Shown here piece after piece: positions 1 to 64,000 of a stretch of DNA of 64,000 nucleotides. Source of the DNA: Thermus thermophilus. GTDB taxonomy: Bacteria; Deinococcota; Deinococci; Deinococcales; Thermaceae. The position numbers and the translations under genes were made by a program. The notes under the pieces were generated by a model. The model made no database searches. It saw nothing but the letters and a program-made list of their open reading frames with translations, and was not told the DNA's origin. The stretch spans positions 62,001 to 126,000 of the forward strand of contig NZ_AP025158.1 of the NCBI RefSeq assembly GCF_019974155.1, written 5' to 3'. Every line of letters starts with the position of its first letter. Within the stretch, counting starts at the first letter, position 1.

Positions 1-193
1 AGGTAGCCTTTGGCGAGGTCCTGGCCTTGCAACAGGACGAAGATGGCGAGGGTCAAGAGCTCGGCCAGGGTGGCCTTCTGGTGCTTTTGCTTTGGGGGGA
101 GCTTGAATCCTTGGGCCTGCAGGGCTTTCAGTTCGTCATCTACCCAGACGTAGATAGCCACGAGAAGGGTCTCTGCGTCAAGATGGTAAAGGG

Positions 194-1367
194 CTGAGCT
201 CTCATCACTTTCCTCCCCCCAGTTCCTGAAGCAACCTGACCAGCTCCTCCACCACTGCTTCCCTCCAAGGCGGGGGCCCCTGGGCCAGGGCGATCCGGCC
301 CAGACGGAAGAGGCTTTGCCGCTCGGGATGGGCCAGAAGCCGGGGAAGCCATTCCCTGCCCTGCAAGCGCGCCCCCAGAAGGACCAAGAGCGCCATCCCC
401 AAGGCCAGAAGCCATAACCACCCCCTGAGGCTCGCCCCCGTCCGCAGCCGATGGCGGTCCAGCCCAAACCCCTGCCCCTTCAGGTCCCTAAACCCCTCTT
501 CAATCCACATCCGCCACCCATAGGGCGGCTCCCCCCCAAAAGGGCCCGAATAGGCCAGATACCAGGGATCCCGACCCCCTGGGTACACCAGGAGGGTGAC
601 TTCTACCCCCTCCCCACCGTGTCCGAAAAGGCGGACCTCCTCCCGCAGGGGGTGGACCACACGCTGGTAGCCCTCCTTCAGGGGAAGGCGCTTCCCCCCT
701 TGGGGTTCCACCTCCCGGTTCTGCCGCAGGCGGATGAGGAAGCCCATGCCCCACCCCTGGAGCTTTCGCATCAGGGAGACCCGGTCAAAGCCGCGGTCCA
801 GGAGGAAGAGGGGGGTATATCCCAGGTCCTGGACGGCGCGGCCCAGGCGGTGGAGGAACTCCTCCTCCACCCGGTTTTGACTGGGGAAAGGGGAGAGGGG
901 GTGAAGAGCGAAGGCCACCACCAGGGCCCTTCCCTTGAGGGGAAGGGCGGCCACCAGGGCTTGGTGCCTACCGTCCTCTGTGAAGGTCCAGTCCACGATG
1001 AGGGGGAGGGGGCGGTCTTTGGGGAAACGAGGGACGAGGAGGGGGAGGAGGGCTTCGGTGAGGGCCCAGGGGTCTTGCAGGGTGGGGTGATGGAGGAAGC
1101 GCCAGAGGCGATTGAGGCGGCTTTGGGCCAGGGTGGGGAGGGGGGTTCTGCGGGCGAGGTCGGAGAGGGTGGGGTCCAGGGGGGTAGTGAGGAGGGTGGA
1201 CAGGAAGAGGGCGAGGTTGGAGCGGATGGTTTTCCTGAGGGAGGCGAAGACCTTATGGACCCAGAGGGTGATAACTTGGGAAAGGGGGGTGGTGGGCGGC
1301 ACACCTTACTTACCCCCCTCTTCTCTTCCCTTGTCAAGCCCCAGCCCTCAAAGTGATGAGAGCTCAG
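194..1367 (-). mobile_element. IS4-family element, copy 1 (1174 bp)
   Basis: Complete element with perfect 18-bp terminal inverted repeats (ctgagctctcatcacttt at the left, its complement at the right). It is flanked by a 9-bp direct repeat, ggtaaaggg, which is present once in the uninterrupted host sequence at 23582-23590. A second complete copy of exactly the same length lies at 33046-34219 with a different 9-bp duplication. The duplication length and long perfect repeats fit the IS4 family. No difference between the two copies was noticed, so transposition was probably recent. Confidence 0.93.
205..1302 (-). CDS. IS4-family DDE transposase (365 aa)
   Basis: Encodes the transposase that cuts and rejoins the IS ends. 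An RNase H-like fold is indicated by the expected acidic triad: Asp near residue 104 (LIVDWTF), Asp near 169 (LLDRGFD) and Glu near 268 in the IS4-type signature WIEEGFRDLKG, followed by GFGLDRHRL. The start is GTG at 1300-1302. The frame fills the element, ending 11 bp from the left tip. The same protein is encoded by the copy at 33057-34154. The frame is intact, so this is probably an active enzyme. Confidence 0.92.
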   Translation of the reverse strand: MPPTTPLSQVITLWVHKVFASLRKTIRSNLALFLSTLLTTPLDPTLSDLARRTPLPTLAQSRLNRLWRFLHHPTLQDPWALTEALLPLLVPRFPKDRPLPLIVDWTFTEDGRHQALVAALPLKGRALVVAFALHPLSPFPSQNRVEEEFLHRLGRAVQDLGYTPLFLLDRGFDRVSLMRKLQGWGMGFLIRLRQNREVEPQGGKRLPLKEGYQRVVHPLREEVRLFGHGGEGVEVTLLVYPGGRDPWYLAYSGPFGGEPPYGWRMWIEEGFRDLKGQGFGLDRHRLRTGASLRGWLWLLALGMALLVLLGARLQGREWLPRLLAHPERQSLFRLGRIALAQGPPPWREAVVEELVRLLQELGGGK

Positions 1368-1492
1368 GGTAAAGGGGGTGCTCACGATCTTGCCGCATGG
1401 CACCCCCTCTTTTTTCACACCCCGGGGGTCCAGATCAAGTAGCACACGAAGGAATAAGAACTCCCCCTGGGTTTTTCTCTTAGTATGGGGTC

Positions 1493-2565
1493 ATGCGGCT
1501 GACCAAACACCAACGCCGCCCCCGGCTGGAACTCAAGCTGCGGCATCACCCGGACAACCTGCACGCCCTCTACCGGGAAAGCGAGGACCCCGTGGAACGC
1601 GCCCGCTGGCACGCCATCTGGCTCCTCGCCACAGGCCACTCCATCCCCCAGGTGGCCCAGATCCTGGGCTACTCCACCCGCTGGGTCCGCAACACCCTCC
1701 ACCGCTACAACGAAGGCCAGCCCATGGCCGACCTCCGGCACCAAAACCCAGGCCAGCCCCCCTTGCTCTCCCCGGAGCTTCAGGAAGCCTTCCGCCAGGC
1801 CCTCCTCCAGCCCCATCCCCAGGACGGGATATGGACCATAAGGAACGCCGCCCTGTGGCTCTCGGAGAGGCTGGGCCGTCCCGTGGACCCCAGGCGGGCC
1901 TGGACCTGGATGAAGCGCCTGGGCTTCGCCCCCCTCCGCCCCCGTCCCCGGCACCGGGAGAGGGACGTGGAAGAGGGGGAGGCCTTCAAAAAAAACTCTT
2001 CTTCACCGTTGTCCTCCTGAAGTGCCTCTTCCCCTGGCTTGTCCTGGAGCTTTGGGCTTTTGACGAACACAGGTTGGGCCTGAAGCCCGTGTACCGGCGG
2101 GTGTGGGCGCCCCGGGGGAAGACGCCCCTGGCCTGGGTGCGGCCGCGGTACCGGTGGCTTTACGTGTACGGCTTCGTGCGTCCGGGTACAGGGGAGAGCG
2201 AGTTTTGGCTTTTGCCCACGGTGAACGCTGTGGCCTTCTCGGAGGTCCTGGGGCGCTTTGCCCGGTTGCGTGGGGCTGGGGAGGGGAAGCTTTTGCTTTT
2301 GGTCTTGGACCGGGCGGGGTGGCACGTGTCGGGGCGGGTGGAGGTGCCGGAGGGGGTGGGTTTGGTCTTCCTGCCGCCCTACTCTCCCGAGCTCCAACCC
2401 GTGGAGCGGGTGTGGCCTCTGGTGGACGCGGTGGTGGCCAACGGGCGGGTGGAGACGGAGGAGGAGCTTTGGGCGAGGGTGGAGGCCCGGTGCGCCTACC
2501 TGCAGACCCAGCCGGGCCTGATTCGGAGCCATACCCTCTTTCACTGGTGGCCGGGAGGATGCTGA
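1493..2565 (+). CDS. IS630-family transposase, made by -1 frameshifting (about 357 aa)
   Basis: The first frame (1493-2020) encodes a helix-turn-helix DNA-binding half: VAQILGYSTRWVRNTLHRY, then a second winged-helix-like region. The second frame runs to 2565 and carries the DDE catalytic half: Asp-Glu in WAFDEHRLGL, Asp in LVLDRAGWHV, Glu in LQPVERVWPL. The frames join by a -1 slip at the A-run 1988-1995, in the heptamer A AAA AAC at 1990-1996. Copy 2 has the identical arrangement, which argues for programmed frameshifting over a random mutation. The unshifted product would be a 175-aa DNA-binding protein without catalytic domain, a plausible inhibitor of transposition. Confidence 0.88.
1990..1996 (+). 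other. Programmed -1 ribosomal frameshift site of IS630 copy 1
   Basis: The heptamer A AAA AAC sits in the zero frame of the first ORF (codons aaa aac). It has the X XXY YYZ form of a canonical -1 slippery site and lies where the second frame must be entered to give a continuous transposase. A run of eight A in this GC-rich genome is itself unusual. Confidence 0.75.
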
Positions 2566-2590
2566 GGGAATGGATCAGGGGGATTTCTTA

Positions 2591-3827
2591 TAAGGGCCCG
2601 TGTTTAATAGGGGGGCACACCTTGGAACGAGGAGGTGTCCCGTGGACCAGGATACCTTGCGGATCTTGCTGAGGGAAGCGGTGCGGGAGACAGTAGCCGA
2701 GGTTCTGCAGACGGTTCTGGAGCTGGACCGGACAGCCTTCTTGCAGGTGCACGGGGGGCGCAGGAACGGCTACTACCCCCGCAAGCTGGAGACCACCTTC
2801 GGCCAGGTGGACCTGAAGGTCCCTAGGGATCGGGAATCTCGGTATTACCCGGCTTTCCTTAAGCCCTACGTCCGCCGCCTGGTGGACGTGGGGGAAGTGG
2901 CGGTAGCCCTTTACGCCGCCGGGGTCAGTCAGCGCAAGGCGGCCGAGATACTGAGCCTGCTCTTAGGCCACCGCTACTCCCACGAGACCCTGAGCGCCCT
3001 GACGGACGAGGTCCTGGAGGCGGCAGGAGCCTTCCGCACCCGGCCTTTGCCCGAGGAGATGGCCTTCGTCTACCTGGACGGGCTTTCCCTAAAGGTCTTC
3101 AGGGAAGGAGAAGGGATCGTACGGGAAAGCGTGTATGTGGCCCTGGGCATCGCCCCTGATGGGGAGAGGCGGGTCCTGGGGTTTTGGCTGTTGCCCACGG
3201 AGAGCGCCCTGGGATGGGAGGGGGTCCTGGGGGAGCTTTGGCAGCGGGGCCTGCGGCGGGTATTGCTCTTCATCACCGACGGGCTGCCCGGGCTTCCCGA
3301 GGCGATCCGCAGGGTCTACCCTCAGGCGGAGTGGCAGCGGTGCGTGGTGCACGGGGTGCGGTGGAGCCTGTCCCAGGTGCGGGCGCGGGACCGGGGCCTG
3401 CTGGCGGAGGACCTGAGGCGGGTGTACGGGGCGGAGAGCCGGGAAGAAGCTCTTGGGGCCTTGGAGGAGGTGAAGGCCGCCTGGGGTTCGCGGTACCCGG
3501 GGGTGGTGGGGCTTTGGGTACAGGATTCGGGGGCCTTCCTGCGGTTCTACGGGTACCCCAAGGTGCTTTGGCCGTACCTGCGGAGCACCAACCTGATGGA
3601 GCGGTTTATCCGGGAGCTACGGCGGGGGACGAAGGTGCGGGACCACAAGTTTCCTAAGGAAGAGGCGGTGTACAAGCTCCTTTACCTGGAGTCGGAGAGG
3701 CAGGAAGGGAGGTGGGCAGAACGGAAACTAAAGGGGTTCTCGGAGGTGAAGGAGGTGCTGGAGAAGATGCTTCAGGAGCGGTATGCCCCCCGTACACAGA
3801 CTCTTACACATAACTCTTGACACGACC
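2591..3827 (+). mobile_element. IS256-family element, copy A (left tip missing)
   Basis: Matches the complete copy at 6315-7572 but lacks the first 21 bp of its left terminal repeat, where it abuts IS630. The right tip at 3827 is intact (ends in cacgacc). Without the outer part of one terminal repeat it probably cannot move by itself, although its transposase could act on other copies. To the right it has cut off the 5' end of a DCC-family gene. Confidence 0.88.
2642..3820 (+). CDS. IS256-family (mutator-type) transposase, copy A (392 aa)
   Basis: DDE transposase of the mutator type. Visible hallmarks are the N-terminal DNA-binding segment ending in RRNGYYPRKLETTFG, the VPRDRESRYYP strand, the first acidic site in VYLDGLSLKV, the second in FITDGLPGLPEAI, the C/H cluster WQRCVVHGVRWSLSQV, and the Glu region STNLMERFIRELRRGTKV. 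I place the start at GTG 2642 because a GAGGAGG ribosome site lies 5 bp upstream; a GTG at 2600 would add 14 residues with no such site. It differs from copy B at several positions (for example Val-Ala and Ser-Thr changes), so the two copies are not a very recent pair. Confidence 0.9.
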   Translation: MDQDTLRILLREAVRETVAEVLQTVLELDRTAFLQVHGGRRNGYYPRKLETTFGQVDLKVPRDRESRYYPAFLKPYVRRLVDVGEVAVALYAAGVSQRKAAEILSLLLGHRYSHETLSALTDEVLEAAGAFRTRPLPEEMAFVYLDGLSLKVFREGEGIVRESVYVALGIAPDGERRVLGFWLLPTESALGWEGVLGELWQRGLRRVLLFITDGLPGLPEAIRRVYPQAEWQRCVVHGVRWSLSQVRARDRGLLAEDLRRVYGAESREEALGALEEVKAAWGSRYPGVVGLWVQDSGAFLRFYGYPKVLWPYLRSTNLMERFIRELRRGTKVRDHKFPKEEAVYKLLYLESERQEGRWAERKLKGFSEVKEVLEKMLQERYAPRTQTLTHNS

Positions 3828-3829
3828 GA

Positions 3830-4087
3830 CTGGAGTATGAGCAGGTTGATAAAGAGATGCACATCATTGTGACCAAGCAGGAGAAATATGTGGTGTTTAA
3901 AGGATTTCGGGCATTTGTGGAAATCACAAAGTATACTCCTCTCCTATGGCCCCTCTTCCCCTTACTGGGCTTGCTTAACGTCCTGGGTTTGGGACCAAAG
4001 TTCTACCAATGGCTCGCGGATAACCGAATTATTGTTCCTAACGGAAGGATGTGTGAGGAAGGGTTATGCGATCTTCAGAAAAAGTAA
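3830..4087 (+). pseudogene. C-terminal part of a DCC-family (DUF393) thiol-disulfide oxidoreductase-like gene
   Basis: The frame reads in from the edge of IS256 copy A without its own start. The remnant has the DUF393 C-terminal pattern: a VVFKGFRAFVEI strand-helix, then TPLLWPLFPLLGLL and FYQWLADNR. The N-terminal half, which should hold the D-x-x-C-x-x-C redox motif, is missing. An internal ATG at 3857 could give a 76-aa peptide but without the active site. Its stop lies 46 bp before the M23 peptidase start, so the two genes may once have been co-transcribed. Confidence 0.7.
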
Positions 4088-4133
4088 GCGCACAGCACCC
4101 GATCGAGCGGACCTGTAAGAGGAGGTGAACGGT

Positions 4134-5132
4134 ATGCTTGCGGCCAAGAAGGATAAGGTGGTAAAAATCCTGAAAAAGGCGATAGAGCTATACACCCCGG
4201 TTGCTCTCCTTTTCCTTCTCCTATCACATCTTCTTTCGCAGCTTCCTTCCTCTCCCAACAACCCCTTTTTGGGGCCTTTTAAAGAGGTTGCCCTTCCCTT
4301 TTTGTCCTGGTTTGCCTTTTGGACGGCTCCGGTTTTTCTCTTAGCATGGCTTGCCCTGCTGGTGTTGGACAGGACAGAGGGTTACACCTTCCTGATCGAG
4401 TTGCCTACCCTCCTTTCCCCCGTGGTTTGGCTCACCGTCCTCGCTCAGGCAACTGGTGAGACCCTCAACCGCCTCCGCTTCTGGCGCAACCTGCCTACCC
4501 CCAGGACTTACCGGCCCCAAGGGGTCTACCGCCTCCCCTTCCAGGGGTTTTGGCTGGTGGCCAACGGCGGCCCGGACCCCGAAACCTCCCACTCCTGGGG
4601 GATTTTGGGCCAGCGCTACGCCTACGATTTCGTCATCAAGGACAGCCAGGGCAAAACCTACCGCACCCACGGGCGGCGGCCCGAGGACTACTACGCCTTT
4701 GGCGCACCCCTCCTAGCCCCCGCAGACGGGGTGGTGGTAAGGGTGCAAAACCGGCACCGGGACTGCCCTTGGCCAGGCTTTTTGGACCCCTTTGCTTGGA
4801 GCATCATCGGCAACTACGTCCTCATCCGGCACGGGGAGAGGGAGTATAGCCTCCTCGCCCACCTCAAGCGGGGGAGCGTGCGGGTCAAGCCCGGCCAGTG
4901 GGTCCGGGCGGGGGAGGTGGTGGGGGAGTGCGGGAACTCGGGGCATTCCACCGAGCCCCACTTGCATTTCCAGTTCTTAGACCGGCCCAACGTCTTCCTA
5001 GGCCTTTCCCTTCCCATTCCCTTTACTGGGTTCCTGCGCCGAAAGGAGGATGGCAGCCTGGAGGCGACCCCTCTGGGCTTTCCCATCAGGGGGGAGGAGG
5101 TGGCCCCGTCTGAGCAGGGTTTGGGTCGGTGA
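4134..5132 (+). CDS. Membrane-anchored M23 (LytM-type) metallopeptidase (332 aa)
   Basis: Likely a murein endopeptidase or a relative acting outside the membrane. Three hydrophobic segments in the first 110 residues (VALLFLLLSHLL, LPFLSWFAFWTAPVFLLAWLALL, LLSPVVWLTVLAQ) anchor it. The rest is a peptidase M23 domain: a QRYAYDFV segment that can supply the first zinc ligands, then LLAPADGVVVRV, YVLIRHGEREYSLLAHL and the HLHF metal motif near the end. ATG 4134 is chosen because GGAGG lies 8 bp upstream; a GTG at 4125 overlaps that site. The gene sits between IS debris with no functional neighbour. AT-richer codons in the first 100 codons suggest foreign origin. Confidence 0.78.
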   Translation: MLAAKKDKVVKILKKAIELYTPVALLFLLLSHLLSQLPSSPNNPFLGPFKEVALPFLSWFAFWTAPVFLLAWLALLVLDRTEGYTFLIELPTLLSPVVWLTVLAQATGETLNRLRFWRNLPTPRTYRPQGVYRLPFQGFWLVANGGPDPETSHSWGILGQRYAYDFVIKDSQGKTYRTHGRRPEDYYAFGAPLLAPADGVVVRVQNRHRDCPWPGFLDPFAWSIIGNYVLIRHGEREYSLLAHLKRGSVRVKPGQWVRAGEVVGECGNSGHSTEPHLHFQFLDRPNVFLGLSLPIPFTGFLRRKEDGSLEATPLGFPIRGEEVAPSEQGLGR

Positions 5133-5191
5133 GGTCGAAGGAGCTTCTGTGTTTGCTCGAGACGAGATTGCACCCAGTACATTGTAGAAAC

Positions 5192-5654
5192 CCCCCTTTC
5201 GGATATTCAATGCATACCCCCTTGACAAGCCAAAGGAAAAGGGGGCGCTTGGTGAGCTGTGGAAGAACACCAGACGCCCCCTTCCATCCTACCCCTGCCC
5301 CTGGAGGAACTGGTCCCCCTGCTCCAGGCATGGCTCCAAGCCCGCTTGCCAGAAGGGGAGAGAAAACCCGGCAGGCCCAGGACCTTCTCCGACCTCAGCC
5401 TCTTTCTCTTCCACCTGGTCCGATGGGTGGAGGGGCCTGGGGAGGTGAGCCCGGGGCATCTGGACATGCTGGCCCTCCTCTGGAAGGCGGTGGGGAGGGT
5501 ACGGGGGCTGAAGGCGGTGGCCCTGCAAGTGGAAGCTTGGGTGATGGCCTGGAGCGTGGTGGCCCAGCTTCTTGGGCAGGCGGGTCTGCCCATCACCCGG
5601 GTGTTGCGGGCGGTGGCGTGAGGTGAGTACGCAGGTGAATATCCGAAAAGGGGG
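5192..5654. repeat. Inverted-repeat-flanked 0.46-kb cassette
   Basis: A 17-bp sequence (ccccctttcggatattc, 5192-5208) recurs inverted at 5637-5654 with one extra A. The interval holds one 120-aa ORF and no recognisable transposase core. The right repeat overlaps the decayed transposase frame that follows. It may be a MITE-like or partial IS remnant. No target duplication was found. Confidence 0.6.
5259..5621 (+). CDS. Unrecognised 120-aa protein inside the inverted-repeat cassette
   Basis: I do not recognise this protein. It is mostly helical, with an acidic/leucine N-terminal helix (LEELVPLLQAWLQARL), a basic GRPRTFSDL segment like the N-terminal part of several transposases, and then a long hydrophobic helical stretch (VEAWVMAWSVVAQLLGQAG). 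The start would be GTG at 5259 and there is no good ribosome site. It could be the N-terminal fragment of a decayed transposase or a small passenger protein. It could also be a chance frame, though codon bias looks coding. Confidence 0.4.
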   Translation: MEEHQTPPSILPLPLEELVPLLQAWLQARLPEGERKPGRPRTFSDLSLFLFHLVRWVEGPGEVSPGHLDMLALLWKAVGRVRGLKAVALQVEAWVMAWSVVAQLLGQAGLPITRVLRAVA

Positions 5655-5659
5655 AGATA

Positions 5660-5924
5660 CTGAATCGATTTACCACCCAACCGATTTTCTGTGCGATGAG
5701 CCTGATGTCGTAGGCCAGGACGAAGAGGAAGACCTTCAGGGCGAAGCCCTCCGGGGTAACGGCATGGATGCGGCGGGGAAGAGATGGTGGAGCATGCTGC
5801 CCACCGTCTCCACCACCCTCCTACCCAGGATAGCCAGGTATTGCAGGTGAGGCGCGTAGCACCCGCTCCTCAGCTTGCGGATGGGCATGGGCACCAGACC
5901 TTGCGCCTCCCTGAGGAGGTCTCG
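5660..5924 (-). pseudogene. Decayed C-terminal part of a transposase
   Basis: Two reverse frames together read like the C-terminus of an IS4/IS5-superfamily transposase: ILGRRVVETVGSMLHHLFP in one frame, then HAVTPEGFALKVFLFVLAYD in another, a pattern of the type R-x-x-E-x-x-x-x-x-L followed by the conserved RTPEGF-like and LAYDLR-like blocks. A frameshift near 5765 separates them. The remainder of the gene is absent, cut at 5925 by the IS3 element. Confidence 0.55.
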
Positions 5925-6314
5925 TGATCCAGCCCCCTAAACTTAGACACTTTCACCCTGCCTCCCATGTGATGTCCTGTGTGCTTTGCCCCAACGCCTC
6001 CTCCATCGCCTCCCTCGGTGTCCGATAACCGAGCCCCGAGTGCAACCGGCTCTCGTGGTAGTAGCGTAGGCGCTCCTTCACCACCTCCTTTAGCTCCCCA
6101 AGGCTTCTGGCCTCCAAAAACTGGTCTCCTCCCTCCCCCTTGAACCGGGCAAAAAAGCTCTCCACCACAGGGTTTCCCTTAGCCCCCATCAGGCTGTAGG
6201 AAAGCCGCTGCCCGTCCCTGAGAAGAAGCGTCCCCACCCAGTCGTGGCTCAGGAAAGGTCCCCCCTGGTCATGGTGCACCAGGGCCCTGGGGAGCCTCCC
6301 CACCTGGGCCTGGA

Positions 6315-7572
6315 GGTCGTGTAAGGATTTATGTGTAAGGGCCCGTGTTTAATAGGGGGGCACACCTTAGCACGAGGAGGTGCCCCGTGGACCAGGATAC
6401 CTTGCGGATCTTGCTGAGGGAAGCGGTGCGGGAGACAGTAGCCGAGGTTCTGCAGACGGTTCTGGAGCTGGACCGGACAGCCTTCTTGCAGGTGCACGGG
6501 GGGCGCAGGAACGGCTACTACCCCCGCAAGCTGGAGACCACCTTCGGCCAGGTGGACCTGAAGGTCCCTAGGGATCGGGAATCTCGGTATTACCCGGCTT
6601 TCCTTAAGCCCTACGCCCGCCGCCTGGTGGACGTGGGGGAAGTAGCTGTGGCCTTGTACGCCGCCGGGGTCAGTCAGCGCAAGGCGGCCGAGATATTGAG
6701 CCTGCTCTTAGGCCACCGCTACTCCCACGAGACCCTAAGCGCTCTGACCGACCAAGTCCTGGAGGCGGCAGGAGCCTTCCGCACCCGGCCTTTGCCCGAG
6801 GAGATGGCCTTCGTCTACCTGGACGGGCTTTCCTTAAAGGTCTTCAGGGAAGGGGAAGGGATTGTGCGGGAAACGGTGTATGTGGCCCTGGGCATCGCCC
6901 CTGATGGGGAGAGGCGGGTCCTGGGGTTCTGGCTGTTGCCCACGGAGAGCGCCCTGGGATGGGAGGGGGTCCTGGGGGAGCTTTGGCAGCGGGGCCTGCG
7001 GCGGGTATTGCTCTTCATCACCGACGGGCTGCCCGGGCTTCCTGAAGCGATCCGCAGGGTCTACCCTCAGGCGGAGTGGCAGCGGTGCGTGGTGCACGGG
7101 GTGCGGTGGAGCCTGTCCCAGGTGCGGGCGCGGGACCGGGGCCTGCTGGCGGAGGACCTGAGGCGGGTGTACGGGGCGGAGAGCAGGGATGAAGCCCTTA
7201 GGGCCTTGGAGGAGGTGAAGGCCGCCTGGGGTTCGCGGTACCCGGGGGTGGTGGGGCTTTGGGTACAGGATTCGGGGGCCTTCCTGCGGTTCTACGGGTA
7301 CCCCAAGGTGCTTTGGCCGTACCTGCGGAGCACCAACCTGATGGAGCGGTTTATCCGGGAGCTACGGCGGGGGACGAAGGTGCGGGACCACAAGTTTCCT
7401 AAGGAAGAGGCGGTGTACAAGCTCCTTTACCTGGAGTCAGAGAGGCAGGAAGGGAGGTGGGCAGAACGGAAACTAAAGGGGTTCTCGGAGGTGAAGGAGG
7501 TGCTGGAGAAGATGCTTCAGGAGCGGTATGCCCCCCGTACACAGACTCTTACACATAACTCTTGACACGACC
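6315..7572 (+). mobile_element. IS256-family element, copy B (complete, 1258 bp)
   Basis: Terminal inverted repeats of about 27 bp begin ggtcgtgt on both sides and continue with few mismatches (ttatgtgtaag in both). An 8-bp target duplication, ggcctgga, lies at 6307-6314 and 7573-7580, as usual for this family. The element sits in the same orientation as copy A but opposite to the IS3 orfB it interrupts. Confidence 0.93.
6387..7565 (+). CDS. IS256-family transposase, copy B (392 aa)
   Basis: An intact mutator-type transposase equivalent to the copy at 2642-3820, with all catalytic blocks present (VYLDGLSLKV, FITDGLPGL, STNLMERFIREL). A GAGGAGG ribosome site is 5 bp before the GTG start. Compared with copy A it has Ala for Val in the KPYARRL block, Gln for Glu in LTDQVLE, Thr for Ser in RETVYV and Asp for Glu in SRDEAL. 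Because this copy has both terminal repeats it is the one most likely to be mobile. Confidence 0.92.
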   Translation: MDQDTLRILLREAVRETVAEVLQTVLELDRTAFLQVHGGRRNGYYPRKLETTFGQVDLKVPRDRESRYYPAFLKPYARRLVDVGEVAVALYAAGVSQRKAAEILSLLLGHRYSHETLSALTDQVLEAAGAFRTRPLPEEMAFVYLDGLSLKVFREGEGIVRETVYVALGIAPDGERRVLGFWLLPTESALGWEGVLGELWQRGLRRVLLFITDGLPGLPEAIRRVYPQAEWQRCVVHGVRWSLSQVRARDRGLLAEDLRRVYGAESRDEALRALEEVKAAWGSRYPGVVGLWVQDSGAFLRFYGYPKVLWPYLRSTNLMERFIRELRRGTKVRDHKFPKEEAVYKLLYLESERQEGRWAERKLKGFSEVKEVLEKMLQERYAPRTQTLTHNS

Positions 7573-8034
7573 GGCCTGGAGAAAGGCCTTGGCCTCCTCC
7601 CACGCCTCCAGGGCCAGCTCCGCCGAGGGAGAAGGCCCTAAACCCCAGGCCACCACCATCCGGGTTCTGTGGTCCAGGATGGGCACGAACCAGGCCTTCC
7701 CTCCCCGGTAGGGCAGGAGGGTGAAGTCGGTGTACAAGAGCTCAAAGGGCTCCGGTTCCCTCTGCCTGAGAAGGGAGGCCCTCAAGTCTGCTCTGTCCCC
7801 GGCCAGGAGGACGATCTGCAGCAGGGGGTTGGGCTTGGGCCTCCGAACGGTGCGCTTCAGGGAGAGGTGGAAGTCCTGCAGTAGGCGGTGGACCCGTTTG
7901 TGGTTGACCAGAATGCCCTTTCTGTGGAGCTCCTTGGTGACCCGGCGGTAGCCGTACTCGGGGTGCTCCAGCAAGACCTCTTCGATGGCCCTCTTGAGGC
8001 GGCGCTCCTCCTCCTCCCTCTTCCTGTCCGCCCC

Positions 8035-8054
8035 AAGCTAGGCTTCGCCTGACC
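8035..8054 (-). repeat. Short hairpin insertion in IS3 orfB
   Basis: A 20-nt stretch (plus strand aagctaggcttcgcctgacc) can fold as aggc-ttc-gcct. It lies exactly where orfB loses its frame. A sibling at 8311-8333 has the same outer sequences, aagctag and ctgacc, around a different hairpin core. Confidence 0.5.
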
Positions 8055-8208
8055 CACCTTCTGCTTCCGGTAGTAGTACCAGGTGGCCCGAGGGATCTCC
8101 AGAGCGCTGAGGACGATGGGCAGGGGAGCCAGACCCTGGGCCAGCGCCTCGCGGGCCAGGTCGATGCGCTCGCCCAGGGTCATCCGCTTTACCTCCCCTG
8201 CCCTAGGG

Positions 8209-8534
8209 TCACGCGAAGCGTAGGTTCGGCTTTTTTAGGAGGGCGATCTCCACTTCCTTTTTGCCGATGAGCTGTTCCAGGTCGCGGATCTTCTTCTCCA
8301 GCTCCTTCACAAGCTAGCCCTGACGGGCTGACCTTGGGTCTCGTTGGAGAAGATGGTGGCCCCCTTCTCCATGAGCTCCGCCTTCCACTTCACGATGGTG
8401 TTGGGGTGGACATTGTAGATGCGGGCGAGTTCCACCAGGCTCTTCTCCCCCTTGATGGCCTCCAGAGCTGCTTGAAACTTAACCTGTGGGGGTACCGCTT
8501 TGGGCTTCTTCACTAACCTCCCGGATGGGGTCAT
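8209..8534 (-). pseudogene. IS3 orfA (DNA-binding subunit), frameshifted
   Basis: The start is ATG at 8532-8534. The helix-turn-helix part is intact (ELARIYNVHPNTIVKWKAEL) and typical of IS3 orfA. After FSNETQ the frame hits a stop at 8307 because of the 23-nt hairpin insertion at 8311-8333. In another frame the normal leucine-zipper tail continues (LVKELEKKIRDLEQLIGKKE) to a stop at 8209. The full orfA would have been about 105 aa. Confidence 0.8.
8311..8333 (-). repeat. Short hairpin insertion in IS3 orfA
   Basis: This 23-nt stretch begins aagctagccctgac and ends gggctgacc on the plus strand. It folds as agccc-tgac-gggct and introduces the frame break in orfA. Its ends match the insertion at 8035-8054, in the same orientation. 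Confidence 0.5.
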
Positions 8535-8575
8535 CCTACATCAAAGTTGGCGTCTAGTCTAGGGGGTCCACATCC

Positions 8576-9205
8576 CTGAAGTACCTGAGGAAGTCCAGGA
8601 GGGGTGACGGCTCGGGGAGGGCTTTCCGCGGGAAGCAACACCGCTTCGCCTACGCCTCCCTTCTCCGGAAGGTCCACTCCTTGGCCCGGAAGAGAGGGGT
8701 CCAGGTGGTGGAGGTGAACCCGCGGGACACCTCCACCATCGGGATGCTCAAGTACGCCCCGCAGCTTTCCCTCTCCAAGGACGTGGCCGCCGCCTACGTG
8801 ATCGGGAGGAGGGCCTTGGGGTTCAGGGAGAAGCTTCCCAGAGGGTACGAGAGGCTTCTCCGGGACGAACGCTTCAGGGGCCACGTCCAGGGCTTCTACG
8901 CCTCCAGGGTGCAGGAACTCCGGGCCAAAAGAGCGCAGGAGCGCAACCCCTACCTGAGGCGCAGGCTTTCCCGGGAGATCGGGAGGGCGAAGCGCCACCT
9001 CTCCTTGCTTTCAAGCCTTCAGGGCTCACCGGGGAGCCAAGAGGGGTCAACCGAGGGAAGGAACTCCTTTGGCGCCAATCCCTGGAGGGTCTTGAGGGCA
9101 GGCCTCTTCCTTCCCCTCCTTGGGCGCGAGGTGCCGAGGGACCTCTCTCGCTTCAAGCCCACATCCTCTTCGGGGGATCGTAGGAGGGGTGGAGGGGAAG
9201 CTTAG
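8576..9205 (+). pseudogene. 3' part of an IS200/IS605-type tnpB gene
   Basis: The frame enters from the right edge of the IS3 element with no start of its own. It encodes KQHRFAYASLLRKVHSLARK followed by VVEVNPRDTSTIGMLKYA and AAAYVIGRRALGFREKLP, the last RuvC region of the OrfB/TnpB branch that ends in N-P-x-x-T-S-x-I-G and A-A-A-x-x-I-x-R-R. The RuvC-I and RuvC-II motifs are missing, so it cannot be an active RNA-guided nuclease. The last 60 residues look like read-through past the domain. A companion tnpA or guide-RNA scaffold could not be identified. Confidence 0.7.
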
Positions 9206-9236
9206 GTCCTCCTCCTGGTGGAGGGCCGGAGTGCGC

Positions 9237-9242
9237 TATAGT
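9237..9242 (+). promoter_or_regulatory. Candidate -10 box of the queuosine-precursor transporter
   Basis: TATAGT lies 9 bp before the ATG at 9252, which would give an almost leaderless transcript as often seen in Thermus. No convincing -35 hexamer stands 16-18 bp upstream. Confidence 0.4.
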
Positions 9243-9251
9243 TGACCAGGA

Positions 9252-9920
9252 ATGAGGTACCTGGACCTCCTCACCGCCCTCTTCGCCACGGTCCTCCTCG
9301 TCTCCAACGTGGCCTCCACCAAGCTCGTGGTCCTGGGGCCCTTCACCTTTGACGGGGGCACCCTCCTCTTCCCCCTGGCCTACATCTTCGGGGACGTCCT
9401 CACCGAGGTCTACGGCTACCGGAAAAGCCGTAGGGTCATCTGGATCGGCTTCCTCGCCCTCCTCCTCGCCACCCTCACCTTCCAAGCGGTGGCCGCCCTC
9501 CCCGCCCCGCCCGACGGGGAGAGCCAACGCCTCGGCGAGGCCTTCGGCCTCCTCCTCGGCCTCACCCCGAGGATCGTCTTGGGAAGCCTCACGGCCTACT
9601 TCCTCGGGGAGTTCGCCAACGCCTACGTCCTCGCCAAGCTGAAGGTGCGGACGGAGGGGCGCTTCTTCTGGCTTCGGGCCCTCGCCTCCACCCTGGTAGG
9701 CCAGGGGCTGGACACCGGGGTCTTCCTCCTCGTGGCCTTCTATGGGGTCTTCCCGAACGAGGTCCTCCTCGCCGTCTTCCTCTCCAACTACGCCTTCAAG
9801 CTCGGGGTGGAAGCCCTCATGCTCCCCGTCACCTACGCCGTGGTGGGCTTCCTGAAGCGGGCCGAGGGCCTGGACGTCTACGACCGGGACACGGACTTCA
9901 ACCCCTTCCGCCTGACATGA
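9252..9920 (+). CDS. Queuosine precursor transporter (YhhQ/VUT family, 222 aa)
   Basis: Inner-membrane protein of the DUF165 family, which imports 7-deazaguanine precursors for queuosine in tRNA. Family marks are LLVSNVASTKLVVLGPFTF, then LLFPLAYIFGDVLTEVYGYR near residue 50 and the C-terminal GQGLDTGVFLLVAF and NYAFKLGVEALMLPVTY blocks. Five to six hydrophobic segments are visible. Its stop overlaps the start of the aldo/keto reductase by 4 bp (ATGA), so they are translationally coupled. The assignment to the family is strong; the exact substrate (preQ0, preQ1 or other) is inferred. Confidence 0.88.
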   Translation: MRYLDLLTALFATVLLVSNVASTKLVVLGPFTFDGGTLLFPLAYIFGDVLTEVYGYRKSRRVIWIGFLALLLATLTFQAVAALPAPPDGESQRLGEAFGLLLGLTPRIVLGSLTAYFLGEFANAYVLAKLKVRTEGRFFWLRALASTLVGQGLDTGVFLLVAFYGVFPNEVLLAVFLSNYAFKLGVEALMLPVTYAVVGFLKRAEGLDVYDRDTDFNPFRLT

Positions 9921-10804
9921 ACCCTCTTTTTGGACACGCCATGGGCGTGGGCACCTGGGCCTGGGGGGACCGGCTTTTCTGGGGCTACGGCCGGGGCTAC
10001 GGGGAAAGGGAGCTCTTTGAGGCTTACCGGGCGAGCCTCGAGGCGGGCCTCCGCCTCTTTGACACCGCGGAGTTCTACGGCTTCGGCCTCTCGGAGAGGC
10101 TCCTTGGCCGCTTCATGGCGGAGGGCGGGGAGAGGCCCTACCTCGTCACCAAGTTCTTCCCCTACCCCTGGCGCCTCTCCCGGAAGGACCTGCTAAGGGC
10201 CCTCCGGGGAAGCCTTCTGCGGCTTGGGGTGGAGGCCGTGGACCTCTACCTCCTCCACTGGCCCTGGCCCCCCGTGCCCTTAAGGGTCTGGGCCGAGGCC
10301 CTGGCGGAGGCCTACGAGAGGGGCCTGGCCCGGGGGGTGGGGGTGTGCAACGTCTCCTTGGCCCAGCTGGAGGAGGTGAAGGGGGTCCTCGAGGCCCACG
10401 GGGTGCCCCTTCTCGCCCTCCAGGTGGAGTACAACCTCCTGCAAAGGGCCTGGGAGCCCCACCTTCCCCACCTGCGCCGGGAGGGCATCGCCCTCATGGC
10501 CTACAGCCCCCTGGCCATGGGCTGGCTCACGGGGAAGCTGAGCCCGGAAAACCCCCCGAGGGACTACCGGGGGCGCAAGTACCGGCCCTTTCTGGGAAGG
10601 CTCAAGGGGCTTCTCCCCCGCCTCCTCCGCCTGGCGGAGGCCAAGGGGGTGAGCCCTTCGGCCATCGCCCTCCGCTACCTCGTGGAAAAGGGCGCCCTCC
10701 CCATCCCGGGAGCCAAGAACGAGGCCCAGGCCCGCGCCAACGCCGAGGCCTTAAGGATCGTCCTCACCCCGGAGGAGTTGGCCCTTCTGGAGGAGGGGGC
10801 GTAA
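9917..10804 (+). CDS. Aldo/keto reductase (295 aa)
   Basis: NADPH-dependent oxidoreductase of the AKR superfamily, a TIM barrel. Family blocks are GLRLFDTAEFYGFGLSERLLG with catalytic Asp and Tyr, VTKFFPYPW with the catalytic Lys, DLYLLHWPWPPVPL with the catalytic His, GVGVCNVSLAQLEEV, and LALQVEYNLLQR. The C-terminal PIPGAKNEAQARANA binds the adenine-phosphate of the cofactor. The substrate cannot be told from sequence. It starts inside the stop of the upstream transporter and ends 11 bp before purA, so the three probably share a transcript. Confidence 0.9.
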   Translation: MNPLFGHAMGVGTWAWGDRLFWGYGRGYGERELFEAYRASLEAGLRLFDTAEFYGFGLSERLLGRFMAEGGERPYLVTKFFPYPWRLSRKDLLRALRGSLLRLGVEAVDLYLLHWPWPPVPLRVWAEALAEAYERGLARGVGVCNVSLAQLEEVKGVLEAHGVPLLALQVEYNLLQRAWEPHLPHLRREGIALMAYSPLAMGWLTGKLSPENPPRDYRGRKYRPFLGRLKGLLPRLLRLAEAKGVSPSAIALRYLVEKGALPIPGAKNEAQARANAEALRIVLTPEELALLEEGA

Positions 10805-10815
10805 GCTTTAGGGGG

Positions 10816-12042
10816 ATGCCGGGGATCGCCATCATCGGGGCGCAGTGGGGCGACGAGGGCAAGGGCAAGGTGGTGGACGTCCTGGCCCGGGAAGCCGACT
10901 ACGTGATCCGCTACCAAGGCGGGGCCAACGCCGGCCACACCGTGGTGGCCGAGGGCAAGGTCTTCAAGCTCAACCTCCTGCCCTCGGGGGTCATCCACCC
11001 CCACGCGGTGAACGTCCTGGCCGACGGGATGGTCATTGACCCCTTCCGCTTCCAGGAGGAGGTGGAAGGCCTGCGGAAGGAGGGGTTTGACCCCAAGATC
11101 CTGGTCTCGGAAAGGGCCCACCTCGTCCTCCCCCACCACAAGCACGTGGAAAGCCGCCACAACTTCGTGGGCACCACGGGGCGCGGCATCGGCCCCGCCT
11201 ACTCCGACCGGGCGAGAAGGGTGGGGATCCGGGCCGGGGACCTTTTGGACGAGGCCACCTTGAGGGAGAGGGTGCGCCGCCTCCTCGCCGAGAAGCCCAA
11301 CTCCACCCGGGAGGCGGGCTGGGACACGGAGGAAAAGGCCCTCGCCGACCTCCACCGCATGCGGGAGATCCTGAGCCCCTACATCGCCGACACGGGGAGC
11401 CTCCTCCGGGAGGCCTGGCGCAAGGGGAAGCGCCTCCTCTTTGAAGGAGCCCAGGCCACCCTGCTGGACCTGAACTACGGCACCTACCCCTACGTCACGA
11501 GCTCCCACCCCACGGTGGGGGGGATCCTGGTGGGGACGGGCCTCTCCCACAAGGCCATCACCAAGGTCTACGGGGTGGCCAAGGCCTACACCACGAGGGT
11601 AGGAGAAGGCCCCTTCCCCACGGAGCTCCAGGGGGAGCTCGCCCACCACCTCCGAGAAAAGGGCGGCGAGTACGGCACCACCACGGGAAGGCCCAGGAGG
11701 GTGGGCTGGCTGGACCTGGTGGCCCTCCGGTACGCCTGCGAGGTGAACGGCTTTGACGGCCTCGTCCTCACCAAGCTGGACGTGCTCTCCGGGCTGGAGA
11801 AGGTCAAGGTGGCCGTGGAGTACCTGGACGGGGCCCGCCCGGGGGAGGCGAGCCCGGAGGCGGTGCGCTACCTGGAGCTTCCGGGCTGGGGCGACCTCTC
11901 CCACGTGAGGCGCCGGGAGGACCTCCCCGCAAACCTCCTCCGCTACCTGGAGCTCGTGGAGGAGCACACCGGGGTCCCCGTGGTCCTCTTCTCCACGAGC
12001 CCCAGGCGGGAGGACACCTTCGGAGCGGTGAGCTGGGTCTAA
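10816..12042 (+). CDS. purA: Adenylosuccinate synthetase (408 aa)
   Basis: Catalyses IMP + Asp + GTP to adenylosuccinate, the first step from IMP to AMP. The N-terminal GAQWGDEGKGKVVD P-loop carries the catalytic Asp, and the IRYQGGANAGHTVV block carries the catalytic His. FVGTTGRGIGPAYSDR, FEGAQATLLD and TTTGRPRRVGWLD are the IMP/Asp-binding loops. The length is slightly under the usual 425-430 aa. The start at ATG 10816 gives the normal N-terminus MPGIAIIGAQWG with GGGGG-rich upstream sequence. It lies directly behind the aldo/keto reductase. Confidence 0.96.
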   Translation: MPGIAIIGAQWGDEGKGKVVDVLAREADYVIRYQGGANAGHTVVAEGKVFKLNLLPSGVIHPHAVNVLADGMVIDPFRFQEEVEGLRKEGFDPKILVSERAHLVLPHHKHVESRHNFVGTTGRGIGPAYSDRARRVGIRAGDLLDEATLRERVRRLLAEKPNSTREAGWDTEEKALADLHRMREILSPYIADTGSLLREAWRKGKRLLFEGAQATLLDLNYGTYPYVTSSHPTVGGILVGTGLSHKAITKVYGVAKAYTTRVGEGPFPTELQGELAHHLREKGGEYGTTTGRPRRVGWLDLVALRYACEVNGFDGLVLTKLDVLSGLEKVKVAVEYLDGARPGEASPEAVRYLELPGWGDLSHVRRREDLPANLLRYLELVEEHTGVPVVLFSTSPRREDTFGAVSWV

Positions 12043-12046
12043 GGGT

Positions 12047-12838
12047 CTACCCCAGACGGGAGACGCGCAGGAGGAACCTCTTCTCCACGGGGAAGGGCCG
12101 GTCCAGGTCGCCGAGCTCCGCCTCGGCCCAGGCCCAAAGCCGCTCCATCACCCGGGCGTGGACGGGCTCGGGGAGGCCTTGGGTGAAGGAGTAGAGCCGC
12201 TCCGAGAGGGCCTCGAGGGCCTCCCGCGGCGTCCTTTCCTCCCGCCAGCGGGCCACCTCCCGCGTCCTGGGCTTGAGGCCCAAGCGCCGCAGGGCCTCCT
12301 CCACCTCCTTAAGCCGCTTGGCGTGAAGCCCCCGCTCCACGGGAAAGCCCTCCTCGGCGGCGAAGGCGCGCCAGCGCTCCTGGAGGGTCCACTCCGGGCT
12401 TTCCTCCGCCTGGTCCCACCCCTCCAGAAGGGCGCCCCCGGGCTTCAGGACCCGGATGGCCTCGGCCAGGACCTTGGGCCAGTCGGGGACGAGGTGCCAG
12501 AGGTGGACGACGATGACCCCGTGGACGCTCTCGTCCGGGAGGGGGATGGCCCGGGCGTCCGCCTGGACGACCTGGACCTTGCGGTCCACCCCCGCGATCT
12601 TCTGGCGGAAGACCTCCAGCATGGCGGCATCGGCATCCAGGGCGATGTACCGGTACCCCCGGGCGATGAGGGGAAGGGCGATGCGCCCCGTGCCCACCCC
12701 GAGCTCCAGGAACACGGGCTCCTCCCCCTTCGGGTGCACCGCGGAGGCCATGGCCGTGGCGATCTGGCCCGCCACCTCGGGCGGGTGGGCCCTCAGCCTG
12801 TCGTAGGCGTAGGCCACCCTCAAGAGGGCGCTGGACAT
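12047..12838 (-). CDS. SAM-dependent methyltransferase (class I, 263 aa)
   Basis: Rossmann-fold methyltransferase of unknown substrate. Motif I is FLELGVGTGRIALPL near residue 45, followed by IALDADAAMLEVFRQK, then VVQADARAIPLPDESVHGVI and the LWHLVPDWPKVLAEAIRVLKPGG block. This order matches the Methyltransf_11/25 group. The C-terminal third is helical and rich in Glu and Arg. It is divergently transcribed from the nucleotidylyltransferase with 33 bp between the two starts. It converges with purA, leaving only 4 bp. Confidence 0.8.
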   Translation of the reverse strand: MSSALLRVAYAYDRLRAHPPEVAGQIATAMASAVHPKGEEPVFLELGVGTGRIALPLIARGYRYIALDADAAMLEVFRQKIAGVDRKVQVVQADARAIPLPDESVHGVIVVHLWHLVPDWPKVLAEAIRVLKPGGALLEGWDQAEESPEWTLQERWRAFAAEEGFPVERGLHAKRLKEVEEALRRLGLKPRTREVARWREERTPREALEALSERLYSFTQGLPEPVHARVMERLWAWAEAELGDLDRPFPVEKRFLLRVSRLG

Positions 12839-12847
12839 CCTTACCTT

Positions 12848-12864
12848 ATTCTACGGGGTATGCT
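12848..12864. promoter_or_regulatory. Divergent -10 boxes between methyltransferase and nucleotidylyltransferase
   Basis: On the minus strand TAGAAT (12853-12848) stands 9 bp before the methyltransferase ATG. On the plus strand TATGCT (12859-12864) stands 7 bp before the other ATG. Both would give nearly leaderless mRNAs from one 33-bp gap. The -35 elements would lie inside the opposite coding regions and are weak. Confidence 0.45.
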
Positions 12865-12871
12865 TTAGGGC

Positions 12872-13918
12872 ATGAAAGGGCTCATCCTGGCCGCGGGAAG
12901 GGGCACGAGGCTTCGTCCCCTGACCCACACCCGCCCCAAGCCCGCCATCCGGGTGGCGGGGCGGCCCATCATCCACTACGCCGTGGAGAACCTCCTGGAG
13001 GCCGGGGTCCGGGAGATCGGGGTCGTGGTCTCCCCGGAGACCGAGCGGGACCTGAAGGTGGCCCTCGAGGGCTACCCCGTCCGCTATGTCCTTCAGGAGG
13101 AACCCCAGGGGCTGGCCCACGCGGTGGACGTGGCCCGGGACTTCCTGGGGGAAAGCCCCTTCGTCCTCTACCTGGGGGACAACCTCTTCCAAAAGGGCAT
13201 CCGGCGCTTCCTGGGGGCCTTCAAGCCCGGCGTGAGCGCCGTCATCGCCCTGGTACGGGTGGAAGACCCAAGGCAGTTCGGCGTGGCCGTCCTGGAGGGC
13301 CACCGGGTGGTGCGGCTTTTGGAAAAGCCCAAGGATCCCCCCTCGGACCTGGCGGTGGCCGGGGTCTACGTCTTCTCCCCCGAGGTTTTGGAGGTCGTCC
13401 GGGGCCTCAAGCCCTCCGCCCGGGGGGAGTACGAGATCACCGACGCCCTCCAGGGCCTCATTGACCGGGGCAAAACGGTGGTGGGCGTGGAGGTGGAGGG
13501 CTGGTGGAAGGACACGGGCCGCCACCGGGACCTCCTGGACGCGAACCGGCTCCTCCTCGAGGAGCTCACCCCCAAGGTGGAGGGGGACGTGGTGGAGAGC
13601 CAGCTCACGGGCCGGGTGGTGGTGGAGAAGGGGGCGAAGGTGGTGCGGAGCACCGTGATCGGCCCCGCCCACATCGGCGCGGGCGCCGTGGTGGAGGAGG
13701 CCTTCGTGGGCCCCTTCACCTCCGTGGGGCCCCGGGCCCGGGTGGTGCGGTCGGAGGTGGAGTACTCCCTCCTAGAGGAGGAGGCCGTGGTGGAGGAGGT
13801 CCGCCTCCGCCTCCAGGAGTGCATCCTCGGCGTCCAAGCCGAGGTGAAGAGCCGAAACGGCCTCCCCCGGGCCCACCGCCTCATCCTCGGGGACCTCTCC
13901 CAGGTGGAGCTGGCCTGA
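12872..13918 (+). CDS. Sugar-1-phosphate nucleotidylyltransferase with beta-helix tail (348 aa)
   Basis: Probably glucose-1-phosphate thymidylyltransferase of the long RmlA type. The N-terminal Rossmann-like domain has GLILAAGRGTRLRPLTHTRPK (nucleotide binding) and LYLGDNLFQKG, plus EKPKDPPSDLAVAGVYVF and the WWKDTGRHRDLLDANR block. The last 100 residues form a hexapeptide-repeat left-handed helix (GAKVVRSTVIGPAHIGAGAVV), which short RmlA enzymes lack. The role would be to supply dTDP-glucose or a similar donor for cell-surface sugars. birA begins 4 bp after the stop. Confidence 0.82.
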   Translation: MKGLILAAGRGTRLRPLTHTRPKPAIRVAGRPIIHYAVENLLEAGVREIGVVVSPETERDLKVALEGYPVRYVLQEEPQGLAHAVDVARDFLGESPFVLYLGDNLFQKGIRRFLGAFKPGVSAVIALVRVEDPRQFGVAVLEGHRVVRLLEKPKDPPSDLAVAGVYVFSPEVLEVVRGLKPSARGEYEITDALQGLIDRGKTVVGVEVEGWWKDTGRHRDLLDANRLLLEELTPKVEGDVVESQLTGRVVVEKGAKVVRSTVIGPAHIGAGAVVEEAFVGPFTSVGPRARVVRSEVEYSLLEEEAVVEEVRLRLQECILGVQAEVKSRNGLPRAHRLILGDLSQVELA

Positions 13919-13921
13919 GGG

Positions 13922-14806
13922 ATGCCCGGGCTTTTGGACCTCCTCACGGAGTCCTGGCAAAGCGGCGAGGCCCTGGCCCGAGCCTTGGGGGTGAGCCGGG
14001 CCGCCGTCTCCAAGGAGGCCGGGCGGCTCCGGGTGGAAGGCTACCCCGTGGAGGTCTCCCGCCGGGGCTACCGCATCCTCCCCGGGACCCCCCTCCCCCA
14101 CCTCTTCCGCCCCCAAGGCCGCCTGGGGAGGCCCTACCGCTACCTGGGCCGGGTGGGGAGCACCCAGGACGTCCTAAGGGCCTGGGCGGAGGAGGGCGCC
14201 CCCGAGGGGGCCCTGGTCCTCGCCGAGGTCCAGGAACGGGGCCGGGGCAGGCGGGGCCGCCCCTGGGAAAGCCGCCCTGGGGGAAGCCTCACCTTCTCCC
14301 TCCTCCTAAGGCCAAGCCTCCCCCTCCCCGCCCTCGGGCTTTTGCCCCTCCTCGCGGGCCTCGCCCTGTGGGAAGGGGTGGGGGTGGGGGGTCTCAAGTG
14401 GCCTAACGACCTCCTGGCCCAAGACGGGCGCAAGCTCGCCGGGGTGCTCCTGGAGGCCAAGGCCGAGGGGGAGGAGGTGGCCTACGCCCTCCTGGGCGTG
14501 GGGGTGAACGTGGCCTGGGCGCCGGAGGGGGCGGCCTTCCTCCAGGAGTTCGCCCCCCTCTCCCGGCGGGAGGTCCTGGAAGGCTTCCTCCTGAGGCTGG
14601 AGGCCCTCCTTCCCCTCCTGGAAACCCCGGAAGCCCTTCTGGACCGCTACCGCCAGGCCTCCTACACCCTGGGGCGAAGGGTGCGGGTGCGCACGGGCAA
14701 AGGGGTGGTGGAGGGCCTGGCCGAGGACGTCCTCCCCGACGGGAGCCTCCTCGTGGACGGGGTGCGGGTGGGGGCGGGGGAGGTGGAGCTTTTGCCCCTC
14801 CTTTAA
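13922..14806 (+). CDS. birA: Biotin--[acetyl-CoA-carboxylase] ligase with HTH domain (294 aa)
   Basis: Attaches biotin to carboxylase carrier proteins via biotinyl-AMP. Residues 1-60 form a winged helix (SGEALARALGVSRAAVSKEAGRLR), so it may also act as a repressor of biotin genes. The catalytic domain shows VGSTQDVLRAW, the GRGRRGRPWESRPGGSLTFS biotin/ATP loop (like E. coli GRGRRGRxWxSP), LKWPNDLLAQDGRKLAGVLLE and the C-terminal SH3-like barrel (GRRVRVRTGKGVVEGLAEDV). No biotin gene or carboxylase is adjacent in the window. Confidence 0.92.
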   Translation: MPGLLDLLTESWQSGEALARALGVSRAAVSKEAGRLRVEGYPVEVSRRGYRILPGTPLPHLFRPQGRLGRPYRYLGRVGSTQDVLRAWAEEGAPEGALVLAEVQERGRGRRGRPWESRPGGSLTFSLLLRPSLPLPALGLLPLLAGLALWEGVGVGGLKWPNDLLAQDGRKLAGVLLEAKAEGEEVAYALLGVGVNVAWAPEGAAFLQEFAPLSRREVLEGFLLRLEALLPLLETPEALLDRYRQASYTLGRRVRVRTGKGVVEGLAEDVLPDGSLLVDGVRVGAGEVELLPLL

Positions 14807-14810
14807 CCCA

Positions 14811-14843
14811 CCCCATGCGGGCTTGCGCCGGCACGGGGGCCCC
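14811..14843. repeat. Palindromic intergenic repeat, unit 1
   Basis: The sequence starts ccccatgcgggcttgcgcc and ends gggggcccc. It shares a 25-bp core with the unit at 27998-28027 (two mismatches) and the motif ggcttgcgcc with the hairpin at 32139-32166. Lying just after birA it may also terminate transcription. Confidence 0.55.
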
Positions 14844-14870
14844 AGCCCCAGGGGTATGAGTGAGGTAGGC

Positions 14871-14900
14871 TTAGATTTTCCCAAGCAGATGTGCTAGGAT
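14871..14900 (+). promoter_or_regulatory. Candidate promoter of the DUF2203 gene
   Basis: TTAGAT (14871-14876), an 18-bp spacer and TAGGAT (14895-14900) precede the ATG at 14911 by 10 bp. This is the AT-richest stretch of the birA-DUF2203 gap. Confidence 0.45.
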
Positions 14901-14910
14901 AGGGGCAGGT

Positions 14911-15336
14911 ATGTTCGCCCGCATCTTCACCAAGGAAGAAGCGGACGCCCTCCTGCCCGAGATCCAGAGGGTCCTCTCCCAGATGCGCCAGGCCCGGGCG
15001 GAGCTCAAGGAGGCCCAGGCCCGCCTTCCCGAGGCCCGGGGGCTTGAGCGGCGGGCCCTGGAGGAGGAGGTCCGCTTCCTCCTGGGCTCCCTCGAGGCCG
15101 ACGCCCGCTACCTGGCCTCCCTGGGCGTCTTCCTCAAGGACCTGGACCGGGGCCTGGTGGACTTCCCCGCCCGCCTTGGGGGCGAGGTGGTCTTCCTCTG
15201 CTGGCAGGAGGGGGAGCCCGAGGTGGCCCACTACCACCCCCTCTCCGGGGGCTTCGCCGAGCGCAGGCCCCTCGCCGAGGAGGCCCCTACCCTTCCCCAG
15301 AAGGCCCGCCCCGGCGAAAGGCGTCCAGGCGCCTGA
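14911..15336 (+). CDS. DUF2203 family protein (141 aa)
   Basis: Member of a small uncharacterised family (DUF2203) common in Deinococcus-Thermus and Firmicutes. The N-terminal FTKEEADALLPEIQRVLSQM is the family signature. A long charged helix follows (about residues 20-70), then a C-terminal beta part, KDLDRGLVDFPARLGGEVVFLCW and GEPEVAHYHPLSGGFAERRPL. Function is unknown. The last 50 bp overlap the 3' end of the convergent zincin gene, which suggests the C-terminal tail is not tightly constrained. Confidence 0.8.
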   Translation: MFARIFTKEEADALLPEIQRVLSQMRQARAELKEAQARLPEARGLERRALEEEVRFLLGSLEADARYLASLGVFLKDLDRGLVDFPARLGGEVVFLCWQEGEPEVAHYHPLSGGFAERRPLAEEAPTLPQKARPGERRPGA

Positions 15337-15679
15337 GGTCTTCCCGGACGAGGTCGTCCCGCCCCGCCAGGGACTCCAGGTGGTGCTTAAGCTCGTGGAG
15401 GAGGGTTTCCCACACCTCGGCCTCCCAGTCAAACCCCTCCCCCGCCACCTCCAAAAAAGAGCCGTAGTAGAGGGCGATGTGCCGCCCCAAGCCCTCAAAC
15501 CCCCCGAAGGCCGAAGGCGGCCCCGGGTCCAGGTACTCCCCCAGGCGCCACACCCCCTCAAGCCCTGGCTCCGGCTTGGCCTGAGGTAGGACGTGCACCC
15601 CCTGAAGCCCCCGCTTGAACTCCTCGGGGACCTCCTCCCAAAGCCTCTCCACCAGCTTTACGAAGGCCTCGTAGGTCAT
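15287..15679 (-). CDS. Putative zinc metallopeptidase of the zincin_1 type (130 aa)
   Basis: A small HExxH-like protein related to the minimal-gluzincin family PF06262. The helix VWETLLHELKHHLESLAG near residue 103 carries H-E-L-K-H, the zinc-binding motif, and an Asp a few residues on may act as third ligand. Preceding strands HIALYYGSFLEV fit the family. Substrate is unknown. The start at 15679 (MTYEAFV) overlaps the rlmH stop by 4 bp, so the two are coupled; longer starts upstream would run through rlmH. Confidence 0.75.
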   Translation of the reverse strand: MTYEAFVKLVERLWEEVPEEFKRGLQGVHVLPQAKPEPGLEGVWRLGEYLDPGPPSAFGGFEGLGRHIALYYGSFLEVAGEGFDWEAEVWETLLHELKHHLESLAGRDDLVREDLRRLDAFRRGGPSGEG

Positions 15680-16089
15680 GGCCGGTGGTAGGGGTGCCCC
15701 GCCCGCAAGGTGAGGACGCGGTAGAGCTGCTCCATGAGGACGAGGAGGGCGAGCTCGTGCTGCAAGGTGAGGGGGGAGAGGGCAAGGAGGAGGTCCGCCT
15801 CCCGCCGCACCGCCTCCGGGTGCCCCTCGGCCCCGCCCACGAGGAAGGCCACCCGCTCCCCCTCCCAGGCAAGGAGCCTCCGGTAGAGCTCCTCGGTGGT
15901 CAAGAGCCTCCCCCGCTCGTCCAGGACCACCTTCCGGTGGCCCTCCGCCTTGGGGAGGAGCTCCTCCCCTCTCCGAACGAAGACCAGGTCCAAAGGGGCG
16001 TACCTCCGCATGCGCCTCGCGTACTCCTCCACCCCGAGCCGGGCGTAGGCCAGCCGGGGCCGTCCCACGGCCACCACCCGAAGCCGCAC
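15676..16089 (-). CDS. rlmH: 23S rRNA (pseudouridine1915-N3)-methyltransferase RlmH (137 aa)
   Basis: SPOUT-class enzyme that methylates pseudouridine 1915 in helix 69 of 23S rRNA in the assembled ribosome. The C-terminal knot is visible: VAFLVGGAEGHPEAVRREAD binds SAM, and LSPLTLQHELALLVLMEQLYRVLTLRAGHPYHRP is the strictly conserved family end. The length is lower than the usual 155 aa through a shorter N-terminal half. The start is GTG at 16089. A TAGGAT box at 16101-16096 is only 6 bp upstream, so the mRNA is probably leaderless. Confidence 0.93.
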   Translation of the reverse strand: MRLRVVAVGRPRLAYARLGVEEYARRMRRYAPLDLVFVRRGEELLPKAEGHRKVVLDERGRLLTTEELYRRLLAWEGERVAFLVGGAEGHPEAVRREADLLLALSPLTLQHELALLVLMEQLYRVLTLRAGHPYHRP

Positions 16090-16095
16090 CCCCTG

Positions 16096-16101
16096 ATCCT
16101 A
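16096..16101 (-). promoter_or_regulatory. Candidate -10 box of rlmH
   Basis: TAGGAT on the minus strand is followed by 6 bp and the GTG start, consistent with leaderless transcription. The -35 region is not convincing. Confidence 0.45.
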
Positions 16102-16102
16102 A

Positions 16103-17323
<1,221 letters not shown>

Positions 17324-17332
17324 GGGGTGGGT

Positions 17333-18307
17333 ATGGCCCTCATGACCATGGTGCAGGCCCTGAACCGGGCCCTGGACGAGGAGATGGCCAAGGACCCCCG
17401 GGTGGTGGTCCTGGGGGAGGACGTGGGGAAAAGGGGCGGGGTCTTCCTCGTGACCGAGGGGCTTCTCCAGAAGTACGGCCCCGACCGGGTCATGGACACC
17501 CCCCTCTCCGAGGCGGCCATCGTGGGGGCCGCTTTGGGCATGGCGGCCCACGGCCTGAGGCCCGTGGCCGAGATCCAGTTCGCCGACTACATCTTCCCGG
17601 GCTTTGACCAGCTCGTAAGCCAAGTGGCCAAGCTCCGCTACCGCTCGGGGGGCCAGTTCACCGCGCCCTTGGTGGTGCGGATGCCCTCCGGGGGCGGGGT
17701 GAGGGGCGGGCACCACCACTCCCAAAGCCCCGAGGCCCACTTCGTCCACACCGCCGGGCTCAAGGTGGTGGCCGTCTCCACCCCCTATGACGCCAAGGGC
17801 CTCCTCAAGGCCGCCATCCGCGACGAGGACCCCGTGGTCTTCCTGGAGCCCAAGAGGCTCTACCGCTCGGTGAAGGAGGAGGTGCCCGAGGAGGACTACA
17901 CCCTCCCCATCGGCAAAGCGGCCCTGAGGCGCGAGGGGAAGGACCTCACCCTCATCGGCTACGGCACCGTGATGCCCGAGGTCTTGCAGGCGGCGGAAGA
18001 GCTGGAAAAGGCGGGGGTTTCCGCCGAGGTGTTGGACCTCCGCACCCTCATGCCCTGGGACTACGAGGCGGTGATGAACTCCGTGGCCAAGACGGGTAGG
18101 GTCATCCTGGTCTCCGACGCCCCTAGGCACGCGAGCTTCGTGAGCGAGGTGGCGGCCACCATCGCCGAGGACCTCCTGGACATGCTCCTCGCCCCGCCCA
18201 TCCGGGTCACAGGGTTTGACACCCCCTACCCCTACGCCCAGGACAAGCTCTACCTGCCCACCGTCACCCGCATCCTGAACGCCGCCAAGCGGGCGCTAGA
18301 CTACTGA
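17333..18307 (+). CDS. bkdA2: Branched-chain 2-oxoacid dehydrogenase E1 beta subunit (324 aa)
   Basis: Transketolase-like beta subunit that completes the E1 active site and docks on E2. Blocks seen are [72 protein letters not shown] and the C-terminal transketolase domain [19 protein letters not shown], then [18 protein letters not shown] 17333 is preferred over GTG 17327 because it gives the 324-residue N-terminus [11 protein letters not shown] known from Thermus; GGGGTGGG precedes it. hicB follows after a single base. Confidence 0.94.
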
Positions 18308-18308
18308 T

Positions 18309-18512
18309 ATGAGGGAAATCATCTTCCTAGTGGAGGAAGCGGAAGAGGGGGGGTTTGTGGCCCGCGCCCTAGGGGAAGCCATCTTCACGGAGGGAGAAAC
18401 TTGGGAGGAACTTAAGGAGATGGTCCGGGATGCGGTCCGGTGCCACTTCGGCAAAGAGGCGCCTCCCGTCATTCGCCTGCACTTCGTCCGCGAGGAGGTC
18501 CTTACCCCGTGA
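18309..18512 (+). CDS. hicB: HicB-like antitoxin (67 aa)
   Basis: Small UPF0150/HicB-type protein with the partial RNase H-like fold of these antitoxins: IIFLVEEAEEGGFVARALG then FTEGETWEELKEMVRDAVRCHF. It lacks the C-terminal DNA-binding domain of longer HicB proteins, so autoregulation is uncertain. Its GTGA overlap with hicA indicates tight coupling, antitoxin first. It lies inside the bkd operon, one base after E1 beta, and would be expressed with the metabolic genes. Confidence 0.78.
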   Translation: MREIIFLVEEAEEGGFVARALGEAIFTEGETWEELKEMVRDAVRCHFGKEAPPVIRLHFVREEVLTP

Positions 18513-18754
18513 GGCTTCCCCGCGACCTCACCGGGGAGGAACTTGTCAAGAGGTTAGCCCGCCTGGGCCATCGTGTGGAGCGGCAAACGGGAAGCCACGT
18601 GCGCATGACCTGGGAAGGCCCTAGCGGTCCTCATGCCATCACCATCCCCCTTCATCGCCCGCTAAAGGTGGGAACCTTGGCCGGAATCCTAAAGGCGGTG
18701 GCGGAAGCCCGTGGGATAGACCGTAAGGAACTGCAACCACTCCTGGATCTGTGA
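18509..18754 (+). CDS. hicA: HicA-like mRNA interferase toxin (81 aa)
   Basis: Double-stranded-RNA-binding-like toxin of the HicA family that cleaves mRNA in ribosome-independent fashion. The family pattern is visible: ELVKRLARLGHRVERQTGSH with the conserved G-S-H active-site His, then HAITIPLHRPLKVGTLAGIL. GTG at 18509 is chosen because it overlaps the hicB stop by 4 bp and gives the standard length. The gene is 10 bp upstream of the E2 start, so the pair separates E1 from E2 without breaking the transcript. Confidence 0.82.
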   Translation: MRLPRDLTGEELVKRLARLGHRVERQTGSHVRMTWEGPSGPHAITIPLHRPLKVGTLAGILKAVAEARGIDRKELQPLLDL

Positions 18755-18764
18755 AGGGAGGACC

Positions 18765-20114
18765 ATGCCCAAGGAAATCCTCATGCCCGAACTCGCCGAA
18801 AGCGTGGTGGAAGGCGAGATCCTGAAGTGGCTGGTGGAGGAAGGGGACTACCTCAAGAAGGACCAGCCCTTCGTGGAGGTCATGACCGACAAGGTCACGG
18901 TGGAGCTCCCCTCCCCTTACGAGGGGGTGCTCCTGAAGAAGCTGGCCAAGGAGGGGGAGGTGGTCAAGGTGCACGCCCCCATCGCCCTCATCGCCGAGCC
19001 CGGCGAGGCGGCGGAAGCCCCCCCGGTGCAGGCGGTGGAAGAGCGCTCCATCGTGGAGCCGGGCCTGCCCGCGAAGGAGGAGAAGGAGGACCTCTCCCTC
19101 TTCAAGCCGGACCCCACCCAGGTGGCGGTGAAAAACCCCTTCCTCTCCGAAAAGCCCCAGGAGGGAGCGAGGCCGGGGCGGGTCCTCGCCGTCCCCGCCG
19201 CCCGGAAGCTGGCCCGGGAGCTCGGGATCCCCATTGAGGAGGTGCCGGGCTCGGGGCCTCTGGGCAGGGTCCGGGTGGAGGACGTGCGGGCCTACGCCGA
19301 GCGGAAAAAGGCCCCGTCCCCGGCGCAAGCGCCTTCCCCAGAGGCGCCCCAGGCGCCCCCTTCCGGCTTCCCGCCCCCGCCCAAGTACGCCCCGCCCAAG
19401 GGGTACGAGCACCTGGAGGAGCGGGTGCCTTTAAGGGGGATCCGCCGCACCATCGCCCAGGGGCTCTGGCAGAGCCACCTCTACACGGTGCGCACCCTCA
19501 ACGTGGACGAGGCGGACCTCACGGAGCTCGTGGCCCTTCGCGAACGCCTCAAGCCCGAGGCCGAGGCCCAAGGGGTCAGGCTCACCTACCTCCCCTTCAT
19601 CGTCAAGGCGGTGGTGCGGGCCCTGAAGAAGTTCCCTATGCTGAACACCAGCCTGGACGAGGAACGGCAGGAGATCGTCTACAAGCGCTACTACCACATC
19701 GGCCTCGCCGTGGCCACCGAGCGGGGCCTCATCGTCCCCGTGGTGCGGGACGCGGACCGGAAGAGCGTCTTGGAGCTCGCCCGGGAGATCGCCGAGCTCT
19801 CCCAGAAGGCCCGGGAGGGGCGCCTTTCCCCGGAGGAGGTCACGGGGTCCAGCTTCACCATCACCAACATCGGCTCCGTGGGGGCCACCTTGAGCTTCCC
19901 CATCATCCACCTGCCGGACGCGGCCATCCTCGGCGTGCACTCCATAAGGAAGCGCCCCTGGGTCATGCCAGACGGCTCCATAAGACCGCGGGACATCATG
20001 TTCCTCTCCCTCTCCTTTGACCACCGCCTCGTGGACGGGGCCGAGGCGGCCATGTTCACCCGGGAGGTCATCAGGCTCCTGGAAAACCCCGACCTCCTCC
20101 TTCTGGAAATGTAG
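18765..20114 (+). CDS. bkdB: Branched-chain 2-oxoacid dehydrogenase E2, dihydrolipoyl acyltransferase (449 aa)
   Basis: Core of the complex. Residues 1-80 form one lipoyl domain with the modified Lys near 43 (FVEVMTDKVTVELP). After a charged linker a peripheral-subunit-binding domain lies at about 140-175 (VPAARKLARELGIPIEEVPG to GRVRVEDVRAY). A Pro/Ala-rich hinge follows, then the acyltransferase domain with the catalytic FDHRLVDGAEAAMF near 418. The lipoyl group comes from LipA/LipB, encoded at 30408-32022. A GGGAGGA ribosome site precedes ATG 18765. Confidence 0.94.
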   Translation: MPKEILMPELAESVVEGEILKWLVEEGDYLKKDQPFVEVMTDKVTVELPSPYEGVLLKKLAKEGEVVKVHAPIALIAEPGEAAEAPPVQAVEERSIVEPGLPAKEEKEDLSLFKPDPTQVAVKNPFLSEKPQEGARPGRVLAVPAARKLARELGIPIEEVPGSGPLGRVRVEDVRAYAERKKAPSPAQAPSPEAPQAPPSGFPPPPKYAPPKGYEHLEERVPLRGIRRTIAQGLWQSHLYTVRTLNVDEADLTELVALRERLKPEAEAQGVRLTYLPFIVKAVVRALKKFPMLNTSLDEERQEIVYKRYYHIGLAVATERGLIVPVVRDADRKSVLELAREIAELSQKAREGRLSPEEVTGSSFTITNIGSVGATLSFPIIHLPDAAILGVHSIRKRPWVMPDGSIRPRDIMFLSLSFDHRLVDGAEAAMFTREVIRLLENPDLLLLEM

Positions 20115-20115
20115 G

Positions 20116-21510
20116 ATGACGCCCATGAAGACCTACGACCTCATCGTGATCGGCACGGGCCCGGGCGGCTACCACGCCGCCATCCGGGCGGCCCAGCTCG
20201 GCCTCAAGGTGCTGGCGGTGGAGGCCGCCGAGGTGGGGGGTGTCTGCCTCAACGTGGGCTGCATCCCCACCAAGGCCCTCCTCCACGCCGCCGAGACCCT
20301 CCACCACCTGAAGGTGGCCGAGGGGTTTGGCCTGAAGGCCAAGCCGGAGCTGGACCTGAAGAGGCTCGGCGGCTGGCGGGACCAGGTGGTGAACAAGCTC
20401 ACCGGGGGCGTGGGCACCCTCCTCAAGGGGAACGGGGTGGAGCTCCTCCGGGGCTTCGCCCGCTTGGTGGGCCCCAAGGAGGTGGAGGTGGGGGGCGAGC
20501 GTTACGGGGCGAAAAGCCTGATCCTCGCCACGGGGAGCGAGCCCCTGGAGCTTAAGGGCTTCCCCTTCGGGGAGGACATTTGGGACTCCACCCGAGCCCT
20601 GAAGGTGGAGGAAGGGATCCCCAAGAGGCTTCTCGTCATCGGCGGGGGAGCGGTGGGGCTGGAGTTCGGCCAGATCTACCGCCGCCTGGGGGCGGAGGTC
20701 ACCCTCATTGAGTACATGCCGGAGATCCTCCCCCAGGGCGACCCCGAGACCGCCGCCCTCCTAAGGCGCGCCCTGGAAAAGGAGGGGATAAGGGTCCGCA
20801 CCAAGACCAAGGCCGTGGGCTACGAGAAGAAGGGGGACGGCCTCCACGTGCGCCTCGAGGCCGCCGAGGGGGGCGGGGGCGAGGAGGTGGTGGTGGACAA
20901 GATCCTGGTGGCCGTGGGCCGGAAGCCCCGCACGGAGGGCCTGGGCCTGGAAAGGGCCGGGGTGGAGGTGGACGCGCGGGGCTTCATCCGGGTAAACGCC
21001 CGAATGGAGACCTCCGTCCCCGGGGTCTACGCCATCGGCGACGCGGCCCGCCCTCCGCTCCTCGCCCACAAGGCCATGCGGGAGGGGCTCATCGCCGCCG
21101 AGAACGCCGCCGGCAAGGACAGCGCCTTTGACTACCAGGTCCCGAGCGTGGTCTACACCTCCCCCGAGTGGGCCGGGGTGGGCCTCACCGAGGAGGAGGC
21201 GAGGCGGGCGGGCTACAGGGTAAAGGTGGGGAAGTTTCCCCTGGCCGCATCGGGGCGCGCCCTCACCCTGGGCGGGGCCGAGGGGATGGTCAAGGTGGTG
21301 GGGGACGAGGAGACGGACCTCCTCCTCGGGGTCTTCATCGTGGGGCCCCAGGCGGGGGAGCTCATCGCCGAGGCCGCCTTGGCCCTGGAGATGGGGGCCA
21401 CCCTCACCGACCTCGCCCTCACCGTCCACCCCCACCCCACCCTCTCGGAAAGCCTCATGGAGGCGGCGGAGGCCTTCCACAAGCGGGCCATCCACATCCT
21501 GAACCGCTAG
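20116..21510 (+). CDS. lpdA: Dihydrolipoamide dehydrogenase E3 (464 aa)
   Basis: FAD flavoprotein that reoxidises the dihydrolipoyl group of E2 with NAD+. Visible are the FAD site VIGTGPGGYHAAIRAAQLG, the redox disulfide GGVCLNVGCIPTKALL (Cys about 44 and 49), the NAD site VIGGGAVGLEFGQIY, the second FAD block VYAIGDAARPPLLAHKA and the active-site HPHPTLSES of the partner subunit. ATG 20116 gives 464 aa, a length I recall for a Thermus E3; ATG 20125 (MKTYDL) is a possible alternative. It converges with azlD, overlapping by 4 bp. Confidence 0.94.
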   Translation: MTPMKTYDLIVIGTGPGGYHAAIRAAQLGLKVLAVEAAEVGGVCLNVGCIPTKALLHAAETLHHLKVAEGFGLKAKPELDLKRLGGWRDQVVNKLTGGVGTLLKGNGVELLRGFARLVGPKEVEVGGERYGAKSLILATGSEPLELKGFPFGEDIWDSTRALKVEEGIPKRLLVIGGGAVGLEFGQIYRRLGAEVTLIEYMPEILPQGDPETAALLRRALEKEGIRVRTKTKAVGYEKKGDGLHVRLEAAEGGGGEEVVVDKILVAVGRKPRTEGLGLERAGVEVDARGFIRVNARMETSVPGVYAIGDAARPPLLAHKAMREGLIAAENAAGKDSAFDYQVPSVVYTSPEWAGVGLTEEEARRAGYRVKVGKFPLAASGRALTLGGAEGMVKVVGDEETDLLLGVFIVGPQAGELIAEAALALEMGATLTDLALTVHPHPTLSESLMEAAEAFHKRAIHILNR

Positions 21511-21779
21511 AGAAGGCCAAGAAGCCCGTAAAGCCCCGCCCCCAGGAAGACGGCAAGGCCCAGATTTCCCGTGAGGCGCGCCCCCATGTAGGTGCCAAGA
21601 AGGGCCAGGAGGGCGCGGAGCCACTCGGAGGAAGGGGGCGGGCCGAAGGCGGAAACCAGGAAAAGGGCCACCACCAAGGCGGGCCCCGCCTGGCCCGCCT
21701 TTAGGCCTTTTTCCGCCCGCCAGGGCAGGAACCGGAGGAGAAAGGTGCCCAGGGCCAGAAGGAGAAGGGCCAAGGTCAT
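21507..21779 (-). CDS. azlD: AzlD-type branched-chain amino-acid export subunit (90 aa)
   Basis: Small membrane protein with three hydrophobic helices (LALLLLALGTFLLRFLPW, ALVVALFLVSAFG, LGLAVFLGAGLYGLLGL). FLLRFLPW and the short length match AzlD. With AzlC it forms a LIV-E family exporter for branched-chain amino acids. Its start overlaps the azlC stop by 4 bp. Being next to the BCKDH operon fits a shared role in branched-chain amino-acid balance. Confidence 0.82.
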   Translation of the reverse strand: MTLALLLLALGTFLLRFLPWRAEKGLKAGQAGPALVVALFLVSAFGPPPSSEWLRALLALLGTYMGARLTGNLGLAVFLGAGLYGLLGLL

Positions 21780-22426
21780 GGACGCCTCCTTTCGCCCAAT
21801 CCCTTTCCAAGAAGCCCGATGACCCCCGCCAGGAAGAGGCCCCAGGCCGTCTGGCCCAGGAGGTGGAAGCCCAGGGCCACCCCGCCCGCCAGCAGGGCCA
21901 CGGGGTTCTTCAGGTGGGGCAGGGCCAGGAGGAAGAAAAGGGCGGGAAGGGCGAAGGAAAGGGCCTCCCCCAAACCCGGAAAGGCCAGTAGCCCCTGGGC
22001 CCCCAAGGCCCCGAGGGCGGTGCCCAGGTTCCAGGAGAGGTAGGCGCCGAGGCCCAAGCCCAGGAAGTAGCCCCGCCTTTCCCCCGGGGGAAGGGTGGGA
22101 AGGGCCCTCAAGGCCACGGCGAAGACCTCGTCGGTGAGGAAGAAGGCCTCCACGGGACCTCCCTTCAGGTAGGGCCTCAGGGCGGGGCCGTAGAAGGCGT
22201 GGCGCAGGTTGAGGAGAAGGCCCAAAAGGGCCGCCAACAAGGGCGGGACCCCCTGGGCCAAAAGCCCCACCAGGGCGAACTGGCTGGCCCCGGCGAAGAC
22301 CAGGAGGGAGGTGAGCTGGACCCAAAGGGGACTGAGCCCCGCCTGCGCCCCCAAGGCGCCGAAGGCCACGGCCACGGGGAAATACCCCAAGGCGATGGGC
22401 CAAGCCGCCCGCAGACCCCGTTTCAT
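21776..22426 (-). CDS. azlC: AzlC-type branched-chain amino-acid exporter (216 aa)
   Basis: Large subunit of the AzlCD (LIV-E) exporter. Family features are an N-terminal ALGYFPVAVAFGALGAQAGLSP and LLVFAGASQFALVGLLAQG, then LNLRHAFYGPALRPYL and FFLTDEVFAVALRALP. Seven hydrophobic segments are present. In Bacillus AzlC confers azaleucine resistance and exports leucine and valine analogues; that role here is by homology. The 5' region up to the antitoxin stump is only 21 bp, so little promoter space remains. Confidence 0.87.
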   Translation of the reverse strand: MKRGLRAAWPIALGYFPVAVAFGALGAQAGLSPLWVQLTSLLVFAGASQFALVGLLAQGVPPLLAALLGLLLNLRHAFYGPALRPYLKGGPVEAFFLTDEVFAVALRALPTLPPGERRGYFLGLGLGAYLSWNLGTALGALGAQGLLAFPGLGEALSFALPALFFLLALPHLKNPVALLAGGVALGFHLLGQTAWGLFLAGVIGLLGKGLGERRRP

Positions 22427-22447
22427 ACCACCCCACGCTGGCCTAAG

Positions 22448-22492
22448 TTAGAGGCTGGCCAAGAAGAGGACGTTGGCGTCCAAAAAGACCAA
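22448..22492 (-). pseudogene. 15-codon stump of a PIN-domain toxin gene
   Basis: One base after the antitoxin stop a TTG-started frame reads LVFLDANVLFLASL then stops. V-F-L-D-A-N-V-L-F is the first strand and first catalytic Asp of VapC-like PIN nucleases, exactly where the toxin partner of an AbrB antitoxin should start. The rest of the gene is gone, probably deleted toward azlC. Confidence 0.65.
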
Positions 22493-22493
22493 C

Positions 22494-22739
22494 TCAGAAG
22501 CCCCAGGCCCGGCGGAAGGCATCCAGCTCCTCCGGGGTGGCCTGGGCGTTTTCGGCGAACTCCAGGATGCGCTCCTCCGTGTAGAGCTCCACAGGCAACA
22601 CCACCGCGGGCTCCAAGACGACCCGGCCCGCCTCCACCCGGACCACCAAGGGGTCCCCCGGCTTCAACCCCAAGGCCTGGCGTACCTCCGCGGGGAGGGT
22701 GATCTGGCCCCGTTTGGAGAGGGAAGTGAGCGCCTTCAT
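22494..22739 (-). CDS. AbrB/SpoVT-type antitoxin, partner toxin lost (81 aa)
   Basis: Swapped-hairpin DNA-binding protein of toxin-antitoxin loci. The AbrB fold is plain: TSLSKRGQITLPAEVRQALGLKPGD and VVRVEAGRVVLEP. The C-terminal tail (TEERILEFAENAQATPEELDAFRRAW) would wrap a toxin, of which only a stump remains downstream. ATG 22739 follows a TATACT -10 box by 6 bp, but an IS now sits directly upstream of that box. It may be kept as an orphan regulator or be drifting. Confidence 0.85.
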   Translation of the reverse strand: MKALTSLSKRGQITLPAEVRQALGLKPGDPLVVRVEAGRVVLEPAVVLPVELYTEERILEFAENAQATPEELDAFRRAWGF

Positions 22740-22745
22740 TTTTTC

Positions 22746-22751
22746 AGTATA
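22746..22751 (-). promoter_or_regulatory. -10 box of the AbrB antitoxin, at the IS target site
   Basis: TATACT on the minus strand ends 6 bp before the ATG. Four of its bases (TATA, 22748-22751) are the target duplication of the IS at 22752-23666, so the insertion replaced everything upstream of the -10 box, including the original -35. Confidence 0.55.
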
Positions 22752-23666
22752 CCTTCGTGTGCTACCTCATAGCTCCACCCCGGCCATCCTGAGAAGCACC
22801 CGGCTACGTATGAGGTTGTGAACGAGCAGGATGAGATTCACCCGGGCCACCAGCCCCCAGTAGGACCGCGCTTCTATCCGATGAAGCCCCAAAGACCGCA
22901 CCATCACGCTAAACCGCGTCTCAATCCAGTTCCGTACCCTCCCCATCCACTCTTTCCATCCCGTCTCCACCACCGTTCCTCCCCTGACCCGATAGGGTGG
23001 CGTCTTGACCCCCTGGACCCAGCGAAAGCCCCGGTCCCCCAAGACCGCGGGCAGACCGTCCAGCAGGTCCCTCCCCCAGGTCTCCCGGGCATTCCCGGGG
23101 AGGATAGCCCAACGAAAAAAGAGGCCGCGCTCGTTCATCACCGGCATGAGAACGTAGCCCGCGAAAGCCCCCAGGGGGCCCACCCCCACAGCGGCCTCAG
23201 GAAGGTCCAAGCCGTGAATCCGGTGGCCGTGGGCCAGGGGGATGGGTTTGAGGTCCACCACCTGCAGAAGACCTTGCCCTCCGGAGAGCCTTATGGCCAG
23301 GTGAGCCAACAACCCCTGAGCCTTCTGAAGGACCCGGTAGAAGCGGGAGAGGTGGGGGAGGGAGGGGAAGTAGGCCTTGAGGGTGGTCTTGGCGGCCAGG
23401 TAGCCTTTGGCGAGGTCCTGGCCTTGCAACAGGACGAAGATGGCGAGGGTCAAGAGCTCGGCCAGGGTGGCCTTCTGGTGCTTTTGCTTTGGGGGGAGCT
23501 TGAATCCTTGGGCCTGCAGGGCTTTCAGTTCGTCATCTACCCAGACGTAGATAGCCACGAGAAGGGTCTCTGCGTCAAGATGGTAAAGGGGGTGCTCACG
23601 ATCTTGCCGCATGGCACCCCCTCTTTTTTCACACCCCGGGGGTCCAGATCAAGTAGCACACGAAGG
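22752..23666 (-). mobile_element. IS5/IS982-like element, copy 2 (complete, 915 bp)
   Basis: Perfect 14-bp terminal inverted repeats, ccttcgtgtgctac. A 4-bp target duplication, TATA, lies at 22748-22751 and 23667-23670. One transposase gene fills it. The right part is repeated at the window start (1-193 plus 1368-1452). It lies between the antitoxin and the DndC-NurA-HerA operon. Confidence 0.9.
22767..23612 (-). CDS. IS5/IS982-like DDE transposase (281 aa)
   Basis: Intact transposase. Catalytic residues are probably Asp in LLQVVDLKPIPLA, Asp in AVLGDRGFRWV and Glu in VRNWIETRFSVMVRSLGLHR, the latter a typical R-x-x-x-E-T-x-F helix of IS982/IS5 groups. The C-terminal LVARVNLILLVHNLIRS is also usual for these. 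The family boundary is not certain from sequence alone because the target duplication of 4 bp fits IS5 groups better than IS982. The start is ATG at 23612. Confidence 0.85.
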   Translation of the reverse strand: MRQDREHPLYHLDAETLLVAIYVWVDDELKALQAQGFKLPPKQKHQKATLAELLTLAIFVLLQGQDLAKGYLAAKTTLKAYFPSLPHLSRFYRVLQKAQGLLAHLAIRLSGGQGLLQVVDLKPIPLAHGHRIHGLDLPEAAVGVGPLGAFAGYVLMPVMNERGLFFRWAILPGNARETWGRDLLDGLPAVLGDRGFRWVQGVKTPPYRVRGGTVVETGWKEWMGRVRNWIETRFSVMVRSLGLHRIEARSYWGLVARVNLILLVHNLIRSRVLLRMAGVEL

Positions 23667-23998
23667 TATATCATATCCGAAGACCACAGAAGAAATACAG
23701 AAGACCCCTCACAATAGCTCCCCGAGGACCGAGGCGTCTTTGCAGGGTATTGATGAACCGATTCCCCACCATTAGCATTGCGCCATGAGGCGAACCGAGC
23801 ACACCCCTTTGCCGGAACCCACGCCCAAGGCGGAGAGTTCTCTCAACTCCCTGCGCCTGCAAATTGGCCAAAACGGGGCCACTAAACCCGGTCACGCCTG
23901 GAACGTTTTCGCGGGGGAGGGGAAGGGAAGGCACAAGAGCCGGGTCTTCACCCGCCTGGGCGGGATGGCAAGGTTCTGGATGCTTGAAGGAGGAGGCG
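23667..23998. other. Intergenic stretch upstream of the DndC-like operon
   Basis: This 332-bp stretch holds no gene I can support. The first 120 bp are AT-richer than the surroundings and include a candidate promoter. The stretch also contains the palindrome gagagttctctc near 23835 and a GC-rich segment leading to the GGAGGAGG ribosome site of the next gene. Confidence 0.6.
23750..23778 (+). promoter_or_regulatory. Candidate promoter of the DndC-NurA-HerA operon
   Basis: TTGATG (23750-23755), a 17-bp spacer and TAGCAT (23773-23778) form the best match upstream. It would leave a leader of about 215 nt before ATG 23999. Confidence 0.4.
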
Positions 23999-25033
23999 AT
24001 GCGGGTTCCCCTTGAAGCCCTGGCCGCGGGGATAGAGGAATCTTTTGGGTCTTCCGACCTTAAGGAGGCCATAAACCTGGCGGAGCGCGCCCTCGAGGCC
24101 GCCCTCGCCCAGGGGGCCGAGACCTTCGTCCTCACCTACTCGGGGGGCAAGGACTCCACCGCCACCACCGTCCTCACCCTGGAGTGGTGGAAGCGCCGGG
24201 GGAAGCCCGTGGAGGTCCATGTGGTCTACGCCGACACGGGGCTGGAGATCCCCACCCTCCACGCCCAGGCCCTGGCCTTCCTGGAGGCGGTGAGGGGGCT
24301 CCACCCCGGGGTTCACGTCCACACCGCCCGCCCCCGCCCCGAGGAGAGCTTCTGGGTCCAGCTCATCGGCAAGGGCTACCCCCCGCCCCACAACCGCTTC
24401 CGCTGGTGCACCCGCAGGCTGAAGATCGCCCCCATGGACCGCCTGGTCCAGAGCCTTCCCGGGAAGAAGGCCATCCTCACGGGAGTGCGCTTCGGGGAGT
24501 CGGACGCGCGGGACCAGAGGCTCGTCCTCTCTTGCTCCCGGGGCGGGGAGTGCGGCCAGGGGGTGCTCTTCCAGGAGGCCAAGCGCCTGAACGCCCTTTA
24601 CGTGGCCCCCATCGCCTTCTGGCGGGAGTGCCTCGTGTGGGACTACCTGAACTTCGTAGCCCCCTCCCTGGGCTACCCCACGGGGGACCTGGAGGCGGTC
24701 TACGGGGGCCGGGACACCCGCTTCGGGTGCTGGACCTGCACCGTGGTGCGGCGGGACAAGGCCATGGCGCGGGCCCTGGAGAACGGCCACGCCCACCTCC
24801 TCCCCCTCTACGAGTTCCGGGAGTGGCTTTGGGCGTGGACGCGGGATCCCCGGACCCGGGTGGAGCGGAAGGACGGCAAGCCCGGGAGGCTCACCCTCGA
24901 GGCCAGGCGGGAGGTGTACCGGAGGCTGAAGGAAGTGGAGGCGAAGCTCGGGATGGAGTTCCTCACCGCCAAGGAGGAGGCACTTATTCGGAGGCTGTGG
25001 CGTTCCGGGTGGTACAATGGAAAACGTAGGTGA
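23999..25033 (+). CDS. DndC-like PP-loop ATPase / PAPS-reductase family protein (344 aa)
   Basis: Resembles DndC/SspD, which adenylates DNA for phosphorothioation. SGGKDS at 48-53 is the PP-loop, followed by VHVVYADTGLEIP, RWCTRRLKIAP (Cys 137) and TGVRFGESDARDQR. Further Cys at about 179, 185, 244 and 247 include the GCWTC block followed by TVV that is typical of DndC and could hold an iron-sulfur cluster. A GGAGGAGG site precedes ATG 23999. The stop overlaps the NurA start by 4 bp. No DndA, B, D or E gene is nearby, so the standard pathway is incomplete; an orphan or divergent function is possible. Confidence 0.82.
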   Translation: MRVPLEALAAGIEESFGSSDLKEAINLAERALEAALAQGAETFVLTYSGGKDSTATTVLTLEWWKRRGKPVEVHVVYADTGLEIPTLHAQALAFLEAVRGLHPGVHVHTARPRPEESFWVQLIGKGYPPPHNRFRWCTRRLKIAPMDRLVQSLPGKKAILTGVRFGESDARDQRLVLSCSRGGECGQGVLFQEAKRLNALYVAPIAFWRECLVWDYLNFVAPSLGYPTGDLEAVYGGRDTRFGCWTCTVVRRDKAMARALENGHAHLLPLYEFREWLWAWTRDPRTRVERKDGKPGRLTLEARREVYRRLKEVEAKLGMEFLTAKEEALIRRLWRSGWYNGKRR

Positions 25034-26166
25034 ACCCTATGCCATATGCGGGAGAAGGAAGTAATCCCCTTGGCCTTAAGGACTTCCTTGACGATCTCAG
25101 GCTGGACCATTACCAGGATCTCCTGCGCGAGCTAGACGAGCTTTACCAAAAGCTCAAGCAGGAACGCCGAGTACCCTTGCACGGGGGCGGGGAGGCCTAC
25201 CCCCTCCTCACCCTTACCGTGGACGGAGGCGAGGGACGCGCCTTCGAAGATCTTCCGCTCCTCTCCTTCGGCCTCGTGCGCGTTGCTGCGGTAGGGGTGA
25301 AGGGTTTCCGCCTACCTTCCATTGCCCACCTCCTCCCTGGGTATGAAGTCCTACGGGACCCCAAGGGCTATCTGGAAGGCCTCCTCGAGCGCTCCGAAGA
25401 AAGCCCCGCCGCCGATGCCTTGAAGACCTTCTTCCGGGCCACAGGCATCTCCCTGGAAGATCTGGGGGAATACTACACCAAGGACCTCAGGGCCTTCATG
25501 GGGATCTTCCGGGACGTCCTGGAGTGGGCCTACCTGGTTTGGGGGGTGGAGAAGGTCTTGCAGGAAAGTTACAAAGACTACCTTTTCATAAAAGACGGGC
25601 GCCTGGCGCAATTGGGCGTCAGAGAGAGTTTCCGCTCTAAGCTACAGGACTACTTCGCAAGGAAGCACCTCCTTCTCGCTGGGGTCACCAAGCGCTCTCG
25701 CCTCCTCGCTGAAGGTCTCACCTCCTTGGTGATGGCGAGGCTTTTCGCCGAAGCCGGGGGAACCTTCCTGCTCCAGGCCCCCCAGGATCTCATGGAGAAG
25801 GCTTACCGCTACGAGCGCCAGTGGAACGCCGACCTCGAGGGAGCCTTCGTCATGGGCAGGCGTTACGTGGCGCGCCTCCTTGAGGACACCTTTAGACCCC
25901 AGGAGGGTGTGGTCATCTTTGACCTCCCCCCCTACTTGGGGGAGGAGGATGCCGTTAAGGTAGCCCGAAGCCTAAGGGCACACCGGAGCGTCCTCTATGG
26001 GGGGAGTGTGGGAACGGTGGTAGAGGCCCATGGGAGGGCCTCCGTGGCCAGGTCCATCCCTCACAGGATGGAGGAGGAAATCCTCGCCCGGTTCAGAAAG
26101 ACCTTCGGTGAAGATCTCGCCAAGAAGCTCGCCGAATGGCTCAGGCTGGCAGACAAGGAGGGTTGA
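25030..26166 (+). CDS. nurA: NurA-domain nuclease (378 aa)
   Basis: Probable 5'-3' nuclease that works with HerA on DNA ends. The fold is inferred from spaced motifs: LTVDGG with Asp about 65, FIKDGRLAQLG with Asp about 189, and AGVTKRSRLLAE with Lys about 221, the order seen in NurA proteins. A helical insert lies between the first two motifs. The GTG start at 25030 overlaps the DndC-like stop as GTGA; ATG 25039 is an alternative. HerA starts 1 bp after its stop. Base composition is less GC-extreme than the core genes nearby, a sign of acquisition. Confidence 0.75.
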   Translation: MNPMPYAGEGSNPLGLKDFLDDLRLDHYQDLLRELDELYQKLKQERRVPLHGGGEAYPLLTLTVDGGEGRAFEDLPLLSFGLVRVAAVGVKGFRLPSIAHLLPGYEVLRDPKGYLEGLLERSEESPAADALKTFFRATGISLEDLGEYYTKDLRAFMGIFRDVLEWAYLVWGVEKVLQESYKDYLFIKDGRLAQLGVRESFRSKLQDYFARKHLLLAGVTKRSRLLAEGLTSLVMARLFAEAGGTFLLQAPQDLMEKAYRYERQWNADLEGAFVMGRRYVARLLEDTFRPQEGVVIFDLPPYLGEEDAVKVARSLRAHRSVLYGGSVGTVVEAHGRASVARSIPHRMEEEILARFRKTFGEDLAKKLAEWLRLADKEG

Positions 26167-26167
26167 G

Positions 26168-27928
26168 ATGGCCGAAATCCCCATCGGCGTGGTGGTGTCT
26201 TCCAGGCGGAACGGCCCTTGGGCGGAGCTCACCTTAGTGCTCACCCCCCAGGAGCTGGACCAAGGCAAGCGCCTCCTCCTGGGCGAGCTCGTTCGCGTCT
26301 CTTCCGGCGGGAAAGACTACGTGGGCATGGTCTTAGACGGCTACTACGAACCTGTGGGCCGCGGCGACCCCACCTATACCCTTGCTTTGGCCCACATCAA
26401 TCAGGTGGACCTTGAGAAGGAGGACCCTTGGGCGCGAAAGGAAGTCAACTTCTACCACCACCGGATCGTCCTCCTAGGGCGGGTCGTGGAGGGGGGGCTC
26501 TTCGCCCCCTCCACCCGCCTGCTCCCCCCCGTGGTGGAGGCTCGGGTCTACCGCATGACGGAGGAGGAACTCCAAGGGTTGCTCACCGCCGAGGTGGGAG
26601 CCTCAGGGAGCGTTAAGGCCGAGGGGCAGAGGAGGTACGCCTTCGGCCACCTGGCCTACGGCCTAGAAGAAGGTGGGGAGTACCCGAAGGTGGTAAAGGA
26701 GGTGGACCCCGCCCTCTTCGTGGGCAGAAGAACGGCTAACTTCGGCAAGACGGGCTTCGGGAAGAGCAACGAGAACAAGGTCATCCTCACCCTTTTGGCC
26801 CACGCCTTTCCCCAGGTGGGGATGTTGATTCTGGACCAGAACGCCGAGTATCTCCTCCAGACGGAGGCCACCACCTCCCCAGGCCTCGCCCAGGCCTTCA
26901 AGGTACTGGGGATTCGGGGCCGGATCCGCTTCTACACCGCCAGGGAGGAAGCCTGGGCAAGGAGGTTGGAGGAACACCTAGGGACGGAGTGGAGGGAGTA
27001 CGTGGAGGTCTTTCCCCTTAAAGTGGACTTCTACCGCTTCCCCGACCTGGCCGTGGCCCTCGCCTACCAGAGGCGTCGCCTCCAGGGGGAAGAGCCTCCC
27101 CAGTACCTGGAGAGCGCCTTTTACAACCTCGAGGACTGGAAGAAGATCCCCGACCGCATGGCCTACGTCTACGGGGCTCTTCGGAAAGCGGGGCTCACCC
27201 CCCGCAAAGGTTTCAAGATAAAGTACAAGGACGCAGACTACGACATATCCGAAGAAAGCTCTTGGGATAACCTCCAAAAGTCCATGGAGAGTAACAGTCA
27301 GCGAGGGGACAATAAGGGAGGGGCGAGGGAACTCTACAACCGGGCCAAGGTCTTCTCTTTCCTTCGTGCGTTCCATGCGCCTGGAAAGGCGGCGAACTTC
27401 CTCGAGGCCATCAAAGAGGATCTCCTCGGAGAGGAGGCCGAGGGAGAGGGTAAGGTGGTCATCCTTGACCTTCCTTCCCTGGGCGAGGCCGCCGACTTCT
27501 TCACCTTGCGCCTCATGGATCTCCTCTTTGAAAGAGCTGTAGAGCTCTACGGCAAACGCCAGGCCAACTTCCTCGTGGTCCTGGAAGAGGCCCACAACTT
27601 CCTGGAGGACAAGGCGGGGATCTTCTACCGCGTGGCCAAGGAAGGGAGGAAGTACGGCATAGGAATGCTGTACTCCACACAGTCCCCTGCCAGCATTCCC
27701 ATGGAGATCCTTTCCCAGACGGAAAATTTTCTAGTGAAGCATCTCTCTAGCGAGGAGGACGTGAAAGTCCTCAAGAGGGCTAAAGCCCCCTTCGCCTTTG
27801 TGGCCGATTTTCTCCTCTCCGAGCCCATAATAGGCTATTCCTATGTTTACTTCGAACCTTATCAGCCTTTCGTGGTCCCACTGCGGGTCAAACTCCTGGA
27901 GCATGTCCTCAAAAGCCTCGTCTCGTGA
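26168..27928 (+). CDS. herA: HerA-type hexameric DNA translocase (586 aa)
   Basis: FtsK-HerA superfamily ATPase. Residues 1-130 form a HAS-barrel (GVVVSSRRNGPW to LGELVRV). The ATPase core has Walker A FGKTGFGKSN with Lys about 199, then MLILDQNAEYL, and Walker B FLVVLEEAHNFL with Glu 473-474. A sensor-like MLYSTQSPASIPMEI follows and the C-terminus ends in a lid segment. It would pump DNA into the NurA nuclease. A T. thermophilus HerA homologue, TdtA, is reported to drive DNA donation; whether this is the orthologue was not testable. IS630 copy 2 lies 110 bp downstream. Confidence 0.87.
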   Translation: MAEIPIGVVVSSRRNGPWAELTLVLTPQELDQGKRLLLGELVRVSSGGKDYVGMVLDGYYEPVGRGDPTYTLALAHINQVDLEKEDPWARKEVNFYHHRIVLLGRVVEGGLFAPSTRLLPPVVEARVYRMTEEELQGLLTAEVGASGSVKAEGQRRYAFGHLAYGLEEGGEYPKVVKEVDPALFVGRRTANFGKTGFGKSNENKVILTLLAHAFPQVGMLILDQNAEYLLQTEATTSPGLAQAFKVLGIRGRIRFYTAREEAWARRLEEHLGTEWREYVEVFPLKVDFYRFPDLAVALAYQRRRLQGEEPPQYLESAFYNLEDWKKIPDRMAYVYGALRKAGLTPRKGFKIKYKDADYDISEESSWDNLQKSMESNSQRGDNKGGARELYNRAKVFSFLRAFHAPGKAANFLEAIKEDLLGEEAEGEGKVVILDLPSLGEAADFFTLRLMDLLFERAVELYGKRQANFLVVLEEAHNFLEDKAGIFYRVAKEGRKYGIGMLYSTQSPASIPMEILSQTENFLVKHLSSEEDVKVLKRAKAPFAFVADFLLSEPIIGYSYVYFEPYQPFVVPLRVKLLEHVLKSLVS

Positions 27929-27997
27929 CGAATACCCTTTCCCCCTGTTTCGTTCGCTCGCTTGCCACCGGAAGTCTCCGCTAAGGCTCTTCCCCAG

Positions 27998-28027
27998 GGC
28001 CCCCATGCGGGCTTGCGCCAGCAGGGG
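27998..28027. repeat. Palindromic intergenic repeat, unit 2
   Basis: It begins gcccccatgcgggcttgcgc and ends cagcaggggg. The core matches the unit at 14811-14843 with two differences. It sits after herA and could serve as the operon's terminator. Confidence 0.55.
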
Positions 28028-28074
28028 GTGGTATCATAAGAACTCCCCCTGGGTTTTTCTCTTAGTATGGGGTC

Positions 28075-29147
28075 ATGCGGCTGACCAAACACCAACGCCG
28101 CCCCCGGCTGGAACTCAAGCTGCGGCATCACCCGGACAACCTGCACGCCCTCTACCGGGAAAGCGAAGACCCCGTGGAACGCGCCCGCTGGCACGCCATC
28201 TGGCTCCTCGCCACAGGCCACTCCATCCCCCAGGTGGCCCAGACCCTGGGCTACTCCACCCGCTGGGTCCGCAACACCCTCCACCGCTACAACGAAGGCC
28301 AGCCCATGGCCGACCTCCGGCACCAAAACCCAGGCCAGCCCCCCTTGCTCTCCCCGGAGCTTCAGGAAGCCTTCCGCCAGGCCCTCCTCCAGCCCCATCC
28401 CCAGGACGGGATATGGACCATAAGGAACGCCGCCCTGTGGCTCTCGGAGAGGCTGGGCCGTCCCGTGGACCCCAGGCGGGCCTGGACCTGGATGAAGCGC
28501 CTGGGCTTCGCCCCCCTCCGCCCCCGTCCCCGGCACCGGGAGAGGGACGTGGAAGAGGGGGAGGCCTTCAAAAAAAACTCTTCTTCACCGTTGTCCTCCT
28601 GAAGTGCCTCTTCCCCTGGCTTGTCCTGGAGCTTTGGGCTTTTGACGAACACAGGTTGGGCCTGAAGCCCGTGTACCGGCGGGTGTGGGCGCCCCGGGGG
28701 AAGACGCCCCTGGCCTGGGTGCGGCCGCGGTACCGGTGGCTTTACGTGTACGGCTTCGTGCGTCCGGGTACAGGGGAGAGCGAGTTTTGGCTTTTGCCCA
28801 CGGTGAACGCTGTGGTCTTCTCGGAGGTGCTAAGGCGCTTTGCCCGGTTGCGTGGGGCTGGGGAGGGGAAGCTTTTGCTTTTGGTCTTGGACCGGGCGGG
28901 GTGGCACGTGTCGGGGCGGGTGGAGGTGCCGGAGGGGGTGGGTTTGGTCTTCCTGCCGCCCTACTCTCCCGAGCTCCAACCCGTGGAGCGGGTGTGGCCT
29001 CTGGTGGACGCGGTGGTGGCCAACGGGCGGGTGGAGACGGAGGAGGAGCTTTGGGCGAGGGTGGAGGCCCGGTGCGCCTACCTGCAGACCCAGCCGGGCC
29101 TGATTCGGAGCCATACCCTCTTTCACTGGTGGCCGGGAGGATGCTGA
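28075..29147 (+). CDS. IS630-family transposase, copy 2, by -1 frameshifting (about 357 aa)
   Basis: Same two-frame design as copy 1: the DNA-binding frame runs 28075-28602, and the catalytic frame is entered by a -1 slip at 28572-28578. Differences from copy 1 include Thr for Ile in AQTLGYS and VVFSEVLRRF for VAFSEVLGRF. Because both copies keep the same frame layout and the same A-run despite substitutions elsewhere, the frameshift appears to be under selection. Catalytic DE, D and E residues are all present. Confidence 0.88.
28572..28578 (+). other. Programmed -1 frameshift site of IS630 copy 2
   Basis: Heptamer A AAA AAC in the first-ORF frame, identical in sequence and position to that of copy 1. 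Confidence 0.75.
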
Positions 29148-29172
29148 GGGAATGGATCAGGGGGATTTCTTA

Positions 29173-30042
29173 TCAGCGGATCTCCGCCCCGCCCCAGCGC
29201 TCCAAAAGCCTCAGGGCCTCCACGTGGTCCGCATCCGGGCCCAGCTCCCGCTTGGCCATCTCGTAGACCTCCCGGGCGAGGCGGAGGAGGGGGCTTGGGG
29301 CCTTCTCCCCGTCCAGAACCCCCATGGCGATCCCCAGGTCCTTCACCAATAGCCCCAGGGCGAAGGTCTTGGGAAAGGCCCGGGTGAGGACCCTTTGGGG
29401 AATGAGGTTTTCCGTGGCGTTGGAGCGGCCCGAGGAGGCGTTGATGACCTCGAGGGCCTTCTCCGCGGAAACCCCCTGCTTCACCAGGGCCAAAAGCCCC
29501 TCCCCCGCCGCCCAGAGGTTCACGGCGAGGAGGGCGTTGTTGATGGCCTTCACCGCGTGCCCTGCCCCCACGGGGCCCACGTGGACCACCTTCTTGGCGT
29601 AGGCCAGGTAGGGCCTGACCCGCTCCACCGCCTCCTCCGGCCCCCCCAGCATCACCGTGAGGGTCCCCGCCTCGGCCCCCGAGGTGCCCCCGGAAACGGG
29701 GGCGTCCAGGTAGGTGACCCCCTTTTCCGCTAGCCTCTCCGCCAGCCTGCGGCTCGCCTCCGGCTCCCCGCTCGTGGCGTCCACCCAGTAGGTGCCCTCC
29801 CTGAGGTGGGGCAGGAGGGCCTCCGCCACCTCGGCCACCTCCTTGGTGGTGGGGAGGCAGGTGAAGACCACCCGGGCCTCGGCCACCCTCTCCAGGGGCA
29901 CGGCCTCGGAGCCGAACTCCTCTTGGTGCCTAAGGGCCTTGGCGAAGGTGCGGTTCCAGACCAGGGTGGGGAAGCGCCGCGCCAGGTGCCCCGCCATGGG
30001 GTAGCCCATGGCCCCAAGACCGAGGAAGGCCACCTTTTCCAT
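29173..30042 (-). CDS. mmsB: 3-hydroxyisobutyrate dehydrogenase (289 aa)
   Basis: Oxidises 3-hydroxyisobutyrate to methylmalonate semialdehyde in valine breakdown, with NAD(P). N-terminal [18 protein letters not shown] is the dinucleotide fold. [20 protein letters not shown] is the substrate loop. [12 protein letters not shown] carries the catalytic Lys about 165, and [10 protein letters not shown] closes the site. The length of 289 matches the Thermus enzyme of known structure as I recall it. It acts after BCKDH encoded at 16220-21510. IS630 inserted right behind its stop, so its native terminator is displaced. Confidence 0.92.
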
Positions 30043-30051
30043 GGCTTCTTT

Positions 30052-30407
30052 TTACCAAAGGCGAAGCCCCTTGGCGAGACCCCTTAGGAGAAGGAGAAAA
30101 AGGAGGCTAAACCCCATGGCCACGCCCAAGAAGACGAAGAACCCCACCCCAAAGCCTCCTCCGAGGACCATCTGCCGAAGCCATAACCCCGCGGGGAAGG
30201 CCAAAGCCCAGGTGAGAAGGAGGTTTTTCCAGGTGGGGCGGCGGTAGGTGCCGAGGAAGGGGGCAAGGAGAAGCCAGACGAAGAGGACGGGGAGGACGTT
30301 CCGGGCTAGGCCCCCCAAGGAGAGGGGAAGCCCGTGGGAAAGGAGGCCCACCCCGGCGAAGAGGAGGAGGGCGAGGAGGTCCAGGAGGAAAAGGGCCGTC
30401 TTTCGGC

Positions 30408-30411
<4 letters not shown>
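30052..30411 (-). CDS. DUF3054 membrane protein (119 aa)
   Basis: Small integral membrane protein of an uncharacterised family with four hydrophobic segments ([76 protein letters not shown]). The W-L-x-x-P-F-x-G-x-Y block and short length fit DUF3054. The start overlaps the lipA stop by 4 bp, so it is co-translated with the lipoate genes, though no link in function is known. Confidence 0.75.
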
Positions 30412-32025
<1,614 letters not shown>

Positions 32026-32138
32026 CTAAGGATACGCCGCCCTGGCTCCCGTGTCCAAAGGCCGGGGCACAAAGCTCGCGCCTCGGTTTCGCCACACGGG
32101 AGACCCTGGGCAGGCCCAAGGAAAACCCCTTTTGGGGC

Positions 32139-32166
32139 CCCCGCTCTGGCGCAAGCCAGAGCGGGG
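32139..32166 (-). terminator. Hairpin after the SDR gene
   Basis: A perfect 12-bp stem (ccccgctctggc / gccagagcgggg) with a GCAA loop stands 3 bp beyond the SDR stop. It lacks a long T-tract. The ggcttgcgcc core on the reverse strand is shared with the repeats at 14811 and 27998, so it may belong to the same repeat family. Confidence 0.6.
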
Positions 32167-32169
32167 TAC

Positions 32170-32994
32170 TTAGCCGAGGAAGCGGGCCACGAGCCGGTCC
32201 CGTAAGGAGGCAGGAAGGAGCCTGAGGAGGAGGGTTTCCCGGGCCCGGGCCGGGTGGGCCACCAGGTAGCGGGCCCTGGGGTTTGGGCTTTCCAGGGCCC
32301 TTAGGACGGCCTCCGCCACCCTCTCCGGGGGAAGGCCCCTCTTGGCGCTCCTTTCCGCCACGCGCCGCGCCACCTCCAGGTAGCGGCCGTACACCCCCTC
32401 GGTCCCGGGGGGCGGGGGTTCCAGGTAGCCCTCGGCCCGCCTTAGGGAGCGCTCCCAGATGGGGGTGGCCACGGAGCCGGGCTCTATGAGGACCACCCTG
32501 ACCCCGAAGGGAAGGAGCTCCACCCTGAGGGCGTCCGCCAGGGCCTCGAGGGCGAACTTGCTCGCGGCGTAGGGCCCCATGAGGGGGAGGGCCACCAGGC
32601 CGGAGACGGAGCCCATGAGGACCGCCCGGCCCCGGGAGGCCCTGAGGAGGGGGAGAAAGGCCTTCACCGTGGCGAAGGCCCCGAGGACGTTCACCTCCAA
32701 GGCCTCCCGGAAGGCGGAAAGGGGAACGAGCTCCAGGGGCCCCGCCACGGCGATGCCGGCGTTCACCACCAGGCCAAAAAGGCCCTCCCCCTCCAGGCGC
32801 TCCCTGGCCCGGAGGAGGTCCTCCTCCCGGGTCACGTCCAGAAGGAGGGGCACCACCCCCTCCTGGGCCAAGCGCGCCGCGTCCTCCTCCCGGCGCACGC
32901 CCCCGTAGACCCGGTACCCCTTGGCCGTGAGGAACCGGGCCGTGGCCAGGCCGATGCCGCTCCCCGCCCCCGTGACCAGGACCGCCCTTCCCAT
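32170..32994 (-). CDS. Short-chain dehydrogenase/reductase (274 aa)
   Basis: Classical SDR. N-terminal VLVTGAGSGIGLATARFL binds the NAD(P), LVVNAGIAVAGPLEL is the NAG motif, MGSVSGLVALPLMGPYAASK carries the Ser-Tyr-x3-Lys catalytic set (Y-A-A-S-K), and VVLIEPGSVATPIWE closes the cofactor site. The C-terminal extension (ERVAEAVLRALESPNPRARY) is like that of SDRs acting on retinol or ketoacyl substrates. The true substrate is unknown. ATG 32994 is the natural start; the frame runs on upstream only through the IS4 copy. Confidence 0.88.
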   Translation of the reverse strand: MGRAVLVTGAGSGIGLATARFLTAKGYRVYGGVRREEDAARLAQEGVVPLLLDVTREEDLLRARERLEGEGLFGLVVNAGIAVAGPLELVPLSAFREALEVNVLGAFATVKAFLPLLRASRGRAVLMGSVSGLVALPLMGPYAASKFALEALADALRVELLPFGVRVVLIEPGSVATPIWERSLRRAEGYLEPPPPGTEGVYGRYLEVARRVAERSAKRGLPPERVAEAVLRALESPNPRARYLVAHPARARETLLLRLLPASLRDRLVARFLG

Positions 32995-33004
32995 TTGGAC
33001 CCAG

Positions 33005-33034
33005 TTTACTTCCCTCCCCAAGGGGTGGTACAAT
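33005..33034 (+). promoter_or_regulatory. Promoter of the lactate-oxidase-type gene, cut off by IS4
   Basis: TTTACT (33005-33010), an 18-bp spacer and TACAAT (33029-33034) point to the right. Without the IS4 insertion, transcription would start near 33041 and the leader would run cggccaaacccc into the GGGGAGG ribosome site and ATG 34246. Confidence 0.5.
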
Positions 33035-33045
33035 CCCGGCCAAAC

Positions 33046-34219
33046 CTGAGCTCTCATCACTTTCCTCCCCCCAGTTCCTGAAGCAACCTGACCAGCTCCT
33101 CCACCACTGCTTCCCTCCAAGGCGGGGGCCCCTGGGCCAGGGCGATCCGGCCCAGACGGAAGAGGCTTTGCCGCTCGGGATGGGCCAGAAGCCGGGGAAG
33201 CCATTCCCTGCCCTGCAAGCGCGCCCCCAGAAGGACCAAGAGCGCCATCCCCAAGGCCAGAAGCCATAACCACCCCCTGAGGCTCGCCCCCGTCCGCAGC
33301 CGATGGCGGTCCAGCCCAAACCCCTGCCCCTTCAGGTCCCTAAACCCCTCTTCAATCCACATCCGCCACCCATAGGGCGGCTCCCCCCCAAAAGGGCCCG
33401 AATAGGCCAGATACCAGGGATCCCGACCCCCTGGGTACACCAGGAGGGTGACTTCTACCCCCTCCCCACCGTGTCCGAAAAGGCGGACCTCCTCCCGCAG
33501 GGGGTGGACCACACGCTGGTAGCCCTCCTTCAGGGGAAGGCGCTTCCCCCCTTGGGGTTCCACCTCCCGGTTCTGCCGCAGGCGGATGAGGAAGCCCATG
33601 CCCCACCCCTGGAGCTTTCGCATCAGGGAGACCCGGTCAAAGCCGCGGTCCAGGAGGAAGAGGGGGGTATATCCCAGGTCCTGGACGGCGCGGCCCAGGC
33701 GGTGGAGGAACTCCTCCTCCACCCGGTTTTGACTGGGGAAAGGGGAGAGGGGGTGAAGAGCGAAGGCCACCACCAGGGCCCTTCCCTTGAGGGGAAGGGC
33801 GGCCACCAGGGCTTGGTGCCTACCGTCCTCTGTGAAGGTCCAGTCCACGATGAGGGGGAGGGGGCGGTCTTTGGGGAAACGAGGGACGAGGAGGGGGAGG
33901 AGGGCTTCGGTGAGGGCCCAGGGGTCTTGCAGGGTGGGGTGATGGAGGAAGCGCCAGAGGCGATTGAGGCGGCTTTGGGCCAGGGTGGGGAGGGGGGTTC
34001 TGCGGGCGAGGTCGGAGAGGGTGGGGTCCAGGGGGGTAGTGAGGAGGGTGGACAGGAAGAGGGCGAGGTTGGAGCGGATGGTTTTCCTGAGGGAGGCGAA
34101 GACCTTATGGACCCAGAGGGTGATAACTTGGGAAAGGGGGGTGGTGGGCGGCACACCTTACTTACCCCCCTCTTCTCTTCCCTTGTCAAGCCCCAGCCCT
34201 CAAAGTGATGAGAGCTCAG
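33046..34219 (-). mobile_element. IS4-family element, copy 2 (1174 bp)
   Basis: Same length and same 18-bp perfect inverted ends as copy 1. The 9-bp duplication here is cggccaaac at 33037-33045 and 34220-34228. It separates a promoter from the gene that begins at 34246. Confidence 0.94.
33057..34154 (-). CDS. IS4-family DDE transposase, copy 2 (365 aa)
   Basis: The protein is identical to that of copy 1 as read here, with the same D, D, E residues (LIVDWTF, LLDRGFD, WIEEGFRDLKG) and GTG start. Two complete identical copies 33 kb apart with clean target duplications point to recent movement. Its orientation is opposite to the disrupted leader's gene. Confidence 0.92.
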   Translation of the reverse strand: MPPTTPLSQVITLWVHKVFASLRKTIRSNLALFLSTLLTTPLDPTLSDLARRTPLPTLAQSRLNRLWRFLHHPTLQDPWALTEALLPLLVPRFPKDRPLPLIVDWTFTEDGRHQALVAALPLKGRALVVAFALHPLSPFPSQNRVEEEFLHRLGRAVQDLGYTPLFLLDRGFDRVSLMRKLQGWGMGFLIRLRQNREVEPQGGKRLPLKEGYQRVVHPLREEVRLFGHGGEGVEVTLLVYPGGRDPWYLAYSGPFGGEPPYGWRMWIEEGFRDLKGQGFGLDRHRLRTGASLRGWLWLLALGMALLVLLGARLQGREWLPRLLAHPERQSLFRLGRIALAQGPPPWREAVVEELVRLLQELGGGK

Positions 34220-34245
34220 CGGCCAAACCCCTTGGGGAGGTACAG

Positions 34246-34761
34246 ATGATCGGACGAAGGGTGCAACAGCGGATCTACCTGGAAGGCCTCATGGGCAGGC
34301 GCCCTCCCCTCCCCGTGCGTCCGGACGCCCTTCGGGCCGTGGAACTCGGCGTGGACGGGGTCTACGTCTCCAACCACGGGGGAAGGCAGGTGGACGGAAG
34401 CCTCGCCGCCCTCCACGCGCTTCCCCAGGTGGTCCGGGCGGTGGAGGGCCGGGTACCCGTCCTCATGGACAGCGGCGTCCGCACCGGGGCCGACGCCGTC
34501 AAGGCCCTGGCCCTGGGCGCCCGGGCGGTGGGCCTCGGCCGCCCCTACGTCTACGCCCTGGCCCTGGGCGGGGAGGAAGGGGTGGGGGCGTTTTTGGACC
34601 ACTTTCTGGCGGAGCTGGAGCTCACCCTGGCCCTCTCGGGGGTGGGAAGCCTGGAGGAGCTCGGCCCCCACCTCCTCGTCAAGGAAGACCCCCCGCCCCA
34701 AGGGGGCGGGGAGGGGCCTAAGGGGTTTGCCCCTACTCCTGGGCCACCACGCTCACCTTGA
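34246..34761 (+). pseudogene. Lactate oxidase/monooxygenase-type gene with large in-frame internal deletion (171 aa)
   Basis: The first 25 residues (RRVQQRIYLEGLMGRRPPLP) match the N-terminus of FMN-dependent lactate 2-monooxygenase/oxidase proteins (about 390 aa). They join directly to the C-terminal third: DALRAVELGVDGVYVSNHGG with the catalytic His, then MDSGVRTGADAVKALALGAR (FMN phosphate loop) and VGLGRPYVYALALGG. About 200 residues, including the active-site Tyr region, are missing without loss of frame. The product cannot be a working flavoenzyme. A GGGGAGG site precedes the ATG. The tail runs 29 bp into the convergent rplI. Confidence 0.8.
34691..34711. terminator. GC-rich hairpin between the deleted oxidase gene and rplI
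   Basis: The stem ccccgccc / gggcgggg with loop caagg lies about 20 bp beyond the rplI stop on its strand, and within the last codons of the opposite pseudogene. It probably ends rpsF-operon transcription. Confidence 0.5.
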
Positions 34762-35179
34762 GCTGGATGGGGACCTCGGGGTGGGGCTTGTAGGTGAGGA
34801 CGTACTCCCCAAGCTCCTTGATGGGCTTTTCCAGCCCTAGGCGCTTGGGGTCTATGGTGATGCCGTGCTGGCGGGAAAGGGCCTCGGCGATGTCCTTGGC
34901 GGTAACGGAGCCGTAGATCTTGGTCTCCCCCGCCCGCACCGGGATGGTGAGGGTGAGGTTCTCCAGGATCTCCTTAAGCCTTTCCGCCTCGGCCTTCCTT
35001 TCCGCCAGGCGCTTGGCCTGGGCGCGGATTTTGGCCTCGAGGGCCTTGAGGTTGCTCTCCGTGGCCAAGACGGCGAGGCCCCGGGGCAGGAGGTAGTTCC
35101 TGGCGTACCCCGGCTTCACGTCCACCACCTGGCCCACGTCGCCCAGGTTCTCCAGGGGTTCTAGGAGGATCACCTTCAC
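34733..35179 (-). CDS. rplI: 50S ribosomal protein L9 (148 aa)
   Basis: Elongated two-domain 23S rRNA-binding protein of the L1-stalk base. The N-terminal domain is MKVILLEPLENLGDVGQVVDVKPGYARNYLLPRGLA in content, with the diagnostic G-Y-A-R-N-Y-L-L-P. A long helix links to the C-terminal domain (IYGSVTAKDIAEAL, then ISIDPKR-like ITIDPKRLGLEKPIKELGEY). Full length for the family. It is last in the operon rpsF-ssb-rpsR-rplI. Confidence 0.97.
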   Translation of the reverse strand: MKVILLEPLENLGDVGQVVDVKPGYARNYLLPRGLAVLATESNLKALEAKIRAQAKRLAERKAEAERLKEILENLTLTIPVRAGETKIYGSVTAKDIAEALSRQHGITIDPKRLGLEKPIKELGEYVLTYKPHPEVPIQLKVSVVAQE

Positions 35180-35189
35180 CGCTTACCCC

Positions 35190-35456
35190 CTACTTCCGCA
35201 CCAGCTTCTCCGTGAAGGGCAGGAGCCCTAGGATCCTCGCCCGCTTGATGGTCTTGGCCAGGATCCTCTGCTCCTTGGCGGAAAGCCCCGTGCGGCGGCG
35301 GGGAAGGATCTTCCCCGTCTCCGACAGGAACCGCCTGAGCACCTCCACGTTCCGGTAGTCCCTGAGGTCAAACTCCCCCAGGGTGGCCTTGACCTTAGCC
35401 TTGCGGGACGGGCGCCTCTGCGCCTCCTTCTTGGGTTTCGCGTTCTTCGTGCTCAA
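35190..35456 (-). CDS. rpsR: 30S ribosomal protein S18 (88 aa)
   Basis: Binds the 30S platform together with S6. The family core [24 protein letters not shown] and [24 protein letters not shown] is complete. The N-terminal 25 residues are very basic (Lys/Arg/Ala-rich), an extension seen in thermophile S18. The start overlaps the ssb stop by 4 bp and rplI follows after 10 bp. Confidence 0.96.
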
Positions 35457-36244
35457 AACGGCAAATCCTCCTCCGGCGGAAAATCTTCCAAGCCTTCGTC
35501 AATGTCCACCCCACCCGTCTGGACTTCGCGGGACCTGCTTCCGCCGGCCTGGGCAGGTCCACGGGTGGGGCGCTCCAGCCTGAGGGCCTCCACGCGGGTC
35601 TGGAAGCGCCGCTCGCCGCTGGAGCTGGTCCAGGAGTCGTTCACCAACCTACCGATCACGAAAAGGCCGTCGCCCTTCCTCAGCTCGGCGGCCCACTCCG
35701 CCAGGTCGCGCCAGGCCTGAACCTCCACGAAGTGGGTGCGCTCCTCCGCCCCCTGGCGGCGCTCGTTCACCGCCAGGCCCAGCCGGGTCACCGCGGTGCC
35801 CTGGGGGGTGTAGCGGAGTTCCGGGTCCCGGGTCAGGTTGCCCATGAGGAAGACCTGGTTCAGGGCGGCGCGAAGCCTGGGCTGGCCCCGGCTGTCCTCC
35901 GCCCGCTCCTTTCCCCGGTCGTCCAGGGGGTCCAGGAAGTCGGCCCGGATCTGGAGCTCGCTCCGCCTCTCCCCCTCCCTTTCCCACTGGCGGTACTCCA
36001 GGCGGCCCTCCACGAAGACGAGCTGCCCTTGGTCCAAGAGGTCGCCCCACATCTCCGCCTGGCGGCCTAAGAGCCTCACCCGGTGGTACCAGGACACCTC
36101 CCGCTCCCCCCCGTTATCGGAAGGGAGCAGGTCCTGGCCGGCGAGGGTCAGGTCCAAAATGGCGAGCCCCGCCGGGGTGTAGCGCATGTCCGGCCGGGTG
36201 GCGAGGGCGCCGATGAGGAAAACGCGGTTCAGGCCTCGAGCCAT
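35453..36244 (-). CDS. ssb: Single-stranded DNA-binding protein with two OB folds (263 aa)
   Basis: The Deinococcus-Thermus type of SSB, in which each chain carries two OB domains and works as a dimer. The first is about residues 1-120 ([21 protein letters not shown]) and the second about 125-230 ([22 protein letters not shown]). The acidic partner-binding tip ends FPPEEDLPF. It is placed between rpsF and rpsR as in most bacteria, with short gaps or overlaps on both sides. Confidence 0.96.
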
Positions 36245-36253
36245 GTCAACAGT

Positions 36254-36559
36254 TTACGCGTTGGCGAGGAAGGGCTCCTGGGACTTCACCACCATGACCC
36301 GGCGCACGTTGTCCCGGATGCGGAGCTCCCGGGCCAGGTCGTTCACCCGGTCCTCGGGCATCTCCACCTGGTACCAGAGGAAGTAGCCCTGGGGGTCCTT
36401 GGCGATGGGGTAGGCCAGGCGGCGAAGCCCCAGCTCCTCCACCTTCTCCACGCGGGCGCCGTAGTTCTCCAAAGCCCGCTGGATGATCTCCTTCTCCAGG
36501 GCGAGCTGGCTCTGGTCCAGGTTGGGGTTCAGAATGACGTTCACCTCGTACCTGCGCAT
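36254..36559 (-). CDS. rpsF: 30S ribosomal protein S6 (101 aa)
   Basis: Ferredoxin-like primary partner of S18. MRRYEVNVILNPNLDQSQLA opens the fold, and RRLAYPIAKDPQGYFLWYQVEMP and IRDNVRRVMVVKSQE complete it. It has exactly the 101 residues of the well-studied Thermus S6. ATG 36559 has GGGAGG upstream. It opens the four-gene operon, whose -10 box TATAAT is at 36606-36601. Confidence 0.97.
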   Translation of the reverse strand: MRRYEVNVILNPNLDQSQLALEKEIIQRALENYGARVEKVEELGLRRLAYPIAKDPQGYFLWYQVEMPEDRVNDLARELRIRDNVRRVMVVKSQEPFLANA

Positions 36560-36600
36560 CTTCACCTCCCTTCCGGGCCCGGCAGGCCGCACAGGGCCAG

Positions 36601-36606
36601 ATTATA
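36601..36606 (-). promoter_or_regulatory. -10 box of the rpsF operon
   Basis: A perfect TATAAT on the minus strand lies 41 bp before the rpsF ATG. The -35 position falls in the T-run that also serves as tail of the tRNA-Asn terminator, so the terminator and promoter are fused. Confidence 0.6.
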
Positions 36607-36636
36607 CCCCGCCTTCCCTCGGAAAAAAAAGACCCA

Positions 36637-36654
36637 GGGGGGCCGGGGCCCCCC
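36637..36654 (-). terminator. Terminator of tRNA-Asn
   Basis: A GC-only hairpin (ggggggcc / ggcccccc) begins 5 bp after the tRNA 3' end. Six bases later comes a run of eight T on the minus strand (36630-36623). This is the best intrinsic-terminator match in the window. Confidence 0.75.
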
Positions 36655-36658
36655 TTTT

Positions 36659-36734
36659 TGGCTCCGCGGGCAGGACTCGAACCTGCGACCTACCGGTTAA
36701 CAGCCGGCTGCTCTACCTGCTGAGCTACCGCGGA
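36659..36734 (-). tRNA. tRNA-Asn(GTT)
   Basis: Acceptor tccgcgg/ccgcgga, D arm gctc...gagc, anticodon loop CTGTTAA (GTT), T arm gcagg/cctgc with TTCGAGT loop, discriminator G, and encoded CCA. All stems pair fully. It stands alone between rplA and rpsF with its own promoter and terminator. Confidence 0.97.
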
Positions 36735-36750
36735 CCGCACCGCAAGGCCC

Positions 36751-36780
36751 ACTATACCAACCCTCCCGTGGCTCCGTCAA
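36751..36780 (-). promoter_or_regulatory. Promoter of tRNA-Asn
   Basis: TTGACG (36780-36775), an 18-bp spacer and TATAGT (36756-36751) precede the tRNA 5' end by 16 bp. Confidence 0.7.
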
Positions 36781-36783
36781 GCG

Positions 36784-36814
36784 CTTTGGGGGCGGCCTTG
36801 GGCCGCCCCCAAAG
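36784..36814 (-). terminator. Terminator hairpin of the tufB-rplA operon
   Basis: A perfect 14-bp stem (ctttgggggcggcc and its complement) with a 3-base loop lies 13 bp beyond the rplA stop. No T-run follows. It ends just at the -35 of tRNA-Asn. Confidence 0.75.
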
Positions 36815-36827
36815 CCCCCCCTTCCCT

Positions 36828-37517
36828 CTAGGAGTGGGGGTTGATGCGCACGCTGGGGCCCATGGTGGTGGTCACGTAGACGGAGCGGAGGAAGGTGCCC
36901 TTGGCCCCTTCCGGCTTGTGGGCCTCGAGGGCGCGGATGAAGGCCCGGATGTTGTCCGCAAGCTTCTCCGGCGGGAAGCTCGCCTTGCCCACGGGGGCAT
37001 GGATGGCCCCGGTCTTGTCGTTGCGGAACTCAATCCGCCCCGCCTTGATCTCCCGGATGATCTCGCCGATGTTGAACCCCACCGTCCCCGCCTTGGGGTT
37101 GGGAAGGAGGCCGCGGGGCCCCAGGATCCGGCCGAGCTTGGAGCCCACGGCCCCCATCACGTCCGGGGTGGCCACCACGGCGTCAAAGTCCATCCAGCCG
37201 TCCAGGATCTTCTGGATGATCTCCTCGCCGCCCACGTAGTCCGCGCCCGCCTCCTCGGCCTCCTTGATCTTCTCCCCCTTGGCGATGGCCAAAACCCGCA
37301 CCTGCTTGCCGAGGCCATGGGGAAGGGAGACGGTTCCGCGCACGTTCTGGTCGGAGCGGCGGGGGTCAATACCGAGCTTGGCGTGGACCTCCACCGTCTC
37401 GTCAAACTTGGCGGTGGCGAGCTCCTTCACGAGACGGGCGGCCTCGTCAATGGTGTAGACCTTGTTGGGGTCCACCTTCTCCAGGAGGGCCCGGTAACGC
37501 TTGCCGTGCTTAGGCAT
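36828..37517 (-). CDS. rplA: 50S ribosomal protein L1 (229 aa)
   Basis: Protein of the mobile L1 stalk that guides E-site tRNA out; also a translational repressor of its own operon in many bacteria. [19 protein letters not shown] opens it. Key blocks are [62 protein letters not shown] in content, and the C-terminal [12 protein letters not shown]. The full length matches Thermus L1 (229). It overlaps rplK by 8 bp. rplJ/rplL do not follow, unlike in E. coli. Confidence 0.97.
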
Positions 37518-37953
37518 CCTTCACCTCCGGAGCGCCCACCACCTCCACGCCCATGGACCGGGCCGAGCCCGCGATCATCCGGGCGGCGGCCTCGAGGTCG
37601 GTGGTGTTCAGGTCGGGCATCTTCTGCTTGGCGATCTCCAGGACCTGCTCCCAGGTGATCCGGCCCACCTTCTCCCGGCCGGGCTTGTGGGCCCCCTTCT
37701 CCAAGCCCGCCGCCTTGCGGATCAGGTAGCTCGCGGGCGGGGTCTTGGTGACGAAGGTAAAGGAGCGGTCCGCGTAAATGGTGATCTCCACGGGAACGAT
37801 GGCGTCCCCCATGTTGGCCGTGGCCGCGTTGAAGGCCTTGACGAACTCCATGATGTTGGCCCCGTGCTGGCCCAAAGCCGGGCCCACCGGGGGCGCGGGC
37901 GTGGCCTTGCCCGCGGGCAGCTGAAGTTTAACCACCGCAACGACTTTCTTCAT
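37510..37953 (-). CDS. rplK: 50S ribosomal protein L11 (147 aa)
   Basis: Forms the GTPase-associated centre with 23S rRNA. The N-terminal part shows [20 protein letters not shown] with the thiostrepton-region prolines, then [15 protein letters not shown]. The rRNA-binding C-terminal domain has [18 protein letters not shown]-like [17 protein letters not shown] and ARSMGVEVV. Full length. The 43-bp gap to nusG holds a short ccccc/ggggg hairpin (37971-37985) that may modulate read-through. Confidence 0.97.
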
Positions 37954-37996
37954 TTTTCCCTCCTAGGCTCCCCCCAAGTTGGGGGTGCGAACGCCT

Positions 37997-38551
37997 CTAG
38001 GCCTTGACCACCTGGGAGAAGTCCAGCTCCACAGGGGTCTCGCGCCCGAAGATGGTGACCATGACCTTGACCTTGCCCCGCTCGGGGTTGATCTCGGTCA
38101 CGGTGCCCGTGAAGTCGGCGAAGGGGCCGGAGACAACCCGGACCTGGTCCCCCTCGCGGAAGGCCACCTGGGCCTTGGGGGCCTCCTTCTTCCCGAGAAG
38201 CCCGGAGACCTCGAGGATGTGCCGCACCTCGTCGGGCGAAAGGGGAACAGGACGCATCCCCGCCCCGACGAAGCCCGTGATGCCGGGCGTGCCGCGCACC
38301 ACCTCCCAGGCCTCGTTGGGCTCCTCCTCGTCCCCCAGGTCCATCTGGATAAAGAGGTAGCCCGGGAAGAGCTTCTTCCGGACCACCTCCTTCTTGCCCC
38401 CCTCGCGGAGCTCCACCACCTCCTCGGTGGGGATCAGGACCTGAAAGATCTTGTCCTGAAGGCCGAAGGCCTTAATGCGCTTCTCCAGGTTGGCCTTGGC
38501 CTTCTCCTCCTGCCCCACCAGGGTGTGGACCGCGTACCACTCTATGCTCAT
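37997..38551 (-). CDS. nusG: Transcription termination/antitermination factor NusG (184 aa)
   Basis: Binds the RNA polymerase clamp through its NGN domain ([40 protein letters not shown]). The C-terminal KOW domain ([20 protein letters not shown] and [20 protein letters not shown]) contacts Rho or S10. The length of 184 is normal for Thermus. It overlaps secE by 4 bp, continuing the rpmG-secE-nusG-rplK-rplA order. Confidence 0.97.
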
Positions 38552-38730
38552 CGCAGAAGCCCTATCAGGAAGCGGAAGACCGTGTCGTAAAGCCCAAGGA
38601 TCACCATGAAGGCCAAGGTGAAGAGGAGGATGGCCTGCGTGCCCTCCACGACCTGCTCCCGCGTGGGCCAGGTGACCCGGGCGAGCTCGGCGCGCGCTTC
38701 CTGGAAGTAACGGATCAGCCGGGCGAACAT
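38548..38730 (-). CDS. secE: Preprotein translocase subunit SecE (60 aa)
   Basis: Single-span clamp of the SecYEG channel. The amphipathic helix ([20 protein letters not shown]) leads into the conserved W-P-T-R-E and the membrane helix [20 protein letters not shown]. The short form is typical of bacteria outside Enterobacteria. Its ATG overlaps the rpmG stop by one base. Confidence 0.95.
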
Positions 38731-38894
38731 CAGATCTTCACTTCCCGGTGCACGGTGTGCTTCTTACACCACGGGCAGTACTTGCGCAGCTCCAGCTTGT
38801 TGGGGGTGTTGCGCTTGTTCTTCTCCGTGGCGTAGTTGCGGCGCTTGCACTCCGTGCACTCCAAGAGGAGTTTTATCCGGACCTCGCTGGCCAT
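38730..38894 (-). CDS. rpmG: 50S ribosomal protein L33 (54 aa)
   Basis: Zinc-containing form of L33: the two knuckles are CTECKRRNY and CPWCKKH. The start ATG at 38894 gives [17 protein letters not shown], and the protein ends [11 protein letters not shown]. It lies between tufB and secE, the usual place. Its small size makes it easy to miss, but the sequence and position leave little doubt. Confidence 0.95.
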
Positions 38895-38908
38895 CTCGGC
38901 ACCTCGGG

Positions 38909-38932
38909 AGGGGGGAGGCTAGCCTCCCCCCT
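38909..38932. terminator. Palindromic hairpin between tufB and rpmG
   Basis: A perfect 24-bp palindrome (12-base arms aggggggaggct) lies 6 bp after the tufB stop and 14 bp before the rpmG start. It is probably an attenuating terminator that lowers expression of the downstream genes relative to EF-Tu. Confidence 0.7.
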
Positions 38933-38938
38933 CTTGGC

Positions 38939-40159
<1,221 letters not shown>

Positions 40160-40185
40160 CTCCGTCCTCCTTACATGCCAAAGCC

Positions 40186-40205
40186 GCCCTGGGTGGCTCC
40201 AGGGC
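40186..40205 (-). other. Hairpin between tRNA-Thr(GGT) and tufB
   Basis: A 7-bp stem gccctgg/ccagggc with loop gtggct. It follows the last tRNA by 11 bp and precedes the tufB ribosome site. It could mark an RNA processing site or an attenuator in the tRNA-tufB transcript. Confidence 0.45.
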
Positions 40206-40216
40206 AGTCAAAAAAA

Positions 40217-40292
40217 TGGAGCTCGCGGCCGGGCTCGAACCGGCGACCTCACCCTTACCAAGGGTGTGCTCTACCTGCTGAGCTACGCGAGC
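40217..40292 (-). tRNA. tRNA-Thr(GGT)
   Basis: Acceptor gctcgcg/cgcgagc, anticodon loop TTGGTAA (GGT), T loop TTCGAGC, discriminator T, CCA encoded. Last tRNA before tufB. Confidence 0.97.
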
Positions 40293-40295
40293 TCG

Positions 40296-40371
40296 TGGAG
40301 CGGGAGACGGGACTCGAACCCGCGACCCTCGGCTTGGGAAGCCGATGCTCTACCACCTGAGCTACTCCCGC
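40296..40371 (-). tRNA. tRNA-Gly(CCC)
   Basis: Acceptor gcgggag/ctcccgc, anticodon stem tcggc/gccga with loop TTCCCAA (CCC), T loop TTCGAGT, CCA encoded. Three bases separate it from the next tRNA-Thr. Confidence 0.95.
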
Positions 40372-40397
40372 ATGGGGTGTGCTGAGCGCACACCGCG

Positions 40398-40483
40398 TGG
40401 TGGGCAGGGCTGGATTCGAACCAGCGAAGGCATACGCCAACGGTTTTACAGACCGTCCCCTTTGGCCACTCGGGCACCTGCCC
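40398..40483 (-). tRNA. tRNA-Tyr(GTA)
   Basis: Type II tRNA of 86 nt with long variable arm (ggcgtatgcc region). Acceptor gggcagg/cctgccc, anticodon loop CTGTAAA (GTA), discriminator A, CCA encoded. Confidence 0.96.
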
Positions 40484-40494
40484 ACGCCCTTTTT

Positions 40495-40570
40495 TGGAGC
40501 CACCCAGGGGAGTTGAACCCCCAACCCCCCGATTACAAGTCGGGTGCTCTGCCGGTTGAGCTAGGGTGGC
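40495..40570 (-). tRNA. tRNA-Thr(TGT)
   Basis: Acceptor gccaccc/gggtggc, anticodon loop CTTGTAA (TGT), T arm ggggg/cccct with loop TTCAACT, CCA encoded. First gene of the tRNA-tufB transcript. Confidence 0.96.
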
Positions 40571-40602
40571 AGGACGGGGGATGGGACCCTGTCCGAGGGT
40601 TT

Positions 40603-40631
40603 AGGCTAGCACACCCGCCCGAGAGTGTCAA
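40603..40631 (-). promoter_or_regulatory. Promoter of the tRNA-tufB operon
   Basis: TTGACA (40631-40626), a 17-bp spacer and TAGCCT (40608-40603) lie 32 bp before tRNA-Thr(TGT). The -35 box matches consensus fully. Confidence 0.75.
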
Positions 40632-40640
40632 GATAAGGGC

Positions 40641-41936
40641 ATGCGCATCGTACCTTTTGGGGCGGCCCGGGAGGTTACGGGTAGCGCCCACCTCCTCCTC
40701 GCCGAGGGCAAGCGCGTTCTTCTGGACTGCGGGATGTTCCAAGGGAAGGAGGAGGCCAGGAACCACGCCCCCTTCGGCTTTGACCCTAAGGAGGTGGACG
40801 CCGTCCTCCTCACCCACGCCCACCTGGACCACGTGGGGCGGCTGCCCAAGCTCTTCCGCGAAGGCTACCGGGGCCCCGTTTACGCCACCCGGGCCACGGC
40901 CCTCCTCATGGAGATCGTCCTGGAGGACGCCCTCAAGGTGATGGACGAGCCCTTTTTCGGCCCCGAGGACGTGGAGGAGGCCTTGGGGCACCTCAGGCCC
41001 CTGGAGTACGGGGAGTGGCTCCGGCTTGGGGCCTTAAGCCTCGCCTTCGGCCAGGCGGGACACCTCCCGGGAAGCGCCTTCGTGGTGGCCCAGGGGGAGG
41101 GAAGGACCCTGGTGTACAGCGGGGACTTGGGCAACCGGGCAAAGGACGTCCTCCCCGACCCCTCGCCCCCTCCGCTCGCCGACCTGGTCCTCGCGGAGGG
41201 GACCTACGGGGACCGCCCCCACCGCCCTTACCGGGAGACGGTCCGGGAGTTCCTGGAGATCCTGGAAAAAACCCTGAGCCAGGGCGGAAAGGTCCTCATC
41301 CCCACCTTCGCCGTGGAGCGGGCGCAGGAGATTCTCTACGTCCTCTACACGCACGGCCACCGCCTCCCCCGGGCGCCCATCTACCTGGACTCCCCCATGG
41401 CGGGACGGGTCCTCGCCCTTTACCCCAGGCTGGTCCGCTACTTCAGCGAGGAGGTCCAGGCCCACTTCCTCCAGGGGAAGAACCCCTTCCGCCCTGCGGG
41501 CCTCGAGGTGGTGGAGCACGCCGAGGCCTCAAAGGCGCTAAACCGCGCCCCCGGCCCCATGGTGGTCCTCGCGGGAAGCGGGATGCTCGCGGGGGGGCGG
41601 ATCCTCCACCACCTCAAGCACGGCCTCTCCGACCCCAGAAACGCCCTCGTCTTCGTGGGCTACCAGCCCCGGGGAGGGCTTGGGGCGGAGATCCTCGCCC
41701 GCCCCCCCGCCGTGCGGATCCTGGGGGAAGAGGTGCCCTTGCGGGCGAGCGTCCACACCCTGGGCGGCTTCTCTGGCCACGCCGGGCAGGACGAGCTTCT
41801 GGACTGGCTTCAGGGCGAGCCCCGCGTGGTCCTGGTCCACGGGGAAGAGGAAAAGCTCCTCGCCCTAGGCGAGCTCCTCGCCCTCCGCGGGCAGGAGGTG
41901 AGCCTGGCGCGCTTCGGGGAGGGCGTGCCGGTGTAG
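40641..41936 (+). CDS. Beta-CASP metallo-beta-lactamase ribonuclease (431 aa)
   Basis: RNA-processing MBL protein of the CPSF-73 type; I recall a Thermus structure of this 431-aa protein. Metal motifs are THAHLDHVGRLP near residue 55, AGHLPGSAF, SGDLGN and the beta-CASP block VLIPTFAVERAQEILYVL and VVLAGSGMLAGGRILHHL. The last His lies in LGGFSGHAGQDELL. It probably cuts or trims RNA (endo/5'-exo). It is divergent from the tRNA operon and shares its 70-bp promoter region, leaving a leader of very few bases. Confidence 0.93.
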   Translation: MRIVPFGAAREVTGSAHLLLAEGKRVLLDCGMFQGKEEARNHAPFGFDPKEVDAVLLTHAHLDHVGRLPKLFREGYRGPVYATRATALLMEIVLEDALKVMDEPFFGPEDVEEALGHLRPLEYGEWLRLGALSLAFGQAGHLPGSAFVVAQGEGRTLVYSGDLGNRAKDVLPDPSPPPLADLVLAEGTYGDRPHRPYRETVREFLEILEKTLSQGGKVLIPTFAVERAQEILYVLYTHGHRLPRAPIYLDSPMAGRVLALYPRLVRYFSEEVQAHFLQGKNPFRPAGLEVVEHAEASKALNRAPGPMVVLAGSGMLAGGRILHHLKHGLSDPRNALVFVGYQPRGGLGAEILARPPAVRILGEEVPLRASVHTLGGFSGHAGQDELLDWLQGEPRVVLVHGEEEKLLALGELLALRGQEVSLARFGEGVPV

Positions 41937-41937
41937 G

Positions 41938-42195
41938 TCATGCCTGGAGCCCCTCGGGCTCCGGGTCCGACCAGGCCAGCTCCACCAGCTGGACGAGCTC
42001 CCCCACGGGGACCCCGTAGTCCCGGGCAAGCCGCGTGATCTCCCGGCCGAGGCGGCGGAGGTGGGCCAGGTGGGCCGGGTCCAGGTCCTCGGCCACGTCC
42101 ATGAGCCAGCCCAAGAGGAACTGGGCCTCCTCGTCGGTGAGGCCCTCGGTGAGCCCCTCGTCTTCCCAGAAAAGCTCCCTAGGATCGCGCATCAT
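41938..42195 (-). CDS. Hypothetical acidic protein (85 aa)
   Basis: I do not recognise a family. It is acidic and helical: GLTDEEAQFLLGWLMDVAEDL, then HLAHLRRLGREITRLARDYG. There is no signal or membrane segment. The start overlaps the FtsB-like stop by 4 bp, so it is co-translated with that gene. The stop is one base beyond the convergent nuclease stop. Codon bias supports coding. Confidence 0.65.
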   Translation of the reverse strand: MMRDPRELFWEDEGLTEGLTDEEAQFLLGWLMDVAEDLDPAHLAHLRRLGREITRLARDYGVPVGELVQLVELAWSDPEPEGLQA

Positions 42196-42476
42196 GGCCA
42201 GCGGCGGACCTCCTCGTCTTTCCGCACCCAGCCCATCCGGCGAAGGAGGGCCTCGAGGTAGGCGGGGTCGCGGGCGGCCCGCACCTCCTCCTTAAGCCGC
42301 TCCACCTCGGCCCGGGCCCGCGCCACCTCTTCCTCAAGCGCAACCCGCTCCCGGGCCAGCTCCCGGGCCCTGAGCCCCTCCTGGGCGAGGAGGTAGAACC
42401 CGTGCACCAGGCCGAGGAGGAAAAGGAGGCGGAGGAAGCGGTAGACGGGGCGGTCCAAGGCGCGGCCATTATACAC
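42192..42476 (-). CDS. FtsB/DivIC-like septum protein (94 aa or shorter)
   Basis: One membrane helix (FLRLLFLLGLVHGFYLLA) followed by a coiled coil (ARERVALEEEVARARAEVERLKEEVRAARD) and a conserved end YLEALLRRMGWVRKDE. This matches FtsB/DivIC, which links FtsL and FtsQ in the divisome. A GTG at 42476 gives 94 aa, but TATAAT (42473-42468) overlaps those codons. If that is the -10 box, the real start is TTG 42458 on a leaderless message. Confidence 0.75.
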   Translation of the reverse strand: MYNGRALDRPVYRFLRLLFLLGLVHGFYLLAQEGLRARELARERVALEEEVARARAEVERLKEEVRAARDPAYLEALLRRMGWVRKDEEVRRWP

Positions 42477-42535
42477 CCGGGGGCCTTGCGGGAAGGGGCC
42501 TCGCCCTCCTCTACCATCCCCAGATCCGAAAAGCG

Positions 42536-42563
42536 TTGCGTTTGCACACCCAGGGTGTATACT
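42536..42563 (+). promoter_or_regulatory. Promoter with central operator of the Fur-family gene
   Basis: TTGCGT (42536-42541), a 16-bp spacer and TATACT (42558-42563). A perfect inverted repeat ACACCC-A-GGGTGT at 42546-42558 fills the spacer, a position where bound protein would block polymerase. Autoregulation by the Fur-family protein is likely but inferred. Confidence 0.6.
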
Positions 42564-42587
42564 GAAACTGGTAGGAAAGGAGGAAGG

Positions 42588-43031
42588 ATGCCGAGGACCA
42601 AGGAAAAGGAAAGCTACCGCGCACGGCTAAAGGCGGTGGGCCTGCGCCACACCCTTCCCCGGGAGAGGATCCTGAGCTTCCTGGACCGCAAAAACGTGCA
42701 CCCCACCCCGGAGGAGCTCTACCAGGGCCTGAGGAAGCGGGGCTACGACATCGGCCTCTCCACCGTCTACCTCAACCTCCACGTCCTTAGGGAGCACGGC
42801 CTGATCTACGAGTTCAAGGACCCCAAGGGGGCCACCCGCTACGACGGCTACACCGAGCCCCACGTGCACCTGGTGTGCACCTCCTGTGGCAAGGTGGAGG
42901 ACCTCCTCCTCAAGAACCTCCCCGAGCTGGACGTGAACCCCGCCATGCAGGCGGCCGCCGAGCGCACGGGCTGGGCCCTGGAGGGCTTCCGCCTGGAGTT
43001 CCGGGGGAAGTGCCCGAACTGCCAGGGGTAG
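42588..43031 (+). CDS. Fur/PerR-family metal-dependent regulator (147 aa)
   Basis: Winged-helix regulator: residues 12-80 hold RLKAVGLRHTLPRERILSFL and GLSTVYLNLHVLREHGLIYEF, the DNA-recognition helix. The HVHLVCTSCGKVEDL block and CPNCQG form the metal and structural zinc sites (C-x2-C twice). Whether it senses iron, peroxide or zinc cannot be told; the lack of a His-rich loop makes Zur less likely. ATG 42588 follows AAGGAGGAAGG. No iron-uptake gene lies in the window. Confidence 0.86.
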   Translation: MPRTKEKESYRARLKAVGLRHTLPRERILSFLDRKNVHPTPEELYQGLRKRGYDIGLSTVYLNLHVLREHGLIYEFKDPKGATRYDGYTEPHVHLVCTSCGKVEDLLLKNLPELDVNPAMQAAAERTGWALEGFRLEFRGKCPNCQG

Positions 43032-43044
43032 GCGCCTAGGCCTG

Positions 43045-43067
43045 GGGCCCGGGGGTTCCCCGGGCCC
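43045..43067. terminator. Bidirectional terminator between fur-type gene and pepA
   Basis: A 10-bp perfect stem (gggcccgggg / ccccgggccc) with loop gtt lies in the 60-bp convergent gap. A short cctttt follows on the plus strand. Confidence 0.65.
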
Positions 43068-43091
43068 TCGCCTTTTGCCCCCAAGCTGGCC

Positions 43092-44477
43092 CTAAAGGGC
43101 CTCCGCCACCTTCAGGAGGGTGCGCACCCCGAAGCCCGTTCCCCCCTCGGGGCCCAGGGCGTGGGCCTTCCTGGCGAAGGCGGGCCCGGCGATGTCCAGG
43201 TGGACGAGGGGCACTCGCACGAACTCCGCCAGGAAGAGGGCGGCGGTGATGGCCCCGCCGTAGCGGTCCCCCACGTTCTTAAGGTCGGCCACGGGGCTTT
43301 TCAGCTTCTCCCGGTAGGCCTTCTCCAAGGGCATGGGCCAGACCTTCTCCCCCGCCCCTTCCGCCGCCTCCCGCACCTTCTCCCCCCAGGAGGGCTCGGT
43401 GGCGAAGAGGGCCGCCACCTCCTCCCCCAGGGCCACCACCGCCGCCCCCGTGAGGGTGGAAAGCTCCAGGATGCGCTCCGCCCCCTCCCTTTCGGCGTAG
43501 GCCAGGGCGTCGGCCAGGGTGAGGCGCCCTTCGGCGTCGGTGTTCATCACCTCCACGGTCTTGCCGGAGAGGGTCTTGAGCACGTCCCCCACCCGGTAGG
43601 CCCGCCCGGAGACCAGGTTCTCGCAGGCGGCGATGTAGCCCCTTAGCTCCACGGGAAGGCCCAAAAGGGCCGCGGCCTTGAAGGCCCCAAGCACCGCCGC
43701 CGCCCCCGCCATGTCCCCCTTCATGGTGGCCATGCCCTCCGTGGGCTTTAGGGAGTAGCCGCCGGAGTCAAAGGTGAGGCCCTTCCCCACCAGGTCCAGC
43801 CGGGCCTTAGGGCTTGGCGGGGCGTAGCGGAGGCGGATGAACCGGGGCGGGTTCTCTGAGCCCTGGGCCACGGCGAGGAAGGCCCCCATGCCGAGCTCGG
43901 CGATGGCCTTCTCGTCCAGGACCTCCACCTCCACCCCCAGGGCCCTAAGCTCCAAGGCCCGCTCCGCCAGGGCCTCGGGGGTGAGGAGGTTGGGGGGCTC
44001 GTTCACCAGGTCCCGGGCCAGGTAGACCCCTTCCGCCACCTTCCTCGCCCGGTCCAAAAGGGCCTCGGGGACCCCGGAAAGGTGGAGGGTAAGGGCCTTT
44101 TCCTCCCTCTTGGTCTTGTGCCGGTCAAAGCGGTAGGCCCCGAGGAGAAGCCCCTCGGCCAGGGCGTAGGCGTCCTCCAGAGGCTCCACCAGGGCCTCGA
44201 GGAAGGCGAGCCTCTGGAGGGCCTGGGCGAGCCTCCCCCCGCTTTCCCGGTCGTCCTCGCCCCGCCCGAAGAGGAGGACGGGGCCTTCCTCCGTGTAGAG
44301 GAGAAGGCTCTCCCCCGCCTTAAGCCCCGCCTCCTTCAGGGCCTGCCGTAGCCGCCCCCCAAGGCGGGCGTCCAGGGCCTCCCCCTGGGGGAGGAGGGCG
44401 CCTTCCTTGGCCCAGACCACCTTGAGGGGGGCCTGGCCCTCGGCCAGGCCGGCCTTGGCGCTTTTGAGGGTGACCAT
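43092..44477 (-). CDS. pepA: Leucyl aminopeptidase, M17 family (461 aa)
   Basis: Hexameric two-metal exopeptidase. The catalytic domain contains LVGKGLTFDSGGYSLKPTEGM with the first Lys and Asp, MKGDMAGAAAVLGAF, and the signature VMNTDAEGRLTLADALAYAE. The N-terminal 150 residues are a macro-like domain. PLVHLDIAGPAF and EGGTGFGVRTLL end the protein. It releases N-terminal amino acids in peptide turnover. It is divergent from the DUF1385 gene with about 40 bp between starts. Confidence 0.93.
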   Translation of the reverse strand: MVTLKSAKAGLAEGQAPLKVVWAKEGALLPQGEALDARLGGRLRQALKEAGLKAGESLLLYTEEGPVLLFGRGEDDRESGGRLAQALQRLAFLEALVEPLEDAYALAEGLLLGAYRFDRHKTKREEKALTLHLSGVPEALLDRARKVAEGVYLARDLVNEPPNLLTPEALAERALELRALGVEVEVLDEKAIAELGMGAFLAVAQGSENPPRFIRLRYAPPSPKARLDLVGKGLTFDSGGYSLKPTEGMATMKGDMAGAAAVLGAFKAAALLGLPVELRGYIAACENLVSGRAYRVGDVLKTLSGKTVEVMNTDAEGRLTLADALAYAEREGAERILELSTLTGAAVVALGEEVAALFATEPSWGEKVREAAEGAGEKVWPMPLEKAYREKLKSPVADLKNVGDRYGGAITAALFLAEFVRVPLVHLDIAGPAFARKAHALGPEGGTGFGVRTLLKVAEAL

Positions 44478-44517
44478 GGGCTACGTTTTACCACGGGGGC
44501 GTGGCAGAATGGGAGGG

Positions 44518-45399
44518 ATGCGGTGGCTTCTCCTGGCGAAGCAGGCCGTCCTCGGGGGGGCGGCGGCCCTCGAGGGGGTGATGATGAAGGCCCCTTGGGC
44601 CTGGGCCCTGGCGGTGCGCCTGCCGGACGGGAAGATCCACGTGGAACGCCACGAGGAGAGGGCCCTCACCGAGCGCTACCCCTGGGCGAGGCTTCCCCTC
44701 CTCCGGGGGGTGGTGGCCCTCTTTGACGCCCTTTCCGTGAGCTACCGGGCCCTGGCGCGAAGCGCCGAGCTCGCCGGGGGCGAGGAGGTTTCCCGGGGGG
44801 CGCTTTGGGGGACGGTGGCGGTGAGCCTCCTCGTGGGCATCGCCCTTTTCATCGTCTTCCCGGGCTTCCTCGCCGGGCTTTTCGTGGACGCCGCCCGCCA
44901 CCCCGTGCTCTACAACCTCCTCGCGGGCCTCCTCAAGGTGGGGATTTTGGTGGGCTACCTCCTCTTCATCCGGCGCATGCCGGAGATCCGGCGCTTCTTC
45001 ATGTACCACGGGGCGGAGCACAAGGCCATCCACGCCTACGAGAAGGGGCTTCCCCTCACCGTGGAGAACGTCCTGGCCCAGCCCCGCTTCCACCCCCGGT
45101 GCGGCACCACCTTCCTCGCCTTCGTCGTCGTGGTCTCGGTCCTGGTCTACAGCCTCGTCCCCGCCCCCGAGGTCCTCTGGTGGCGGCTTCTTGCGAGGGT
45201 CCTCTTCCTGCCCCTGGTGGCGGCCTTGGCCTATGAGCTCCTCTACTTCTCCGCCCGGCACCAAGACCCCGTCTCCCGCTTCTTCCGGGAGCTCGGCTTC
45301 CGCTTCCAGGCCCTCACCGTGGCCGAGCCCACCCCGGAGATGGTGGAGGTGGCCATCCGGAGCACCGAGGCGGCCCTAGGGGAGAGGGTGGTGGCATGA
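44518..45399 (+). CDS. DUF1385 (YqhQ-type) membrane protein (293 aa)
   Basis: Integral membrane protein of unknown function found in Gram-positives and Thermus. The signature is AVLGGAAALEGVMMKAP at the N-terminus, then RLPLLRGVVALFDALSVSYRAL and FFMYHGAEHKAIHAYEKGLP with a conserved H-G-A-E-H-K, and HPRCGTTFL. Four to five hydrophobic helices. ATG 44518 is preferred, with ATG 44509 three codons upstream as alternative. The mnmA start overlaps its stop by 4 bp. Confidence 0.82.
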   Translation: MRWLLLAKQAVLGGAAALEGVMMKAPWAWALAVRLPDGKIHVERHEERALTERYPWARLPLLRGVVALFDALSVSYRALARSAELAGGEEVSRGALWGTVAVSLLVGIALFIVFPGFLAGLFVDAARHPVLYNLLAGLLKVGILVGYLLFIRRMPEIRRFFMYHGAEHKAIHAYEKGLPLTVENVLAQPRFHPRCGTTFLAFVVVVSVLVYSLVPAPEVLWWRLLARVLFLPLVAALAYELLYFSARHQDPVSRFFRELGFRFQALTVAEPTPEMVEVAIRSTEAALGERVVA

Positions 45400-46505
45400 A
45401 GCGGGTTTTGGTGGCCATGTCCGGGGGGGTGGACTCCTCCGTGGCCGCCCTCCTCCTCAAGGAGGCGGGCTACGAGGTGGTGGGGGCCATGATGCGTTTC
45501 TGGCCCGACCTCCCGCCCCCAAGCCTAGAGGCGGGAAAGCCCCGGGCCTGGGAGAGCTGCTGCACCCCCGACGCCGCCTACGAGGCGAGGCGGGTGGCGG
45601 ACCTTCTGGGCATCCCCTTCTACCTCCTGGACTACCGGGAGGTCTTTGAGGAGGAGATCGTCTCCCCCTTTCTCCGGGACTACGCCCAGGGGCGCACCCC
45701 AAACCCCTGCGCCCGGTGCAACACCTTCGTCAAGTTCGGGGCCCTCCTCAAGCAGGCCCGGAGGCTCGGCCTGGACTACGTGGCCACGGGCCACTACGTG
45801 CGGAAGGAGGGCCTTGCCCTCCTGAGGGGCCGTGACCCCAACAAGGACCAGACCTACTTCCTCTGGGGCACCCCCAAGGAGGCCCTTCCCCACCTCCTCT
45901 TCCCCGTGGGGGGGCTCACCAAGCCCGAGGTGCGGGCCCTGGCCGAGAAGGCGGGCCTCCCCACGGCGAGGAGGCCCGAAAGCCAGAACCTCTGCTTCGT
46001 GGCCGGCGACCTCAAGGGCTTCCTCAAGGAGCGCCTGAAGCCCAGGCCCGGCCCCCTGGTGGACGCCCTCACGGGGGAGGTGGTGGGGGAGCACGAAGGG
46101 GCGAGCCTCTACACCCTGGGCCAGCGGAAGGGCCTCGGGCTTTACAAGAGCCACCTGGAGCGGTACGTGGTGGGGGTGGACCCCGGGAGGAACGTGGTCT
46201 ACGTGGGCCCCAAGGAGGCCTGCTACTTTGGGGGCCTGGAAGGGGAAGGCCTCAACCTCCTCGCCGAGCTTCCCGAGGAGGTGGAGGTCCAAGTGCGCTA
46301 CCGCACGCCCCCCGTGCGGGCCAAGGTGGAGTCCCTAAGCCCCTTGCGCCTCCGCTTTGCCCACCCCGTCTTCGCCGTGACCCCAGGGCAGAGCGCCGTC
46401 TTCTACCGGGGGGAGAGGCTTCTTGGGGGCGCGGTGATCCGCAGGGGGCTTTACAACCTGGCGGGGCTGGATGGGGTGGGCCTCGAGGCCCTGACCGTCC
46501 CCTGA
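45396..46505 (+). CDS. mnmA: tRNA-specific 2-thiouridylase (369 aa)
   Basis: Adenylates and thiolates U34 of tRNA-Lys, Glu and Gln. PP-loop AMSGGVDSSVAALLLKEAGY at the N-terminus. Catalytic Cys residues are in PNPCARCNTFVKFG and SQNLCFVAGD, and the tRNA-binding GHYVRKEG and DQTYFLWG follow. The C-terminal barrel ends AVTPGQSAVFYRGERLLGGAVI. Full length. In Thermus a separate thiolation route makes the T-loop s2T54; this gene is the anticodon enzyme. Confidence 0.95.
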   Translation: MKRVLVAMSGGVDSSVAALLLKEAGYEVVGAMMRFWPDLPPPSLEAGKPRAWESCCTPDAAYEARRVADLLGIPFYLLDYREVFEEEIVSPFLRDYAQGRTPNPCARCNTFVKFGALLKQARRLGLDYVATGHYVRKEGLALLRGRDPNKDQTYFLWGTPKEALPHLLFPVGGLTKPEVRALAEKAGLPTARRPESQNLCFVAGDLKGFLKERLKPRPGPLVDALTGEVVGEHEGASLYTLGQRKGLGLYKSHLERYVVGVDPGRNVVYVGPKEACYFGGLEGEGLNLLAELPEEVEVQVRYRTPPVRAKVESLSPLRLRFAHPVFAVTPGQSAVFYRGERLLGGAVIRRGLYNLAGLDGVGLEALTVP

Positions 46506-46566
46506 CAATTCCCCCCAAGACTTGAAGGCGGGAGGGAAAAACCCTCCTAGGAACGGGAGGTAAGCT

Positions 46567-47532
46567 ATGCGTAAAGCCATTGGTCTCGTGCTTCTAGCGC
46601 TGGCGGGCCCCGCCCTGGCCCAGATCCGGGCGGACGGGTCCTCCACCGTCTACCCCGTCACCCAGGCGGTGGCGGAGGAGTTCACTGCCCGCAACCCCAA
46701 CATCCGCGTGGTGGTGGCCTTCTCCGGAACGGGCGGCGGCTTCAAGAAGTTCTGCCGGGGAGAAACGGACATCCAAAACGCCAGCCGGCCCATCCGGCCG
46801 GAGGAGCTCGAGGTCTGCCGGGAAAACGGCATCCAGTTCCTTGAGCTCCCCGTGGCCTACGACGCCCTCACCGTCATCGTCAACCCCAAGAACACCTGGG
46901 CCACCTGCCTGAAGACGAGCGAGCTCAAGGCCATCTGGGAGCCGGGCTCCAAGATCCAGCGCTGGAACCAGATCCGCCAAGGCTGGCCCAACCAGCCCTT
47001 GAGGCTCTACGGCGCGGGCGCGGACTCCGGGACCTTTGACTACTTCACCGAGGCCATCGTGGGCAAGGCCAAGGCCATCCGCACCGACTACCAGCCCACG
47101 GAAGACGACAACGTCACCATCAAGGGGGTCGCCGGGGACACCTACGCCATGGGCTTCCTGGGCTACGCCTACTACGAGGAGAACAAGGGCAAGGTGAAGG
47201 CCGTGGCCATTGACCACGGCAAGGGGTGCGTCCTGCCCTCCCGGGAGACGGTTCTGAACGGCACCTACCAGCCCCTCTCCCGGCCCCTCTTCATCTACGT
47301 GAACCTAAAGAGCTTGGACCGGCCCGAGGTGCGGGCCTTCGTGGACTTCTACCTCTCCCCCGCCGCCCGCAGGGCCATCCGCTCCACCGGGTACGTGGAG
47401 CTTCCCGAGGAGGCCTACCGCATCGGCCAGGAGCTGGTGAAGCGGAGGAAGACAGGCACCTTCTTCATGGACCTCCCCGCGGGCACGCCCCTCTCCAAGT
47501 TCATCCAGGAGCTGGAGAAGGAGCTTCGCTAA
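46567..47532 (+). CDS. pstS: Phosphate ABC transporter substrate-binding protein (321 aa)
   Basis: Periplasmic phosphate receptor. A signal peptide of about 19 residues ends ALAQ. The mature part begins IRADGSSTVYPVTQAVAEEF with the phosphate-binding Ser/Thr loop, then FSGTGGGFKKFCRGETDIQNASRPI in content and LYGAGADSGTFDYFTEAIVG. The pair of Cys at FCRGE and EVCRENG may form a disulfide. It is followed by pstC after a strong intercistronic hairpin. A ggaggg/ccctcc hairpin precedes the gene (46531-46547). Confidence 0.94.
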   Translation: MRKAIGLVLLALAGPALAQIRADGSSTVYPVTQAVAEEFTARNPNIRVVVAFSGTGGGFKKFCRGETDIQNASRPIRPEELEVCRENGIQFLELPVAYDALTVIVNPKNTWATCLKTSELKAIWEPGSKIQRWNQIRQGWPNQPLRLYGAGADSGTFDYFTEAIVGKAKAIRTDYQPTEDDNVTIKGVAGDTYAMGFLGYAYYEENKGKVKAVAIDHGKGCVLPSRETVLNGTYQPLSRPLFIYVNLKSLDRPEVRAFVDFYLSPAARRAIRSTGYVELPEEAYRIGQELVKRRKTGTFFMDLPAGTPLSKFIQELEKELR

Positions 47533-47544
47533 CCCTGGGCTCCA

Positions 47545-47570
47545 GGGGGTGGGGGGTACCCCCCACCCCC
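47545..47570 (+). other. Intercistronic palindrome between pstS and pstC
   Basis: A perfect 26-bp palindrome with 12-bp G/C arms around a central TA, followed by tttag. It can act as partial terminator or as a 3' block to RNA decay, so that the receptor mRNA is more abundant than the channel mRNA. Confidence 0.65.
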
Positions 47571-47587
47571 TTTAGAATGGGGTAGGC

Positions 47588-48490
47588 ATGGAGATCCTGA
47601 AGCAGCGGCCCTCCCGGCACCCTGCGGAACGCCTCACCTTCCTCGTCCTCCTCCTCCTCTCCTCCGTCACCCTCCTCACCACCCTGGGGGTGATCCTGAG
47701 CCTTCTTGGGGACGTGGTCCAGTTTTTCCGCCGGGTGCCCCTCGCCGAGTTCCTCTTCGCCCCCGAGTGGACCCCCCTTTTCGCCGAGCCCCGGTACGGC
47801 ATCGCCCCCCTCCTCGCCGGCACCTTTCTGGTGACGGCCATCGCCCTCTTCGTGGCCGTACCGTTGGGCCTCGCCCTCGCCGTTTACGTTTCCGAGTACC
47901 TGCCTTCGGACAAGCGGGCCCGGGTGCTCGGGGTGCTGGAGCTCTTTGAGGGCATCCCCACGGTGGTCTTCGGCTACTTCGCCCTTCTTTTCGTCACCCC
48001 CCTCTTGCAAAAGGTCATCCCCGGTCTAAGCCTTTTCAACCCCCTTTCGGCGGGTCTGGTGATGGGCTTCGCCATCCTGCCCTACGTCTCCAACGTGGCC
48101 GCCGACGCCATGCAGTCCGTGCCCCGGAGCATCCGGGAAGCGGCCTACGCCCTGGGGGCGAGGCCCTACGAGGTGGCCCTCAGGGTGGTCCTCCCGGCGG
48201 CCCTTTCCGGCGTGATCGCCGCCATCATCCTCGCCTCAAGCCGCGCCATCGGGGAGACCATGATCGTGGCCATCGCCGCCGGGCAACGCCCCACCCTCAC
48301 CCTGGACCCCCGGGAGACCATCGCCACCATGACGAGCTACATCGTCCAGGCGGCCACCGGGGACCAGCCCGTGGGCTCCACCGCCTACTACGCCCTCTTC
48401 GCCGTGGGCTTCACCCTCTTCTTCCTCACCCTCCTCCTCAACGTCCTGGCCCAGTACATCGTGGAACGCTACCGGGAGCGGTATGAATAG
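47588..48490 (+). CDS. pstC: Phosphate ABC transporter permease PstC (300 aa)
   Basis: Membrane channel half with six helices. The conserved block LAVYVSEYLPSDKRARVLGVLELFEGIPTVVFGYFAL in content and the EAA-type loop SVPRSIREAAYALGARPYEVALRVVLPAALSG contact PstB. ASSRAIGETMIVAIAAG is the family signature. It overlaps pstA by 8 bp. Confidence 0.94.
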   Translation: MEILKQRPSRHPAERLTFLVLLLLSSVTLLTTLGVILSLLGDVVQFFRRVPLAEFLFAPEWTPLFAEPRYGIAPLLAGTFLVTAIALFVAVPLGLALAVYVSEYLPSDKRARVLGVLELFEGIPTVVFGYFALLFVTPLLQKVIPGLSLFNPLSAGLVMGFAILPYVSNVAADAMQSVPRSIREAAYALGARPYEVALRVVLPAALSGVIAAIILASSRAIGETMIVAIAAGQRPTLTLDPRETIATMTSYIVQAATGDQPVGSTAYYALFAVGFTLFFLTLLLNVLAQYIVERYRERYE

Positions 48491-49688
48491 GACCCCTACC
48501 CCAGAAGCCTTCGGTCAAGACCCCTGGAAGGCCCGCATTGACCGGGTCTTCGCCCGGGCCCTCGTCCTCCCCCTCCTCCTGGCCCTAGGGCTTCTCGCCC
48601 TCCTCCTCGGGGACACCCTCTACCGCAGCGTTTCCGTCCAGGTGGTGCGGGCCGACATGGGGCCCGGGCACACCTACCCCTTGGGCCTTTCGGCGGAGGC
48701 CATCCTCCAAAAGGAGCTCCTGGCCCAGGGCTACACCGAGGAGGAGGCGGCCTTCATGCTCCAAGACCCCAAGGAGCGCGACGCCCTCTTCCTGCAAAAC
48801 CGGGTGGAGCTCATGTGGAACACCCACGAGGGCCCCTTCCGTTACGTGGTCACCAACGTCTACGACGAGCGGGTGGCGGACTTCTCCCTGGCGGAAGGGC
48901 TTCGGCGCTGGAACGAGCTCAAGGCCAACCTTCAGGAAGGGGAGCGCCTGGTCTTGAACCCCTGGCTGGACCAGACCTTCCTCACCCGCCCTCCCTCCCG
49001 CTCCCCCCTCACGGCGGGCATCGGGGTGGCCATCTGGGGCACGGTCTGGGTCCTCTCCTTGGCCCTCCTCCTCGCCATCCCGGTGGGGATCGGGACCGCC
49101 ATCCTCCTGGAGGAGTACCTGCGGGAGGGCCGGCTTTCCCGGATCCTCGAGGTCAACCTCCGCAACCTCGCCGGGGTGCCCTCCATCGTCTACGGGCTCC
49201 TGGGCCTGGCCCTCTTCGTGCGGGGAATGGGGCTCGGTCCCTCGGTCCTGGCCGCCGCCCTCACCCTGGGGCTTTTGGGCATCCCGGTCATCGTGGTCAC
49301 CGCCCGGGAGGCCCTGAGGGCCGTTCCCGATTCCCTGCGGCAGGCGGCCTTCGCCCTTGGGGCCACCCGGAGGCAGGTGGTCTTCCGGGTGGTGGTGCCC
49401 GCCGCCTTGCCCGGTATGGTCACCGGGGTGATCCTCTCCGCCGCCAGGCTCATCGGCGAGGCCGCGCCCCTCCTCCTGGTGGGCGCGGCGGCCTACGTCC
49501 CCTTCTTCCCTTCGGGACCCCTTTCCCAGTACACCGTGGTCCCGGTGCAGATCTACCTCTGGATCAGCCAGAACCAGCCCGAGTTCGCCCGGGTGGCGGC
49601 GGCGGGCATCCTGGTGATGCTCCTTCTCCTTTCCGTGCTCTACCTCATGGCCCTTTACCTCAGGAACCGCTTTAGGAGGGAATGGTGA
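48483..49688 (+). CDS. pstA: Phosphate ABC transporter permease PstA, with large N-terminal loop (401 aa)
   Basis: Second channel half. The membrane domain from about residue 170 carries [11 protein letters not shown]-like [38 protein letters not shown] and the EAA loop [32 protein letters not shown]. The protein is about 110 residues longer than common PstA: after the first helix a soluble region (about 50-160, Glu-rich, including [19 protein letters not shown]) faces the periplasm. It overlaps pstB by 7 bp. Confidence 0.92.
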
Positions 49689-50497
49689 GCCTGGAACAGC
49701 TCAAGGAACACGAGACCGTGCGCACCGACCCGGTGCCGGAAAGCCGGGCCTTGGTGGACGTCCGAAGGCTAAGCCTTTGGTACGGCACAAAGCAGGCCCT
49801 CTACGACATCTCCGTGCGCTTTCCCAAAAACCAGGTCACGGCCATCATCGGCCCCTCGGGGTGCGGGAAGAGCACCCTCCTCCGCTCCCTGAACCGCATG
49901 AACGACCTGGTGCCCGGGGTGCGGGTGAAGGGAGAGGTCCTCTACGAAGGGGTGAACATCTACGACCCCCGGGTGGACCCGGTGGCGGTGCGGCGCCACA
50001 TCGGCATGGTCTTCCAGAAGCCCAACCCCTTCCCCAAGACCATCTTTGAGAACGTGGCCTTCGGCCTCCGGCTCATGGGGATTAAGGGAAGCGAGCTGGA
50101 AGACCGGGTGGTGGAGGCCCTGAAGCGGGCCGCCCTATGGGAAGAGGTCAAGGACCGCTTCAAGAAGGAAAGCGGCCTGAGGCTTTCCGGCGGCCAGCAG
50201 CAGAGGCTTTGCATCGCCCGGGCCATCGCCGTGGAGCCGCCCCTCCTCCTCATGGACGAGCCCACGAGCGCCTTGGACCCCATCGCCACCCAGGCCATTG
50301 AGGACCTGATCCTGGAGCTGAAGGAGCGCTACACGGTCGTCATCGTCACCCACAACATGCAGCAAGCCGCCCGGGTCTCCGACCGCACCCTTTTCATGCA
50401 CCTGGGGGTCCTGGTGGAGGAAGGCCCCACCGAGGTGATCTTCACCAAGCCCAAGCACCCTTACACCGAGGCCTACATCACCGGGCGCTTCGGCTAA
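49682..50497 (+). CDS. pstB: Phosphate ABC transporter ATPase (271 aa)
   Basis: Energises PstCA. Walker A is [22 protein letters not shown]-loop [21 protein letters not shown], signature [21 protein letters not shown] (LSGGQ), Walker [17 protein letters not shown] and the H-loop [15 protein letters not shown]. The last residues [14 protein letters not shown] are the usual PstB end. No phoU follows; an MFS transporter begins 9 bp later. Confidence 0.96.
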
Positions 50498-50506
50498 AAT
50501 CGGCCC

Positions 50507-51679
50507 ATGTCGCCCCTTGCCCTCCTCTTCCTCACCCTCTTCAACAGCGTTCTGGGCCTCTCCATCCTCTTCCCCATCCTGGGGCCTTTGGGCAGGGCGC
50601 TGGGCCTCACCGAGGTCCAGGTGGGCCTCTTCTCCACGGGCTACGCCCTCATGCAGTTCCTCCTTTCCCCCTACTGGGGCAGGCGGAGCGAACGGGGCCG
50701 GAAGCCCGTCCTCCTCGTGGGCATCCTGGGCTTCGCGGCGAGCTTCCTCCTCTTCGGCGTCTTCGCCCTCCTGGGGGAGCGGGGCCTCGTGCCCCCGGGA
50801 CTCCTTTTTATCCTGCTCCTCCTCGCGCGGCTTCTCGGCGGGGCCTTCAGCTCCGCCACCCTGCCCACGGCCCAGGCCTACGTGGCCGACGTTACGGGGC
50901 GGGAGAACCGCACCGCGGGGATGGCCCTCTTGGGGGCGGCCTTTGGCCTCGCGGTGATCCTGGGGCCCGCCCTGGGGGCGGGGCTTGCCGCCCTCTTCGG
51001 CCTCCTCGCCCCCGTCTTCTTCTCGGCGGGGATCGCCCTCCTGAACGCCCTTTTCGTCCACCTGGTCCTCCCCGAGTCCAAACCCCGGGGGACCGAAGCC
51101 GGGGCGCGGCTTTCCCCCTTTGACCCCAGGGTCTTCCCCCTCCTCCTCCTCGGCCTCGCCCTCAACCTTTCCAGCGTGGCCCTGGAGCAGACCATCGCCT
51201 TTTACTTCCAGGACCGGCTTCTCCTCGGCGGGGTGGAGACGGCCCAGAAGGTGGGCCTGGCCCTGGTCCTCTACGGGGTCGTGGCCGTCTTCGTCCAGGG
51301 CGTCCTGGTGCGCAAGACCGGCTGGCCCCCGAGGGTCCTCCTCTCCCTGGGCCTACCCTTGGGGATCCTGGGCTTCGTCCTCCTGGTCTACGCCGAGACC
51401 TTCTGGGCCCTCGCCCTGGGCCTCGCCCTCCAGGGGGCGGGGCAGGGGCTCGCCCTCCCCGGGGTCACGGCGGCCCTCTCCCTGGCCGTGGGCGAGGGGG
51501 AGCAGGGCCTGGTGGCGGGGCTCAACAGCTCCGCCCAGGCCCTGGGGAGGATGCTCGGGCCCCTCGTGGGCACGGGGCTCTACCGCCTGGCCCCCGAAGG
51601 ACCCTATGTCCTTGGGGCCTCCCTCCTCCTCCTCACCCTCCTCTTCCTCCCCGCCCTCTTCCGCCGGGCGAGGCTTTAG
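50507..51679 (+). CDS. MFS transporter, DHA1/TetA-like (390 aa)
   Basis: Twelve-helix secondary transporter, probably a drug or metabolite exporter. The loop after helix 2 has SPYWGRRSERGRKPVLLVG, the MFS motif A (G-x-x-x-D-R-x-G-R-R-like), and LLLARLLGGAFSSATLPTAQAYVADVTGRENR matches DHA1 exporters. Substrate is unknown. It ends 1 bp before recF and follows pstB closely, so it may be part of the pst transcript. Confidence 0.85.
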   Translation: MSPLALLFLTLFNSVLGLSILFPILGPLGRALGLTEVQVGLFSTGYALMQFLLSPYWGRRSERGRKPVLLVGILGFAASFLLFGVFALLGERGLVPPGLLFILLLLARLLGGAFSSATLPTAQAYVADVTGRENRTAGMALLGAAFGLAVILGPALGAGLAALFGLLAPVFFSAGIALLNALFVHLVLPESKPRGTEAGARLSPFDPRVFPLLLLGLALNLSSVALEQTIAFYFQDRLLLGGVETAQKVGLALVLYGVVAVFVQGVLVRKTGWPPRVLLSLGLPLGILGFVLLVYAETFWALALGLALQGAGQGLALPGVTAALSLAVGEGEQGLVAGLNSSAQALGRMLGPLVGTGLYRLAPEGPYVLGASLLLLTLLFLPALFRRARL

Positions 51680-51680
51680 C

Positions 51681-52712
51681 ATGCGGCTTCTCCTCTTCCG
51701 GCAGCGGAACTTCCGCAACCTGGCCCTGGAGGCCTACCGCCCCCCGCCGGGCCTTTCCGCCCTGGTGGGGGCCAACGCCCAGGGGAAGACGAGCCTCCTC
51801 CTGGGGATCCACCTGGCCCTAGGGGGGGAGGTCCCCCTGGGCCTTGCCGACCTCGTCCGCTTCGGGGAGGAGGAGGCTTGGCTCCTCGCCGAGGTGGAGA
51901 CGGAGCTTGGGGCCTACCGCTTGGAGCACCGCCTGGGCCCCGGGGGGCGGGAGGTCTTCCTGAACGGGAAGCGGGTGGGCCTTCGGACCCTTTGGGAGCT
52001 TCCCGGCTCGGTCCTCGTCTCCCCTTTGGACCTCGAGGTGGTCCTCGGGGCCAAGGAGGAGCGGCGGGCCTACCTGGACCGGCTCATCGCCCGCTTTTCC
52101 CGCCGCTATGCCGCCCTCCTTTCCGCCTACGAGAGGGCGCTGCGCCAGCGGAACGCCCTCCTCAAGGCCGGGGGGGAGGGCCTTTCCGCCTGGGACCGGG
52201 AGCTCGCCCGCCACGGGGACGAGATCGTGGCCCTAAGGCGCCGCTTCCTCCGGCGCTTCGCCCCCATCCTGCGGGAGGTCCACGCCGCCCTCGCCGCCAA
52301 GGAGGCGGGGCTTCGCTTGGAGGAGACCGCGGGGGAAGGGGTGCTCCGAGCCCTCGAGGCCAGCCGGGCCGAGGAGCGGGAGCGGGGCCAGACTCTGGTG
52401 GGGCCCCACCGGGACGACCTGGTCTTCCTCCTGGAGGGGCGGCCCGCCCACCGGTTCGCCAGCCGCGGGGAGGCCAAGACCCTGGCCCTGGCCCTGCGCC
52501 TCGCCGAGCACCGCCTCCTCGGCGAGCACCACGGCGAGCCCCCCCTCCTCCTCGTGGACGAGTGGGGAGAGGAGCTGGACGAGGCCCGCAGGCGGGCCGT
52601 CCTCGCCTACGCCGAGGCCCTGCCCCAGGCCATCCTGGCGGGGCTGGAAGCCCCCCCGGGGGTGCCGGTATGCTCGGTGGTACGAGGGGTGGTCCTGTGC
52701 CCTGGCGCCTGA
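51681..52712 (+). CDS. recF: DNA replication/repair protein RecF (343 aa)
   Basis: SMC-like ATPase that with RecO/RecR loads RecA at gaps. N-terminal FRNFRNL-like RQRNFRNLALEA, Walker A VGANAQGKTSLLLGIHLALG, and the C-terminal QTLVGPHRDDLVFLLEGRPA, ASRGEAKTLALALRLAEH (signature) and LLLVDEWGEELDEARR (Walker B). The ATP site GANAQGKT is intact. It is not next to dnaA/dnaN here but overlaps dciA by 16 bp. Confidence 0.93.
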   Translation: MRLLLFRQRNFRNLALEAYRPPPGLSALVGANAQGKTSLLLGIHLALGGEVPLGLADLVRFGEEEAWLLAEVETELGAYRLEHRLGPGGREVFLNGKRVGLRTLWELPGSVLVSPLDLEVVLGAKEERRAYLDRLIARFSRRYAALLSAYERALRQRNALLKAGGEGLSAWDRELARHGDEIVALRRRFLRRFAPILREVHAALAAKEAGLRLEETAGEGVLRALEASRAEERERGQTLVGPHRDDLVFLLEGRPAHRFASRGEAKTLALALRLAEHRLLGEHHGEPPLLLVDEWGEELDEARRRAVLAYAEALPQAILAGLEAPPGVPVCSVVRGVVLCPGA

Positions 52713-53455
52713 AGGAGGTGATCCCCGAGGCCCTGAAGCGGGCCGGGGGCAAGGAGCGGCTCAGGCGAGGCCTCGTCCTCGCCGCCTGGCGGGAGGTGGC
52801 GGGAAAGGACCTCGCCCGCTTCACCGAGGCGGTGGCCCTGGAGGAGGGCGTCCTCGTGGTCCACGTGCCCGACCCCGTGGTGGCCCACCAGCTCACCTAC
52901 ACCCGCCTCGCCCTCCTCCGCCGCTACGAGGAGCGCTTCCCCGGGGCGGTGCGGGAGATCCGGTTCCAGGTGGGCCCCCTCGAGGCGGAAGGGGCGAAGC
53001 CCCCCCCGCCCTCGGACCCCGGCCGCCTGCGGGAGGCGGGCCGCAAGGCCCTGGCCCTGGCGGAAAAGGCCCCTCCGGAGCTTCGGGAGCGGGTGGCCCG
53101 GGCCGCCCTGGCCCTCTTCCAGAGGCAGCGGGGCGACCCCTGCCCCGTCTGCCAGACCCCAAGCGAGACCCATCCCTGCCCCACCTGCCGCCGCCACCTG
53201 GAAGACCCCGGGGTGCGAAGGGCGGCGGAGCGGCTCATGCGGGGCCAGGAGGCGGGCCTCGAGGGGGACACCCTCCGGGCCGCCCGCCACCTGGCCCGGG
53301 AAAACCTCCTCGCCCAGATGCGGGACCTCTACCCCGAGGCCCTGCGGAGCGAGGAGTTCCGCCCCCTCCTCGCCCACCTGGCCCGCCGCTACCGCAGCCT
53401 CTTCCCCCAGGAGCCCCTGCCCGAAGGGGTGCGGAGCCTGCTCAAGGAGGGCTGA
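52697..53455 (+). CDS. dciA: DciA-type (DUF721) helicase-loader protein with zinc knuckle (252 aa)
   Basis: The first 100 residues match DUF721/DciA, the ancestral helper of DnaB loading: LKEVIPEALKRAGGKERLRR, LAAWREVAGKDLARFTEAV, LEEGVLVVHVPDPVVAHQLTYTR. The C-terminal half holds CPVCQTPSETHPCPTC, a probable zinc ribbon, and a long helical tail, making it longer than simple DciA proteins. GTG 52697 is chosen from the start of the domain. recF-DUF721 adjacency is common in bacteria without DnaC. Confidence 0.82.
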   Translation: MPWRLKEVIPEALKRAGGKERLRRGLVLAAWREVAGKDLARFTEAVALEEGVLVVHVPDPVVAHQLTYTRLALLRRYEERFPGAVREIRFQVGPLEAEGAKPPPPSDPGRLREAGRKALALAEKAPPELRERVARAALALFQRQRGDPCPVCQTPSETHPCPTCRRHLEDPGVRRAAERLMRGQEAGLEGDTLRAARHLARENLLAQMRDLYPEALRSEEFRPLLAHLARRYRSLFPQEPLPEGVRSLLKEG

Positions 53456-54244
53456 ATGCGCCGCGCCTTCCTCCTCGCCTTCCTAGGCCTCGCCCTGGCC
53501 CAGGCCACCTACACCGTGGCCCCTGGGGACACGCTCTATTCCATCGCCCGCAGGCACGGGACCACGGTGGAGGCCCTCATGCGCTTAAACGGGCTGGAAA
53601 GCTTCCTCCTCCAGCCGGGGCAGGTCCTCAAGCTCCCCTCCGGGGAAAGGACCCACGTGGTGGCCCCGGGGGACACCCTCTTTTCCCTGGCGCGCCGCTA
53701 CGGCACCACCGTGGAAGCCCTCATGCGCTTAAACGGCCTCTCCTCCCCGGAGATCAAGGTGGGGCAGGTCCTGAGGCTTCCCGAAGGGGGCGAGGCGCCT
53801 CCGCCCCCTCCTCCGGAGCCGGAGGCCCTGGACCCGGAAAGCCCCCTCCTCCGGGCCGTCCTCCGCTACCTGGGGGTGCCTTACAAGTACGGGGCGAACT
53901 CCCCCTTGGCCCTGGACTGCTCGGCCTTCGTGGCCCAGGTCTACGCCGAGCTGGGCGTGGCCCTCCCCCGGACCACTAAGGAGCAGTACCAGGCCTTCCC
54001 CCCTGCGGAGGCCCTGCGGCCCGGCGACCTGGTCTTCTTCAGCTTCGGGGGTAAGGAGGTGGACCACGTGGGGATCTACCTGGGCCGGGGGGTCTTCGCC
54101 CACGCCTCTAGCTACGGGAGCCGGGTGGTCATAGAGAGCCTCGAGGCCCCCTTCTACCAAAAGGCCTACCGGGGAGCGAGGCGCGTTCTCCAGGAGGTCA
54201 TGGCCAGTCCGGCACCTCCCCCCGGGCCTTCCGCAGGGCGGTGA
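53456..54244 (+). CDS. LysM-LysM-NlpC/P60 cell-wall hydrolase (262 aa)
   Basis: Secreted murein peptidase. A signal peptide of about 17 residues ends ALAQ. Two LysM repeats follow (YTVAPGDTLYSIARRHGTTV at about 19-62 and HVVAPGDTLFSLARRYGTTV at about 66-108). After a proline linker comes the NlpC/P60 domain with Cys in ALDCSAFVAQVY, His in VDHVGIYLG and His in VFAHASSYG. It cleaves stem peptides. It starts directly at the dciA stop. The 3' end overlaps the convergent nitroreductase gene by 47 bp. Confidence 0.92.
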   Translation: MRRAFLLAFLGLALAQATYTVAPGDTLYSIARRHGTTVEALMRLNGLESFLLQPGQVLKLPSGERTHVVAPGDTLFSLARRYGTTVEALMRLNGLSSPEIKVGQVLRLPEGGEAPPPPPPEPEALDPESPLLRAVLRYLGVPYKYGANSPLALDCSAFVAQVYAELGVALPRTTKEQYQAFPPAEALRPGDLVFFSFGGKEVDHVGIYLGRGVFAHASSYGSRVVIESLEAPFYQKAYRGARRVLQEVMASPAPPPGPSAGR

Positions 54245-55118
54245 GGAGGGCTTCCCCCGGCTTTCCCTCCCCCCGGAAGGCCCGGGCCTCCTCCTCCAGC
54301 CAGGCCTCCCCCTTGCGGAAGAGCACCCCCCGGGCCTCGGCCAAGGCCTCCTCCAGGAGGGCCCCCAGGGAGTAGAAGGGGGCCCCTTGGGGCAGGTCCG
54401 GGTCAAACCCCTGCCGGGAAAGGACCTTCCCGTAAGGCTTCTCCCGGGCCTCCATGGTGCCCCCCTCGGCGAAGTAGCGCCTCAGGACCCGGTTCCAGTC
54501 CCCCACCCGGCTGTAGGGGGCCATGGCCCGGTAGGCCTCCTCGAGGTCCTCCTCCGTGTAGGGGCGGTAGCGGTCCTCGTGGACCACGAGCCTTCGGGGA
54601 AGCCTGGGCCTTGGGGGGCCCTCCTCGTCCGGCACCCCCACGGCAAGCCCCACCACCGGGAGGACCCCCGGGGGAAGCCCGAGGAGGTCCACCAGGGCCT
54701 CCACCCCGTTCAGCACCCCGCCGACGAAGCAGACCCCATACCCCAGGGCCTCGGCGGTGAGGGCGAGGTACGAGGCGGCGATCCCCGCGTCCAGGATGGC
54801 GAAGTGGAGGGCGGTCCTGGGCCAGAAGGCCATCCTCTGCCCCCGGTGGGCGAGGAGGCGCTCCAGGCGGTGGACGTCCGCCAGGAAGACGAAGAACTCC
54901 GCGGCCTGCCTGATGTGCTCCTGGTCCCCGGAGAGCCGGGCCACCTCGTCCCGAAGCCTTGGGTCCCGTATGCGGACCGCCGAGTAGAGCTGGGCGCTCG
55001 CGTCCGTGGGGGCCCGTTGCAGGGCGAAGAGGAGCTTTTCCAGGTCCTCCTCCGGGATGGGCGAGGGCTTGAAGCGCCGCACGCTTCGCCTTTTGGCGAG
55101 GATGGGTGAAAGGTCCAT
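54198..55118 (-). CDS. Nitroreductase-family flavoprotein (306 aa)
   Basis: FMN-binding NAD(P)H oxidoreductase. The family start is AKRRSVRRFKPSPIPEEDLEKLLFALQRAPTD in content, followed by FWPRTALHFAILDAGIAASYLALTAEALG and GLPPGVLPVVGLAVGVPDEEG. The length of 306 exceeds the common 200: the last 100 residues form a helical tail of unknown role (VLRRYFAEGGTMEAREKPYG). Its 3' end runs into the convergent murein hydrolase. No substrate is evident. Confidence 0.85.
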   Translation of the reverse strand: MDLSPILAKRRSVRRFKPSPIPEEDLEKLLFALQRAPTDASAQLYSAVRIRDPRLRDEVARLSGDQEHIRQAAEFFVFLADVHRLERLLAHRGQRMAFWPRTALHFAILDAGIAASYLALTAEALGYGVCFVGGVLNGVEALVDLLGLPPGVLPVVGLAVGVPDEEGPPRPRLPRRLVVHEDRYRPYTEEDLEEAYRAMAPYSRVGDWNRVLRRYFAEGGTMEAREKPYGKVLSRQGFDPDLPQGAPFYSLGALLEEALAEARGVLFRKGEAWLEEEARAFRGEGKPGEALLTALRKARGEVPDWP

Positions 55119-55151
55119 GGGGGCAGGATAAAGCCTCGGATCGGTCTCCGG

Positions 55152-55481
55152 TCAACCTGCGGGCATCCCCTCGTCTAGGAGGACAAGGCCTTCACGGGCG
55201 GCCTCCCCCACGAGGCCGATTTCTCCCTTACGGGCCTCCCATTCCTCGGGGGTGAGGGCCACGTAGTCCACGTTTCTCAAAGGCAAGCACCCCTGTAAGA
55301 GTTGGACCCGGCTCAGGTAGTCCATGCCCCGGAAGGCGGGGGAAACCACGAGGAGGTCCCAGTCGCTTTCTTCCAAGGCCTCCCCCCTCGCCCGGGACCC
55401 GAAGAGGAGGACGCGGGTGAGGGGAAGGGGAGCCTCCGCCAGGAGGGCCCTCAGCTCTTGGAGATCGCTTCTTCCACCCAT
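55152..55481 (-). CDS. MNT-type nucleotidyltransferase antitoxin (109 aa)
   Basis: Minimal nucleotidyltransferase with the catalytic strand-loop LLFGSRARGEALEESDWDLLVV (G-S-x10-12-D-x-D with Asp-Trp-Asp). Such MNT proteins neutralise HEPN toxins, in some cases by AMPylating them. It starts inside the 3' end of the HEPN gene (31-bp overlap), the usual order HEPN then MNT. The C-terminal half is helical. Confidence 0.82.
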   Translation of the reverse strand: MGGRSDLQELRALLAEAPLPLTRVLLFGSRARGEALEESDWDLLVVSPAFRGMDYLSRVQLLQGCLPLRNVDYVALTPEEWEARKGEIGLVGEAAREGLVLLDEGMPAG

Positions 55482-55834
55482 GCCAGGATGGCCTTTGCCG
55501 CCTCCACGCGTGCGGCCGCCTGAGGCTTCGCGTAGAGCTTTGCGGGCACCGTTCCGGCCACATCGGGATACCGGCTCAAGGTGTAGTCAGGGGTAAGGAG
55601 CCTGGCCCCTTCCTGCACATGCTCGGGAGCCTGAAGGTGTTCGGCTAAGGAAAGGAGGTCGTGGGAGCGGGGAAGGATACGGAGCTGCTGGATATGGAGG
55701 GCCTTTAACGCCTTTTCGGCAACCTGATGCGCGAAAAAGGCCGCCGCATAGTACCGATCCCGCTCCAGGAGGACGGTGGCCGTGATCAGGTCTTCCCTGG
55801 CCTGGAGCAGAAGGCGCTCGGCCTCGAGGCGCAT
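55451..55834 (-). CDS. HEPN-domain protein, probable RNase toxin (127 aa)
   Basis: Four-helix HEPN protein: AERLLLQAREDLITATVLLERDRYYAAAFFAHQVAEKALKAL in content, then RILPRSHDLLSLAEHL. The segment R-x5-H (RILPRSH) matches the R-x4-6-H RNase motif, so toxic RNase activity is plausible. The partner is the overlapping MNT gene. A mild reduction in GC relative to pilD hints at acquisition. Confidence 0.82.
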   Translation of the reverse strand: MRLEAERLLLQAREDLITATVLLERDRYYAAAFFAHQVAEKALKALHIQQLRILPRSHDLLSLAEHLQAPEHVQEGARLLTPDYTLSRYPDVAGTVPAKLYAKPQAAARVEAAKAILAWVEEAISKS

Positions 55835-55858
55835 CCCCTTTATCCTAGCAGGTCCCCT

Positions 55859-56923
55859 CTAGAGACCGAGGAGGCGCAGGTACGCCCCCCAAATGGCCTC
55901 CCCGAAGAAGAAGGCCACCACCCCCCCGAGGGCCAGGTAAGGCCCAAAGGGAAGCTTTCTTTGGCGGAGGAGAAGGCCGAGGAGGGCCCCGGCGAAGACC
56001 CCGAGGAAGAGGGCGAGGAAGGCGTAAGGGCCAAGCCAGGCGCCAAGGGCCCCTAAAAGCTTCACGTCCCCGTAGCCCATGGCCACGGGCTCCTCGTCTT
56101 CCTCGGGAAGGGGCCGGAAGGCCCAGTAAAGCCCCCCGGCGAGGGCGAGCCCCCCGGCGGCGAGGAGGCTTCCCTTTAGGCTTTCCAGGAGGTCCAGGCC
56201 CAGGGCGGGGGCGAGGAGGAGGGCAAGGGGCAAAAGGGGCAGGGTGAGCCGGTCGGGGAGGACCACGGGGCGGCCCGTGCGGGCGGAGAGGGCCCAGGCG
56301 AGGAAGGCCAGGGCCATGCCCACCCCCGGACCCAAAAGCGCCCCGAAGAGGGCCGCCATGTGGACCTGGTGGGGGCCCACGGGGACCTCGGGCCTGCCCT
56401 CCCTAAAGCGCCTCAGGAAGAGGTTCCCGTACCCCGCCACCAGGCCAAGCCCCCCGGCGGCCATGAGGCTTCCGTCCAGGCTCTCCCTAAAGGGGAGGGG
56501 GAAGGCCAGCGCCCAGGAGGCCAAAAGCCCCAGGAAGAGGAGGCCGTAGGTGAGGGGGTCGGGAAGCTCAAAGGTGTCCAGGTCAATGAAGGCGAGGGCC
56601 ACGAGGAGGGCGAGGAAGAGGAAGACCAAGAGGGCCTCCACCCCGGGGGGGTAGAAGAGGCTTGCCAGGAGGAAGATCCCCCCCGTGAGGGCCTCCACCA
56701 GGGGGTAGCGGGGGGAGATGGGACGGGCGCAGTAGCGGCACCGCCCCTTTAAGGCGAGGTAGGAGAGGACGGGCACCAGGTCGGAAGGCCCCAGGCGGTG
56801 GCCGCAGTGGGGGCAGCGGGAAGGGGGGTAGACCATGGACTCCCCCCGGGGCAGGCGGTGGAGGACCACGTTCAGAAAGGAGCCCACCACAAGGCCGAGG
56901 ACCAGGGCGAGAAGGGGCCACAT
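55859..56923 (-). CDS. pilD: Prepilin peptidase / methyltransferase PilD (354 aa)
   Basis: Aspartic membrane protease that cleaves and N-methylates type IV prepilins, needed for pili and DNA uptake in Thermus. The cytoplasmic zinc loop has CPHCGHRLG and CRYCARP. Catalytic Asp are in FIDLDTFELPD and MGYGDVKLLGALGAWLG (G-x-G-D). An internal duplication-like repeat of membrane helices makes it about 100 aa longer than E. coli-type enzymes. It is divergent from the M32 gene. Confidence 0.93.
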   Translation of the reverse strand: MWPLLALVLGLVVGSFLNVVLHRLPRGESMVYPPSRCPHCGHRLGPSDLVPVLSYLALKGRCRYCARPISPRYPLVEALTGGIFLLASLFYPPGVEALLVFLFLALLVALAFIDLDTFELPDPLTYGLLFLGLLASWALAFPLPFRESLDGSLMAAGGLGLVAGYGNLFLRRFREGRPEVPVGPHQVHMAALFGALLGPGVGMALAFLAWALSARTGRPVVLPDRLTLPLLPLALLLAPALGLDLLESLKGSLLAAGGLALAGGLYWAFRPLPEEDEEPVAMGYGDVKLLGALGAWLGPYAFLALFLGVFAGALLGLLLRQRKLPFGPYLALGGVVAFFFGEAIWGAYLRLLGL

Positions 56924-56977
56924 GAGGGCATTTTACGGGGTGGCCCGGCTTTCACAGCGCTTTTAAGGGTTTGGGTG

Positions 56978-56983
56978 TAGGAT
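56978..56983 (+). promoter_or_regulatory. Candidate -10 box of the M32 carboxypeptidase
   Basis: TAGGAT ends 6 bp before the GTG start, again consistent with a leaderless message. The -35 element is unclear. Confidence 0.4.
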
Positions 56984-56989
56984 GGCCCC

Positions 56990-58522
56990 GTGACGCCGGA
57001 AACCGCTTACCAGAACCTTTTGGAGTTCCAGAGGGAAACCGCCTACCTGGCCTCTTTGGGGGCCCTCGCCGCCTGGGACCAGCGCACCATGATCCCCAAA
57101 AAGGGGCACGAGCACCGCGCCCGGCAGATGGCCGCCCTGGCCCGGCTTCTCCACCAGCGCATGACCGACCCCAGGATCGGGGAGTGGCTGGAGAAGGTGG
57201 AGGGAAGCCCCCTGGTGCAGGACCCCTTCTCCGACGCCGCGGTCAACGTCCGGGAGTGGCGCCAGGCCTACGAAAGGGCCCGGGCCATCCCCGAAAGGCT
57301 CGCCGTGGAGCTCGCCCAGGCGGAAAGCGAGGCGGAGAGCTTCTGGGAGGAGGCCAGGCCCAAGGACGACTGGCGGGGCTTCCTGCCCTACCTGAAGCGG
57401 GTTTACGCCCTCACCAAGGAGAAGGCGGAGGTCCTCTTCGCCCTCCCCCCGGCCCCCGGGGACCCCCCCTACGGGGAGCTTTACGACGCCCTCCTGGACG
57501 GGTACGAGCCGGGAATGCGGGCCCGGGAGCTTCTTCCCCTCTTCGCCGAGCTCAAGGAGGGGCTCAAGGGCCTTCTGGACCGGATCCTGGGGAGCGGGAA
57601 GCGGCCCGACACCTCCATCCTCCACCGTCCCTTCCCCGTGGAGGCCCAAAGGCGCTTCGCCCTGGAGCTCCTTTCCGCCTGCGGTTACGACCTCGAGGCG
57701 GGCCGCCTGGACCCCACCGCCCACCCCTTTGAGATCGCCATCGGCCCCGGGGACGTGCGCATCACCACCCGCTACTATGAGGACTTCTTCAACGCGGGCA
57801 TCTTCGGCACCCTGCACGAGATGGGCCACGCCCTCTACGAGCAGGGCCTGCCCAGAGAGCACTGGGGCACCCCGAGGGGGGAGGCGGTCTCCTTAGGCGT
57901 CCACGAGTCGCAAAGCCGCACCTGGGAGAACCTGGTGGGCCGCTCCTTGGGCTTCTGGGAGCGCTTCTTCCCCCGGGCCCAGGAGGTCTTCGCGAGCCTA
58001 GGGGACGTGAAGCTCCAGGACTTCCACTTCGCCATCAACGCCGTGGAGCCCTCCCTCATCCGGGTGGAGGCGGACGAGGTCACCTACAACCTCCACATCC
58101 TGGTGCGCCTGGAGCTGGAGCTCGCCCTCTTCCGCGGGGAGCTCTCTCCCGAGGACCTGCCGGAGGCGTGGGCGGAGAAGTACCGGGACCACCTGGGCGT
58201 GGCCCCCAAGGACTACAAGGACGGGGTCATGCAGGACGTCCACTGGGCGGGGGGGCTTTTCGGCTACTTCCCCACCTACACCTTGGGCAACCTCTACGCC
58301 GCCCAGTTCTTCCAGAAGGCGGAGGCCGAGCTCGGCCCCCTGGAGCCTAGGTTTGCCCGGGGGGAGTTCCAGCCCTTCCTGGACTGGACACGCGCGCGGA
58401 TCCACGCCGAGGGGAGCCGCTTCCGCCCCCGGGTCCTGGTGGAGCGGGTCACGGGGAAGGCCCCGAGCGCCGGGCCCTTCCTGGCCTACCTGGAGAAAAA
58501 GTACGCCGCCCTCTACGGCTGA
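56990..58522 (+). CDS. M32-family metallocarboxypeptidase (510 aa)
   Basis: Thermostable carboxypeptidase of the Taq type, mostly helical. The zinc motif [11 protein letters not shown] (H-E-x-x-H) is near residue 268, with the downstream Glu in [24 protein letters not shown] and [13 protein letters not shown] are M32-specific blocks, as is [20 protein letters not shown]. The start is GTG 56990 ([14 protein letters not shown]). Cytosolic, removing C-terminal residues from peptides. It ends 64 bp before groL on the opposite strand. Confidence 0.94.
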
Positions 58523-58544
58523 CGCCCTCCCTGGCCCTTAGAAA

Positions 58545-58571
58545 GGGGCCGGGCCCTCGGGGCCCGGCCCC
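58545..58571. terminator. Bidirectional terminator between M32 and groL
   Basis: A perfect 12-bp stem (ggggccgggccc and complement) with loop tcg. It lies 22 bp after the M32 stop and 15 bp after the groL stop. Confidence 0.75.
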
Positions 58572-58586
58572 TCTAGCCGCTAGGGC

Positions 58587-60230
<1,644 letters not shown>

Positions 60231-60536
60231 TTACTGCAGGACCGCAAGCAGGTCGCGCTCGGAGAGGATCACGTACTCCTCGCCGTCAATCTCAATCTCG
60301 GTGCCGCCGTACTTGGCGAAGACCACGATGTCCCCCTCCTTCACCTCGAGGGGCACCCGCTGGCCGTTCTCCAAGACGCGGCCCGTGCCCACCGCGATCA
60401 CCTTGCCCTTCTGGGGCTTCTCCTTGGCGGTGTCGGGGAGCACGATACCGCCCTTGGTCTTGGGCTCCTCCTCAATCCGCTTCACCACGACCCGGTCGCC
60501 TAGGGGCTTGATCACCGTCTTCACCTCCGCGGCCAT
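60231..60536 (-). CDS. groS: Co-chaperonin GroES (101 aa)
   Basis: Heptameric lid of Gro[29 protein letters not shown] includes the mobile loop, and [26 protein letters not shown] closes the fold. ATG 60536 gives the 101-residue Thermus form (MAAEVKT); an ATG two codons upstream is less well placed relative to GGGAG. It opens the groSL operon behind a strong promoter. Confidence 0.97.
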
Positions 60537-60549
60537 ATCCACTCCCTCC

Positions 60550-60578
60550 TTTGACGCCCAAAGGGTGAGAGTGTCAAA
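60550..60578 (-). promoter_or_regulatory. Inverted repeat in the groES leader, candidate operator
   Basis: TTTGAC (60550-60555) and GTCAAA (60573-60578) form a 6-bp inverted repeat with 17-bp spacing (extended by CC/GG at both ends to imperfect 8 bp). It begins about where transcription should start. It does not match CIRCE (TTAGCACTC-N9-GAGTGCTAA). Confidence 0.4.
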
Positions 60579-60587
60579 CCAAGGGTC

Positions 60588-60616
60588 ATTATCCCGGCCT
60601 GGCGCCCCTTTGTCAA
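60588..60616 (-). promoter_or_regulatory. Promoter of groSL
   Basis: TTGACA (60616-60611), a 17-bp spacer and GATAAT (60593-60588). Near-consensus for the housekeeping sigma factor, giving a leader of about 45 nt. Confidence 0.85.
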
Positions 60617-60633
60617 GGGGGTTGAGGGGAGGG

Positions 60634-61416
60634 TTATAAGGGTGCGCCCCCCGAACGCTGCCGCAGGGCCTCGTAGAGGAGGAGGGCGGCGCTCACCGCC
60701 ACGTTGAGGCTGTCCGCTCGCCCCCGCATGGGGATCCGCACCCGCACCTGGGCCCGCCTCTTCCAGGCCTCGGGGAGGCCCTTGTCCTCCGCCCCGAGGA
60801 GGAAGGCCACCCCTCCCCGGTAGTCCCCCTCCCAGTAGAGCCTCTCCCCCTCGGGGGTGGCCGCCACCAGGGGGAGGTTTTGTTCCTCCAGGAAGCGGGC
60901 CGCCTCCTCCTCCGCGACGGGGTAGACGGGGAGGGCGAAGACCGCCCCCGTGGAGTTGCGGATGGCCTGGGGGCTATAGAGGTCCACCCCCTCGGCCACC
61001 AGGACGAGGTCCGCCCCCGCCCCGTCCGCCGCCCGGAGGATGGCCCCCAGGTTGCCGGGCTTCTCCAGGCCCAAAAGGACGAGGACCAGGGGGGCGGGCC
61101 CAAGGGTCAGCTCGGCGAGGCTTCTTCGGGGGAGGCGGAAGACCCCGAGGACCTGGGCGGGGTTCTCCCGGGTGGAGACCCGGGCCAAGGCCCTTTCCGA
61201 AAGCTCCAACACCTCCGCGCCCCCGGCCAGGGCGCGGTCCTCGGGGCGGGCCTTGGGCCCGAGGAGGAGGGTCTCCAGGGAGAGGCCCGCCTCGAGGGCC
61301 CTTTCCACCTCCCGCCGCCCCTCCACGAGAACGCGGCCGGTCCGCTCCCGCTCCTTCCGCTCCTTGAGGGCGGCGAGGGCCTTTACCCGGGGGTTTTGCG
61401 GGCTTTCAATCCGCAC
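60634..61416 (-). CDS. SpoU/TrmH-family RNA 2'-O-methyltransferase (260 aa)
   Basis: SPOUT enzyme methylating ribose in rRNA or tRNA. The N-terminal substrate-binding part is [34 protein letters not shown] in content. The knot has [21 protein letters not shown] (N-x-G-x-I-x-R motif), [14 protein letters not shown] and [16 protein letters not shown], and [28 protein letters not shown]. It resembles RlmB-type 23S enzymes, but the exact site is not known. It overlaps the following fusion gene by 11 bp. Confidence 0.88.
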
Positions 61417-63643
61417 GGAGGCTTATTGTAAAGGCCGCCACCCGGGGGCCGGAAAGCTCCAGAAGGAGCCTTTCCACCTGGGGAAGCTCCTCCAGCATCC
61501 GGGAGGCCCGGAGGACGAGCTCCTTGTAGGCCGGAAGCCCCTCCACCCGTCCCGCGAGGGGGCGGAGGAGCTCCTCCGCGTCCTTGGCGGTGAGGGGGGA
61601 GAGGCGCTGTTCCAGCACCTGGTCCCCCAGGGGGGTGGGCAGGACCAGGGCCAGGACGGGCCCGAAAAGGGGGTGGGGCTCGGCCAAAAGGCGGAGCCGA
61701 AGCCCCTCCCCCTCGCCCAGGGAGAGGCCAAAAGCGCGCAGCAAGGCTTCCCCTTCCTCCCGGGAGAGGACGCGCTTCCCCTCCACGAGCTTTCTCGCCT
61801 CCTCCAGGCGGAGGTCCTGGAAGTCGGGGAAGAAGAGGGGCTCCTCCCGCCACCGCCTGTAGCCCCAGGCCCGGGCGAGGGCGATGGCCGCGGACTCGGG
61901 GAAGCGGTAGACGGGGACGGAGCCCAGGACCCGGGCCCGCCCCGAGGAAAGCCCCATGAGGCAGGCCAGGTAGGTCTTCCCTCCCCGCACCTCCCGCAAA
62001 AGCCCCAGCACCTCCTCCTCCGGGGCGAAGCCCATGGGCACGAAGAGGAGGAAGACGCTCCCTGCGTCGCTCGCCTCCGCCTCGGCGAGGGCCCGGCGGA
62101 AGGCCTCGAGGTCGGCCGTGGAGCCCAGGTCCACGTATTCCACCTCCATCCCCCCTTCCTTCAGGGCCTCGAGGGCCAGGTTGGAGGGGCCGGAGGCGTT
62201 GGAGATGAGGCGCACCCGACCGTTCTCCGGCAACGGGCCCTGGGCCAAGAGGAGGGCGACGTCAAAGGCCTCCTCCAGGCTGTTCGCCCGCACCACCCCC
62301 GCCTGGGCGAAGAGGGCCCGCACCAGGGGGTCGCGGGAGGGGTGGACCGCCAGGATGGGCTTCCGCTTGCCGATCCTGCGGGCGAGGCGGGAGAAGCGCC
62401 GGGGGTTGCCGAAGTGCTCCAGGTAAAGGAGGATGACCCGGGTCCGCTCGTCCTCCTCCCAGAACTGGAGGAGGTCGTTGGAGGAGATGTCCGCCTTGGC
62501 CCCAAGGGAGACGAAGCTCGCCACGCCGAGCCCCATCTCCTCGGCGAAGGCCAACACCGCCCGGCCCAGGGTGCCGGACTGGCTGGAGATGGCCAGGACC
62601 CCCTCTTTGGGCAGGGGGGCGAGGCCCGCCGCCAGGCGCGCCCCGGGGTGGGTGTGAACGAGGCCTAGGGAGCCCGGGCCCAAAAGGCGCATCCCCAGGC
62701 GCCTCGCCTTGTCCGCCAGGGCCTGGGCCTCCCTGGGGGTGAAGCCCGTGGTGAGGACGATGGCCCCCCGCACCCCCCGGCGCCCCGCGGCCTCGAGGGC
62801 CTCCGGGACCCGCTCCTTGGGCACGGCCACCACCACGAGGTCCACGGGCCCGGGGACGCTCTCCAGGCTGGGGTAGGCGAGGAGGGGCCCCACGGTCCCC
62901 CCCTCCCTCCCGATGGCCTCGTTCACCGGGAAGACCGGCCCCTGGAAGCGGCCGAAGATGAGGTTTTCCAGGACCCGGTAGCCGATGCTCTCCGGGTCGC
63001 GGCTCGCCCCCACCACCGCCACCCCCCGGGGGAAGAAGAAGGGGTGGAGGCTGGCGATGGTGGAGACCTTCTCCCGCCACTCAAAGCGCCGGGCCGTCTC
63101 CTCCTCCATGAGGATCTCAAACTCCACCTCCACCTCCCCGCCCTCCCGGTGGGCCCGGACGCGGAAGCCGCTTTCCTGGAAGACGCTGAGCATCTGCTTG
63201 TTCTCCGCCAGGACGAAGGCCTGGAAGCGGCGCACCCCGCGCTTGGCGGCGATGAGGGCGAGCCTTTCCAGAAGGAGGGTGCCGAGGCCCTTCCCCTGGA
63301 AGGCGTCGTCCACCAGGAAGGCCACCTCGGCAGTGTCCTCCCCCTTGAGCCGGACGTACTCCCCGGTGGCCACGATCCTGGGGGGCTCCCCCAGGAGGAC
63401 CACCAGGGTCACCTTCTCCTCCTCGGGCTTGGCCGAGAGGAGGAGCTCGGCCGCCTTCTCCGGGGAGATGGGGGAGAAGAAGCGCAGGCGCAAGGAGGTG
63501 GGGGAAAGGCGCCTCAGGAACTCCACGAAAAGGGGAAGGTCCTTTTTGGAGGCCCTGCGGAGGAGGGCGGTGCGCCCGTCCTTGAGGAGGACGGGGCCCT
63601 CCTCGAGGCCGTGCTGGGGGGTGGGGGGCGGGACGTAGCCCAT
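61406..63643 (-). CDS. GNAT acetyltransferase - acyl-CoA synthetase (NDP-forming-like) fusion (745 aa)
   Basis: Residues about 15-165 form a GNAT domain (VDDAFQGKGLGTLLLERLALIA binds acetyl-CoA). About 190-300 is a CoA-binding Rossmann domain (FFPRGVAVVGASRDPESIGY), and 310-600 a succinyl-CoA-ligase-like region (AISSQSGTLGRAVLAFAEEMG). The C-terminal ATP-grasp is short: it begins LSREEGEALLRAFGLS, but most of the ATP-binding part is missing. Pat-type lysine acetyltransferases carry GNAT at the C-terminus; here it leads. A regulatory protein acetyltransferase is more likely than a synthetase. Confidence 0.82.
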   Translation of the reverse strand: MGYVPPPTPQHGLEEGPVLLKDGRTALLRRASKKDLPLFVEFLRRLSPTSLRLRFFSPISPEKAAELLLSAKPEEEKVTLVVLLGEPPRIVATGEYVRLKGEDTAEVAFLVDDAFQGKGLGTLLLERLALIAAKRGVRRFQAFVLAENKQMLSVFQESGFRVRAHREGGEVEVEFEILMEEETARRFEWREKVSTIASLHPFFFPRGVAVVGASRDPESIGYRVLENLIFGRFQGPVFPVNEAIGREGGTVGPLLAYPSLESVPGPVDLVVVAVPKERVPEALEAAGRRGVRGAIVLTTGFTPREAQALADKARRLGMRLLGPGSLGLVHTHPGARLAAGLAPLPKEGVLAISSQSGTLGRAVLAFAEEMGLGVASFVSLGAKADISSNDLLQFWEEDERTRVILLYLEHFGNPRRFSRLARRIGKRKPILAVHPSRDPLVRALFAQAGVVRANSLEEAFDVALLLAQGPLPENGRVRLISNASGPSNLALEALKEGGMEVEYVDLGSTADLEAFRRALAEAEASDAGSVFLLFVPMGFAPEEEVLGLLREVRGGKTYLACLMGLSSGRARVLGSVPVYRFPESAAIALARAWGYRRWREEPLFFPDFQDLRLEEARKLVEGKRVLSREEGEALLRAFGLSLGEGEGLRLRLLAEPHPLFGPVLALVLPTPLGDQVLEQRLSPLTAKDAEELLRPLAGRVEGLPAYKELVLRASRMLEELPQVERLLLELSGPRVAAFTISLRAD

Positions 63644-63647
63644 GCCC

Positions 63648-63989
63648 CTATTTTCCCCTAAAGGGCTCGTGCCCCCGCACCACCAGGAGCCGGACCCCGT
63701 GGGCCAAAAGGAGGGCCCGGTAGCGGAGGGCCCTTTCCAGGCCGGGGGGCTTGCCGTGGACGGACCTTCCCCTCTCCCCGGGGAAGAGGAAGTAGCCCTC
63801 GGGGAGGAGGACCAAAAGCCCCTCCCGGGCGCGGCGCGCCCCCCTAAGCGCCGCCTCTAGGAAGGCCTCCTCCGCCGCCTGGGTCAGGAGCACGTAGGTG
63901 CTCCCCCAGGGGGCCGGGGGCGGGAGGACGCCCAAGGCCAGGAGGAGAAGGGCCCAGGCCAAGAGAAAGCCGACCAGAGGGTGCCTCAT
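63648..63989 (-). CDS. Small membrane-anchored hypothetical protein (113 aa)
   Basis: I do not recognise a family. One N-terminal hydrophobic segment (VGFLLAWALLLLALGVLPPP) could be a signal anchor. The rest is Arg/Leu-rich with LLVLLPEGYFLFPGERGRSVHG and a C-terminal LLVVRGHEPF. It stops 4 bp before the GNAT fusion start, so the two may be co-transcribed. The start ATG at 63989 lies 12 bp from the window end, and no promoter can be judged. Confidence 0.55.
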   Translation of the reverse strand: MRHPLVGFLLAWALLLLALGVLPPPAPWGSTYVLLTQAAEEAFLEAALRGARRAREGLLVLLPEGYFLFPGERGRSVHGKPPGLERALRYRALLLAHGVRLLVVRGHEPFRGK

Positions 63990-64000
63990 ACCCCTTTCGG

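Follow-up and report, generated by a model that had tools for sequence, protein, structure and literature searches.

Three tightly packed genes at positions 23999-27928 of the window (the whole 64,000-nucleotide stretch of DNA that was analysed) appear from their sequences to be the Thermus counterpart of TdpABC, a phosphorothioation and anti-phage system already published for thermophiles, and thus a known system at a new locus. The overall best explanation, to which we give a probability of about 0.95, is a TdpABC operon in which TdpC would mark host DNA and TdpAB would destroy unmarked DNA. The study describing the system is said to be An et al. 2025, in Nat Chem Biol. The earlier note on this DNA had put forward the coupling of a DndC-like enzyme with a HerA-NurA pair as its own combination, and did not recognise that this had been published before, with structures. 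What is newer with respect to the published system, and would merit an experiment, is the occurrence of the marking gene by itself in Thermus viruses.

Identification of the operon

Each of the three ORFs is intact and uninterrupted. In order, they code for a PP-loop enzyme resembling DndC, a nuclease resembling NurA and a translocase resembling HerA, the three-gene unit that had been proposed from the sequence:

23999..25033, + strand: tdpC, DndC-like PP-loop enzyme of 344 aa, proposed DNA phosphorothioation enzyme, with an SGGKDS motif and six cysteines
25039..26166, + strand: tdpB, NurA-like nuclease subunit of 375 aa from the conserved ATG, matching PDB TdpB
26168..27928, + strand: tdpA, HerA-like DNA translocase of 586 aa, with Walker A GKTGFGKS, PF01935, PF05872 and a match to PDB TdpA

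The product of tdpB is 96% identical over its full length to the TdpB chain 8wet_G (E 5.9e-239), and that of tdpA matches the TdpA chain 8wet_A over 585 of 586 residues (E 0). Both results come from PDB sequence searches, with which profile searches agree. The window TdpA is approximately 94% identical to PDB TdpA over its full length, the percentage being the figure for a sister copy. The TdpA and TdpB structures were determined by cryo-EM (PDB 8WET/8WFD/8Y1K), and the entries are titled 'cryo-EM structure of TdpAB complex' and '...in complex with AMPPNP and DNA'. In a Foldseek search with a weak AlphaFold model of the window TdpB (pLDDT 55), the TdpAB complexes 8wfd/8wet were the only significant matches. 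Pfam, NCBIfam, PHROGs and PADLOC gave no family match of tdpB as NurA; the NurA call of the earlier note, made from motifs, was therefore a good one, and its HerA assignment of the third gene agrees with the domain and TdpA matches.

The first gene contains both the SGGKDS and the GCWTC motifs pointed out previously, with cysteines at positions 137, 179, 185, 211, 244 and 247 of its product, and it matches PF01507 and DndC models. The PDB has no TdpC chain, and a profile search of it with TdpC yielded chance matches only; the assignment as TdpC is based on operon position and likeness to DndC. In the sister Thermus genome G004, the 375 residues of TdpB are all the same as in the PDB chain, and the adjoining DndC-like gene is 93% identical to the first gene of the window, which argues that the latter is tdpC. 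The system paper for TdpABC is cited as An et al. in passages of PMC13251355 and PMC12345140.

The called start of tdpB, GTG 25030, is probably wrong. Its relatives and the PDB TdpB chain have in common the start MPYAGEG, which corresponds to ATG 25039. With this start tdpC and tdpB are separated by 5 bp, and the GTGA overlap described earlier is probably not real; the 1-bp gap between tdpB and tdpA stands. Consensus scans detected no promoter, and terminators no more often than by chance.

Genetic environment

Insertion sequences and an orphan antitoxin gene surround the operon:

22494..22739, - strand: MazE/PrlF-type antitoxin gene, adjacent to the operon and not claimed as part of Tdp
22767..23612, - strand: transposase ORF belonging to an insertion sequence immediately upstream of the operon; sister loci lack it here
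28075..29147, + strand: insertion sequence with two ORFs, immediately downstream of the operon; sister loci lack it here

More copies of the two-ORF insertion sequence are found elsewhere in the window. The sister loci pair the MazE/PrlF-type antitoxin with a PIN toxin, which is absent in the window. At window positions 22426-22494 both the helix-turn-helix (HTH)-methyltransferase gene and the PIN toxin of the sister loci are missing, leaving the MazE-like antitoxin alone. The reported lack of Dnd and Ssp partner genes nearby is borne out for the nine flanking genes submitted to PADLOC, which called zero defence genes among them.

The same genome (G000) harbours a second NurA-HerA pair at L132:6587-11113 (G000:C1 about 1986086-1990612). 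There, a 508-aa HsdM_N and Druantia DruA protein (PF14236, PF12161) is followed by a PF09376 NurA and a PF01935 HerA, making it a DruA-NurA-HerA operon.

Distribution of the tdp genes

Among 27 Thermus genomes, we found tdpC in eight and tdpA in six. The operon is present in six of the 27. It is whole in the window genome, G004, G016 and G017 and fragmentary in G021; in G007, tdpB is split by an inserted transposase gene (L012:11507-12607), with tdpC and tdpA open (locus L012:10879-13194). G071, which belongs to another genus of the Thermaceae, has the full trio. A NurA-like profile run over 111 genomes of the phylum detected no copies beyond those of Thermus and G071. Plasmid searches revealed no NurA relative, and their HerA matches were mostly to generic domains (one Calothrix match was inspected). 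A pattern scan of contigs with the NurA alignment, its patterns being too specific, returned T. parvatiensis only.

The view of the three genes as a unit fares well in other genomes, since the trio stays together in other Thermus and in another genus. The genes follow one another in the same order in G004, G007, G016, G017, G021 (fragmentary) and G071, and the identities of the NurA-like proteins in these relatives go down to 41-54%. Conservation of the order in such diverged relatives points to more than chance. In the close relative G006, the slot of the operon, bounded by the HTH-methyltransferase gene and hibD, is unoccupied, and the G006 hibD protein is identical to that of the window; sister loci have about 4.9 kb in this slot, including a MazE/PIN toxin-antitoxin pair. 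The tdp operon is thus accessory. Sequence and comparison confirm that a recently published, compact phosphorothioation defence occurs as an accessory operon in Thermus and in one more genus of the Thermaceae.

tdpC in viruses and recombination with the operon

Copies of tdpC without tdpA or tdpB occur in G010, in G012 and as a second copy in G017, in proviruses of one shared gene layout. By profile, the G012 provirus has a VP16-type capsid gene, a packaging ATPase and an integrase. Phage Tsatsa also carries tdpC (87% identity, annotated as a PAPS reductase), as do three IMG/VR contigs (93-94%). Solo tdpC is found in Matsushitavirus-type viruses and proviruses, which goes beyond the published system. 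The ratios of dN/dS between tdpC copies are 0.32-0.43, indicating constraint on both viral and operon copies.

The so-called PAPS reductase of P23-77 (ORF3, L163:1889-2656) was considered as a further tdpC and rejected: it has no real similarity to tdpC and fits the SspD model (E 6e-14). The viral slot that holds tdpC in Tsatsa is occupied by this SspD-like gene in P23-77 and by nothing in IN93. Two different enzymes of phosphorothioation type are thus found in one viral slot.

Between the operon tdpC and its nearest proviral copies (G012, G017), identity per 100 bases is mostly 93-100% in the interior of the gene but only 52-65% in the first 100 bases and the last 50. Similar interiors with dissimilar ends imply recombination or gene conversion. 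In the Thermus operons, the G+C content is approximately 69% for tdpC and 60% for tdpB and tdpA; the corresponding values in the G071 trio are 57/58/55%. Together, these patterns are consistent with a putative overwriting of the operon tdpC by a viral copy. An overwritten tdpC might mark a motif other than the ancestral one. This scenario is compatible with the TdpABC reading, and we regard it as rather unlikely.

A CRISPR spacer directed against tdpC

One stretch of tdpC corresponds to a natural CRISPR spacer of another strain:

24730..24765, + strand: 36-base stretch of tdpC equal to a CRISPR spacer of T. thermophilus HC11 plasmid pHC11 (36/36 bases identical)

Among 72,556 plasmids, this spacer alone gave a near match to the operon. 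The pHC11 array (L165:7965-9455) adjoins cas3 and cas6, and three of its 19 spacers match Matsushitavirus-type proviruses, the tdpC spacer exactly. The second matches the VP16 (capsid) gene with 0-1 mismatches in five viruses, and the third matches one further site in the same viruses with 3 mismatches. A set of 100 shuffled spacers gave no matches. As spacers of a single array match both tdpC and, in the same viruses, the capsid gene, Thermus encounters tdpC on viruses.

We tentatively combine these observations, in a reading that we hold at somewhat below even odds. Matsushitavirus-type viruses would use a working solo tdpC to put sulfur marks on viral DNA, which TdpAB would then take for self; operon and viral copies would recombine; and the CRISPR system of another strain would target the viral gene, at the cost that, in a host with the tdp genes, this spacer would also be directed against the operon. 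The viruses may thus borrow the self-marking enzyme to escape, which makes it a candidate counter-defence. Such an arms race is testable: viruses of these hosts carry a solo self-marking gene, this gene has undergone recombination with its operon counterpart, and CRISPR targets it in nature. The authors of the Tsatsa paper consider that viral 'PAPS reductases' deserve further investigation (PMC11437467). Viral self-marking, if true, would give those proteins a role.

Proposed mechanism and alternatives

By analogy with the published system, TdpC would place phosphorothioate marks on host DNA, and the hexameric ring of TdpA would pump duplex DNA into the TdpB nuclease. Incoming unmarked DNA would be degraded by TdpAB, and the backbone sulfur would stall the complex on self DNA. 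The published TdpC reportedly proceeds by ATP-dependent adenylation of the DNA backbone followed by replacement with sulfur. TdpAB is said to degrade phosphorothioate-free phage DNA, the modification blocking both translocation and nuclease activity. Our sequence comparisons show that TdpA and TdpB are orthologues of the proteins of known structure and that the genes form a conserved, accessory operon. The modification chemistry, the discrimination of self from non-self and the protection against phages would, in this strain, follow the published system. Against the TdpABC reading, the insertion sequences at the flanks and the altered upstream region make expression at this locus putative.

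The earlier note had left the choice between compact defence and DNA transfer. TdpABC orthology favours the former, and DNA transfer gained no support. A DNA-donation module like TdtA/NurA of ICETh1, in which the translocase exports DNA and the DndC-like protein replaces the restriction enzyme, is very improbable. The layout of ICETh1 is restriction enzyme, NurA (377 aa), TdtA (568 aa) and methylase (PMC5365140), and the sizes of its NurA and TdtA are close to those of the window pair. In addition, a 1604-aa Type ISP restriction-modification enzyme is encoded directly upstream of the trio in G016, its stop overlapping the start of tdpC, with tdpB and tdpA following (L017:703-9589). However, the window proteins are TdpA/TdpB orthologues, no integrase or ICE is found at the locus, and most copies of the operon have no restriction gene upstream. 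The four-gene set of G016 is a possible coupled defence operon.

The PF01507 match might also suggest a PAPS reductase of sulfate assimilation next to a HerA-NurA pair with a housekeeping role in repair, a reading that we discount almost entirely, as tdpC reaches 150-165 bits with DndC models versus 30 with CysH (CysH equivalog cut-off 154), CysH stands on a long separate branch of the tree described below, the genome has its own CysH gene elsewhere and the locus is accessory, empty in G006. The grouping with sulfate-assimilation reductases that the earlier note had named as contrary to its proposal is thus not what we found.

Comparison with known systems

We built a tree of 23 sequences and, since it is midpoint-rooted and contains long branches, draw on it for the Dnd split alone: the DndCs of Dnd operons are separated (99/99) from the Thermus group and from the phage enzymes paired with methyltransferases. 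The likeness of TdpABC to Dnd (DndBCDE with DndFGH) lies in its DndC-like first gene and in the weak similarity of the HerA-like protein to DndH. Nevertheless, tdpC scores 149.4 bits with the DndC equivalog TIGR03183, about half of the cut-off of 290.4, and the Dnd-operon DndCs are devoid of cysteines 179, 185 and 211, which the Thermus and phage enzymes share. In the six trio genomes we detected no full DndD gene, only partial ATPase matches below cut-off. A DndE search gave no match, but its controls were equally silent. With Ssp, the common feature is a PP-loop enzyme for phosphorothioation (SspD); however, tdpC reaches only 44 bits with the SspD model, and no Ssp match was found among the flanking genes tested.

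The TdtA/NurA transjugation module of ICETh1 has the same succession of NurA and a HerA/FtsK-type ATPase. It differs in its restriction enzyme and methylase, neither of which is in the window operon, where a DndC-like gene is found and no integrase is nearby.

Phage PAPS reductases encoded beside DNA methyltransferases (Dobby, RR1-A, phiC725A, Microcystis phage Mae-JY29) have the same six cysteines as TdpC, with 33-40% identity, but their partners are methyltransferases rather than HerA-NurA. DndC-like enzymes of phages and plasmids repeatedly adjoin C5-cytosine or adenine DNA methyltransferase genes (L140, L144, L159, L161, L141, L142). This company would fit a DNA-protecting role of the phage enzymes.

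TdpABC itself differs from the window locus by a few per cent of sequence divergence and by the insertion sequences on both flanks of the window copy. TdpA and TdpB are 94-96% identical to it over their full lengths, and the same three-gene unit is found in sister Thermus loci.
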